In this document: positions 1 to 38,925 of the stretch, piece by piece
Numbering within the stretch: position 1 is the first letter of the stretch
How the letters are laid out: the number at the start of each line of letters is the position of its first letter
Origin: an uncultured Bacteroidales bacterium
Lineage (GTDB): Bacteria; Bacteroidota; Bacteroidia; Bacteroidales; FEN-979
Length of the DNA: 38,925 nt
Assembly: GCA_903875045.1 (NCBI GenBank)
Contig: CAIQUS010000106.1
Location: 1 to 38,925, forward strand
Direction: 5' to 3'
Notes under the pieces: model-generated
The model's input: the letters and a program-made list of their open reading frames with translations, nothing else
Database searches by the model: none
Told to the model about the DNA's origin: nothing
Program-made: the position numbers and the translations under genes

Positions 1-1
1 T

Positions 2-169
2 AAGCTCCTTCGTAGCCTTGACATCCCCGAACGCAAAAGCTGGAATGCAATTATGTACTCACAGGGATGGTGGCAGATGTCAAAGAAAACAGCTGTCAGC
101 CAAGCCATGAATCTGAACTGGTTTGCCCGACAAGGCTTACTATCGTTATATCTAAGAATGAAGGTGTAA
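2..169 (+). CDS. Group II intron reverse transcriptase/maturase, C-terminal fragment
   Basis: Only the last 55 codons are in the window; the frame is open from the left edge to TAA at 167-169. The translation contains a GWWQMSKKTAVSQAMN stretch followed by NWFARQGLLSLYLRMKV. This resembles the conserved C-terminal tail of group II intron-encoded proteins and related reverse transcriptases, where a GxWR/GWW block is followed by a short 'ALxNxxLxxxGLxSL' block. The catalytic YADD region would lie upstream and is not visible. The stop is 11 bases before the predicted domain V, the usual arrangement for a maturase encoded in domain IV. Identification rests on recalled family patterns plus the adjoining RNA structure. 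Confidence 0.72.
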   Translation, partial: KLLRSLDIPERKSWNAIMYSQGWWQMSKKTAVSQAMNLNWFARQGLLSLYLRMKV

Positions 170-180
170 AAGCTAATAGA

Positions 181-251
181 AACCGCCGTGGTACTAACAA
201 GTATGCCCGGTGGTGTGGGGGGACAGCGGCGCGAGCCGCTTCCTACCCGAT
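181..251 (+). ncRNA. Group II intron domains V and VI
   Basis: Domain V: bases 182-188 pair with 208-214 (one G-U), with an upper stem 191-194/201-204 closing a small loop, giving a hairpin of about 33 nt. Domain VI: 226-230 pairs with 235-239 around a GCGA tetraloop (231-234). The lower stem 217-222 pairs with 242-248 if A245 is left bulged, as expected for the branch-point adenosine. The 3' splice site is then predicted at 251/252. Pairings were derived by eye. Confidence 0.75.
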
Positions 252-276
252 TAGGCTAAGGCCAATTCGTTCGTAA

Positions 277-400
277 GAGCTCCGGAGGAGCGATATCTTT
301 ATAGACTGTTGTAAATGGTTTTAATATATTTCGCTCCTCTGGAGCTCAATGGCATTGACCATCTGTAATCTGCTACAAAGATAACGCGCCTAAGGCGCTA
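277..400. repeat. Three REP-like palindromic units
   Basis: Three short hairpins lie close together: stem 279-283/287-291 (GCTCC, loop GGA), stem 333-337/341-345 (GCTCC, loop TCT) and stem 386-390/394-398 (GCGCC, loop TAA). The third differs from the others at a paired position and the partner base changes with it, so pairing is kept. The flanks are also related: CGATATCTTTATAG on the first resembles, in inverse orientation, CTACAAAGATAACG on the third. Units one and two are inverted to each other. This fits the REP/BIME type of extragenic palindrome; no REP-associated transposase is in the window. Confidence 0.6.
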
Positions 401-434
401 AGATGGGCCATTTGTCGGGTACAATATTTCACAT

Positions 435-469
<35 letters not shown>

Positions 470-546
470 TTATAAAATATACTTCGACCCTCCTTTTTGA
501 CATGTTTACCAGGTAGGGTTCCTGAAAACTATTTAATCAGACAATT

Positions 547-801
547 ATGGGTTCAAGGCATAAAATCATTTTTTTTATCTGTTTAATTGTTATCCCTTTT
601 CTTTTTGTTTCCTGTTCCCCGCAGGAGACCCGGGTAAACCAGAAAAAAATTGCGAGGGAACGGGCACAAAAGCAAAAACAAGCTGTAAGTGAATATAACA
701 AGGCGGTCAAGCGACATAACAACATGCAATCGAAATCGACCAAAGCAAGTATGAAAAAAACGAAAAAGGAATCTGTAAAGGTAACTCCCACCAAGCGTTA
801 A
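547..801 (+). CDS. Small basic lipoprotein, unknown function
   Basis: An 84-residue protein with a short N-terminus (MGSRHK), a hydrophobic segment at about 7-20 and a lipobox-like VSC/S at about 20-23, so it is predicted to be a lipoprotein anchored through that Cys. The mature part is strongly basic and rich in Lys, Gln and Glu, with a helix-prone middle (residues 32-60) that could form a short coiled coil and a Lys/Thr-rich tail. It matches no family I recognise. The gene stands alone, in the same direction as the receptor operon that starts 190 bp downstream. The signal peptide and lipobox make a real gene likely. Confidence 0.65.
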   Translation: MGSRHKIIFFICLIVIPFLFVSCSPQETRVNQKKIARERAQKQKQAVSEYNKAVKRHNNMQSKSTKASMKKTKKESVKVTPTKR

Positions 802-921
802 AGAAGCGATTTTACCCCCTTTTATTCCCCGCTTACCGATCGTTTAAAACGGTTCGTAGAATAGACTACAGGCTAATTTAGAATGGTTATATATTTGATT
901 AAGGAATTAAATAATTTTCTG

Positions 922-948
922 TTTGATTTTAAATAATTATTACATTTA
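922..948 (+). promoter_or_regulatory. Weak promoter candidate for the TonB receptor operon
   Basis: TTTG at 922-925 is followed 15 bases later by TACATTTA (941-948), one mismatch from the Bacteroidota -7 consensus TAnnTTTG. The spacing is shorter than usual (about 17-23), so this is a weak candidate. Confidence 0.25.
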
Positions 949-994
949 CCGCCTTTTAAAAGCGCAATTATAATCTAACATAAAATTGTATGGT

Positions 995-3900
995 ATGTTA
1001 AGAAATTTACTATTTACTATTGGTTTTGTACTGGCAACAAGTGTGTTGGTATTTTCACAAACCGGCTCGGGAACACTCAAAGGAAAAATTATTGACAAGG
1101 CGACAAAGGAACCAATTTCCTTTGCCAATGTTGTTGTTGAGGTCGGGGGTGTCCAGGTTGGTGGGTCAACATCTGATTTCGATGGAAATTTTACAATTAA
1201 ACCGATCCCGCCTGGGAAAGTCGACCTCAAGGCGAGTTTTGTGGGATACAACCCCTTCATGTATCGGGGAATTTATATTTCACCCGATAAAATTACCTTC
1301 CAGAACCTTGAGTTGGAAGCTTCCACCACAACACTCAAAGAAATTGAAGTTGTTGATTACAAGGTTCCTCTGATTTCGAAAGACCAAACAACCTCCGGAG
1401 GTACTGTTACTTCGGAAGAAATTTCGAAAATGGCCAATAAATCTGCTGCAGCAGTTGCCACTACGGTGGGTGGTGTCTCAACAGATGCGAATGGCAATAT
1501 TACCAGTATGCGCGGGCAGCGTTCCTCAGGGACCGTATATTTTATTGATGGTATGCGCGTTACAGGGAGCAATTCTCTTCCTCAGAGTGCCATTGAACAG
1601 GTTGAAGTTATCCTTGGCGGAACTCCTGCTGCCTACGGGGATGCAACCGGGGGCATTATCAATGTGACCACAAAAGGTCCATCCAAAGATTTCTCAGGAG
1701 GAATTGACCTTCAGACATCACAATATCTGGATGCTTTCGGATATAGCCGTTTGGGATTGAATTTTACCGGCCCGCTGGTTTCTAAAAAAGACACGGTACG
1801 TGGTTATAAAACACCCATCATGGGTTTCTTTATCGCCGGTGACCTGATTTATCAAAAAGACGGCGCGCCTGCAGCGTTTCCACTATACAGGGTCACAGAT
1901 GATGAGAGAAATCGTTTGTCAATGAGTCCTTTGCGCCTTTATGGAGAGAACAACGCCGTATTTTATAATTCGGAGTTTTTGACCTTCAACCAGATGGAGA
2001 AAACAAAAAGCACCCTTAATTCTGCCGGAACCAATGTCAATGTTTCAGGAAAACTTGATTTCAGGGTTGCACCTACGATCAATCTCTCATTTGGTGGTAC
2101 TTTTACATGGTACGACAGCCGCAATTTCAACTATGCCAACTCCATGATGAACTGGCAAAACAACTCTCATTCCAACGGTTATACCTGGCGGGTGAATGGA
2201 CGGTTTACCCAACGGTTTCCTTCGGCATCCGACAGCAAGAGTTTTGTTAAAAACATCTATTATTCCATCGGCGCCGACTTTACAAGGAGTTTTGGAAAAA
2301 CTGAAGATGCCGAACACAAAAACAACTACTTCCAATATGGATATGTTGGCAGTTTTGCTACCCATACTGTTCGTGCGTATACCCCGACCCTTGCCTATGA
2401 CTCTGTTTCCAGAATGTGGGGACATTTACAGAATGGGACTCGCGATACGATTGTGGTTTTCAAAGGTTCCGATTTGAACCCCGAATCAACCAATTGGACC
2501 AATCAGTATTATGGACTTTTTGATGACCCAGTTGGTCACTATCAGAATATTGATGAGATCATTTCTGGTAAAGGGCTTATTAATGGAATGGCGCCTTCTG
2601 GTCCCTATGGCCTTTTCTCAGGTGTTGGCGCAAGGCCCGGTGGCTATAATGAAGCTACCAGCGACCAGATTGCAGTGAACGCTTCGTTTGCAGCCGACTT
2701 TGGCAATCATGAAATTCAAATCGGGTTACAGTACCAGCAACGGAAAAGTTCAGGATATGGCAATACCGGAACTCTTCTTTGGGATGCTATGCGCGGTTTG
2801 ACAAATGCCCAGTTACGCGATCTGAACCTTGCAAATCCACAACCCGTTTATCGGAATGGAGTCTTTATGGATACAATCAATTATTTCCGCAATTATGTAC
2901 CCGTACTCCAGCGAAATTTTGACATCAACCTTCGGAAAAAACTTGGATTACCAGTGGATGGCAGCGATTGGATTGACTTGTATTCTTATGATTTTGCCAA
3001 AAATACCATCAATTACTATGATAAGAATATGGAGCTCCATACCTTGTCAACAGCCGGACAAATGCTTACCATGGATATGTTCAGCGCTGATGAAGTCCTG
3101 AATAACGGCTCCCCGATTGTTGGATATTACGGATATGATTATACCGGGAAAAAAGTATCGGGAAGCACCAGCTTTGATGATTTCTTTACCCAGCAGGATG
3201 CGAATGGCAACTACACACGCGCAATCGGACCGTACCAACCAATTTACATTGCAGGGTATATTCAGGATAAATTCGCTTTTAAAGATTTGATTTTCAATGT
3301 TGGAGTTCGTGTTGACCGTTTCGACGCCAATCAACCGGTACTTAAGGATCCTTATCTGTTTTATCCGGCAAAAACAGTTGCTGAGGTTACCCAGCTTAAT
3401 GGCACAAACATTTCTCACCCTTCAGGTATGGGCAGCGATTATGTCGTTTATGTTGATGATGCAAATAATCCCACAACGATCACGGGTTACCGGAGCAACA
3501 ATTCATGGTATAACGCCGAAGGAAGTGTGATAACCGACCCTGTGCGTGTTCTCGACCGTGGAAATGGCGTGCAGCCATATCTGGTGGATCCATCGAATAA
3601 ATCCGTACAGGCGAATGTTTTTCAGGATTATGATCCCCAAACCAACTGGATGCCCCGTATTTCGTTTTCATTCCCCATCAGTGATGATGCTTTGTTCTAT
3701 GCACATTATGACATTTTAACACAGCGCCCGTCGTCTGCAGAGGTCCAGATTCAGCCCGTTAGTTATTATTATATTGGTGTAACCGGTTCCTCAGGTACGA
3801 TCAACAATCCAAATCTGAAACCAGAAAAAACCATTGATTATGAGTTAGGTTTCCAACAAAAAATAAACAATTCATCTTCACTTAAACTGGCTGTTTTTTA

Positions 3901-4708
3901 TCGCGAAATGCGGGATCAGATTCAGCAATATCGTTTAAGCGGTGCTTATCCAAAAACCTATTATTCATATACCAACATTGACTTTGGAACTGTGAAGGGA
4001 TTGACCCTTACCTATGACCTCCGCAGATCAGGCAATGCCAGGTTACGATTCAATTACACGCTTCAGTTTGCTGATGGTACTGGTTCTGATCCTGATGCTG
4101 CCGGTACAATTATCCGTTCTGATCAGCCAAACCTTCGTACATTGAACCCATTGAATTTTGACCGTCGTCACCAGTTCAACATCAGCTTTGACTACCGTTG
4201 GGGTGGTGGAAAAGATTATAACGGACCGGTTATCAACCGTAAAAAAAGCGGTAAAGCGCCTGTTCAGTTCCTTTCTAACCTTGGTGCCAATGTAACGCTC
4301 ACCGGGGGATCAGGTACACCGTATACTCAAACAAGCAAAATTCTTCCCAACGGTGCCATGGGGCCAATCAAGGGGAGTATAAACGGAGCCCGTTTACCCT
4401 GGCAATTCCTAATTAGCGCCAGGTTCGACAAAGACTTTAATTTTGCACTCAGTAAGAAAAAGGATGGGACCATCAATGTCTACATTGAATTCGCAAACTT
4501 GTTAAATACACAGAATGTTACTGCTGTATACCCTGCAACAGGCGATGCTGCTGATGATGGATTCCTCAGCGCCCCGGAATGGCAAAATGCCATCAGTCAG
4601 CAGGTTGATCCTCAATCGTACCGTGACCTGTATTCGATCCAGATGAATAATCCTTATCGTTACAGTTCACCACGTACCATCAGATTAGGCCTTATGTTCA
4701 ATTTCTAA
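995..4708 (+). CDS. SusC-like TonB-dependent outer-membrane receptor
   Basis: A protein of 1237 residues. ATG at 995 is preferred over the in-frame TTG at 986 because it directly precedes the signal peptide (MLRNLLFTIGFVLATSVLVFSQ). After cleavage comes a carboxypeptidase-regulatory-like Ig domain at about 25-105 (LKGKIIDKATKEPISFANV), then a plug domain at about 120-230 with the typical IDGMRV and IEQVEVILGG...YGDATGGIINVTTK blocks, and a long beta-barrel ending in an aromatic residue (RLGLMFNF). There is no N-terminal signalling (STN) domain, so it is not an obvious transducer for an anti-sigma factor. It is predicted to use TonB energy to move an unidentified substrate across the outer membrane. 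No SusD partner follows; the next genes encode a very large secreted protein and a PorV/PorQ-like barrel, so it may serve surface-protein assembly rather than glycan uptake (inference). Confidence 0.88.
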   Translation: MLRNLLFTIGFVLATSVLVFSQTGSGTLKGKIIDKATKEPISFANVVVEVGGVQVGGSTSDFDGNFTIKPIPPGKVDLKASFVGYNPFMYRGIYISPDKITFQNLELEASTTTLKEIEVVDYKVPLISKDQTTSGGTVTSEEISKMANKSAAAVATTVGGVSTDANGNITSMRGQRSSGTVYFIDGMRVTGSNSLPQSAIEQVEVILGGTPAAYGDATGGIINVTTKGPSKDFSGGIDLQTSQYLDAFGYSRLGLNFTGPLVSKKDTVRGYKTPIMGFFIAGDLIYQKDGAPAAFPLYRVTDDERNRLSMSPLRLYGENNAVFYNSEFLTFNQMEKTKSTLNSAGTNVNVSGKLDFRVAPTINLSFGGTFTWYDSRNFNYANSMMNWQNNSHSNGYTWRVNGRFTQRFPSASDSKSFVKNIYYSIGADFTRSFGKTEDAEHKNNYFQYGYVGSFATHTVRAYTPTLAYDSVSRMWGHLQNGTRDTIVVFKGSDLNPESTNWTNQYYGLFDDPVGHYQNIDEIISGKGLINGMAPSGPYGLFSGVGARPGGYNEATSDQIAVNASFAADFGNHEIQIGLQYQQRKSSGYGNTGTLLWDAMRGLTNAQLRDLNLANPQPVYRNGVFMDTINYFRNYVPVLQRNFDINLRKKLGLPVDGSDWIDLYSYDFAKNTINYYDKNMELHTLSTAGQMLTMDMFSADEVLNNGSPIVGYYGYDYTGKKVSGSTSFDDFFTQQDANGNYTRAIGPYQPIYIAGYIQDKFAFKDLIFNVGVRVDRFDANQPVLKDPYLFYPAKTVAEVTQLNGTNISHPSGMGSDYVVYVDDANNPTTITGYRSNNSWYNAEGSVITDPVRVLDRGNGVQPYLVDPSNKSVQANVFQDYDPQTNWMPRISFSFPISDDALFYAHYDILTQRPSSAEVQIQPVSYYYIGVTGSSGTINNPNLKPEKTIDYELGFQQKINNSSSLKLAVFYREMRDQIQQYRLSGAYPKTYYSYTNIDFGTVKGLTLTYDLRRSGNARLRFNYTLQFADGTGSDPDAAGTIIRSDQPNLRTLNPLNFDRRHQFNISFDYRWGGGKDYNGPVINRKKSGKAPVQFLSNLGANVTLTGGSGTPYTQTSKILPNGAMGPIKGSINGARLPWQFLISARFDKDFNFALSKKKDGTINVYIEFANLLNTQNVTAVYPATGDAADDGFLSAPEWQNAISQQVDPQSYRDLYSIQMNNPYRYSSPRTIRLGLMFNF

Positions 4709-4764
4709 TGTGTTTGACAATGTTAATGAGAAGAAATTCCGGTATGTTTAAAAATAATGCAACT

Positions 4765-7700
4765 ATGAAAAATATTCTTCGCTTTTTAGTGATTACACTC
4801 TGCTGTATGGTGGTCTCAAATGTGCTCCTTGCAGAGGAATTTCACAAGGTGGGTGGCACCAAGAGCACCAACACCATTAAAGAAACTGCCGCAGGCTGTT
4901 CGTCCGGGTCAAGTTATAAATATCTTGATATCAATAATGTAAGGACTCTTTGTTATTCTTATGGCAATGGATGGTTCCTTGAAAATGCCGAATATGAAAT
5001 CCCTAAAGGTTCGAAAAAGACTTCGATGTTCTCCTTTTCACTCTGGATTGGTGGTATTGATGTCAACAACAACCTCAAGCTGGCTGCATATCGTTATGGA
5101 CAAGGGCCTGCTACGGCGACTGCACATACAAAAAATGATTTTTGGCCCGGGCCATTGACTGTTGACGGTACTGCAGCTATCAGTACAGAAACATGCTCAG
5201 AATATGACAAACTTTATCCGATGACCCGGCTTGAAGTTCAGGAATTTGTGGCATGGTGGGATAACCAGGCTGAATTCCCGAATTATACCATTCCAAAGTC
5301 AATTACTGACTGGCCTGCGCATGGAAACAAATCAAAAGGGCAGGCCTATTATCTTGCACCTTTTGTTGACGTGAACGGGGATGGAAATTATGACCCTACA
5401 CAAGGAGACTATCCATATTATGATCTTTCAAACAGACTTTGTCCTGTTAACCTGAAGCCGGGTGCCCGTCTGGCACGCGCAAAAATAAAGAATGGCGGGG
5501 ATGCCGATACCATGGGAATTTTGGTAGATCAGGTTTTAAAAGGCGATCAAACTCTCTGGAGTGTTTATAACGACAAGGGCAATTACCATTCAGAAACCAC
5601 AGGTGAGCCTATCGGGATGGAAATCAGGGCACAATATTTTGCCTTTGCAACAAACGACGAAATAAATAACATGACCTTCTATTCATACGAGCTTATTAAC
5701 CGTTCTACCTACACATTAACCGGTACTTATTTCAGTCAATGGGTTGACCCTGATTTGGGTTATGCGAATGATGACTTTGTTGGTTGCGATGTAAATCGCG
5801 GGCTTGGTTATTGTTACAATGGCACTCCCATAGATGGAACAGGTCAGAGTTATGCTTATGGTGCTCATCCACCTGCAATTGGGGTTGACTTCTTCCAGGG
5901 ACCATATATGGATCCGGACGGGTATGACAATCCATCTTTCAAAGGAACCGGACTTAAAGGGCCTTCATTCAAAGGAAGTTGTGATATTGTTGGTATGGAC
6001 GGCAGTATTATTAAAATGGGTTTTGGGCCAGGGGGATTAGATTCTGCCATGTACAAAGTTCGTGCAGAAGCTATCAATGGTGTGAATTTTGGCGATGGGA
6101 TTGTAGACAATGAGCGTTATGGAATGAGGCGGTTTGTTTATCACAACAACAATAATTCCGGTGTCCCTGAATATATGCAGGATCCTGATTATGCTCCTGA
6201 ATACTACTTGTTCCTCCGTGGGATCTGGAAAGATAATTCCAACATGGTCTATGGAGGTAATGCCAATGTTAAAGCCGGAGGTTATGGACCAGATTGCGAT
6301 TTTATGTTCCCGAACCTTACAGATGTTTGCGATTGGGGAACCAATGGATTGCCTCCAAACGGACCAAAGGAATGGACTGAGGTCACTGCCAAGAATAACC
6401 CATCAGACCGTCGTTTCATGCAATCTGCCGGCCCATTCAAACTGGAACCTGGCGCATGTAATTATATCACAGTAGGTATCCCATGGGCACGTTCCATTTC
6501 AGGAACCCCTGAAGAGTCGGTCAGATTGTTGCAGCAGGTTGATGATAAGGCACAGAGCCTTTTCGATAACTGTTTTGCCGTACTGAACGGGCCAAATGCA
6601 CCAGATGTTACCATTGAAGAATTGCCAAACTCCCTGATCCTTTATCTGTCAAACCGCAAATGGAATGACTTGGGGAACAACTTCAATGAAAAATATGCCG
6701 AGGTTGATCCGACAATCAGAAGCAGCGACTCTTTGTATCGTTTTGAAGGATATCAGATTTTCCAATTAAAGGATGCAACAGTTTCAGCGGCAGACATGGA
6801 TGATGCCAGCAAAGCCCGGATTGTTGCGGAATGCGATGTACAAAACGGAGTTGCAAAACTTGTTAACTGGACCTATGATCAGAACATCGGAGGAAATGTT
6901 GGTCAAGTTATGACTGCCGGTGAAGATAAGGGAATCAAACATTCTTTCGTCTTCAGTAAAGATATGTTTGCAACCGGGGATGACCGCCTTATCAACCATA
7001 AACAATATTACTACATGGCTGTTGCTTATGGATACAATCAGTTTAAAAAGTACGTGCAAACCGATCCATTGGCGTTGGACGGGCAGAAGAAACCATATCT
7101 TCGCGGACGGAGCAACATTAAAGTTTATACTGCGATTCCTCACGAACCACTTGGAGTTGTTCCCCATTCGGTTTATGGCGAGGGTCCAGTCATCACACGT
7201 ATCCAGGGGCAGGGAAACGGAGGAATGATTCTCGAGTTTTCAGAAGCAACCATCAATGAGATACTTTCAAAACCCCCGATCGATTCAGCAAAAACAAAAC
7301 TGGGTGATCCTGAATATCCCATTGCATATAAACCAACCTATCTTGCTTCAAAAGGCCCATTGCAGGTTAAAGTGATCGATCCATTGAATGTCATAAATGG
7401 AGAATATACCGTGAAATTTGATTCAATGGTTGAGGTTAAAGTAAATAACCCATTTGCAATCGGAGTTAAATTTCCCGACACGAAAAGAATCCTTTTTGGA
7501 AAATGGTCGTTGACAAACAATGCAACAGGAGTTACTTACCGGTCTGATACCACAACCATCTATCAATATGAGCAATGTTTTCTCGACCTTGGTATTGCGT
7601 TGACTATTATGCAGGTACCAAATGCCGGAGACTCAGTTCGTGGCACACTCACTTCAACCAATGGATTGTTGTATGCCTCTCCCCCAATTTATGCCGATAG

Positions 7701-9093
7701 TACCAGAAGGTGGCTTTCGGGGGTACCTGACAGTGATGTTCCTGAATCTTCCCTGAACTGGATACGATCCGGGACATATAAAGGTTCAGATACGCATTAT
7801 TATGACTGGAACATGGGTAGTGGATCAAAGGGATCTCCTGTTGACCCCAATAAAAACTTCCAAAAAATCCAATCGGGAACCTGGGCTCCGTATTGTCTCA
7901 CGGCCAGTAGTGATAAAATCTCGACGACCAATCCCAATGGAGAAGAATTGGCGGTTGGGCCGGCGTATTCAAAAATTACAAAATCCTACGCAAACATTTT
8001 TAATATTGCGAGTGTTGATGTGGTAATGACCCCCAATAAAAAATTATGGACCCGGTGCCCGGTCATTGAAATGTGCCCTAATGCAAAACTTGCGCAGGGT
8101 GGGGCAAAGTTTTTTGGCTATCGTTCTGCTGCATCTGTGAATGTTGATGGTGATACTGGTGTCGTAAGTTCTGATCCTATGTATAATTCCAACTACATGA
8201 GCGCAACAGGAATGGGCTGGTTCCCGGGTTATGCAATTAATCTTGAAACCGGTGAACGGTTGAATATCATGTTTGGTGAAAATTCGTGGCTTGTTGCCGA
8301 CAATGGACGTGATATGTTGTGGAATCCTTCCAGCCGGATTTATGATGTTTCTGGTACTCCTGTGTTTGGCGGGCAACACTATGTTTATATCATGAATCAT
8401 TATAAGTATCTGATTCCCGGGATAAATCTGGATTTCCCGGCGTATGATGCTGGCGCTTATATCATGACAATTTTACCGAAAAATGCTTTTAAACCTTATG
8501 CGTATGGTACTGCCATGTATGTTAACATTCCTTTGTCGGTGGAAGGTCAGGAGTGGTTAAGCAATACCGTTACAACGAAAATCCGTATTTCCAAACCCTA
8601 CAAACGGTATTACTCCACTGCCATGCCGGCTGGTTCAACTGATACAGTTAACCGCAATTATCCGATGTATGTTTTTAATACGAATACAATTTCGACATCG
8701 AAAAATAATTCTGAAAAAGCTACAACGGATCTTGACAGGATAAATGTGGTGCCAAATCCTTATTTTGCTTATGATGATTATGAGAGGAACCAGCTTGATA
8801 ATCGAATCAAAATTGTCAATTTGCCCAATAAATGTGTTGTAACCATCTTTGATATGAGTGGAACGATGATCAGGCAGTTTAACGTGGATAAATCTGGTAT
8901 TACTTTACCCAGAGGATCAACTTCAGGTTTGAACACGGATGCCAAGACCTCGGTAGACTGGGATCTTAAGAACTTTGCGGGGATCCCGATTGCGGGAGGG
9001 GTTTATCTGATACACGTAAAGGCTGACGGGCTTGGTGAGCGCACGATCAAATGGTTCGGAATATTGCGCCCTGTCGATTTGAACTCATTGTAA
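4765..9093 (+). CDS. Large secreted protein with T9SS-like C-terminal domain
   Basis: A protein of 1442 residues from ATG 4765. An in-frame ATG at 4708 overlaps the receptor stop codon (TAATG), but the later start gives a clean signal peptide (MKNILRFLVITLCCMVVSNVLLA). The N-terminal 200 residues contain a YLDINNVRTL...W block seen in large uncharacterised T9SS substrates, and a DVNGDGNYDP segment at about 202-211 resembling a dockerin/EF-hand calcium site. The last 115 residues (from about 1328, VVPNPYFAYDDY) have the form of a type A T9SS sorting or FlgD-like domain: a VPNP start, a TIFDMSGTMIRQF strand, and a closing AGGVYLIHVKADG...IKWFGIL. It is therefore predicted to reach the cell surface. 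It sits between a receptor and a PorV/PorQ-like protein. No enzymatic motif was recognised. Confidence 0.75.
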   Translation: MKNILRFLVITLCCMVVSNVLLAEEFHKVGGTKSTNTIKETAAGCSSGSSYKYLDINNVRTLCYSYGNGWFLENAEYEIPKGSKKTSMFSFSLWIGGIDVNNNLKLAAYRYGQGPATATAHTKNDFWPGPLTVDGTAAISTETCSEYDKLYPMTRLEVQEFVAWWDNQAEFPNYTIPKSITDWPAHGNKSKGQAYYLAPFVDVNGDGNYDPTQGDYPYYDLSNRLCPVNLKPGARLARAKIKNGGDADTMGILVDQVLKGDQTLWSVYNDKGNYHSETTGEPIGMEIRAQYFAFATNDEINNMTFYSYELINRSTYTLTGTYFSQWVDPDLGYANDDFVGCDVNRGLGYCYNGTPIDGTGQSYAYGAHPPAIGVDFFQGPYMDPDGYDNPSFKGTGLKGPSFKGSCDIVGMDGSIIKMGFGPGGLDSAMYKVRAEAINGVNFGDGIVDNERYGMRRFVYHNNNNSGVPEYMQDPDYAPEYYLFLRGIWKDNSNMVYGGNANVKAGGYGPDCDFMFPNLTDVCDWGTNGLPPNGPKEWTEVTAKNNPSDRRFMQSAGPFKLEPGACNYITVGIPWARSISGTPEESVRLLQQVDDKAQSLFDNCFAVLNGPNAPDVTIEELPNSLILYLSNRKWNDLGNNFNEKYAEVDPTIRSSDSLYRFEGYQIFQLKDATVSAADMDDASKARIVAECDVQNGVAKLVNWTYDQNIGGNVGQVMTAGEDKGIKHSFVFSKDMFATGDDRLINHKQYYYMAVAYGYNQFKKYVQTDPLALDGQKKPYLRGRSNIKVYTAIPHEPLGVVPHSVYGEGPVITRIQGQGNGGMILEFSEATINEILSKPPIDSAKTKLGDPEYPIAYKPTYLASKGPLQVKVIDPLNVINGEYTVKFDSMVEVKVNNPFAIGVKFPDTKRILFGKWSLTNNATGVTYRSDTTTIYQYEQCFLDLGIALTIMQVPNAGDSVRGTLTSTNGLLYASPPIYADSTRRWLSGVPDSDVPESSLNWIRSGTYKGSDTHYYDWNMGSGSKGSPVDPNKNFQKIQSGTWAPYCLTASSDKISTTNPNGEELAVGPAYSKITKSYANIFNIASVDVVMTPNKKLWTRCPVIEMCPNAKLAQGGAKFFGYRSAASVNVDGDTGVVSSDPMYNSNYMSATGMGWFPGYAINLETGERLNIMFGENSWLVADNGRDMLWNPSSRIYDVSGTPVFGGQHYVYIMNHYKYLIPGINLDFPAYDAGAYIMTILPKNAFKPYAYGTAMYVNIPLSVEGQEWLSNTVTTKIRISKPYKRYYSTAMPAGSTDTVNRNYPMYVFNTNTISTSKNNSEKATTDLDRINVVPNPYFAYDDYERNQLDNRIKIVNLPNKCVVTIFDMSGTMIRQFNVDKSGITLPRGSTSGLNTDAKTSVDWDLKNFAGIPIAGGVYLIHVKADGLGERTIKWFGILRPVDLNSL

Positions 9094-9113
9094 TAGCTTT
9101 TACGATTAATAAC

Positions 9114-10214
9114 ATGAAAACAACAAAAAATTCCGTGATTATGAAAAATATATATAGCTGCTTAGTTGCAATATTCCTGATGGGATTGGTTTTTTTGCCC
9201 ATGGATAACGTAACTGCTGGAAACAAGGACCGTTCTGGCCAGGCAGGCGCTGCCGAATTGTTGATCAACCCATGGGCAAGAAGTTCAGGGTGGGGAGGAG
9301 TTGGCACCTCATGTGGCCAGGGACTCGAAGCGTTGTTTACCAATGTTGCCGGTACTGGTTTCACAAAAGGGACAGACATTATTTTTTCCTATACAAACTG
9401 GCTGAAGGGCTCAGGAGTCAATGTGATGGCTTTTGGTCTGAGCCAAAAACTGGGTCAGAATGGGGGTGTCCTCACTGCGGCTGTTATGTCGATGACTTTT
9501 GGGGAAATACAGGTAACAACCACAGCTTTGCCTGAAGGTGCCGGGACGTTTAAACCAAATTACATGAATATCAATTTAGCCTACGCAAAAGCTTTCTCAA
9601 ACAGTATTTACGGAGGTCTTGCAGTGAAGCTGATCACAGAATCAATTTCAGATGCGAGCGCTACTGCCCTTGCCATTGATGCCGGTATTCAATATGTGAC
9701 TGGGGAGAAGGAACAGATCAAATTCGGGATTGCCTTGAAAAATGTTGGGGCGCCAATGCATTTCAGCGGGGATGGATTATCTTTCCGCGGAATAATCCCG
9801 ACCCATGATAACAACAATGATCAGTTTACGGTTGAGCAGCGTTCTGCCACATACGAACTTCCTGCTACTTTACGCATTGGTGCTTCTTATGATTTCTTTA
9901 TTGGCGATATGCACAAGATTACTGTTGCCGGAAATTTCAATTCAAACTCATTTTCTAAGGATCAGTTTATCCTAGGACTCGAGTATTCGCTTAAATATTA
10001 CCTCCAGCTTCGCGCGGGTTACACTTACCAGAGTGGTATGTTTAACAGTAATCTGGCTGACCGGGGCACTGTTTTTACGGGACCAAGCGCTGGTTTCACC
10101 GTTTCTGTTCCGTTTAACAAGGAGAAAGAGTCAGGTTTGGCAATAGATTATTCTTACAGGGCAACCAATCCTTTCCAGGGAACACATAGTGTTGGCATTA
10201 AACTTAACTTTTAG
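9114..10214 (+). CDS. PorV/PorQ-family outer-membrane barrel protein
   Basis: A protein of 366 residues from ATG 9114, 20 bp after the previous stop; ATG 9141 is a second possible start just before the hydrophobic signal segment (MKNIYSCLVAIFLMGLVFLP). An in-frame ATG at 9051 would overlap the upstream gene and is less likely. The mature start contains GAAELLINPWARSSGWGGVGT, matching the opening of PorV/PorQ family proteins, and it ends as a barrel strand (GTHSVGIKLNF). PorV is the T9SS shuttle that hands substrates from the SprA translocon to the PorU sortase; PorQ partners PorZ. Placed directly after a T9SS-like substrate, this copy may be a dedicated shuttle or anchor for that protein (inference). 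It is last in the operon. Confidence 0.8.
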   Translation: MKTTKNSVIMKNIYSCLVAIFLMGLVFLPMDNVTAGNKDRSGQAGAAELLINPWARSSGWGGVGTSCGQGLEALFTNVAGTGFTKGTDIIFSYTNWLKGSGVNVMAFGLSQKLGQNGGVLTAAVMSMTFGEIQVTTTALPEGAGTFKPNYMNINLAYAKAFSNSIYGGLAVKLITESISDASATALAIDAGIQYVTGEKEQIKFGIALKNVGAPMHFSGDGLSFRGIIPTHDNNNDQFTVEQRSATYELPATLRIGASYDFFIGDMHKITVAGNFNSNSFSKDQFILGLEYSLKYYLQLRAGYTYQSGMFNSNLADRGTVFTGPSAGFTVSVPFNKEKESGLAIDYSYRATNPFQGTHSVGIKLNF

Positions 10215-10251
10215 CAGCTAGTAGAATTTTTCAATAATTTCGTTTCTTTAA

Positions 10252-10281
10252 CCAAAAGGACCCTTCCCCAGGGTCTTTTGG
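10252..10281 (+). terminator. Hairpin terminator after the receptor/PorV operon
   Basis: A left arm CCAAAAGGACCCT pairs with AGGGTCTTTTGG around a TCCCC loop, with one bulged G in the left arm. It lies 37 bp after the PorV-like stop and 30 bp before greA. No long U tract follows (CTTATTATAAC), so intrinsic termination is plausible rather than certain. Confidence 0.7.
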
Positions 10282-10311
10282 CTTATTATAACATCTAATA
10301 CAATTAGTAAA

Positions 10312-10794
10312 ATGTCTGATATTAAATACTACACACCCGAAGGTTTAGATAAACTAAGGGAAGATTTGCACTTGTTGACCACTGTTGAACGACCATCGAT
10401 ATCCCGGCAAATTGCTGAAGCAAGGGATAAAGGTGATTTATCTGAAAATGCAGAGTATGCAGCTGCAAAAGAAGCTCAATCGATGCTTGAAATGAAGATA
10501 TCCAAATTGCAGGAGGTACTCAATAATGCAAGGCTCATCGATGAAAGAAAATTAGACAATACTAAAATATTGATCTTTTCAACTGTTAAGCTCAGGAATT
10601 CCCAAAATGGGGCCAGTGTTTCGTACACCCTAGTTCCTGAGAACGAGGCCAATATTAAAATAGGTAAACTTTCTGTGAGTTCTCCGATCGCAAAAGGGCT
10701 TTTGGGAAAAAGCATTGGGGAGACTGTAGAAATTACTGTCCCTGCGGGAAAAATTACATTTGAAATTGTGGAGATCACACGCATAAAAGCTTAA
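10312..10794 (+). CDS. greA: Transcription elongation factor GreA
   Basis: GreA binds the RNA polymerase secondary channel and stimulates cleavage of backtracked RNA 3' ends. The 160 residues are the normal length. The N-terminal coiled coil carries the signature ARDKGDLSENAEYAAAKE, including the acidic tip residues Asp42 and Glu45 that position the catalytic metal. The C-terminal half has the FKBP-like fold with SPIAKGLLGKSIGETV and the closing ITVPAGKITFEIVEI. The start ATG follows the terminator by 30 bp. The HIT gene follows after 2 bp and is probably co-transcribed. Confidence 0.97.
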   Translation: MSDIKYYTPEGLDKLREDLHLLTTVERPSISRQIAEARDKGDLSENAEYAAAKEAQSMLEMKISKLQEVLNNARLIDERKLDNTKILIFSTVKLRNSQNGASVSYTLVPENEANIKIGKLSVSSPIAKGLLGKSIGETVEITVPAGKITFEIVEITRIKA

Positions 10795-10796
10795 AT

Positions 10797-11189
10797 ATGG
10801 CAACAATATTCACACGGATTGTTCAAGGTGAAATCCCATGCTATAAAATTGCTGAAGATGATAATTTTCTGGCATTTCTTGATATAAACCCTCTTCAGGA
10901 AGGTCATACCTTGGTGATCCCGAAAAAGGAGGTTAACTATATTTTTGATATTGAGGATGATCTGCATGCCGGATTGTGGAATTTCGCAAAAAAAGTCGCA
11001 AAGGCACTCGAAAAAGTTATCCCTTGTCAGCGCATTGGTGTTACTGTGATTGGATTGGAAGTACCACATGCACACATTCACCTGATTCCATTGAAAACCA
11101 TGTTCGATATGGATTTTAAAAGGTCTAAACTAACATTTACACCGGAAGAGTTTAAAAGTATCGCAGATAGAATCGCAAAGCTGGTTTAA
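10797..11189 (+). CDS. HIT family nucleotide hydrolase/transferase (Hint-like)
   Basis: A 130-residue protein with the histidine triad motif HAHIHLIP, His91-x-His93-x-His95, preceded by the family's FLDINPLQEGHTLVIPKK block (27-44). HIT proteins hydrolyse phosphoramidate or dinucleotide bonds on the alpha-phosphate of nucleotides, with the middle His as nucleophile; the substrate here is unknown. The gene starts 2 bp after greA. Its stop is followed by 52 bp that are almost wholly an 8-bp repeat array, after which the convergent purF-like gene ends. Confidence 0.93.
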   Translation: MATIFTRIVQGEIPCYKIAEDDNFLAFLDINPLQEGHTLVIPKKEVNYIFDIEDDLHAGLWNFAKKVAKALEKVIPCQRIGVTVIGLEVPHAHIHLIPLKTMFDMDFKRSKLTFTPEEFKSIADRIAKLV

Positions 11190-11192
11190 GAT

Positions 11193-11240
11193 GGTAAACT
11201 AGTGAACTGGTAAAGTGGTAAAGTGGTAAACTGGTAAACT
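11193..11240. repeat. GGTAAACT octamer array, 6 units, between convergent genes
   Basis: Six tandem 8-bp units (GGTAAACT, AGTGAACT, GGTAAAGT twice, GGTAAACT twice) fill 48 of the 52 bp between the HIT stop codon and the stop codon of the convergent gene. Related arrays are at 26380-26475 and 33376-33430. There is no spacer structure. Confidence 0.92.
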
Positions 11241-11241
11241 A

Positions 11242-13143
11242 TTAGTAAGCTCTCACATTTCTTCCTTCAATATAATTGATCATCGCACGGTTTACCACTT
11301 TATTCCCGCCGGGAGTCGGGTAATTCCCTGTAAAGTACCAGTCGCCTTTATGGTTTGGAATGGCTTCATGGAGGTCAGCAATGGTTTGATAGACAATTTG
11401 CACACTGGCCTTGCAGGAGGTAGGGGTTAGCAGTTCTGAAATTTTATCTGAAATCCTTTCAGCTGTAAATGGTTGATAGATATCCTTCACATAGTTGTTG
11501 ATTTTTTCCTTCGGAAGGTTAGCCTGGGCTTTGGATTTATTGTAGACCTCGTTGATAATATATTCCTGATGTGTATCTTTCAGTAGTTCGATGGCTGCTT
11601 TGAAAGCAATAAAGTCGGTAATCTTGGCCATATCGATTCCGTAGCAATCAGGGTAGCGGATTTGAGGTGCAGAGGAGGCGATGACGATTTTTCGTGGCCC
11701 CAGCCGGTCGAGAATCCGAAGAATGCTCTGTTTAAGGGTGGTTCCTCTCACAATCGAGTCATCGAGTACAACAAGGTTGTCGATGCCCCTGCGGATGCTG
11801 CCATAAGTGATATCGTAAACATGGGCAGCCAGATCATCACGTTGGGAATCCCTGGTGATAAAGGTTCGCAGTTTCACATCCTTTACCGCTACTTTTTCAG
11901 CCCTGGGCTTCAACTGAAAGATTGTGTTAAGTTTTTCCTTGTTGAGCGATTTTCCTGCATCAAGGATCCGATCGATCTTGATCTGATCGCAAAATGCTGC
12001 CATCGCCTCAATTAGCCCGTAATATGCATCGATGGCTGTATTAGGGATATAGGAAAATACAGTGTTTTCAACATCATGGTCAATGGCTTTCAGAATAGCA
12101 GGGGTGAGAAGTTTGCCCAGATTTTTCCGTTCCCGGTAAATTTCCTTGTCAGTACCCCTTGAAAAATAAATCCGCTCAAATGAACAGGGTTTCTTTTCCA
12201 TTGGTTTGCTGAATTCTTTTTCAGCTACCTTGCCATCTTTTTTAATAATGAGCGCATGGCCGGGCAGTAGTTCATGGATTGTATCAAATGTAACATTCAG
12301 CGCAGTTTGAATAACAGGACGCTCTGAAGTGACCACCACTATTTCATCGTCCTTATAATAGTAAGCAGGCCTGATACCAGAAGGGTCACGCATCACAAAC
12401 GCGTCGCCATGACCGAACATCCCGGCAATGACATAACCGCCATCCCATGTTTTCGCAGCTCTGCGTAGAATTTTCTGAACGTTAAGATGTTTTGCAATCT
12501 GATTGGTGATCTCCCGTTTTGGAAAACCTTTTTCCTTGAATTTTTGGTATAGTTCTTCATTTTCCTCATCCAGAAAATGACCCATTTTCTCCAGAATCGT
12601 GATGGTATCACTGGTCTCAACCGGATACTGGCCCAAATCAATCAATTTCTCAAAGAGTTCGTCTACGTTGGTGAGATTAAAATTACCGGCAAGGACAAGG
12701 TTTTTAGTCATCCAGTTATTTTCTCTGACAAACGGATGAATATTAAGAATGCTGTTTTTACCATAAGTCCCATAACGGAGATGTCCAAGGTAGAGTTCCC
12801 CCAGCATGTCCACATGATGTTTTAACCACTGCACATCATTTAACCGCTGAGGATGGCGGTCTTCAATATCTTTCAGATTGGTGCTGACTTTGTTGAAAAT
12901 GTCCTGAATCGGGGCATTGGCAACTGAACGGATACGGTTGATAAATTTGTTCCCGGGATCCAGGTCAAATTTAATGCTTGCAATACCTGCCCCATCCTGC
13001 CCGCGATTATGCTGTTTTTGCATGAGCAGGTGCAGTTTATTAAGGCCGTAAAAAGCTGTTCCGTAGTTAGCCTGATAGTATTCAAGCGGTTTGAGGAGGC
13101 GCACCAAGGCGATACCGCATTCATGATGGATGGAATCGCTCAT
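11242..13143 (-). CDS. Amidophosphoribosyltransferase-like protein (long form)
   Basis: A 633-residue class II glutamine amidotransferase joined to a phosphoribosyltransferase. The N-terminus reads MSDSIHHECGIA, so the catalytic Cys would be Cys9 after removal of a short propeptide, as in PurF enzymes that are processed. LYLGHLRYGTYG and the NFNLTNVDELF block fit the glutaminase. The PRPP-binding loop VVLDDSIVRGTT is present, with its two Asp at 461-462; in the usual ~505-residue PurF they lie near 366, so about 95 residues are inserted between the domains. PurF makes 5-phosphoribosylamine from PRPP and glutamine in purine synthesis. Long paralogs of this kind occur in Bacteroidota, and whether this copy is the purine enzyme is not certain. 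Its start is 95 bp from the divergent selenium operon. Confidence 0.85.
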   Translation of the reverse strand: MSDSIHHECGIALVRLLKPLEYYQANYGTAFYGLNKLHLLMQKQHNRGQDGAGIASIKFDLDPGNKFINRIRSVANAPIQDIFNKVSTNLKDIEDRHPQRLNDVQWLKHHVDMLGELYLGHLRYGTYGKNSILNIHPFVRENNWMTKNLVLAGNFNLTNVDELFEKLIDLGQYPVETSDTITILEKMGHFLDEENEELYQKFKEKGFPKREITNQIAKHLNVQKILRRAAKTWDGGYVIAGMFGHGDAFVMRDPSGIRPAYYYKDDEIVVVTSERPVIQTALNVTFDTIHELLPGHALIIKKDGKVAEKEFSKPMEKKPCSFERIYFSRGTDKEIYRERKNLGKLLTPAILKAIDHDVENTVFSYIPNTAIDAYYGLIEAMAAFCDQIKIDRILDAGKSLNKEKLNTIFQLKPRAEKVAVKDVKLRTFITRDSQRDDLAAHVYDITYGSIRRGIDNLVVLDDSIVRGTTLKQSILRILDRLGPRKIVIASSAPQIRYPDCYGIDMAKITDFIAFKAAIELLKDTHQEYIINEVYNKSKAQANLPKEKINNYVKDIYQPFTAERISDKISELLTPTSCKASVQIVYQTIADLHEAIPNHKGDWYFTGNYPTPGGNKVVNRAMINYIEGRNVRAY

Positions 13144-13161
13144 ACTTTTTTATTTAGACTG

Positions 13162-13169
13162 CAAAGGTA
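13162..13169 (-). promoter_or_regulatory. -7 element for the purF-like gene
   Basis: TACCTTTG on the minus strand exactly matches TAnnTTTG and lies 18 bp upstream of the ATG at 13143. No clear -33 TTTG is seen. Confidence 0.45.
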
Positions 13170-13186
13170 TAAATTATTACTGATGC

Positions 13187-13217
13187 TTGTTTAGCTGGGA
13201 AAACAGGCTTATTTTTG
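13187..13217 (+). promoter_or_regulatory. Promoter of the selenium operon
   Basis: TTGT (13187-13190) and, 19 bases on, TATTTTTG (13210-13217), an exact TAnnTTTG. A start site about 6-7 bases later leaves a leader of roughly 15 nt before ATG 13239. The alternative TTG start at 13215 would lie inside this element, which decides for the ATG. Confidence 0.5.
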
Positions 13218-13238
13218 ACAAATACTGTAAACCCAACA

Positions 13239-14294
13239 ATGATCCTGCCCATCGAACCAACCTGTTTTGTACAGGAGGCTAAGAAGTATCCGGTGATTGA
13301 TGTCCGGTCGCCGGGAGAGTTTAACCAGGGCCATATTCCCGGTGCGTTCAATCTTCCTTTATTCACTGATGCCGAACGGGCTGTGGTGGGGACACTTTAT
13401 GTTAAGTCGGGCAGGGAGTATGCTGTGCTCAAAGGGCTGGATTATGCGCTGCCAAAAACAGGTTGGTATATCGATTCTCTGCAGACTTTCAGTTCAACCC
13501 AGAAGATATTATTGCATTGCTGGCGTGGCGGCCTCAGAAGTTTATTAATGGCCGAAGTTTTCAGTAAAGCCGGTTATGAGGTTGCTTTACTCTCAGGCGG
13601 GTATAAAGATTACAGGCGATTTATCCGTGAAGATCTTTCAAGACCAGGGAAAATAATTGTTTTGGGAGGTTTTACCGGGACAGGTAAAACAGCATTATTG
13701 AAATCGATTGCTTCAAAAGGCGAACAAGTGGTTGACCTTGAAGGGTTGGCCTGTCATAAAGGTTCTGTTTTCGGCGCATTGGGTCAACCGGCTCAACCGA
13801 CAAATGAACAATTTGAAAATAATTTGTATTCCCGGTGGTCCGATCTTGATTTTTCAAAAATGATATGGGTGGAAGATGAAAGCCGGATGATCGGTAAGGT
13901 TACGCTACCTGACCCGATAGTGGAACATATCAGCAGCAGTCCATTGATCAGGGTTGACCTGGATGCTTCCATCAGGATTAAAAGGTTGGTAATGGAGTAT
14001 GCGGGGTATGATAAGGAACTCCTTTCCGATGCCATTATCAGAATCGGAGAAAGACTGGGGGGCACAAGAACCAGGGAAGCAATTACAGCGATCGAAAATA
14101 GCCGGTTTGATGAGGTTGCAACCATTGCCTTGTCGTATTATGATAAAGCGTATCTTTTTTCAACAGTGCGCAGAAAGAATAAAACTGTGCATGATTTTCT
14201 GATTTCAGGAGAAGATATTGAAACAGATGCAGCACATCTCATAGAATTTAGCTATAAATACATTCAACATGGAACCGATTTACCTCGATTATAA
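13239..14294 (+). CDS. mnmH: tRNA 2-selenouridine synthase (MnmH/SelU)
   Basis: A 351-residue enzyme that replaces sulfur by selenium in 2-thiouridine at the wobble position of tRNAs for Lys, Glu and Gln, using selenophosphate. The N-terminal rhodanese domain has VIDVRSPGEFNQGHIPGA and the active loop LLHCWRGGLRS with Cys94. The C-terminal P-loop domain has a Walker A GGFTGTGKT at 143-151, then DLEGLACHKGSVFG, both typical of YbbB/SelU. ATG 13239 was chosen because the upstream TTG start lies in the promoter. The last 26 bp overlap the desulfurase-SelD gene, which would supply the selenophosphate it needs, so the two are translationally coupled. Confidence 0.95.
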   Translation: MILPIEPTCFVQEAKKYPVIDVRSPGEFNQGHIPGAFNLPLFTDAERAVVGTLYVKSGREYAVLKGLDYALPKTGWYIDSLQTFSSTQKILLHCWRGGLRSLLMAEVFSKAGYEVALLSGGYKDYRRFIREDLSRPGKIIVLGGFTGTGKTALLKSIASKGEQVVDLEGLACHKGSVFGALGQPAQPTNEQFENNLYSRWSDLDFSKMIWVEDESRMIGKVTLPDPIVEHISSSPLIRVDLDASIRIKRLVMEYAGYDKELLSDAIIRIGERLGGTRTREAITAIENSRFDEVATIALSYYDKAYLFSTVRRKNKTVHDFLISGEDIETDAAHLIEFSYKYIQHGTDLPRL

Positions 14295-16506
14295 TGCCAC
14301 AACACCTGTTGATCCATTGGTGATTGAAGCCATTCGCCCTTACCTGGAGTGTTATTTTGGCAACCCTTCAAGTGTTCATTCTTTCGGTATCCAGTCAAAA
14401 GTAGCCGTGGAAAAGGCTCGGGCCCAAATTGCTGCCCTGGTGAACGCCAAGAGCGACGAAATCGTTTTTACCAGCGGGGGCACAGAATCCAATAATTTTG
14501 CCATCAAAGGAGTAGCGCTTGCAAACAGGGCGAAGGGGAACCATATCATAACCTCTGTCATCGAACACCCTGCTGTAACCGAGGTTTGTCATTACCTCGA
14601 AGAAACTGGTTATAAAGTCACCTACCTGCCAGTTGATGAATTCGGGATAATTGACCCGTATGATGTTCAACAGGCGATTACTCCTCAAACCATACTCATC
14701 ACGGTGATGCATGCCAACAATGAAACCGGAGCGATCCAGCCCATTGCTGAAATAGGGAAAATCGCAAAGGAACATGGGATCATTTTTCATACAGATGCAG
14801 CACAATCGGTCGGGAAAATCATTTTGGATGTTGAACGGATGAATATTGACCTGGCATCTGTTGCCGGTCACAAATTATACGCTCCGAAAGGGGTAGGTGT
14901 ACTTTATATCCGCCGTGGTGTGAAACTGGCAAAATTAATCCATGGTGCCGATCACGAATCTAACCTCAGAGCAGGAACGGAGAATGTGATGGAAATTGTT
15001 GGTTTGGGGAAAGCGGCTGAGATATGTACGATTTATGATTTACGATTTACGACAGAAGACCATCTCTCCGTGGTGTCTCATCCGTCATCGGAAATTCGAA
15101 ATTCGAAATTCGAAATTCAGGCACTTCGCGACAGGTTGCACGATGGAATCCGATCAGCCATTCCGGAGGTAAGACTAAACGGTCATCCTGAACTACGGCT
15201 GCCAAACACATTGAGTCTAGGTTTTCCCGGCGTAGAGGCTGCTCAGCTGCTCGAAGAGATGAAGGGTATCGCGGCATCAGCAGGTGCTGCATGCCATGCT
15301 GACCATGTGGATATTTCCGGTGTTCTTTCTGCCATGCGTGTCCCCATGGAATTTGCCATCGGAACCATTCGTTTTTCGCTGGGAAGGATGACCACCCGTG
15401 AAGAAATTGAAACTGCAATACCGATTATTGTGGAGGCGTACCGGAGATTGAAAGGAGAGGGCGAAATTGGAAATTTGAATTTCCGCCTTACGGAGTATAC
15501 ACATGCATTAGGATGTGCTTGTAAAATCAGGCCTCAGCTTCTGGAAAAAATATTATCAGGCATACCTGGAAAGAACAATCCTGCAATTTTGGTTGGCCAT
15601 GAAACATCTGATGATGCAGCAGTATATCAGATTGATGAAAATACCGCCATTGTTCAAACAGTAGATTTCATACCCCCTGTAGTTGATGACCCATATATGT
15701 ATGGTGCCATCGCAGCGGCCAATGCACTGAGCGATGTGTATGCCATGGGAGGAAAACCATTGTTTGCACTGAGTATTGTAGGGTTTCCCGACCGGAAGCT
15801 GCCCATTGAGGTTTTACAGCAAATTCTAAGGGGTGCTAGCGATAAAGTTGCTGAGGCCGGTATTCAGGTGATCGGGGGGCACAGCATTGAAGACAGTGAG
15901 CCGAAATACGGCCTGGTTGTAACCGGTTTGGTTCATCCCGCAAAAATTCTTCGTAACTCCACAGCCAGGCCAGGTGACACATTGATACTCACCAAGCCTC
16001 TTGGCACCGGGATCATTACTACCGCGATCAAACGAGGGTTGGCCAGTGAATCGGCGGTTAACAGGGTAATGATGGTAATGGCTGAGCTCAATCGCAGCGC
16101 AGCCGAAATCATGGCCGGTTTTGCGGTAAGCGCTTGTACGGATGTTACCGGGTTCGGATTGCTTGGACATTTAAAAGAGATGGTTTACAGCGCAGGTGTT
16201 CAGGCAATTCTGACCACAGAAATGATCCCGGTTCTTGATGCCGCATGGGAATATGCCGCTGCCGGGGCTATCCCGGGAGGGACAAAGAACAACCTTGACT
16301 ATGTGAAGGAAGTTGTGCAGTGGAAGGAAACCACTCCGGAGTTAATGAAATTCATTCTGGCCGATGCCCAAACTTCAGGAGGATTGCTGATTTCGATGCC
16401 TGAGGGTCAGGCAAATGAATTTATTGCAAACCTTCATGCCGCAGGAAACATGGATGCTGCCATCATCGGGAAAGTTGTAACCGGCAAGCCGGGAATCATT
16501 GTTTGA
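14269..16506 (+). CDS. selD: Cysteine desulfurase (NifS-like)-selenophosphate synthase (SelD) fusion
   Basis: A 745-residue two-domain protein. Residues 1-395: PLP-dependent cysteine desulfurase with YLDYNATTPVDP, a TGAIQP loop, the PLP Lys in AGHKLYAPKG (Lys202) and an active-site Cys in SAGAACHAD (Cys342). Residues about 408-745: SelD, which makes selenophosphate from selenide and ATP, with LTEYTHALGCACKI; Cys416 and Lys419 match catalytic Cys17 and Lys20 of the E. coli enzyme, and DDAAVY, VQTVDFIPP, GGHSIEDSEP and DVTGFGLLGHL follow. The catalytic residue is Cys (TGT), not selenocysteine. The fusion would pass selenium freed from selenocysteine directly to SelD, and its product serves the overlapping upstream MnmH. 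Odd features: a roughly 30-residue repeat-derived insert at about 253-284 and a repeat-like junction at about 399-405. Such fusions have, to my recollection, been noted in selenium-gene surveys. Confidence 0.94.
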   Translation: MEPIYLDYNATTPVDPLVIEAIRPYLECYFGNPSSVHSFGIQSKVAVEKARAQIAALVNAKSDEIVFTSGGTESNNFAIKGVALANRAKGNHIITSVIEHPAVTEVCHYLEETGYKVTYLPVDEFGIIDPYDVQQAITPQTILITVMHANNETGAIQPIAEIGKIAKEHGIIFHTDAAQSVGKIILDVERMNIDLASVAGHKLYAPKGVGVLYIRRGVKLAKLIHGADHESNLRAGTENVMEIVGLGKAAEICTIYDLRFTTEDHLSVVSHPSSEIRNSKFEIQALRDRLHDGIRSAIPEVRLNGHPELRLPNTLSLGFPGVEAAQLLEEMKGIAASAGAACHADHVDISGVLSAMRVPMEFAIGTIRFSLGRMTTREEIETAIPIIVEAYRRLKGEGEIGNLNFRLTEYTHALGCACKIRPQLLEKILSGIPGKNNPAILVGHETSDDAAVYQIDENTAIVQTVDFIPPVVDDPYMYGAIAAANALSDVYAMGGKPLFALSIVGFPDRKLPIEVLQQILRGASDKVAEAGIQVIGGHSIEDSEPKYGLVVTGLVHPAKILRNSTARPGDTLILTKPLGTGIITTAIKRGLASESAVNRVMMVMAELNRSAAEIMAGFAVSACTDVTGFGLLGHLKEMVYSAGVQAILTTEMIPVLDAAWEYAAAGAIPGGTKNNLDYVKEVVQWKETTPELMKFILADAQTSGGLLISMPEGQANEFIANLHAAGNMDAAIIGKVVTGKPGIIV
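15027..15118 (+). repeat. Heptamer repeats inserted in the desulfurase domain
   Basis: Four 7-bp units of TACGATT type (15027-15054) and four perfect GAAATTC units (15091-15118) enclose 36 bp of other sequence. All is in frame and encodes about 31 residues after the GLGKAAEI helix and before ALRDRLHDGI. NifS/IscS proteins normally have only a short link there. Both units look like extragenic tandem heptamers of Bacteroidota, comparable with the array at 37047. Confidence 0.85.
15463..15483 (+). repeat. Heptamer-like sequence at the NifS-SelD junction
   Basis: GAAATTG, GAAATTT and GAATTTC follow one another here, imperfect copies or inversions of the GAAATTC unit at 15091. They encode EIGNLNF, directly between the end of the desulfurase domain (VEAYRRLKGEG) and the first conserved SelD residues (RLTEYTHALGC). 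Confidence 0.6.
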
Positions 16507-18280
16507 GCGATTCAAGCACCTTTTGATCGTAAATTTTCCCCACAGGATAAATTCCTTTCCTTTTGTCAAAATAGGGTGATTTATTGTAAAACCAGTTTAG
16601 AATCAGCAAAGGATTATTAGCGAAGGTGGTATCGGTGCTTTTTTTTTCTTCAAATTCTTTTTTCAAAACCGGATCTTTTGCCATCATGTCACGGGCCATT
16701 TTTTCAATAACATACGATTCGCCATACTCTTTTTGTTCGAAGATGGCATCAAAAAAGCCCCAGTAAACAAACGATCCGTTGCCTTTGGGTTCAAGAATGT
16801 GAGGAATGATACGCGCAGCCGGTTGCATCATCTCCACAACAACCGATCCCGCTGGGAATAACCGTGTTTCCACGATCTCATCGTACTCAATGTTTGTTAC
16901 AGGATGACGACCTTCATAAGGATTTTGTTGCCATTTAGGATTTTTAAATCGACAGGTGGATATTTTAATTGTTTCGTTTCGTGATAGTTTGGTTCCTTTG
17001 ATCCCATGAATTGTCAACCGGTCGATTACGTTGGACCACTCCGGCGGGATGACGTACGCGTAAGGCAGTTTTGTTGTATGTACAGGCTTTGCCGAGGAAA
17101 AATATGGAATATGAAAGGTAGCTGGTGTCTTTGTGTATTTAAACCAATCGCCTCCACTGAGGTCGCTTTTTTCAACATTGTATTCCATTCCGAGGAATTC
17201 AACCATGGTACTGTCATCCATACTTGTTTCAAACTGAAGTGGGAAAGGAGTGGTTAAAAAGGATTCACTGCTAACAAACTGATCAGCGTTTTGAATCAGT
17301 CGTTTCAGGTTTCCCGACTCTTTATTCAGGATTTCAAGGGCGGTGAGGATACATTCATACGTACCTTCCACCCGCTGCCGGTAAGGTTTCAGCATGTGCG
17401 TTTCGATCAGCAGACCGGGACGATTTCGCAGGGCAGTATACCCCTGCGAAAGCATGGGTGGTGCAACTTCTGAGATCAGCCCGCTCCTGGGGTCATGCCA
17501 GTTACGGAAATCGACATAAGGAAATACCGGGTATCCCCCATTGTTCAGGTGGGATTGCATTTGCAGGAGAAACGAATTTTTTGACCAGTTTGATAATCCC
17601 TCATCCATGTCGCCATAAATTTCCATCAGGTAGGTGAGTATATACTGATAATCGGCGCCATCGGTTGTATGGCAATCAATAAAGAAATCGGGCATCCACT
17701 GGTTGAACATCCGCAGCCAGGCTTGTGTTTCAGGTGCATCTGCCTTTAGAAAATCACGGTTGAGATTAAGGTTGCCGGCAGTGGTTCGCCAACCCATCTC
17801 CCTGGGTCCGTTTTGGTTGATACGATTGAATGGGCCAAACCGTTCATGTCCGTCAACATTGAAAATCGGGATAAAGATGATCGAAACATTGTCAAGAAAC
17901 TTCAATGAGGTTCGTGGAAATATTGCCAGGTCACGAAAAAGCATAAGTCCTGCATCTTTGCCTTCGCACTCCCCGGCATGGATGCATGCCTGAACCAATA
18001 GAATTGTTCGGCCTGACGCCCGGATTGAACCAGGATCCATGAAACCTTGTCTGTCGAGAATCAGCATTGGCATCTCCCTGCCCTGGGCGCTTTTGCCAAA
18101 AGTAACGAAATGAATCATTTCTGACCCCGCTGCGAGTTGCTTACAATAGTCGATGGTCGCCTGATATCCTGGTGTTTCGAGTTTTCCGGATTTTTCGTAA
18201 AAGGTTTGCCAGTCAATATTTTGAGTCAATGCAGTTTGAAAAATCAGGAACCCGGCTAAAAAAATATTGATTTTTTTCAT
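16496..18280 (-). CDS. Secreted M14-family zinc carboxypeptidase
   Basis: A 594-residue protein with a signal peptide (MKKINIFLAGFLIFQTALTQ). The metallocarboxypeptidase fold is shown by the zinc ligands His101 and Glu104 (IHAGECEG) and His204 (DCHTTDGAD), the NVDGHERFG block (141-149), LNLNRDF (171-177) and a candidate catalytic Glu293 in LLIETHML. It should remove C-terminal residues from peptides in the periplasm or outside the cell; specificity cannot be read. The C-terminal 250 residues are an extra region, without a clear T9SS sorting domain. Its 3' end overlaps the convergent SelD fusion gene by 11 bp, so the pair leaves no room for a terminator between them. Confidence 0.9.
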   Translation of the reverse strand: MKKINIFLAGFLIFQTALTQNIDWQTFYEKSGKLETPGYQATIDYCKQLAAGSEMIHFVTFGKSAQGREMPMLILDRQGFMDPGSIRASGRTILLVQACIHAGECEGKDAGLMLFRDLAIFPRTSLKFLDNVSIIFIPIFNVDGHERFGPFNRINQNGPREMGWRTTAGNLNLNRDFLKADAPETQAWLRMFNQWMPDFFIDCHTTDGADYQYILTYLMEIYGDMDEGLSNWSKNSFLLQMQSHLNNGGYPVFPYVDFRNWHDPRSGLISEVAPPMLSQGYTALRNRPGLLIETHMLKPYRQRVEGTYECILTALEILNKESGNLKRLIQNADQFVSSESFLTTPFPLQFETSMDDSTMVEFLGMEYNVEKSDLSGGDWFKYTKTPATFHIPYFSSAKPVHTTKLPYAYVIPPEWSNVIDRLTIHGIKGTKLSRNETIKISTCRFKNPKWQQNPYEGRHPVTNIEYDEIVETRLFPAGSVVVEMMQPAARIIPHILEPKGNGSFVYWGFFDAIFEQKEYGESYVIEKMARDMMAKDPVLKKEFEEKKSTDTTFANNPLLILNWFYNKSPYFDKRKGIYPVGKIYDQKVLESLKQ

Positions 18281-18300
18281 CGTGGAAGATTAAGATTCGT

Positions 18301-18328
18301 CAAACATACAAAAAAATCGGAATTCAAA
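18301..18328 (-). promoter_or_regulatory. Promoter candidate for the M14 peptidase
   Basis: On the minus strand TATGTTTG (18308-18301) is an exact -7 match 20 bp from the ATG, with TTTG (18328-18325) 16 bases further upstream. The spacing is slightly short. Confidence 0.4.
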
Positions 18329-18353
18329 TCCGGCAGAAACTTTTTACCCTTGT

Positions 18354-18387
18354 TTTGTTTCTTGTTTTCGGAATATTCCTATCTTTG
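18354..18387 (+). promoter_or_regulatory. Promoter of the tetR-tolC operon
   Basis: TTTG (18354-18357) and TATCTTTG (18380-18387) are separated by 22 bases, and the second is an exact TAnnTTTG. The leader to ATG 18482 would be about 85-90 nt. Confidence 0.5.
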
Positions 18388-18400
18388 TACGGAACCAAAG
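18383..18400. promoter_or_regulatory. Candidate TetR operator
   Basis: CTTTG (18383-18387) and CAAAG (18396-18400) form an inverted repeat with an 8-bp spacer that overlaps the -7 element of the tetR-tolC promoter. The position fits autorepression by the TetR protein encoded just downstream. The dyad is short, so this is tentative. Confidence 0.3.
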
Positions 18401-18481
18401 AATACCCATGGGCAGAAAAAATATCAAGCCCGGGATTACAAGCAAATTACTACAATTCTGATTGTTTCATTAAAAAACACG

Positions 18482-19108
18482 ATGGATAAAGCATTGGTCG
18501 ACATTCTGGAAAGAGTAAGGGAACTCTTCTATAAATACGGTGTCAGGAGCATTTCAGTAGATGATATTTGCCGGGACCTTGGCATGTCAAAAAAGAAGCT
18601 TTACCAGTATGTTTCGAGTAAAACCGCCTTGGTTGCCAGATTGCTTGAACTTGAACGGCAAAATTTTGAAATCATTTTTGATAATCATAATTTCGAGGGT
18701 GTCAATGCAATTGATATTTTACTAATCGTTAGCCGTGACCTTGGGGACAGGTTTCGCGATGTGAGTCCTTCCATGACCTTTGACTTGAAGAAATATTATC
18801 CTGATATTTATCATAAACATGTTGATGAACGTATAGAATTTATATACAACAAAATACAAATTAATTTGCAAAAAGGGATTAGCCAGGGTATGTACCGTGA
18901 TGATCTGAGCATTGAACTGGTTGCACGACTTTATATCAGGCGGTTGATAGACCTGCATAATCCTGAATTTTTCCCGGCCGATAAATTTTCATTTCAAACC
19001 CTGTTCGATGTGATGTTCGATAATTTTATCCGTGGCATTGCCAATCCGGACGGGATTAGTTATTATGAAAAACAGAAGCGGAAGGTTAACTTTAAAAAAT
19101 TTAATTAA
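18482..19108 (+). CDS. TetR/AcrR-family transcriptional regulator
   Basis: A 208-residue regulator from ATG 18482; the reading frame extends upstream to 18350 but those residues do not resemble a TetR N-terminus. The DNA-binding helix-turn-helix is at about 5-50 (LERVRELFYKYGVRSISVDDICRDLGMSKKKLYQYVSSK). The ligand domain contains SPSMTFDLKKYYPDIY, a block also present, slightly changed, in the second TetR at 25745. The tolC gene starts 5 bp after its stop. It is likely the repressor of this efflux operon; the inducer is unknown. Confidence 0.9.
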   Translation: MDKALVDILERVRELFYKYGVRSISVDDICRDLGMSKKKLYQYVSSKTALVARLLELERQNFEIIFDNHNFEGVNAIDILLIVSRDLGDRFRDVSPSMTFDLKKYYPDIYHKHVDERIEFIYNKIQINLQKGISQGMYRDDLSIELVARLYIRRLIDLHNPEFFPADKFSFQTLFDVMFDNFIRGIANPDGISYYEKQKRKVNFKKFN

Positions 19109-19113
19109 CTCAA

Positions 19114-20478
19114 ATGAACTACCGATTTTTCATTGCACTCATTTTTACCTGCCTATTCACCGGGCTGCATACAATCGCCCAAAATAAACCTTCGGCTTCT
19201 ACCCCGGAGGTGTTACGATTTTCACTGGAACAGGCACAGGCTTATGCCGCAGAAAATAATTATGACCTGAAGAATTCTTCAACCGATGTTGAGATTGCCC
19301 GGAAAATGGTGAAACAAAATACCGCAATCGGGCTCCCGCAGATCAATGCCGGGGTCGATTACATGAATAATCTGGTCATCGCTACTACATTGCTGCCAGG
19401 AGAAATTATGCAGAAACCCGGCACCTATGTCCCGGTTCAGTTTGGCACACCATTTAATGCATCTCTCAAAGGATCTTTGACGCAACTCATTTATAGTGGC
19501 CAGTATCTTGTTGGCTTGCAAACTGCCAAAGCATTTCTTGAAACATCCAAACAAAAAAACGTCAGAGATAAAGTTGAAGTCCGTGATCTGGTTGCCGATA
19601 CCTACATCCGTCTCCTGGTAGTTGACGAAGGGATTAAAATTCTTGATTCCACCTATCTTGTCGTCAGCAGGTTGGTAGAAGAGGCCAGAAAGAGCTATCA
19701 GGCCGGATTAATCGAAGATATTGAGGTGGATCAGGCCGATTTGAACAGGTCAAACCTTGAGGCCACGATTACCTACACCAAAAACCTCAGAAGTCTGGGC
19801 TATGCCAGCCTTAAATTTATCGTGGGACTGAAAGATAACCAGGAGTTGGTGCAAACCGATAACCTCGACTTCTTCCTCGCCCAGGTTAACCACGATGCCT
19901 TGGTCAATCAACAGTTTGATTACAATTCGAATCTTGACTATGTTCTTTTGAAAAAGGCAGATTATCTGACACTGATGCAGTATAAACTTGCAAAAACAGC
20001 TTATCAGCCAACATTAAGTGGTTTTTTATCCGGATCGACAAGTGCCAACAGAAGTGCCTGGAATTTTTTTAAAACCAGTGAGGTCTGGTATCCTTCAGTG
20101 GTTTTTGGCGTCTCGCTGCAAATTCCTATCTGGAGCAGTGGCAGCCGTAAATATTCAGTAGACCAGGCCAGGCTCAATGTTGCCAAGACCAAAGTAACCG
20201 ATGAGAAAATGCGGGTTGGACTGGAACTCCAGGTTGAAACGGTAAAGACTGATTTTAGCAATGCCTACGCAATTTACCTGAATAAGGTAAAAGGATTTCA
20301 AACAGCTTTGAAAATTTACGAAAAAACCATGGAGAAATACAAACAGGGCATGGTTGGAAGTACTGACCTGAATCAACGGTACAACCAGTTTCTCGCATCA
20401 AACAGTGATTATATGCAGTCCATATATACAGTGCTGAGCCAGAAAATAAAACTGACCAAACTTTTGGAAAAATACTAA
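19114..20478 (+). CDS. TolC-family outer-membrane efflux protein
   Basis: A 454-residue protein with a signal peptide (MNYRFFIALIFTCLFTGLHTIAQ) and the two-fold alpha-helical repeat of outer-membrane efflux proteins: RFSLEQAQAYAAENNYDLK near the N-terminus, the AGLIEDIEVDQADLNRSN coiled-coil segment in the first half and YKQGMVGSTDLNQRYNQF in the second. It forms the trimeric exit duct of a tripartite pump. The matching permease and adaptor lie on the opposite strand from 24482 and 25612, so the pump is encoded by two converging operons rather than one. Confidence 0.92.
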   Translation: MNYRFFIALIFTCLFTGLHTIAQNKPSASTPEVLRFSLEQAQAYAAENNYDLKNSSTDVEIARKMVKQNTAIGLPQINAGVDYMNNLVIATTLLPGEIMQKPGTYVPVQFGTPFNASLKGSLTQLIYSGQYLVGLQTAKAFLETSKQKNVRDKVEVRDLVADTYIRLLVVDEGIKILDSTYLVVSRLVEEARKSYQAGLIEDIEVDQADLNRSNLEATITYTKNLRSLGYASLKFIVGLKDNQELVQTDNLDFFLAQVNHDALVNQQFDYNSNLDYVLLKKADYLTLMQYKLAKTAYQPTLSGFLSGSTSANRSAWNFFKTSEVWYPSVVFGVSLQIPIWSSGSRKYSVDQARLNVAKTKVTDEKMRVGLELQVETVKTDFSNAYAIYLNKVKGFQTALKIYEKTMEKYKQGMVGSTDLNQRYNQFLASNSDYMQSIYTVLSQKIKLTKLLEKY

Positions 20479-20553
20479 CCATCTAAAATTCTGTTTATTT
20501 AAACAAACCTTTGCCATTGCTTTTCTGATGTTGGCCACAATTACCATTTTCCC

Positions 20554-21093
20554 ATGGAACACGAATTCGGTTTTAATATTCTTGCCGGATTGTCTCAAAA
20601 ACTCAGTAAGAATACCAGAATTACCATTAAACCTGAAGCTGGCCTTGTCACCCTGCGGGGTAAAACTCTGTTAAGGATTATTCTATCATTTCTTATGGTG
20701 ACTTTTATCATCATAGGTGTTGATATGATAACCAGTGATAAATTCTTTAGACTTGAAGTTGGGCTGAAGGCTTTTATTGCATTTCCGATTGGCGTCGGGT
20801 ATATGGTTTATTTACTATATAAACTAAACAGAACGTTTAATATTGATTTCAGGGAAAAAACATTGGCGTATAAAATTCTTGGATTTACTGTGAAAGAGTA
20901 TCAATTCCGGGAGTTCAAAAAAATGATTCATGAATCCCCGTTCTCAGGCAACTGGTTCATGGGCAGGATTTTCAAATTGGAATTTGAAAATCCTGAAGGG
21001 GAAAAAATAATTTCCGAAATTGGCCGGTTTAATGATCAGGATGAAATTGAAACAATAAATATATTGTTCAATCTCATTGCCAAAATGGGTTAA
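20554..21093 (+). CDS. Two-helix membrane protein, unknown function
   Basis: A 179-residue protein I do not recognise. It has two predicted transmembrane segments (about 39-58 and 70-90) separated by a short loop, and a C-terminal soluble domain of roughly 85 residues (NRTFNIDFREKTLAYKILGF...FKLEFENPEGEKII) that looks like a beta-rich PH-like fold. It follows tolC by 75 bp on the same strand and its last 4 bp overlap the 3' end of the convergent RND permease gene. A role in the efflux system is suggested by position only. Confidence 0.7.
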   Translation: MEHEFGFNILAGLSQKLSKNTRITIKPEAGLVTLRGKTLLRIILSFLMVTFIIIGVDMITSDKFFRLEVGLKAFIAFPIGVGYMVYLLYKLNRTFNIDFREKTLAYKILGFTVKEYQFREFKKMIHESPFSGNWFMGRIFKLEFENPEGEKIISEIGRFNDQDEIETINILFNLIAKMG

Positions 21094-24000
21094 CCCCTTT
21101 TGCTGAGTTTTTTTGCAATACGATTTGACCTTCTCCGCCTTATCCCGGCGATCATCTGTGCATCGATCAACACCATGGCTGGTACAAATACGAGTGTGAG
21201 GAATGTTGCAAAACTCAACCCAAAGATGATTGTCCAGGAGAGGGGCCCCCAGAATGCCACATTGTCACCGCCAAAGTAAAGGTGAGGGTTCAGCTCAGTA
21301 AAAAGGGTCACAAAGTTGATATTCATTCCCACCGCAAGAGGGACCAGACCAAGCATTGTTGCAGTAGCTGTAAGCACCACCGGGGTAATCCTGGTTTTTC
21401 CGGCCTGTATGATAGAATCCTTTGTTTTCATGCCGCGTGATTTGAGTTCATCGCTGAATTCAACAATGAGGATACCGTTCCGAACCACAATTCCGCCCAA
21501 AGCCACGATTCCAAGTCCGGTCATGATGATACTGATAGACATCCCGAAGATGGCGATACCAAGTAATACTCCGATAACACTGAAAATGACTTCGCTTAGG
21601 ATAATGAACGATTTACTCAGCGATCCGAACTGGGTGATAAGGATAAAAAAGATCAGGCCGATCGCGATCATCATTGCTTTGATGAGGAAGACCATCGTTT
21701 CTGCCTGGTCCTCCCGTTCACCCGTAAGGCTGATCTCCACACCCTTCGGCATAACGTATGCGGGCAATGATTTGTTGATCATTGCCACCACTTCATTGGC
21801 CGTATATCCTGACAGCACTTCAGAGGAAAGGGTGATCACCCTTTTGAGGTTTTTACGTTTGATGCCACCGTACGTATCCTTATAATGAATGGTAGCCACC
21901 GAGGAAATGGGAATCTGGCGCAGTTGTCCGGAATTCATATCACGGTAGGTGATCTTGGCATTGATGATTTTATTCACATTGGTACGCTCCTTTTCCGAGT
22001 ATCGTAACTGAATGGGATATTCATCTTCGTCTTCCTTGTATTTTGAGATCTCTTTTCCATAGATGGCGGTACGCAGTTCCATTCCTATCTGGCCAAGGGA
22101 TAATCCTTCACGGTTGGCCCGTACCCGGTCAATCTGAATGATGATTTCGGGTTTGTTGTTGTCAAAATCCGATTTGATTTGTTCAATTCCCGGTATTCGT
22201 ATTGAATCAAGATATGATTTGAAACCGACAGAGGTTGCTATCAGATCATCCATGTTTTCACCTGTTATTTCAATGTTGATTGGTTTACCGGTAGGAGGTC
22301 CCATCTTGTTTTTTTCAACACTTATGGTCGCGCCGGGAATGTTTTTCAGGTTTGCCCTGATTTTATCCATGATTTCCTGGGTTGAAACGCCTTTCCGGAA
22401 TTTACTTTCAGTAAAGTTAACGGTTACCTTTCCTTTGTTTGAAGAGACTGACCGGTCGAACATATTATCGCCGGCTCCAAAACCAACGTTGGTGATGATT
22501 GATTCAACCACCGGGTTCTTGCTGCCTAGCACACTGGTCACTCTGTTTTCAACCATGGTGGTCACTGAATCCGTAACATTCTGATCAGTACCTTCCGGCA
22601 TCTTGATAAAAACATTTACAAATGTTGGATTGTTATTCGGAAAGAACAGAACTTTAGGTTTCGTGACCCCTATGAGATAAAAACTGAAAAACAACAACGA
22701 CACCACGCCGATAAGTATATACCAGGGGTTACGGCCTCTTAAAGAAAACAGGAGTGTTTTTTCATACAGATGTAAAGTCCTGGGCCATGTGATTGTTTGA
22801 AAGTAAATGATGGCACTTTTTAGTACCAGCCTGTAGAGTGCATTCAGTAACAAAACAAAAATAAAAATATTTCCAAGGGCAAATCCTCCGGCAGCATAAG
22901 AAATCAATGCAAGGATCAGGAATATACCGCTAGTGATAAGCAATCTTCTCCGGTCTGCTTTGTGTTCTGTTTCGTCATATTCATGTTTCATGAAAGTAAC
23001 TGCGAACACCGGGTTGATGATATAAGCAACGAACAGCGAGGCAAAAAGTGTCAAGATAAGCGTCACCGGCATATAATGCATGAATTTACCTACGGTCCCG
23101 GGCCAGAAAGCCAGCGGAAAAAAGGGAGCCAAAGTGGTAAGGGTTCCTGAAAGGATAGGCAGAAAAACTTCACCGGCGGCGTTTTTCGCCGCTTTCACAA
23201 TATCAGGCTGGTCCCGGTGAAGCCGGTGTGTGTTTTCAATAACCACAATGGCATCATCCACAATAATCCCAAGCGCAAAAATGAATCCGAACATAACAAT
23301 CATGTTCATGGTGAAACCCAGGCTGGGCATGATCAGGTATGCCACAAACATAGATAACGGGACTGACAATGCGACAAAGAATGCGTTGTTGAACCCCATG
23401 AAGAACATCAGAACGACAATCACCATGATGAACCCTATGATGATGGTGTTGTTCAACTCTTCCAGGGTGCTTTTTGTAAAACGGGACTGATCGCCGGTGA
23501 TGGCCACATTCAGGTCGGGCGGATAGGAGGTTTTTTTCAACCCATCCATGATCTCCTGTATTTTATCGGAAGCATTGATCAGGTTTTCACCACTTTTTTT
23601 GATCACGTTCATGGTGATGACGTTTTTTCCGTCGAGGCGGGCAAAACTTTCCTGTTCCTTGAATGAATCCTTTACATCGGCCACATCCTGAATATAAACA
23701 ATGGCACCACTGGCCGATTTCAGCATAATGGTTTTGATCTGATCCGGAGATTTGAACTGTCCGGCCAGCCGGATGGTATATTTGGTTCCGAAGGATGTGA
23801 TTGTTCCTGCTGAAACTGTAACATTTTCTGCTGAAACAGCCGATTCAATATCGCGGAAAGATACACTGGCTGCCTGCATTTTGTACATGTCCACGTCAAT
23901 CTGGATCTCCCGTTCAAGAGCACCAACAATATCTACACGGGTAATTTCCTTCAGTGTTTCGATTTTATCCTGTGCGTCCTCGGCATATTTTTTCAATCGC

Positions 24001-24482
24001 TGCAGGTCATAATCCCCGGCAAGGTTGATGTTCATGATTGGAATTTCCGAGATGTCGAACTCTTTGATATCCGGGTCTTTCGGTAAATTATTCGGCAGAT
24101 TTGTTTTAGATTTGTCAACAGCATCGCGCACCCTTTGCTTGGCTTCTGAAACATCAATGCCGGGATTGAATTCCACCACAATGGTAGAGAAGTCCTGAAT
24201 GGAATTGCTGGTAATCTTTTTGACATCCGCCAGTGATTTGCATTGTTTTTCAATGGGGCGGGTAACGAGGTTTTCCATATCCTCGGGAGAGGTGCCGGGA
24301 TAAACCGTGTTCACCAGGATAGTAGGAATGACTATTTCAGGAAATTGTTCTTTTGGGATGCTGAAATATGACAAAAGCCCCAATGTGGTAATGATGATCG
24401 TGAGTACAAAAATGCTCACTTTGTTGTCAATAGACCAGCTTGTTGCAAAAAATTCTTTGAGCTTGTGTTGTTTTTCTTTCAT
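21090..24482 (-). CDS. RND-family efflux permease
   Basis: An 1130-residue inner-membrane transporter of the AcrB/MexB superfamily. TM1 follows a short cytoplasmic start (WSIDNKVSIFVLTIIITTLGLLS), then PKEQFPEI and YPGTSPEDMENLVTRPIE of the first porter domain. TM4 carries the proton-relay acidic pair in ALGIIVDDAIVVIENTHR. The second half repeats the pattern with GLGIVALGGIVVRNGILIVEF. It is about 80 residues longer than AcrB: an extra hydrophobic region near residues 510-560 (LLITSGIFLILALISYAAGG and IFIFVLLLNALYRLV) lies between TM6 and TM7. The adaptor gene is just upstream (11 bp) in the same operon, and the TolC partner is convergent. Confidence 0.95.
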   Translation of the reverse strand: MKEKQHKLKEFFATSWSIDNKVSIFVLTIIITTLGLLSYFSIPKEQFPEIVIPTILVNTVYPGTSPEDMENLVTRPIEKQCKSLADVKKITSNSIQDFSTIVVEFNPGIDVSEAKQRVRDAVDKSKTNLPNNLPKDPDIKEFDISEIPIMNINLAGDYDLQRLKKYAEDAQDKIETLKEITRVDIVGALEREIQIDVDMYKMQAASVSFRDIESAVSAENVTVSAGTITSFGTKYTIRLAGQFKSPDQIKTIMLKSASGAIVYIQDVADVKDSFKEQESFARLDGKNVITMNVIKKSGENLINASDKIQEIMDGLKKTSYPPDLNVAITGDQSRFTKSTLEELNNTIIIGFIMVIVVLMFFMGFNNAFFVALSVPLSMFVAYLIMPSLGFTMNMIVMFGFIFALGIIVDDAIVVIENTHRLHRDQPDIVKAAKNAAGEVFLPILSGTLTTLAPFFPLAFWPGTVGKFMHYMPVTLILTLFASLFVAYIINPVFAVTFMKHEYDETEHKADRRRLLITSGIFLILALISYAAGGFALGNIFIFVLLLNALYRLVLKSAIIYFQTITWPRTLHLYEKTLLFSLRGRNPWYILIGVVSLLFFSFYLIGVTKPKVLFFPNNNPTFVNVFIKMPEGTDQNVTDSVTTMVENRVTSVLGSKNPVVESIITNVGFGAGDNMFDRSVSSNKGKVTVNFTESKFRKGVSTQEIMDKIRANLKNIPGATISVEKNKMGPPTGKPINIEITGENMDDLIATSVGFKSYLDSIRIPGIEQIKSDFDNNKPEIIIQIDRVRANREGLSLGQIGMELRTAIYGKEISKYKEDEDEYPIQLRYSEKERTNVNKIINAKITYRDMNSGQLRQIPISSVATIHYKDTYGGIKRKNLKRVITLSSEVLSGYTANEVVAMINKSLPAYVMPKGVEISLTGEREDQAETMVFLIKAMMIAIGLIFFILITQFGSLSKSFIILSEVIFSVIGVLLGIAIFGMSISIIMTGLGIVALGGIVVRNGILIVEFSDELKSRGMKTKDSIIQAGKTRITPVVLTATATMLGLVPLAVGMNINFVTLFTELNPHLYFGGDNVAFWGPLSWTIIFGLSFATFLTLVFVPAMVLIDAQMIAGIRRRRSNRIAKKLSKRG

Positions 24483-24493
24483 TCTGATTCAGA

Positions 24494-25612
24494 TTAATAA
24501 TCGATGGGCTGGCCATTGTACAAATCTTTATAACCGGCAGTGATGATTTTGTCGCCTTCATTTAACCCATCAACCACTTCTGTGAGGCCGTTATAAGAGA
24601 CAGATGGGGTAATGGTTTTTTTGCGGGCAATTTTTTTTCCATTTTCTTCAACTGCTACAAACACAAACTGACCCTCATCGCGTGAATTCTGTATGAAATT
24701 CTGAGGAATGGCGATCGCTGAAGGGTTTGTATAATCCTTGATCCTCAGCACGGCAATCATATTGGCACGAAACAGGATATCGGAGGCGGGCAGGGCTGCC
24801 TCAACAAGAAAAGTGCGGTTGGTTGGATTGATATATTTACTTGAGAATGTTATTTGTTCGATTAGTTCCTTGTTCAGATCGGGTAAAAAGATTTTTACCT
24901 GATCACCGGTTTTCACTTTTGATGAATAAGCCTCCCCAACATCGGCCAAGGCTTTGGCTTTTGAGAAGTTAACGATGCGGAATGCCGGAATGGGGGAGGC
25001 CGGCGATGCCAGTTGCCCTACTTTGATCGGGATATCCTCAACGGTACCATTTATGGGTGATGTGATTACCGACATTTGAATCTGCTCTTCCAGGGTAGCA
25101 ATGCCATTCTGGACTGATTCCATGTCATTTTTTGCTTTCAGGTACTGTACTTCCGATCCTATTTTCTGATCCCACAGTAATTTCTGGCGATTATAAAGAT
25201 CCGATACAAAGGCAAGTTTATTTTTCAGGTCGGTGAGTTGCTGCTTTAAAACGTCGGCATCAAGTTCTGCCAGTACCTGGCCTTTGGTAACCGCATCACC
25301 TTCATGAACAAGTATCCGAAGGACTGTACCACCCTGGTTGCGTGGATTTACCGCAATGTTTTCATTGCCATCGATTCTCCCCTGCACCTCAATGTAATGT
25401 TCAAAGGTCTTTTTTGTGACAGGATCAACGGTTACCCGGGTTGATAAAACTGTATTGGCGGGAGTTAGTTCCTTTTCAAGTGCCATGATCTGCCCGGTAA
25501 GCTTATCATGCTCTTTTTTCAGCTGTTCCAACCGGGACTTTTTATCCCCGTCTTTGCTGCTGCAACCGGCAAGAATGAAGAGTAAACTGGTAATAAAAAA
25601 AATCTTTTTCAT
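24494..25612 (-). CDS. RND periplasmic adaptor lipoprotein (membrane fusion protein)
   Basis: A 372-residue adaptor from ATG 25612, chosen because it gives a lipoprotein signal (MKKIFFITSLLFILAGC, lipid-attached Cys17); an upstream in-frame start at 25687 would bury the signal. A helical segment (SRLEQLKKEHDKLTGQIMAL) precedes the barrel-sandwich domain (RILVHEGDAVTKGQVLAELD), the alpha-hairpin (KNKLAFVSDLYNRQKLL...) and the returning half (ITSPINGTVEDIPIKVGQLA), then beta-barrel and membrane-proximal domains. It links the RND permease encoded 11 bp downstream to the TolC channel. Confidence 0.94.
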   Translation of the reverse strand: MKKIFFITSLLFILAGCSSKDGDKKSRLEQLKKEHDKLTGQIMALEKELTPANTVLSTRVTVDPVTKKTFEHYIEVQGRIDGNENIAVNPRNQGGTVLRILVHEGDAVTKGQVLAELDADVLKQQLTDLKNKLAFVSDLYNRQKLLWDQKIGSEVQYLKAKNDMESVQNGIATLEEQIQMSVITSPINGTVEDIPIKVGQLASPASPIPAFRIVNFSKAKALADVGEAYSSKVKTGDQVKIFLPDLNKELIEQITFSSKYINPTNRTFLVEAALPASDILFRANMIAVLRIKDYTNPSAIAIPQNFIQNSRDEGQFVFVAVEENGKKIARKKTITPSVSYNGLTEVVDGLNEGDKIITAGYKDLYNGQPIDY

Positions 25613-25665
25613 ATAAGGAATCGTATTGATAAGAGGTAGATTGTATAACAAGGAATTCCGAGGGG

Positions 25666-25673
25666 CAAATATA
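25666..25673 (-). promoter_or_regulatory. -7 element for the adaptor-permease operon
   Basis: TATATTTG on the minus strand exactly matches TAnnTTTG, 53 bp upstream of ATG 25612. No good -33 element is seen at the usual spacing. Confidence 0.42.
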
Positions 25674-25696
25674 GGAATTTTCACCATGCGAAAAAC

Positions 25697-25710
25697 TTTT
25701 CAGTTGAAAA
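25697..25710. promoter_or_regulatory. Candidate TetR operator between divergent promoters
   Basis: TTTTCA and TGAAAA form a perfect 6-bp inverted repeat with a 2-bp spacer. It lies between the -7 elements of the efflux operon (25666-25673, minus) and the second tetR (25733-25740, plus), where one bound regulator could control both. Confidence 0.4.
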
Positions 25711-25732
25711 TCGTTTCCATGGGTCTTTTATG

Positions 25733-25740
25733 TATTTTTG
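25733..25740 (+). promoter_or_regulatory. -7 element for the second tetR gene
   Basis: TATTTTTG exactly matches TAnnTTTG and ends only 4 bp before ATG 25745. Transcription starting at the usual distance would begin at or next to the start codon, implying a leaderless mRNA. It lies within the coding frame if ATG 25730 is used instead. Confidence 0.4.
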
Positions 25741-25744
25741 CCGA

Positions 25745-26377
25745 ATGAATCCGAAAGCACAATATATTCTTGAACAGGTTGGCAGGCTCTATCACCGTTA
25801 CGGGATTAAAAGTGTTACAATGGATGATGTAGCCAAACAACTTGGTATTTCAAAAAAAACCGTTTACGAATTTTTTAAGGATAAAGAAGACCTCCTGAAG
25901 CAGGTCCTGCTGTTTGAACATGAACATCACTGTGGGTTTCTAAACGCAATCGAGGACAAGAATTTAAATGCTGTTGAGGAGTTGTTTGAGGTATATAAAA
26001 TGATCAACACAATGTTCAGGGATTTCAACCCATCCATGGAGTATGACATTCGGAAATATTACCCCAATCTGTTTCTGAAGGTTAGGGAAATCAGGCGTAA
26101 ACGGATGTATGAATCGGTTTACAGCAACATGAATAAAGGCAAAAGGGAGGGTTTATACCGCAAGGAGCTTAATTCAAAAATCATCTCGAAACTTCATGTA
26201 TTCCACAGTGAGAATTTTTTTGATACAGATATGTTTACCCAGGAAGAACTCTCTTCCTTTAAAATGTTCCATGAGATCTTTGTTTACCACATTCATGGAA
26301 TCCTCAGCCACGAAGGACGGGTGTTTTTCGAAAATAATTTTGACAAATTCAAAGCAACCTTGCTGGAGAAAGGTTAA
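25745..26377 (+). CDS. TetR/AcrR-family regulator, second copy at the efflux locus
   Basis: A 210-residue regulator from ATG 25745 (an in-frame ATG at 25730 adds only MYFCR and would run through the -7 element). The helix-turn-helix is at about 5-50 (LEQVGRLYHRYGIKSVTMDDVAKQLGISKKTVYEFFKDK). The block NPSMEYDIRKYYPNLFLK parallels SPSMTFDLKKYYPDIYHK of the TetR at 18482, so the two are probably related by duplication or descent within one TetR subgroup. It is divergent from the adaptor-permease operon and is the likely local repressor. The octamer array starts 3 bp after its stop. Confidence 0.9.
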   Translation: MNPKAQYILEQVGRLYHRYGIKSVTMDDVAKQLGISKKTVYEFFKDKEDLLKQVLLFEHEHHCGFLNAIEDKNLNAVEELFEVYKMINTMFRDFNPSMEYDIRKYYPNLFLKVREIRRKRMYESVYSNMNKGKREGLYRKELNSKIISKLHVFHSENFFDTDMFTQEELSSFKMFHEIFVYHIHGILSHEGRVFFENNFDKFKATLLEKG

Positions 26378-26379
26378 TT

Positions 26380-26475
26380 GGTAAACTGGTAAACTGGTAA
26401 ACTGGTAAACTGGTAAATTGGTAAACTGGTAAACTGGTAAACTGGTAAACAGGTAAACAGGTAAACTGGTAAATA
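26380..26475. repeat. GGTAAACT octamer array, 12 units
   Basis: Twelve uninterrupted 8-bp units start 3 bp after the tetR stop codon: GGTAAACT mostly, with GGTAAATT (26412), GGTAAACA (26444, 26452) and GGTAAATA (26468). No spacers separate the units. Shorter, more diverged arrays of the same unit are at 11193 and 33376. Confidence 0.95.
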
Positions 26476-26512
26476 ATAGCGGCTAAACTGTTTACCCGTT
26501 TACCGGTTCACC
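26444..26512. terminator. Hairpin from octamer array and its inverted copy
   Basis: Positions 26490-26512 read as about three octamers in inverse orientation (GTTTACC repeated). They can pair with the end of the array (26444-26467) over roughly 20 bp with few mismatches. A transcript through the tetR gene would form a long hairpin here. Whether it terminates transcription is unknown; no U tract follows. Confidence 0.4.
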
Positions 26513-26590
26513 TTTCCACAATTTTCGTATATTTACACCCGTCAGGCAACTTAATTTCCTGATCTACGTCTGATTGATAGTTAAAGTTTG

Positions 26591-27148
26591 ATGCTCATTG
26601 ACGATTCCATAATCGAGGGTTGTGTCGCAGGCAAGCGCAGTGCCCAGAGCGCCCTTTACCGTAAATGTGCTGCGGTAATGATGGCGGTTTGTTTGCGTTA
26701 TGCCCAAAATCGTGATGAAGCAGAGGACATCCTTCAGGAGGCGTTCCTTAAAATATTCCAGAACATCAGCTCTTATAGAAAAGAGGGTTCGTTCGAAGGA
26801 TGGATGAAGCGGATCATGATCAATCATGCGCTTAATTATTATCGTAAAGCCAGGAAACAACCATTTCTTGAGGATATCGACAGCATCAATGAAACAGAGA
26901 TCATGGAAAAAGATGAGCCACCAGCCATTCATGCCCCGGTTTCAGCTGAAAAACTGATAAACCTCATCCAACTTCTTCCTCCTGGATATCGAATGGTCTT
27001 TAATATGTACGTTTTTGAAGAATATAGCCATAAAGAAATTGCAGTTGAACTGAACATCTCTGAAAATACCTCAAAAACACAGCTTCTGAAAGCACGCAGA
27101 ATGCTGCAGAAAAAATTAGTCGATTTAAATATTCTGACAAACAAATAA
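26591..27148 (+). CDS. ECF-type RNA polymerase sigma factor
   Basis: A 185-residue sigma-70-family protein. ATG 26591 is preferred to the adjacent TTG at 26588. Region 2 is at about 20-85 (RYAQNRDEAEDILQEAFLKIF, then SFEGWMKRIMINHALNYYRK) and region 4 at about 120-178 (LLPPGYRMVFNMYVFEEYSHKEIA, then the helix-turn-helix NISENTSKTQLLKARRML). It should direct RNA polymerase to a small regulon. The next gene starts 6 bp after its stop and encodes a protein with an N-terminal cytoplasmic segment and one membrane helix, in the position of an anti-sigma factor. Confidence 0.93.
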   Translation: MLIDDSIIEGCVAGKRSAQSALYRKCAAVMMAVCLRYAQNRDEAEDILQEAFLKIFQNISSYRKEGSFEGWMKRIMINHALNYYRKARKQPFLEDIDSINETEIMEKDEPPAIHAPVSAEKLINLIQLLPPGYRMVFNMYVFEEYSHKEIAVELNISENTSKTQLLKARRMLQKKLVDLNILTNK

Positions 27149-27154
27149 TAGTCA

Positions 27155-28570
27155 ATGAGTGATAAAATAGATTTTAAGGCTTTTGAAGATGGCAGGGCCG
27201 ACCAGCTTTTGCGAGAGACCATGGCGGGTCATCGCATTGAGCCCGCACCCCGCCTGTGGAAAGGTATAAGCCGGAAGTTGTTATGGAAGGAGCTCATCCG
27301 TTTCAATTTTGCCAATCTTTCACCAAAATACTGGATTGCTGGTACCACTGTTTTGTTACTGGTTTTCACCTCCCTCTATTTTGGAATTCCTGACTCAGCA
27401 CCTGTTAATAGACCTGAACAATCAGCAAATGTCATTACCAATGTTTCTTTTTCATCCGGCAAGCAGGTTTCAAAACCTGTTACAGGGATGTTGACCACCC
27501 CTGATCAAAAGAGCCTTGAAGAAGCTGTTACAGTTAACCAGCCTGACGATGCACCATCTGTCGAAAAATCAATAAAACACAGTTTTGATGCAGGGAATAA
27601 ATCTATGCCCGTTGCAAAAGGGATAAACCCAACATCAAACAAAGCATCGTCCGACGAATCCGAATTGCTTTCTGAAGAAAGTGACCATTCAAATTATTAT
27701 GTTGTTGGAAAAAATATCTCCGTGACAGCCCCCCCTGAAATGCTCCATATCGTACCATACGAGGCAACTTTGCTTTCTGAAAAACCTGCGAAGGATACCA
27801 TTTTAACCTTCAGCAATTCTGCTGTGACCATGAAATTCAGAAAAAACAGGCCGGGCGCCAACCGTTTCTTCTCAGCGAACCTTGGCATAACTCCTGAACT
27901 TGCATTCTACGATGAACCGGATGTATATTCAAAAACCAATTTTTGGTTTAATGCCGGTGTTACATATCATATTTCCCGGTTTTCGGTTGCCACAGGCTTT
28001 GATCTCGGTTATGTGTATGATGAAGGGAAGTATAAGGTGGAATATAAAAGCCGCGATAGTGTAGGATATTTTAATGGTGTTACCTCTTTTATAATTGGCA
28101 GCAACAATGAGATTATTTACAATACGCAAGCAGTCAATGTTTATGATAGCCTGCAGCATCTTTCTGATTACCGTACCAAGAACCGGTACTCCTATTTGCA
28201 AATCCCTTTGTTACTGGGTTATCGCATTTTTGAATCCGGTTGGGCAAGTATAACCTTCCAGGCCGGCCCTTCAGTTTCGTTCCTGCTTGGTACCCGCAAA
28301 TCAGATCCGGTAATCGAATACCGCAATGCAAGGATCATCCGTGTTGACGATAATACCCCGGAAAGGATTCATGTTAACTGGCAGATCTGGGCCAACCTCT
28401 ACTTCGAGATGAGAATGAATAAACTGGTGAGCATTTATCTTCAGCCTTCGTTCAAATATTATCTTAAACCCATGGTTTTCCAGGAAAATGTTACCTATAA
28501 AGCACCTTGGACGATCGGCCTGGGCGTCGGACTTCAGTTTAATTTCGGACAAAAAAAGACCAAGCCATGA
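27155..28570 (+). CDS. Single-TM protein with outer-membrane-type beta-barrel domain
   Basis: A 471-residue protein with an unusual layout. Residues 1-58 are hydrophilic and could be cytoplasmic (RADQLLRETMAGHRIEPAP, then RLWKGISRKLLWKEL); residues 59-78 form one hydrophobic helix (YWIAGTTVLLLVFTSLYFGI); 80-235 are polar and low-complexity; about 236-471 are an outer-membrane beta-barrel-like domain (RFFSANLGITPELAFYDEP through WTIGLGVGLQFNF). There is no cleavable signal peptide. Placed 6 bp after an ECF sigma factor, it occupies the anti-sigma slot, and its N-terminus may bind the sigma factor (inference). It overlaps the PKD gene by 4 bp (ATGA). How one chain could hold both an inner-membrane helix and a barrel is unresolved. 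Confidence 0.8.
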   Translation: MSDKIDFKAFEDGRADQLLRETMAGHRIEPAPRLWKGISRKLLWKELIRFNFANLSPKYWIAGTTVLLLVFTSLYFGIPDSAPVNRPEQSANVITNVSFSSGKQVSKPVTGMLTTPDQKSLEEAVTVNQPDDAPSVEKSIKHSFDAGNKSMPVAKGINPTSNKASSDESELLSEESDHSNYYVVGKNISVTAPPEMLHIVPYEATLLSEKPAKDTILTFSNSAVTMKFRKNRPGANRFFSANLGITPELAFYDEPDVYSKTNFWFNAGVTYHISRFSVATGFDLGYVYDEGKYKVEYKSRDSVGYFNGVTSFIIGSNNEIIYNTQAVNVYDSLQHLSDYRTKNRYSYLQIPLLLGYRIFESGWASITFQAGPSVSFLLGTRKSDPVIEYRNARIIRVDDNTPERIHVNWQIWANLYFEMRMNKLVSIYLQPSFKYYLKPMVFQENVTYKAPWTIGLGVGLQFNFGQKKTKP

Positions 28571-30339
28571 GAGCCTTCTTTTTGATATTCATCATGTTCA
28601 CGGTTTTCTTCAAAGCACCGGGGCAATCGTTTGATGTCGTTGATTCCCCAACTGCCTGTGACGCTGTTTTTTCATCAAACCCTGATCCTTTGAATCCGAT
28701 GATCATTCATTTTCAGGACCAGTCATCGGGCCAAATCAACCATTGGCAATGGAGTTTTGGCGATGGAACAACCTCTGTTTTGCAAAACCCGGAACACACC
28801 TATAATGTTGGCGGAACGTACTTTGTTTGCCTTACAGTGTCCAATTCTGAGCCGGGGAATATTTGTCACGATGTATCGTGTGTCGCAATAACGGTTCATC
28901 AACCAGGTACTTGTGTTGCCGACTATGATTATTCGATTGACCCAGTTGATTCACAGAAGATACATTTTACCGACCAATCGAGTGGAAATATCAACAGGTG
29001 GCATTGGGATTTTGGTGATGGCAGCGTTTCGAGTGACCGTAATCCAATTCATGTTTTTCCTCAGGTTGGTAAATTCAAGGTTTGCCTTACCGCTTATAAT
29101 GCTGATTCAGTCTCAGTTTGCAATGATGTCAAATGTGATTCAGTGGCCCTTGAGCCAACGCCAGGTTGCCATGCCCGTTTCACCAGTGTTCTCGATTCAA
29201 TGAACGCAGTGCCCAATACTTTCATGTTTGAGAGTAATTCTACCGGAGATCCAAACAAATACCATTGGTCCTTTGATGATGGTACCACCTATGATTCGAA
29301 GCATGTAGTCCATCATTTTGAAACAGCCGGCACACACCAGGTTTGTCTGGTGATCAGAAAGGAATTACATGGTCAGCTGGTTTGTGCCGATTCTCTCTGC
29401 CAATCCATTACCACTGCGAAATATTTTGACCTTGGCGGTCATTTGTTTGCTGGTGACTATCCCATTAACAACCCAACATCCACCGGGGATACCGGGGTTG
29501 CATATCTTTTCAGAATTAATGGCACGAGATTGATTCCGGTTGACACAAGTTTTTTTACGCAGCTCGGCTACTTTGCTTTCCCGCAAAAACTGAATGGCTA
29601 TTACATTGTTAAGGCTGGTGTAACTTCTGGTTCTGATCATTACCTCAGGTATTTTCCTTCATATTTCCTGGGAGGACTTACATGGAAGGATGCAGTGTCA
29701 ATAAATCTTTCAGACAACAATGCATATCTTTCTGATATTCATCCTGCACCTACCACGGAGGCAACATTCGGACTGGGGAAGGTCAGTGGGACAGTTATAA
29801 AGGCAAACTCCAGGGGGGCTTCAGATGAGATTCCTCATGCCGAGGTTATTTTGTATGATGCCCAATTGAAACCTCTCCTCTTTACTTTTTCTGATCAATC
29901 AGGTAAGTTCGAGCTCAGCAACCTGCCGTATGGAGCCTATTATGTGTCTGTAGAATATCCGGGAAAATACGCCAGATTGACCGCTGTTTGGCTTGACGCA
30001 ACAACACAAGTAGTTGACAGTCTTCGCCTGGAGGTTTTTAACCATGATGTAACTGGTATTTCTGATTTACGCATTGTTCCGGTTTTTACCGGGGATCTAT
30101 TTCCAAATCCGGCAACCAGCGAGGTTAGCCTGACGCTTGAAGTTACCAGGGCCACCTCACTGAAATTTGAGATTAAAACTATGACGGGAATAACTGCGTG
30201 GTCAGGTTCAAGGGATTGTCAGGCAGGTTCTGCCCTGGTAACCATTCCTTTGGATCAGCTCAGACCGGGTTTGTTCTTATTTATCATCAAAACCAAAGAT
30301 GGTTTCCCGGTTAATGTAAAAAAACTGGTAAAGTTTTAG
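28567..30339 (+). CDS. Secreted PKD-repeat protein with T9SS sorting domain
   Basis: A 590-residue surface protein. After a signal peptide (MRAFFLIFIMFTVFFKAPGQS) come three PKD domains at about 30-112, 115-195 and 200-283, each with a WxFGDG-type core (HWQWSFGDGTTS, RWHWDFGDGS, KYHWSFDDGT) and paired Cys residues. A middle domain follows, then a carboxypeptidase-regulatory/SpaA-like beta fold at about 405-490 (GKFELSNLPYGAYYVSVEYPG). A type A T9SS sorting domain ends the protein (LFPNPATSEVSLTLE ... VKKLVKF). PKD proteins typically mediate binding or spacing on the cell surface. Overlap with the upstream gene makes it part of the sigma/barrel operon, so it may be a target or partner of that system. 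Confidence 0.9.
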   Translation: MRAFFLIFIMFTVFFKAPGQSFDVVDSPTACDAVFSSNPDPLNPMIIHFQDQSSGQINHWQWSFGDGTTSVLQNPEHTYNVGGTYFVCLTVSNSEPGNICHDVSCVAITVHQPGTCVADYDYSIDPVDSQKIHFTDQSSGNINRWHWDFGDGSVSSDRNPIHVFPQVGKFKVCLTAYNADSVSVCNDVKCDSVALEPTPGCHARFTSVLDSMNAVPNTFMFESNSTGDPNKYHWSFDDGTTYDSKHVVHHFETAGTHQVCLVIRKELHGQLVCADSLCQSITTAKYFDLGGHLFAGDYPINNPTSTGDTGVAYLFRINGTRLIPVDTSFFTQLGYFAFPQKLNGYYIVKAGVTSGSDHYLRYFPSYFLGGLTWKDAVSINLSDNNAYLSDIHPAPTTEATFGLGKVSGTVIKANSRGASDEIPHAEVILYDAQLKPLLFTFSDQSGKFELSNLPYGAYYVSVEYPGKYARLTAVWLDATTQVVDSLRLEVFNHDVTGISDLRIVPVFTGDLFPNPATSEVSLTLEVTRATSLKFEIKTMTGITAWSGSRDCQAGSALVTIPLDQLRPGLFLFIIKTKDGFPVNVKKLVKF

Positions 30340-30362
30340 TCGAAAAAGAGGAAAAGGGAGGG

Positions 30363-30809
30363 CTAATTGTCGTCTGCATACCATTCCGCATAAGAATTTG
30401 AAGTTTCCCTCAGTCTCATGTTGTGAAGTTTAACGCCGGCTGGTAGCAATTCACTTATTCTGTTGGCAAAATCAATCAGAAAATTTTCGCTCGTAGGCTG
30501 ATAGGGTAAGAGGACAATATTGGTAAACGGATCCCCGAACTTTTGTAATTCCTGATTTGGCAATGCTGCGTTTAATAACAGTGCATGATCAAAGGGGTCG
30601 ACAATTTGCTTTTTAATGATTTTTTTTAAATCGCCGAAATCCATCACCATTCCAAGTTTGGCAGAGTTACAATCAGACACAGGAGAACCGATAATGGTCA
30701 CGGACAACTCATAAGAATGGCCATGAATGTTTTTACAAGGGCCATCGTAACCCATTAACGCATGAGCTGCTTCAAACCTGAATTCTTTGGTAACCCTGAT
30801 CTGGTTCAT
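30363..30809 (-). CDS. queD: 6-pyruvoyl-tetrahydropterin synthase/QueD-family enzyme
   Basis: A 148-residue protein from ATG 30809 (an in-frame TTG lies 6 bp upstream). The zinc site of the family is visible: His in FEAAHAL and the pair in KNIHGHSYEL. MVMDFGDLKK and FDHALLLN, followed by PTSENF and the RLRETSNSYAEW segment with its conserved Glu, complete the fold. QueD makes 6-carboxytetrahydropterin from dihydroneopterin triphosphate for queuosine and other deazapurines; PTPS makes pyruvoyl-tetrahydropterin. A Cys lies ahead of the His pair (GPCKNIHGH), as in QueD-like enzymes, but the symbol is a best guess. It has its own -7 element at 30827. Confidence 0.85.
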   Translation of the reverse strand: MNQIRVTKEFRFEAAHALMGYDGPCKNIHGHSYELSVTIIGSPVSDCNSAKLGMVMDFGDLKKIIKKQIVDPFDHALLLNAALPNQELQKFGDPFTNIVLLPYQPTSENFLIDFANRISELLPAGVKLHNMRLRETSNSYAEWYADDN

Positions 30810-30826
30810 GAACAAAATTTGTGCGG

Positions 30827-30834
30827 CAAAGATA
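30827..30834 (-). promoter_or_regulatory. -7 element for the QueD-like gene
   Basis: TATCTTTG on the minus strand is an exact TAnnTTTG, 17 bp upstream of ATG 30809 and inside the short gap after mntP, so this gene can be transcribed independently of the tnaA operon. Confidence 0.45.
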
Positions 30835-30862
30835 CGAAAATCCCTTTTGTGGAAAACATCGG

Positions 30863-31423
30863 TTAAAGGAAAGCCAGATGTTCAAGCACCACTTTAACTC
30901 CTATAGCGATCAACACCATTCCACCGGAAAATTCAGCCCAACGCGCCGGAATGAAAGTGGTTTTTTCGCCAAGTTTAGCTCCGATCACGGAAACAACAAA
31001 GGTAATGATAGAAATGATGATCACCGCTTCATAGATATTAACCTTGATGAATCCAAACCCGACACCGGTTATCAGGGCATCGATACTTGTTGCGACAGCA
31101 AGGGAGAGAAGAAGACTTATTTTTCTGATATCAAGTATTTTTTTTTCTTCACCGCTGAGGAAGGATTGCCAAACCATTTTTATACCGATGAAGGCAAGGA
31201 TGGCAAAAGCAATCCAATGGTCCACAGGCTCAATCAGCGATTGGATGCTGTTTCCAACCAACCATCCCATCAGTGGCATAATACCCTGGAACAACCCGAA
31301 AAGAAATGCCATCCGCAAAATATCGTTCCAGGCCAGTTTACGTGAAGATCCGAAGGTAAGCGATACAGCGAAGCAATCCATGGAAAGCCCTAGAGATATC
31401 AGGAACAGTTCGGTGAGGTTCAA
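30863..31423 (-). CDS. mntP: Manganese efflux pump MntP
   Basis: A 186-residue inner-membrane exporter with six predicted helices arranged as two repeats. Conserved acidic positions occur in GLSMDCFAVSLTFG (repeat 1) and ATSIDALITGVGFG (repeat 2), and AKLGEKTTFIPARWAEFSGGMVLIAIG fits the C-terminal end of the family. It exports Mn2+ and protects against manganese excess. The start appears to be TTG at 31423, overlapping the TGA of the upstream gene as TTGA; an in-frame stop lies just upstream and the next ATG (Met15) would delete most of the first helix. It ends the tnaA-fRMsr-mntP operon. I saw no mntP-type riboswitch, and none is expected within an overlap. Confidence 0.9.
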   Translation of the reverse strand: MNLTELFLISLGLSMDCFAVSLTFGSSRKLAWNDILRMAFLFGLFQGIMPLMGWLVGNSIQSLIEPVDHWIAFAILAFIGIKMVWQSFLSGEEKKILDIRKISLLLSLAVATSIDALITGVGFGFIKVNIYEAVIIISIITFVVSVIGAKLGEKTTFIPARWAEFSGGMVLIAIGVKVVLEHLAFL

Positions 31424-31881
31424 TGGTAGATGAGATTAACAATTTTTTCAAGCCATTCGGCATCAGTCATGTCAAACGAACCCAGTGCTTCGCTGTCAAC
31501 ATCCAGCACCCCGGTGATATTGCCTTCCAGGTCTCTGACCGGTACAACAATTTCTGATTTTGAGCGGGAATCGCATCCGATGTGTCCTGGAAACTGGTGG
31601 ACATCAGGAACGACCATGGTTTTCTGCTGATCGATGGAGGCCCAGCAAACACCGGTGTGTTTTTTAAGAACCTGACAGGCCAACGGGCCCTGGTAATTTC
31701 GGACGGTCAGTTCGCCTGATTTGAGAAAATAAAATCCCGTCCAGAAAAAATAGCCCATTTTATGATGAAGAACAGCTGCGATCGTGGCCATACGGGCATC
31801 GGGGTCGGATGATTTGTGCATTAACCCTTCCAGCTGTTCATACAAACGAAGGTAACGTGCTTGTTTTTTTGAAGGTTCCAT
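31420..31881 (-). CDS. msrC: Free methionine-(R)-sulfoxide reductase (GAF domain)
   Basis: A 153-residue GAF-domain protein from ATG 31881, 5 bp after tnaA. The family's catalytic cysteines are present: Cys69 and Cys79 in GPLACQVLKKHTGVC and Cys103 in HIGCDSRSKSEIVVPV. WTGFYF and GVLDVDSE are further signatures. It reduces free methionine-R-sulfoxide with thioredoxin. The gene lies between tryptophanase and the manganese exporter and overlaps the latter by 4 bp. An antioxidant function next to a manganese pump is plausible but not proven by context. Confidence 0.92.
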   Translation of the reverse strand: MEPSKKQARYLRLYEQLEGLMHKSSDPDARMATIAAVLHHKMGYFFWTGFYFLKSGELTVRNYQGPLACQVLKKHTGVCWASIDQQKTMVVPDVHQFPGHIGCDSRSKSEIVVPVRDLEGNITGVLDVDSEALGSFDMTDAEWLEKIVNLIYH

Positions 31882-31886
31882 ATTTT

Positions 31887-33263
31887 TTAACAAACGCGAT
31901 CGAGTGTAACTGTGAAATGACGCATGATAGGCGCTTCTGTCACAATTTTCAACCCTTTTCGTATCGTTTCACGGCGATCATAGATATTTTTCAGTGCAAC
32001 GGCCACAACATCGATATGGTTATTGGTGTAGACCCTGCGCGGGATGGCCAGTCGCATAAGTTCCAGCGCCGGATAACGGTTTTCACGGGTAACCGGATCG
32101 CGGTCGGCCAGCAGGGCTCCAATTTCAACACCACGCACACCTGCTTCCAGGTAAAGTTCCACTGCCAGGGTTTGGGCCTGGAATTCTTCTTTGGGCAGAT
32201 GTGGAAGAAATCGTTTCGCATCTACAAAAACAGCATGACCTCCAATAGGTTGCTGTACCGGAATTCCAAAATCCATCAGCCGTTTGCCCAGATACTCCAC
32301 TTGTCTGATCCGGGTTTCCAGATAGTCAAATTCAGTACCCTCATACAGGCCCTGTGCCAGTGCGTTCAAATCGCGTCCCGACATGCCGCCATAAGTAATG
32401 TATCCCTCAAACATGATGTTGAAAACACTTGCTTTGGTATGCAGCTCTTTGCTGCGCATGGCAATGAAGCCGCCCATGTTCACAATCGCGTCTTTTTTGG
32501 CGCTCATGGTCATCACATCGGCACAGGCAAACATTTCAAGAACAATTTCCCGAATGGATTTATCCTGATAACCTTTTTCACGCAATTTGATGAAATAGGC
32601 ATTTTCAGCAAAACGGGCAGAATCAAACACAACAATTTTTCCATATTTGTCGGCCAACTGTTTTACCATCTTCAGATTTTCGATCGAAACAGGCTGACCA
32701 CCAGAAGAATTACAAGTTACAGTTACTATAATAAATGGAATATTCTCTCCACTGGATATCAAAATATTTTCGAGTTTCACCGGGTCAATATTGCCTTTGA
32801 AGGGGTGTGACAGGGTCGTATCAAAGGCCTCATCAATGGTACAGTCGGCAGCAGTTGCCTTGCGGAATTCAATATGCCCTTTGGTTGTGTCGAAATGAGA
32901 GTTTCCGGGGATGATGTCGCCTTCTTTGACCAAAACCGAAAAAAGTACATTTTCAGCTGCACGTCCCTGGTGGGTAGGTAAAAAATACTCAAATCCCAGA
33001 AGCTCCTGTATTGCGCTTTTTACTTTAAAATAGGATGAAGCCCCGGCATAACTTTCATCTCCCAGCATCATTTCCGACCATTGATGATCGCTCATCGCAC
33101 CTGTACCCGAATCGGTAAGCAGATCAATGAATACTTTATCACTTTTAAGCCCGAACAGGTTATATCCGGAGTCTTTAATCCATTTTTCACGCTCCTCACG
33201 GCTGCTTTTGCGGATAGACTCCACCATCTTGATCTTAAAGGACTCGGCAAAAGGTAATTCCAT
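31887..33263 (-). CDS. tnaA: Tryptophanase
   Basis: A 458-residue PLP enzyme that splits tryptophan to indole, pyruvate and ammonia. The PLP-binding Lys is in MTMSAKKDAIVNMGG (Lys256/257), and SDSGTGAMSDHQW-type and PTHQGRAAEN motifs match the beta-eliminating lyase family. Tyrosine phenol-lyase is the close alternative, and three specificity positions argue against it: Asp125 (NSHFDTTKGH; Thr in phenol-lyase), Ile381 (GVRGVEIG; Arg381 in phenol-lyase) and His449 (MRHFTVTL; Phe in phenol-lyase). These comparisons are from memory of the two families. It is first gene of an operon with fRMsr and mntP and divergent from ptb. The leader is too short for a tnaC-type attenuator. Confidence 0.93.
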   Translation of the reverse strand: MELPFAESFKIKMVESIRKSSREEREKWIKDSGYNLFGLKSDKVFIDLLTDSGTGAMSDHQWSEMMLGDESYAGASSYFKVKSAIQELLGFEYFLPTHQGRAAENVLFSVLVKEGDIIPGNSHFDTTKGHIEFRKATAADCTIDEAFDTTLSHPFKGNIDPVKLENILISSGENIPFIIVTVTCNSSGGQPVSIENLKMVKQLADKYGKIVVFDSARFAENAYFIKLREKGYQDKSIREIVLEMFACADVMTMSAKKDAIVNMGGFIAMRSKELHTKASVFNIMFEGYITYGGMSGRDLNALAQGLYEGTEFDYLETRIRQVEYLGKRLMDFGIPVQQPIGGHAVFVDAKRFLPHLPKEEFQAQTLAVELYLEAGVRGVEIGALLADRDPVTRENRYPALELMRLAIPRRVYTNNHIDVVAVALKNIYDRRETIRKGLKIVTEAPIMRHFTVTLDRVC

Positions 33264-33287
33264 ATATCAAAGATTAATTGATTGCAA

Positions 33288-33295
33288 CAAAGATA
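33288..33295 (-). promoter_or_regulatory. -7 element for the tnaA operon
   Basis: TATCTTTG on the minus strand exactly matches TAnnTTTG, 24 bp upstream of ATG 33263. The predicted leader is only about 20 nt. Confidence 0.48.
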
Positions 33296-33328
33296 GAATA
33301 ATTTTTATAACAATTTTTTTCCTAACTG

Positions 33329-33360
33329 TTTGTCTGTTTGCTAAAAATCACGTAGGTTTG
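33329..33360 (+). promoter_or_regulatory. Promoter of the ptb-permease-buk operon
   Basis: TTTG (33329-33332) and TAGGTTTG (33353-33360) are separated by 20 bases, the best full match to the Bacteroidota TTTG/TAnnTTTG promoter in the window. The leader of roughly 85 nt contains the octamer array at 33376-33430. Confidence 0.6.
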
Positions 33361-33375
33361 TCCCAGAAAAACTGT

Positions 33376-33430
33376 TGTGAACTGGTTAACAGGTAAACTA
33401 AGGGATCGGTAACCAGTAAACAGGTAATTT
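33376..33430. repeat. Degenerate GGTAAACT octamers in the ptb leader
   Basis: About seven diverged units (TGTGAACT, GGTTAACA, GGTAAACT, AAGGGATC, GGTAACC, AGTAAACA, GGTAATTT) of the 8-bp family also found at 11193 and 26380. They end 20 bp before the ptb start codon and would be transcribed in its leader. Confidence 0.7.
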
Positions 33431-33450
33431 TTAATTTTTAATTCAACTAT

Positions 33451-34377
33451 ATGACTACAACAACTGGATTAACCGGAAGCACTTGTTTGACGAAGCTTAC
33501 CGATTTGAATGCATTGGCAAAGAGTTCACGGAAAAAGAAACTTGCTGTTGCCGTGGCACATGACGAACATTGCCTGGAGGCCATTTGTGCCGTTGACAGA
33601 ATGGGAATGGTTGAGGCCATCCTGATCGGAAATGAAAAGAAAATTCATGAGATTGCCAATAAACTGAATCTCGATGTTAGTGCAATGAAAATCATTAACG
33701 AAGAGGTAGATGCAAATTCTGTAAAGATCGCTGTCAAAATGGTACGAAATAAGGAAGCTGACATTTTGATGAAGGGCAATGTTCCTACAGCGGTATTCCT
33801 CAGAGGTGTCCTTGATAAGGAAAATGGCCTGCGCAAAGGTGATGTTTTGTCGCATTTCGCCCTTTTTGAAATACCCACATACCATAAACTGCTGGGTCTT
33901 ACAGATGCAGCTATGATCCCTGCTCCCGATTTCAAGACCAAGGTAGCCCTGACAGTCAACGCTGTCGAATTCATGAACAAACTTGGTTATGCGAAACCAA
34001 AGGTTGCCGTGCTTGCGGCTGTAGAGATGGTCAATGAGGCCATGCCCGCTACACTGGAAGCAGCCATGCTATCAAAAATGGGCCAGCGCGGACAGATCAA
34101 AAACTGTATCATCGACGGGCCGCTGGCTTATGACAATGCCGTAAGTGCTGCAAGTGCAAAACATAAGGGAATTGTGAGCGATGTAGCTGGTGATGCCGAC
34201 CTGCTTATTGTTCCCGATATTGAAGCAGGTAATATTTTATATAAAGCATTTGGTTTTTCGGCCAACGCAAAACTTGCTGCGGTTGTTCTGGGCGCTGCCG
34301 CACCCATTGTGCTTACCTCACGCTCAGATACGGAAGAGTCAAAGCAGGCCAGTATCGTGATGGCTGCTGCGATATAG
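33451..34377 (+). CDS. ptb: Phosphate butyryltransferase (Ptb-like)
   Basis: A 308-residue enzyme of the phosphate acetyl/butyryltransferase family, which exchanges CoA in an acyl-CoA for phosphate to give an acyl phosphate. Recognised by VAVAHDEHCLEAI at the start, DILMKGNVPTAVFLRGVLDKENGLRKG and SHFALFEIP in the middle, and VAGDADLLIVPDIEAGNILYKA followed by GAAAPIVLTSRSDTEESK near the end, all typical of Ptb. The short length (about 300, without an extra domain) fits Ptb rather than a bifunctional Pta. A butyrate kinase is encoded two genes on in the same operon, which supports acyl-CoA to acid conversion with ATP formation. The chain length used cannot be read from the sequence. Confidence 0.92.
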   Translation: MTTTTGLTGSTCLTKLTDLNALAKSSRKKKLAVAVAHDEHCLEAICAVDRMGMVEAILIGNEKKIHEIANKLNLDVSAMKIINEEVDANSVKIAVKMVRNKEADILMKGNVPTAVFLRGVLDKENGLRKGDVLSHFALFEIPTYHKLLGLTDAAMIPAPDFKTKVALTVNAVEFMNKLGYAKPKVAVLAAVEMVNEAMPATLEAAMLSKMGQRGQIKNCIIDGPLAYDNAVSAASAKHKGIVSDVAGDADLLIVPDIEAGNILYKAFGFSANAKLAAVVLGAAAPIVLTSRSDTEESKQASIVMAAAI

Positions 34378-34402
34378 CGTTTTTCTTACATAAATTGAAA
34401 AC

Positions 34403-35941
34403 ATGGCAAAAAACCTGTTCCTGACAAAGCCACTTGGTGATCTGCTTCAGGAAGCAAAAGACAATAAATCGGGTTTGAAGAAAACCCTGACAGGTTTAAA
34501 CCTGACCACCCTTGGAATAGGGGCCATTATCGGAGCGGGAATCTTTGTCCTTACCGGTCAGGCAGCAGCCCAGTATGCCGGTCCTGCCATTGTAATTTCA
34601 TTTATTATTTCTGGTATTGCCTGTGCCTTTGCCGGATTGTGCTATGCTGAATTCGCATCTATGATCCCAATTTCAGGAAGCGCTTATACCTATTCGTATG
34701 CAACACTTGGAGAATTTCTGGCCTGGATCATTGGTTGGGACCTGATCCTTGAGTACCTTTTTGCAGCATCAACAGTTTCTGTCGGATGGTCTGGATATGT
34801 GGTTAGCTTTCTTAAAGACTTTGGCATTTTCATCCCCACTGCCTTTACTGCGGCAACAGGATCTGTTTTGGTGGAAGTTCCAAGGCTGGGGTGGCAGCAA
34901 CTTACAGAGAACCTCAGTGCCGGTTTATTGGCCCAGGGGGTAAATGTTGATACCCTGCCCCATGTCACAGCCATCATCAATTTGCCGGCCATGTTCATCA
35001 TTGCAGTCCTTACACTGTTGCTCATTGTCGGCATCAGGGAATCAGCCAACTTTAACAACATCATGGTGATTGTAAAGGTAGCCGTTATCATCTTGTTTAT
35101 CGCCATTGGAATTGCGTTTGTACAAGCTGGGAACTGGCATCCCTTTATACCACAGAATACCGGCGTCTGGGGCCATTTCGGATGGAGCGGAATCCTGAGG
35201 GGGGCTGGAGTCATTTTCTTTGCATACATTGGATTCGATGCCGTATCAACCGCTGCACAGGAGGCAAAAAATCCTCAGCGGGACATGCCTATCGGAATTC
35301 TCGGATCATTGAGTATTTCCACAGTTCTGTATATTCTGGTTGCCATTGTGTTGACCGGAATAGTCAGTTATACCACACTGAATGTTTCTGATCCTGTTGC
35401 AGTTGGAGTTGACGCCATGGGCAAAGGTATGTTCTGGCTGCGGCCAATCGTGAAAATTGCTGCCATTGCCGGGCTGAGTTCGGTCATTCTGGTTATGCTG
35501 ATGGGACAACCGCGCATTTTTTATTCGATGTCGAAGGATGGGTTGCTTCCTCCGGTTTTTTCGAAAGTACACCCGAAGTTTAAAACCCCTTATGTAAGTA
35601 CAATACTCACGGGTTGCGTCGCCATTGTACTTGCAGGAGTGCTGCCGATCAGCATTCTGGGAGAACTTGTATCCATTGGAACTTTGCTGGCTTTCGCCAT
35701 TGTTTGCATAAGTATCGTGGTTTTACGTAAAACCCGCCCTGAAATTGAACGGCCATTCCGCACTCCGTGGGTTCCACTGATCCCGATTCTTGGGGCGCTG
35801 ATTTGTTTTGTTCAAATGGCGGCCTTACCAGGGGATACCTGGCTGCGGTTGATTGTATGGATGGCCATCGGAATGGTCATTTACTTTGCATACAGTTATC
35901 GTCATAGTAAAATAAGAAATTCTGACAAAACCCCAAAATAA
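34403..35941 (+). CDS. APC-superfamily amino-acid permease
   Basis: A 512-residue membrane protein with 12 or so helices. TM1 carries the substrate-binding break GIGAIIGAGIFVLTG, followed by GPAIVISFIISGIACAFAGLCYAEFASMIPISGSAYTYSY, characteristic of the cationic amino-acid transporter (CAT) branch. Other markers are FFAYIGFDAVSTAAQEAKNPQRDMPIGI (TM6) and RIFYSMSKDGLLPP. It imports an amino acid, but specificity is not determined. It lies 25 bp after ptb and 11 bp before buk, so it is co-transcribed with both; this points to a substrate fermented through an acyl-CoA (inference). Confidence 0.93.
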   Translation: MAKNLFLTKPLGDLLQEAKDNKSGLKKTLTGLNLTTLGIGAIIGAGIFVLTGQAAAQYAGPAIVISFIISGIACAFAGLCYAEFASMIPISGSAYTYSYATLGEFLAWIIGWDLILEYLFAASTVSVGWSGYVVSFLKDFGIFIPTAFTAATGSVLVEVPRLGWQQLTENLSAGLLAQGVNVDTLPHVTAIINLPAMFIIAVLTLLLIVGIRESANFNNIMVIVKVAVIILFIAIGIAFVQAGNWHPFIPQNTGVWGHFGWSGILRGAGVIFFAYIGFDAVSTAAQEAKNPQRDMPIGILGSLSISTVLYILVAIVLTGIVSYTTLNVSDPVAVGVDAMGKGMFWLRPIVKIAAIAGLSSVILVMLMGQPRIFYSMSKDGLLPPVFSKVHPKFKTPYVSTILTGCVAIVLAGVLPISILGELVSIGTLLAFAIVCISIVVLRKTRPEIERPFRTPWVPLIPILGALICFVQMAALPGDTWLRLIVWMAIGMVIYFAYSYRHSKIRNSDKTPK

Positions 35942-35952
35942 GCAGTATCCGA

Positions 35953-37029
35953 ATGAAAGACATAAGGGTTCTCGCCATTAATCCAGGATCAACATCGACA
36001 AAAATTGCCGTGTACCAGAATACGGAACCAATTTTCCTGAAGAATATCAAACATACGACCGAGGAGCTTGCCCCTTTTTCAAAAATAACCGATCAGTTTC
36101 AATTTCGCAAAGAGATCATCCTGCAGCAGATACATGAGGCTGACATTCATATTCACGGTTTGCAGGCGGTTGTTGGCCGGGGCGGGTTGCTGAAACCCAT
36201 CCCATCCGGAATTTATGAGGTAAATGAAGCGATGATCGCTGACTTGAAAAATAGTCCGTTAGGGGAACATGCCAGCAACCTGGGAGGCTTGATCGCCAAC
36301 AACCTGGTTAAATCATTACCTGAAGCGAAAGCATATATAGTTGACCCCATTGTAGTTGACGAATTCGATGACATTGCCAGGATCTCCGGGCATCCCCTGA
36401 TGAACCGTGTCTCTATTTTTCATGCCCTGAACCAGAAAGCGGTTGCCCGTGAATATGCCAAATCGATCCGTCGTAAATATGAGGACCTGAACCTGATTGT
36501 GGTCCACCTGGGCGGAGGGATCACGATTGGTGCCCACCGTAAAGGACGTGTGATCGATGTGAATCAGGGCCTCGACGGCGAAGGGCCATTCAGCCCCGAA
36601 CGTACCGGAACATTGCCGGTTGGCGATCTTGTAAGACTCTGTTTTAGTGGAAAGTATTCCCTTAAAGAGGTTCAAAAAATGGTGAAAGGGGAGGGGGGAC
36701 TGGTAGCTTACCTTGGCACCAACAATGCCTACGATGTGGAAAAGATGGTGGATGCCGGTGATACCCGTGCCGAACTGATTTACCATGCCATGGCTTACCA
36801 GGTGGCAAAGTATGTAGGTGAAATGTACACAGTTCTGAGATGCGAAGTTGATGCCATCCTCATTACAGGCGGTATTGCCTACGATAAAGGCTTCGTAAAC
36901 TGGATCCAGGAGCGCGTATACAAACTGGCCCCCATTCACATCTATCCCGGTGAGGATGAAATGAAAGCCCTTGCGATCAATGGCCTGATGGTTGTTCGGG
37001 GGGAACTGGAGGTGAAGGAATATCGTTGA
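35953..37029 (+). CDS. buk: Butyrate kinase
   Basis: A 358-residue acetokinase-family enzyme, of usual Buk length, that transfers phosphate from an acyl phosphate to ADP. Signature blocks are LAINPGSTSTKIAVY near the N-terminus, VVGRGGLLKPIPSGIYEVN, NRVSIFHALNQKAVARE, IVVHLGGGITIGAHRKGRVIDVNQGLDGEGPFSPERTGTLP and ILITGGIAYDKGFV. It is the last gene of the ptb operon and regenerates ATP from the Ptb product. A heptamer repeat array starts 17 bp after its stop. Confidence 0.95.
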   Translation: MKDIRVLAINPGSTSTKIAVYQNTEPIFLKNIKHTTEELAPFSKITDQFQFRKEIILQQIHEADIHIHGLQAVVGRGGLLKPIPSGIYEVNEAMIADLKNSPLGEHASNLGGLIANNLVKSLPEAKAYIVDPIVVDEFDDIARISGHPLMNRVSIFHALNQKAVAREYAKSIRRKYEDLNLIVVHLGGGITIGAHRKGRVIDVNQGLDGEGPFSPERTGTLPVGDLVRLCFSGKYSLKEVQKMVKGEGGLVAYLGTNNAYDVEKMVDAGDTRAELIYHAMAYQVAKYVGEMYTVLRCEVDAILITGGIAYDKGFVNWIQERVYKLAPIHIYPGEDEMKALAINGLMVVRGELEVKEYR

Positions 37030-37046
37030 ACCCAGTGTGAGAAAGA

Positions 37047-37109
37047 TTCCAAGTCCCAAGTCCCAAGTACCAAGTCCCAAGTCCCAAGTCCCAAATCCCA
37101 AGCTTCAAA
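37047..37109. repeat. TCCCAAG heptamer array, 9 units
   Basis: Nine tandem 7-bp units start 17 bp after the buk stop: mostly TCCCAAG, with TTCCAAG first, TACCAAG, TCCCAAA and a degenerate CTTCAAA last. The period is 7 rather than the 8 of the GGTAAACT arrays, and matches the heptamers inside the NifS-SelD gene. Confidence 0.92.
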
Positions 37110-37513
37110 TCATTGCTTTTATAGCGGTTTAACTAAAACGCTATTTACCGTATGATATAATTTTTATCGAATAAAGTTTGGATAATGTTTTGAAATTGGT
37201 AATTATTGTATATTTGCTTAAATATTTCCGACTGTTTCTATGCTTAGGTTAAATTGCAGAATAGTATACGTTTAGAAAATAATTATCTAAGGAATAACAT
37301 CATGCTGTAGGGTTTATTGCGGGGTGTTACAATTCTTTATCCATAATGCCAGCTTTACTGGGTTTATGAACATTTCGACTGTATAAAAGATTGATTTGTT
37401 AACGATCCCTGGATGGGATGAAATGAAAATAGGAAAATCACCTAACTGAGCGTAATATCGAGTTGTTTTCTGCATTTAAATTGGGCTAAAAGATTTACGC
37501 CTGCTTAAATTAC
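37110..37513. other. AT-rich intergenic region without recognised genes
   Basis: About 400 bp, visibly richer in A+T than the neighbouring genes. Apart from a promoter candidate at 37189-37216, I see no convincing coding sequence, tRNA, hairpin terminator or known riboswitch. If the promoter is real, the adhesin gene has a leader of nearly 290 nt. Confidence 0.5.
37189..37216 (+). promoter_or_regulatory. Promoter candidate upstream of the adhesin-like gene
   Basis: TTTG (37189-37192) and TATATTTG (37209-37216, an exact TAnnTTTG) are separated by 16 bases. It lies about 300 bp before ATG 37514. Confidence 0.35.
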
Positions 37514-38812
37514 ATGGTTTTGGTGTCGCGAAAAATATATTTTTATTCAATTATTTTATGGTTAATTTGTTTATATCCCTGTAAATCAATTGCCATTAAT
37601 TATTATTGGGTTGGTGGTACCGGTAGCTGGTCCGATATAAACCATTGGGCTACCACCTCCGGCGGAACGATCAATCATTTGCAGGTCCCGACAGCTTTTG
37701 ATGATGTTATTTTTGATACGAGTTCATTTAGTGCTACAAACCAAACGGTTACTGTTAACTCGGCCAATCCCGTTTGCCGTGATATGAACTGGACCGGGGC
37801 CCGCTTCACCCCTAAGTTTACCGGATTAAATACTTTAAGAGTTTATGGATCATTGAAGTTGATCCCGGCGATGAACTGGAACTATACAGGTCAAATTTAT
37901 TTTGAATCTACTTCTCCTGGAAGAACTATTACATCCGCTGGGAAAATATTTTACAGCATCACTTTTCAGGGCATTGGAGGAGAATGGACTTTAATGGATG
38001 CTTTAAATATCACTGTTTCATCTAATCTGATTTCAGGTTCTTTAATTACGAATAATCAAAATGTAAATTGTCAATCATTCTACTGTACTTCTTCCAACGC
38101 TAGATCTTTAATTCTTGGATCATCAATAATTACAGTAGGTTCCATTTATTCAACGTCATCCAGATTGTATCTGATAGGCGATAATCTGTCACTCGATCCT
38201 GGAACATCGATATTTAAGGTTCTGGGCAAAAATACTTCGCTTAATCAACCAAGAAATATTGTGAGTATACTTGGTTCATCCGCACTTTCGCTTCATAATA
38301 TTGAAATAACCAATACCAATCCATATTGTGTTTCAAATGTTGACCTCACGTGTGAAATTCAATCAAAAACAACATTCCATAAAATGACAATTTCAGGCAA
38401 ACAGTTTTACCTTTCATATTATTCTTCTACTAATGCTAAAATCATCATTGATTCCCTGCTGATTATGGGAGATTGTTCTAAAACATTTGATAATAGTTAT
38501 AAGCTGAAAATCAATGAAATCATTTGTTCTCAGAATGCTGAGTTGTTTTTAAATGTCGATCAACAGGATACAATTAAAAATCTGTTGTTCAACGGATATC
38601 AATGTACCATCAATGGAATCAATGCGAAATTTCATAAAGCAATTCTTAACCGTGATAGTTACATCAATGGGAGCAATACTTTTGATAGTCTCACCTTTGC
38701 CCCTGGATATCGTTATGAACTCTCTTCGGCCAGTACCCAAACTATCAATACCAAATTTTCAGCTGAGGGCGCATGTTCCGGAAATAGTAACTATTCACCC
38801 CCTGTTTTTTAA
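37514..38812 (+). CDS. Adhesin-like secreted protein, probably truncated
   Basis: A 432-residue protein with a signal peptide (MVLVSRKIYFYSIILWLICLYPCKSIA). The mature protein opens with YYWVGGTGSWSDINHWATTSGG, a motif that starts very large adhesin-like surface proteins of Bacteroidota, followed by DDVIFDTSSF and a beta-helix-like series of strands. The last part, FDSLTFAPGYRYELSSASTQTINTKFSAEGAC, looks like the end of one repeat module. The protein then stops within 12 residues, without further modules or a T9SS sorting domain. The stop follows a T6 run (TGTTTTTTAA), where a frameshift is possible. It is thus either a shortened allele or a broken remnant; without a sorting domain it may be released rather than attached. 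Confidence 0.7.
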   Translation: MVLVSRKIYFYSIILWLICLYPCKSIAINYYWVGGTGSWSDINHWATTSGGTINHLQVPTAFDDVIFDTSSFSATNQTVTVNSANPVCRDMNWTGARFTPKFTGLNTLRVYGSLKLIPAMNWNYTGQIYFESTSPGRTITSAGKIFYSITFQGIGGEWTLMDALNITVSSNLISGSLITNNQNVNCQSFYCTSSNARSLILGSSIITVGSIYSTSSRLYLIGDNLSLDPGTSIFKVLGKNTSLNQPRNIVSILGSSALSLHNIEITNTNPYCVSNVDLTCEIQSKTTFHKMTISGKQFYLSYYSSTNAKIIIDSLLIMGDCSKTFDNSYKLKINEIICSQNAELFLNVDQQDTIKNLLFNGYQCTINGINAKFHKAILNRDSYINGSNTFDSLTFAPGYRYELSSASTQTINTKFSAEGACSGNSNYSPPVF

Positions 38813-38925
38813 ATCCAAGGGTTATTAACAATTTTCAGGCTTGTTGTCCTGTTTTTATTCGCCATCTAGACGATATCAACCGTATTTTGTTGATTGATTG
38901 TTTGTAAGATAGTTGATTTTATTGA
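38813..38925. other. Non-coding tail of the window
   Basis: I see no recognisable gene. One frame stays open from the end of the adhesin-like gene to about 38908, but its translation does not resemble the repeat modules expected from an uninterrupted adhesin. Confidence 0.4.

Follow-up and report, generated by a model that had tools for sequence, protein, structure and literature searches.

The window is a stretch of 38,925 nucleotides and constitutes contig C106 of a 5.96-Mb draft genome in 253 contigs. It holds an intact 745-codon frame without internal stop, in which a cysteine desulfurase (NifS) is followed by a selenophosphate synthetase (SelD), the single-frame arrangement that defines a fusion protein. 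The gene, its neighbour and its parts are listed here.

13215 to 14294, + strand: mnmH (selU), tRNA 2-selenouridine synthase (NF008750, E 1.5e-106; TIGR03167, E 1.5e-97; both above cut-off)
14269 to 16506, + strand: nifS-selD fusion gene, 745 aa, with TIGR03402 and TIGR00476 matches
14278 to 15447, + strand: cysteine desulfurase (NifS/IscS) domain, residues 4-393
15025 to 15123, + strand: site 1, hypervariable loop, residues 253-285, 33 aa
15027 to 15052, + strand: TACGATT x3.7 array (TRF), encoding a phase of (YDLRFTI)n
15053 to 15090, + strand: 38-bp inter-array spacer (from sequence), partly 7-nt periodic (CATCCGTCATC)
15091 to 15118, + strand: GAAATTC x4 array (TRF), encoding (EIRNSKF)n
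15451 to 15483, + strand: NifS-SelD linker, residues 395-405, degenerate GAAATT-like heptamers, lag-7 p = 0.008
15484 to 16407, + strand: selenophosphate synthetase (SelD) domain, residues 406-713, cysteines at the GCAC motif

The NifS profile TIGR03402 covers residues 4-393 with 472.4 bits, below its cut-off of 530.75, and the SelD profile TIGR00476 covers residues 406-713 with 405.8 bits, above its cut-off of 125. Across a 40-row alignment, the columns of K202 in GHK, C342 in the AGAAC loop, and C416, C418 and K419 in SelD are invariant; we take these to be the catalytic residues of the fusion. The end of mnmH overlaps the start of nifS-selD by 26 bp, so the two genes are probably co-transcribed. 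Since the fusion starts inside the end of mnmH, established knowledge of the pathway suggests that NifS-SelD here probably supplies selenophosphate for tRNA selenouridine.

Two 7-bp tandem repeats are translated within the desulfurase domain, as the first-pass annotation had proposed. TRF confirms both in the intact frame, TACGATT at 3.7 copies with 89% matches and GAAATTC at 4.0 copies with 100% matches. The 7-nt periodicity of the loop DNA exceeds that of 1000 codon shuffles (p = 0.001). In an AlphaFold2 model, residues 258-278 have a pLDDT below 50 and are flanked by helices 240-258 and 279-297, model confidence is good outside the loop, and the loop around the arrays is predicted to be disordered. 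Used as a query, the 111 bp that hold both arrays and the spacer gave 53 matches, each covering one array only with short flanks. Because no second genomic copy across the spacer was observed among the 40 of 166 candidates scored, we rejected the idea that the two arrays and their spacer form one composite mobile element. Nor did we see a donor, a target-site duplication, a mobile unit or a population polymorphism for the arrays.

Loop and linker among NifS-SelD fusions

A contig scan returned 477 relatives, and the best 80 were kept as the source of outside rows; among these best 80, the closest named relatives carry record titles of Bacteroidales or Bacteroidetes MAGs. Matches to both halves of the fusion are present in 19 of 19 genomes of the genus and in 42 of 43 genomes of the family, the exception (G022) giving only a NifS-like match at 44% identity and no full fusion match. 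No internal stop was present among the fusion matches listed over the 43 family genomes. A motif and length frame filter passed 117 of 122 loci (L123, L126, L165, L211 and L214 failed), which yielded 103 unique rows, 38 from the family and 65 from outside. The 38 family rows, out of 43 genomes, leave out G022 together with G023, G024, G029 and G033, which failed the filter though their listed matches are stop-free. Loop and linker were delimited on a single MAFFT alignment, the loop being the segment between the motifs GLGKAAEI and LRDRL.

The loop is exactly 14 residues long in 65 of 65 outside fusions, 8-39 residues in the 38 family genes and 33 here, and the linker spans 9-23 residues in the 65 outside fusions, 11-94 in the family and 11 here, below the outside mode of 17-18. 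By this comparison, the loop has gained 19 residues net and the linker none, and the insert of about 31 residues initially estimated must be reduced to those 19. A GAAATT-type triplet had also been placed at the domain junction. The junction is indeed 7-nt periodic, but at a length within the outside range it does not qualify as an insert.

For the period test, lag-7 matches in the DNA were compared with a codon-shuffle control and p < 0.01 was called significant. Of the 38 family genes, 28 are significant for lag 7 at the loop, the linker or both, as against 0 of 65 outside fusions; the counts are not independent because the rows are related by descent. When lags 4-12 are compared, the signal is specific to lag 7, which is significant in 18 of 38 family loops and 19 of 38 family linkers, with any other lag reaching at most 3 of 38; outside fusions give at most 1 of 65 at any lag. 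Elsewhere in these family genes, 33-codon windows are periodic in only 2 of 695 cases. The proposal that heptamers of the intergenic type entered the gene is borne out, given that the outside loops are uniformly short and non-periodic and the family loops for the most part longer and often periodic. Repeat invasion of the NifS-SelD gene is supported.

The repeat peptides vary by species, for example NPKSEIRNQKSEIRNQKSEI (G004), TNDELRMTNDESRM (G005), RTPNTEYRTLIAEPRTP (G013), VTSHESQVTNHQ (G037) and SSIQHPASSIQHPASSI (G031), and sister species carry different heptamers at the same loop and linker sites. Ten of the 38 family genes are non-periodic at both sites (G001, G007, G010, G015, G018, G028, G034, G035, G041 and G042), and four of these (G010, G015, G035 and G042) also have loops and linkers of near-ordinary length. 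On a quick tree of 53 rows (the 38 family rows and 15 of the 65 outside rows, chosen by hand), built with the loop and linker columns removed, 18 of 50 inner branches have support below 80 and the family member G042 places among the outgroup rows. Fitch counts on this tree, which are blind to the direction of change and do not tell gain from loss, require at least 7 changes of the lag-7 state in the loop and at least 9 in the linker. Arrays that were inherited once and then mutated would account for part of the family pattern.

Arrays across the genome and inside other genes

We ran TRF on a genome sample of 837,925 bp (0.84 Mb) composed of 40 stretches of eight long contigs (C60, C35, C31, C17, C69, C94, C12 and C59) and the window. 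The choice was non-random, and the array density of the sample may lie above the genome mean, since every chosen contig had earlier array matches. At a TRF score of at least 40, the sample gave 86 rows at period 7, 71 at period 8, 15 at period 9 and at most 5 at any other period; one codon-block shuffle of the sample gave 0 rows at period 7 and 0 at period 8. Periods 7 and 8 also predominate in a 0.4-Mb part of this sample taken by itself. Merging the 7- and 8-nt arrays left 126, with 94 intergenic (between two neighbours), 24 in ORFs of at least 110 aa and 8 unclassified. As expected of long heptamer SSRs, period 7 is over-represented in the 0.84-Mb sample and the arrays are mostly intergenic.

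Intergenic arrays adjoin 3' gene ends in excess. An intergenic array stands within 10 bp of 61 of 104 3' edges; when the arrays are placed at random 200 times within the same gaps, the average is 44.6 and the highest value 53. There is no excess at 5' edges, where 28 of 84 are observed and the random placements average 24.9, with 34 as the highest value. Arrays in the window outside the fusion gene include the following three.

11192 to 11240, unstranded: TGGTAAAC octamer array, fills the gap between convergent stop codons (11189, 11242)
26379 to 26473, unstranded: TGGTAAAC octamer array, begins 1 bp past a stop codon
37049 to 37102, unstranded: CCAAGTC heptamer array (x7.7), intergenic, 19 bp past a stop codon

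The last of these, earlier reported near 37047, is intergenic as stated. The broader claim that such heptamers are intergenic elsewhere describes most arrays but not GAAATTC, which has four genomic arrays of at least three exact units. Three of the four are in frame inside genes (NifS-SelD, the GldA ABC ATPase and a DUF218 protein), and the fourth precedes the gldA start by 40 bp. The pattern TACGATTTACGATTTACGA has 65 + 85 = 150 overlapping exact matches in the genome and its reversed pattern has 0, and TACGATT arrays occur in 29 of 43 family genomes; of 148 further genomes taken from the class, 7 have them.

Heptamer repeats, also within ORFs, are already known (PMC4679880). According to the available portion of that paper, TAACTGA repeats occur in marine Beggiatoaceae, Cyanobacteria and some Bacteroidetes (MacGregor 2015, PMC4679880); they resemble the arrays described here in being 7-nt, genome-wide and mostly intergenic, with some overlapping or inside ORFs, and one TAACTGA array lies at the very end of a MurG. 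They differ in that one heptamer dominates and is found mostly just upstream of starts, whereas here there are many heptamers and octamers, the window units are TACGATT, GAAATTC and others, and the edges favour 3' and not 5'. The in-gene TAACTGA cases given in that portion are mostly hypothetical proteins or protein ends, whereas those reported here are enzyme loops and a fusion joint, with orthologues compared. Likewise, the GGGAATC and GGGGA(C/T)T heptamers of Xanthomonas and Nostoc are over-represented and intergenic in the excerpted account (PMC4692102), as are the 7-nt units here.

Interior arrays are present in alaS, murB, nadE, gldA, two SDRs, an MFS protein, two glycosyltransferases, a FAD_binding_3 oxidoreductase, an AAA_14/DUF4143 protein, an FG-GAP protein and MurG-MurC. 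A profile scan covered 20 of the 24 distinct array frames (one, in L320, without a family match) and the DUF218 gene outside the sample, and array and domain positions were compared by hand. The murB array lies between the FAD-binding and C-terminal domains, the nadE array between the amidase and synthetase domains, and the gldA array in the C-terminal part.

Orthologues were compared at 14 of 18 loci for SDR, 18 of 20 for MFS and 18 of 20 for GldA, where one row (L266) lacks the region. The same SDR loop is lag-7 periodic (p ≤ 0.004) in 6 of 14 genus orthologues, the gene of this genome giving a non-significant p = 0.062. The MFS site is lag-8 periodic (p ≤ 0.004) in 5 of 18 genus orthologues, its own gene included, and G017 has an 8-residue repeat there. 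The GldA signal is weak, with lag 7 at p ≤ 0.004 in 3 of 17 orthologues that have the region, its own gene included. N-terminal arrays were seen in a TPR protein, a UvrD helicase, an amino-acid permease, an AhpC/TSA protein and a FadL-like protein, and these may be start-site miscalls.

A proposed process and its alternatives

We consider it quite probable that the NifS-SelD arrays belong to a process that runs genome-wide in this Bacteroidales family, in which gap-filling 7- and 8-nt arrays persist in tolerant genes. Arrays of many sequences would fill intergenic gaps, growing by 7-nt replication slippage with dispersal of particular heptamers, and would persist inside those genes whose protein can accommodate additional residues and in which the array is free of stops. 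Since 7 leaves a remainder of 1 on division by 3, all three frames of a strand encode the same heptapeptide repeat, as the encoded peptides bear out, so that the openness of an array is set by its strand and not by its frame; the opposite strand of TACGATT contains a stop. Inside a gene, the total length of the array alone would have to fit the frame. Such frame-independent coding offers a simple explanation of how 7-nt arrays can survive in genes. The sites occupied in NifS-SelD are the loop between two desulfurase helices and, in sister species, also the interdomain linker, and the arrays turn over between species. The loop insert would be near-neutral, both enzyme activities probably being intact, and selection would keep arrays located in loops, linkers and ends.

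In-frame repetitive DNA is likewise already known, from Rickettsia (PMC2229807). As far as the available text of that paper describes them, RPE (Ogata et al. 2000) lie in frame within conserved genes, with 19 reading frames named, and an RPE insert in gmk is described as having no detrimental effect on the enzyme. The likeness lies in small repetitive DNA found in frame in conserved genes and in intergenic DNA. RPE as described there are 105-146 bp long with terminal inverted repeats, whereas the arrays here are 7-8-nt tandem repeats of many sequences and non-palindromic, and lack the palindromic unit of 100-150 bp. In-gene repetitive DNA is thereby extended to the smallest units, 7-8 nt. Within the open-licence PMC literature, mainly its titles and abstracts, we found no heptamer arrays in conserved Bacteroidales genes, no heptamer-joined MurG-MurC and no recurrent filling of the same enzyme loops by different 7- or 8-nt arrays. 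Annotations of this Bacteroidales family will include repeat-encoded segments.

A purely local origin, by in-situ 7-nt slippage from loop codons with nothing inserted from intergenic DNA, is possible but on balance doubtful. It would suit the different heptamers at the same sites in sister species and the tendency of sites to retain their period (8 in MFS; 7 in SDR and NifS-SelD). Moreover, heptamers reportedly outnumber other long simple repeats in most genomes, and slippage of the polymerase has been suggested (Mrazek 2007, cited through PMC4679880). What argues against it is recurrence: TACGATT recurs across the genome and in most of the family, GAAATTC recurs in gldA, the DUF218 gene and NifS-SelD, and the two heptamers, both found elsewhere in the genome, stand within 92 bp of each other here.

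Much less probable is a contingency switch, in which a copy change of one unit would shift the frame, silence SelD and part of NifS, and make selenium use phase-variable. Units of 7 nt do shift the frame and the four perfect GAAATTC units could slip, but the array here is short and the fusion is stop-free among the matches listed over the 43 family genomes. Housekeeping genes (alaS, murB, nadE and murG-murC) are also struck, and switching these off is expected to be lethal.

Still less credible is an assembly artefact or a decaying pseudogene. The genome is a 253-contig draft, 79 of the 80 best relatives are titled MAG, and arrays can distort or break assemblies; against this stand stop-free matches in 42 other family genomes, invariant columns across 40 aligned sequences and the good model confidence outside the loop.

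Finally, the first-pass annotation's notion that nifS and selD were separate genes whose repeat-filled gap turned into a linker and so fused them merits almost no credence and was rejected: although periodic linkers occur in 19 of 38 family members and the same mechanism suits MurG-MurC, fusions with ordinary, non-repetitive linkers of 9-23 aa occur, by record title, in Bacteroidota, Zixibacteria, Eisenbacteria, Acidobacteriota, Planctomycetota, Anaerolineales and others, 0 of 65 outside fusions have a 7-nt periodic linker, the linker here falls short of the outside mode, and the fusion was already known (PMC4561486). The condition that the first-pass annotation had itself set for refuting this half of its proposal is thereby satisfied. 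The available portion of that paper reports two prokaryotic instances of NifS-SPS (SelD) fusions, with NifS N-terminal to SelD as here, and makes no mention of the repeat-filled loop or linker seen here.

The MurG-MurC joint

The gap-to-linker mechanism, rejected for NifS-SelD, fits another gene pair of this genome, held in an 878-codon frame that consists of MurG (residues 13-369), a TGGGATT array (378-403) and Mur ligase domains (419-830). We read the MurG-MurC junction DNA in 41 of 43 family genomes, G003 and G040 having no usable junction. The two genes are fused in 15 of the 18 genus genomes read (separate in G002, G011 and G018) and separate in 23 of the 23 family genomes read outside the genus. 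Periodicity (lag 7, p < 0.01) marks the 75 nt ahead of the MurC motif in 9 of 15 fused versus 0 of 26 separate family genomes, an association for which Fisher's test gives p = 1.4e-5 on rows that are not independent and with kinship uncorrected. The six fused joints without significant periodicity (G001, G006, G007, G010, G015 and G017) speak against repeats being necessary for fusion and may reflect array decay or another route. Arrays probably made, or at least colonised, the MurG-MurC fusion in the same genus.

When the genes are separate, an ATG stands about 10-15 codons before the MurC motif. No in-frame ATG, GTG or TTG lies within 60 codons before the motif in G000, G004 and G010, so that, judging from these sequences, MurC could hardly be produced there except as a fusion; this genome is one of those without such a start codon in the 60 codons upstream of the motif. 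The other 12 fused frames have at least one ATG, GTG or TTG within this distance, and because of these codons an internal MurC start may exist in them.

The gain of loops, linkers and fusions in bacterial proteins is usually inferred long afterwards. The 19 genus genomes hold many stages together, from near-ancestral loops to near-perfect and decayed arrays, and for MurG-MurC the genus includes separate genes, fused genes and a joint with a near-perfect array. We lean, with some reserve, towards regarding the arrays as a continuing source of protein sequence, adding loops and linkers to many conserved enzymes at sites that recur and fusing adjacent co-directional genes by taking the place of their stop-start junction, as in MurG-MurC.

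Elsewhere in the class, where 118 of 119 genomes were matched, long open frames in at least 13 rows besides that of this genome had suggested further MurG-MurC fusions, which the DNA of the 8 rows read did not support. In 7 of the 8 a stop codon shortly precedes the MurC motif, and G096 has only 57 open codons; because the DNA of these 8 rows contradicted them, open-frame-length values were not used as evidence of fusion. Within the genus, G011 has separate genes although the NifS-SelD tree places it with G016, which is fused (support 85). G101 is borderline, at p = 0.0020 over 105 nt and p = 0.0505 over 75 nt. In G043, a genome of another family, a heptamer array (lag-7 p = 0.001) lies between murG and murC, which are separate there; this is possibly an intermediate state between separate and fused genes.

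A heptamer array at the joint of the MurG-MurC fusion

The window's own genome also encodes a fusion of MurG and MurC, and a heptamer array lies at the joint between the two parts.

L326 6664-9297 (C59:6664-9297), minus strand: MurG-MurC fusion, TGGGATT heptamer array at the joint

A second, short heptamer array is found within the MurG part of the same gene. MurG and MurC are fused in 15 of 18 genomes read from the genus, and they are encoded by separate genes in the 23 other family genomes that were read. In G043, a genome from another family, murG and murC are unfused and a heptamer array is present in the gap between them (L374, G043:C6:51647-54330), as would be expected of an intermediate.

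Arrays within other enzymes of the genome

Arrays also lie in further genes of this genome, among them the following.

L313 6633-8345: glutamine-dependent NAD synthetase, 7/8-nt array at residues 252-289
L313 11763-14477: alanyl-tRNA synthetase, AATCGTC heptamer array at residues 413-425
L068 1914-1934 (C69:62413): gldA, GAAATTC array in its frame

The NAD synthetase array separates the amidase domain from the synthetase domain. The alanyl-tRNA synthetase is covered by the alaS model in two stretches, the best of which stops at residue 386. Besides the array within its frame, gldA has another GAAATTC array 40 bp upstream of its start.

NifS-SelD in other genomes

In genus g7, the NifS-SelD linker (L128 in G041 and L217 in G038) contains a 14-residue repeat, SKSPSGDLGVPAKQ-like and about 42 bp long, which is a repeat family distinct from the heptamers. 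The NifS-SelD gene of Geotalea sp. SG265 (L205) has an in-frame TGA where the SelD part begins (residue 400, SCAG-TGA-AAKL). Judged from its sequence, this might be a selenocysteine form, to be compared with the Geobacter FRC-32 case in PMC4561486.

Further arrays of the window

Window 11192-11240: octamer TGGTAAAC array, taking up the interval that separates a pair of convergent stop codons
Window 26379-26512: TGGTAAAC x11.9, then inverted units GTTTACCC x2.9
Window 436-468: tetranucleotide TCAA x8.2, perfect array

The first of these ends 2 and 1 bp from the flanking stop codons, and the second begins 1 bp past the stop of a TetR-like gene. Since the GTTTACCC units at this second place are inverted relative to TGGTAAAC, the two arrays there could pair. 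The TCAA array falls outside the listed ORFs of at least 60 aa.
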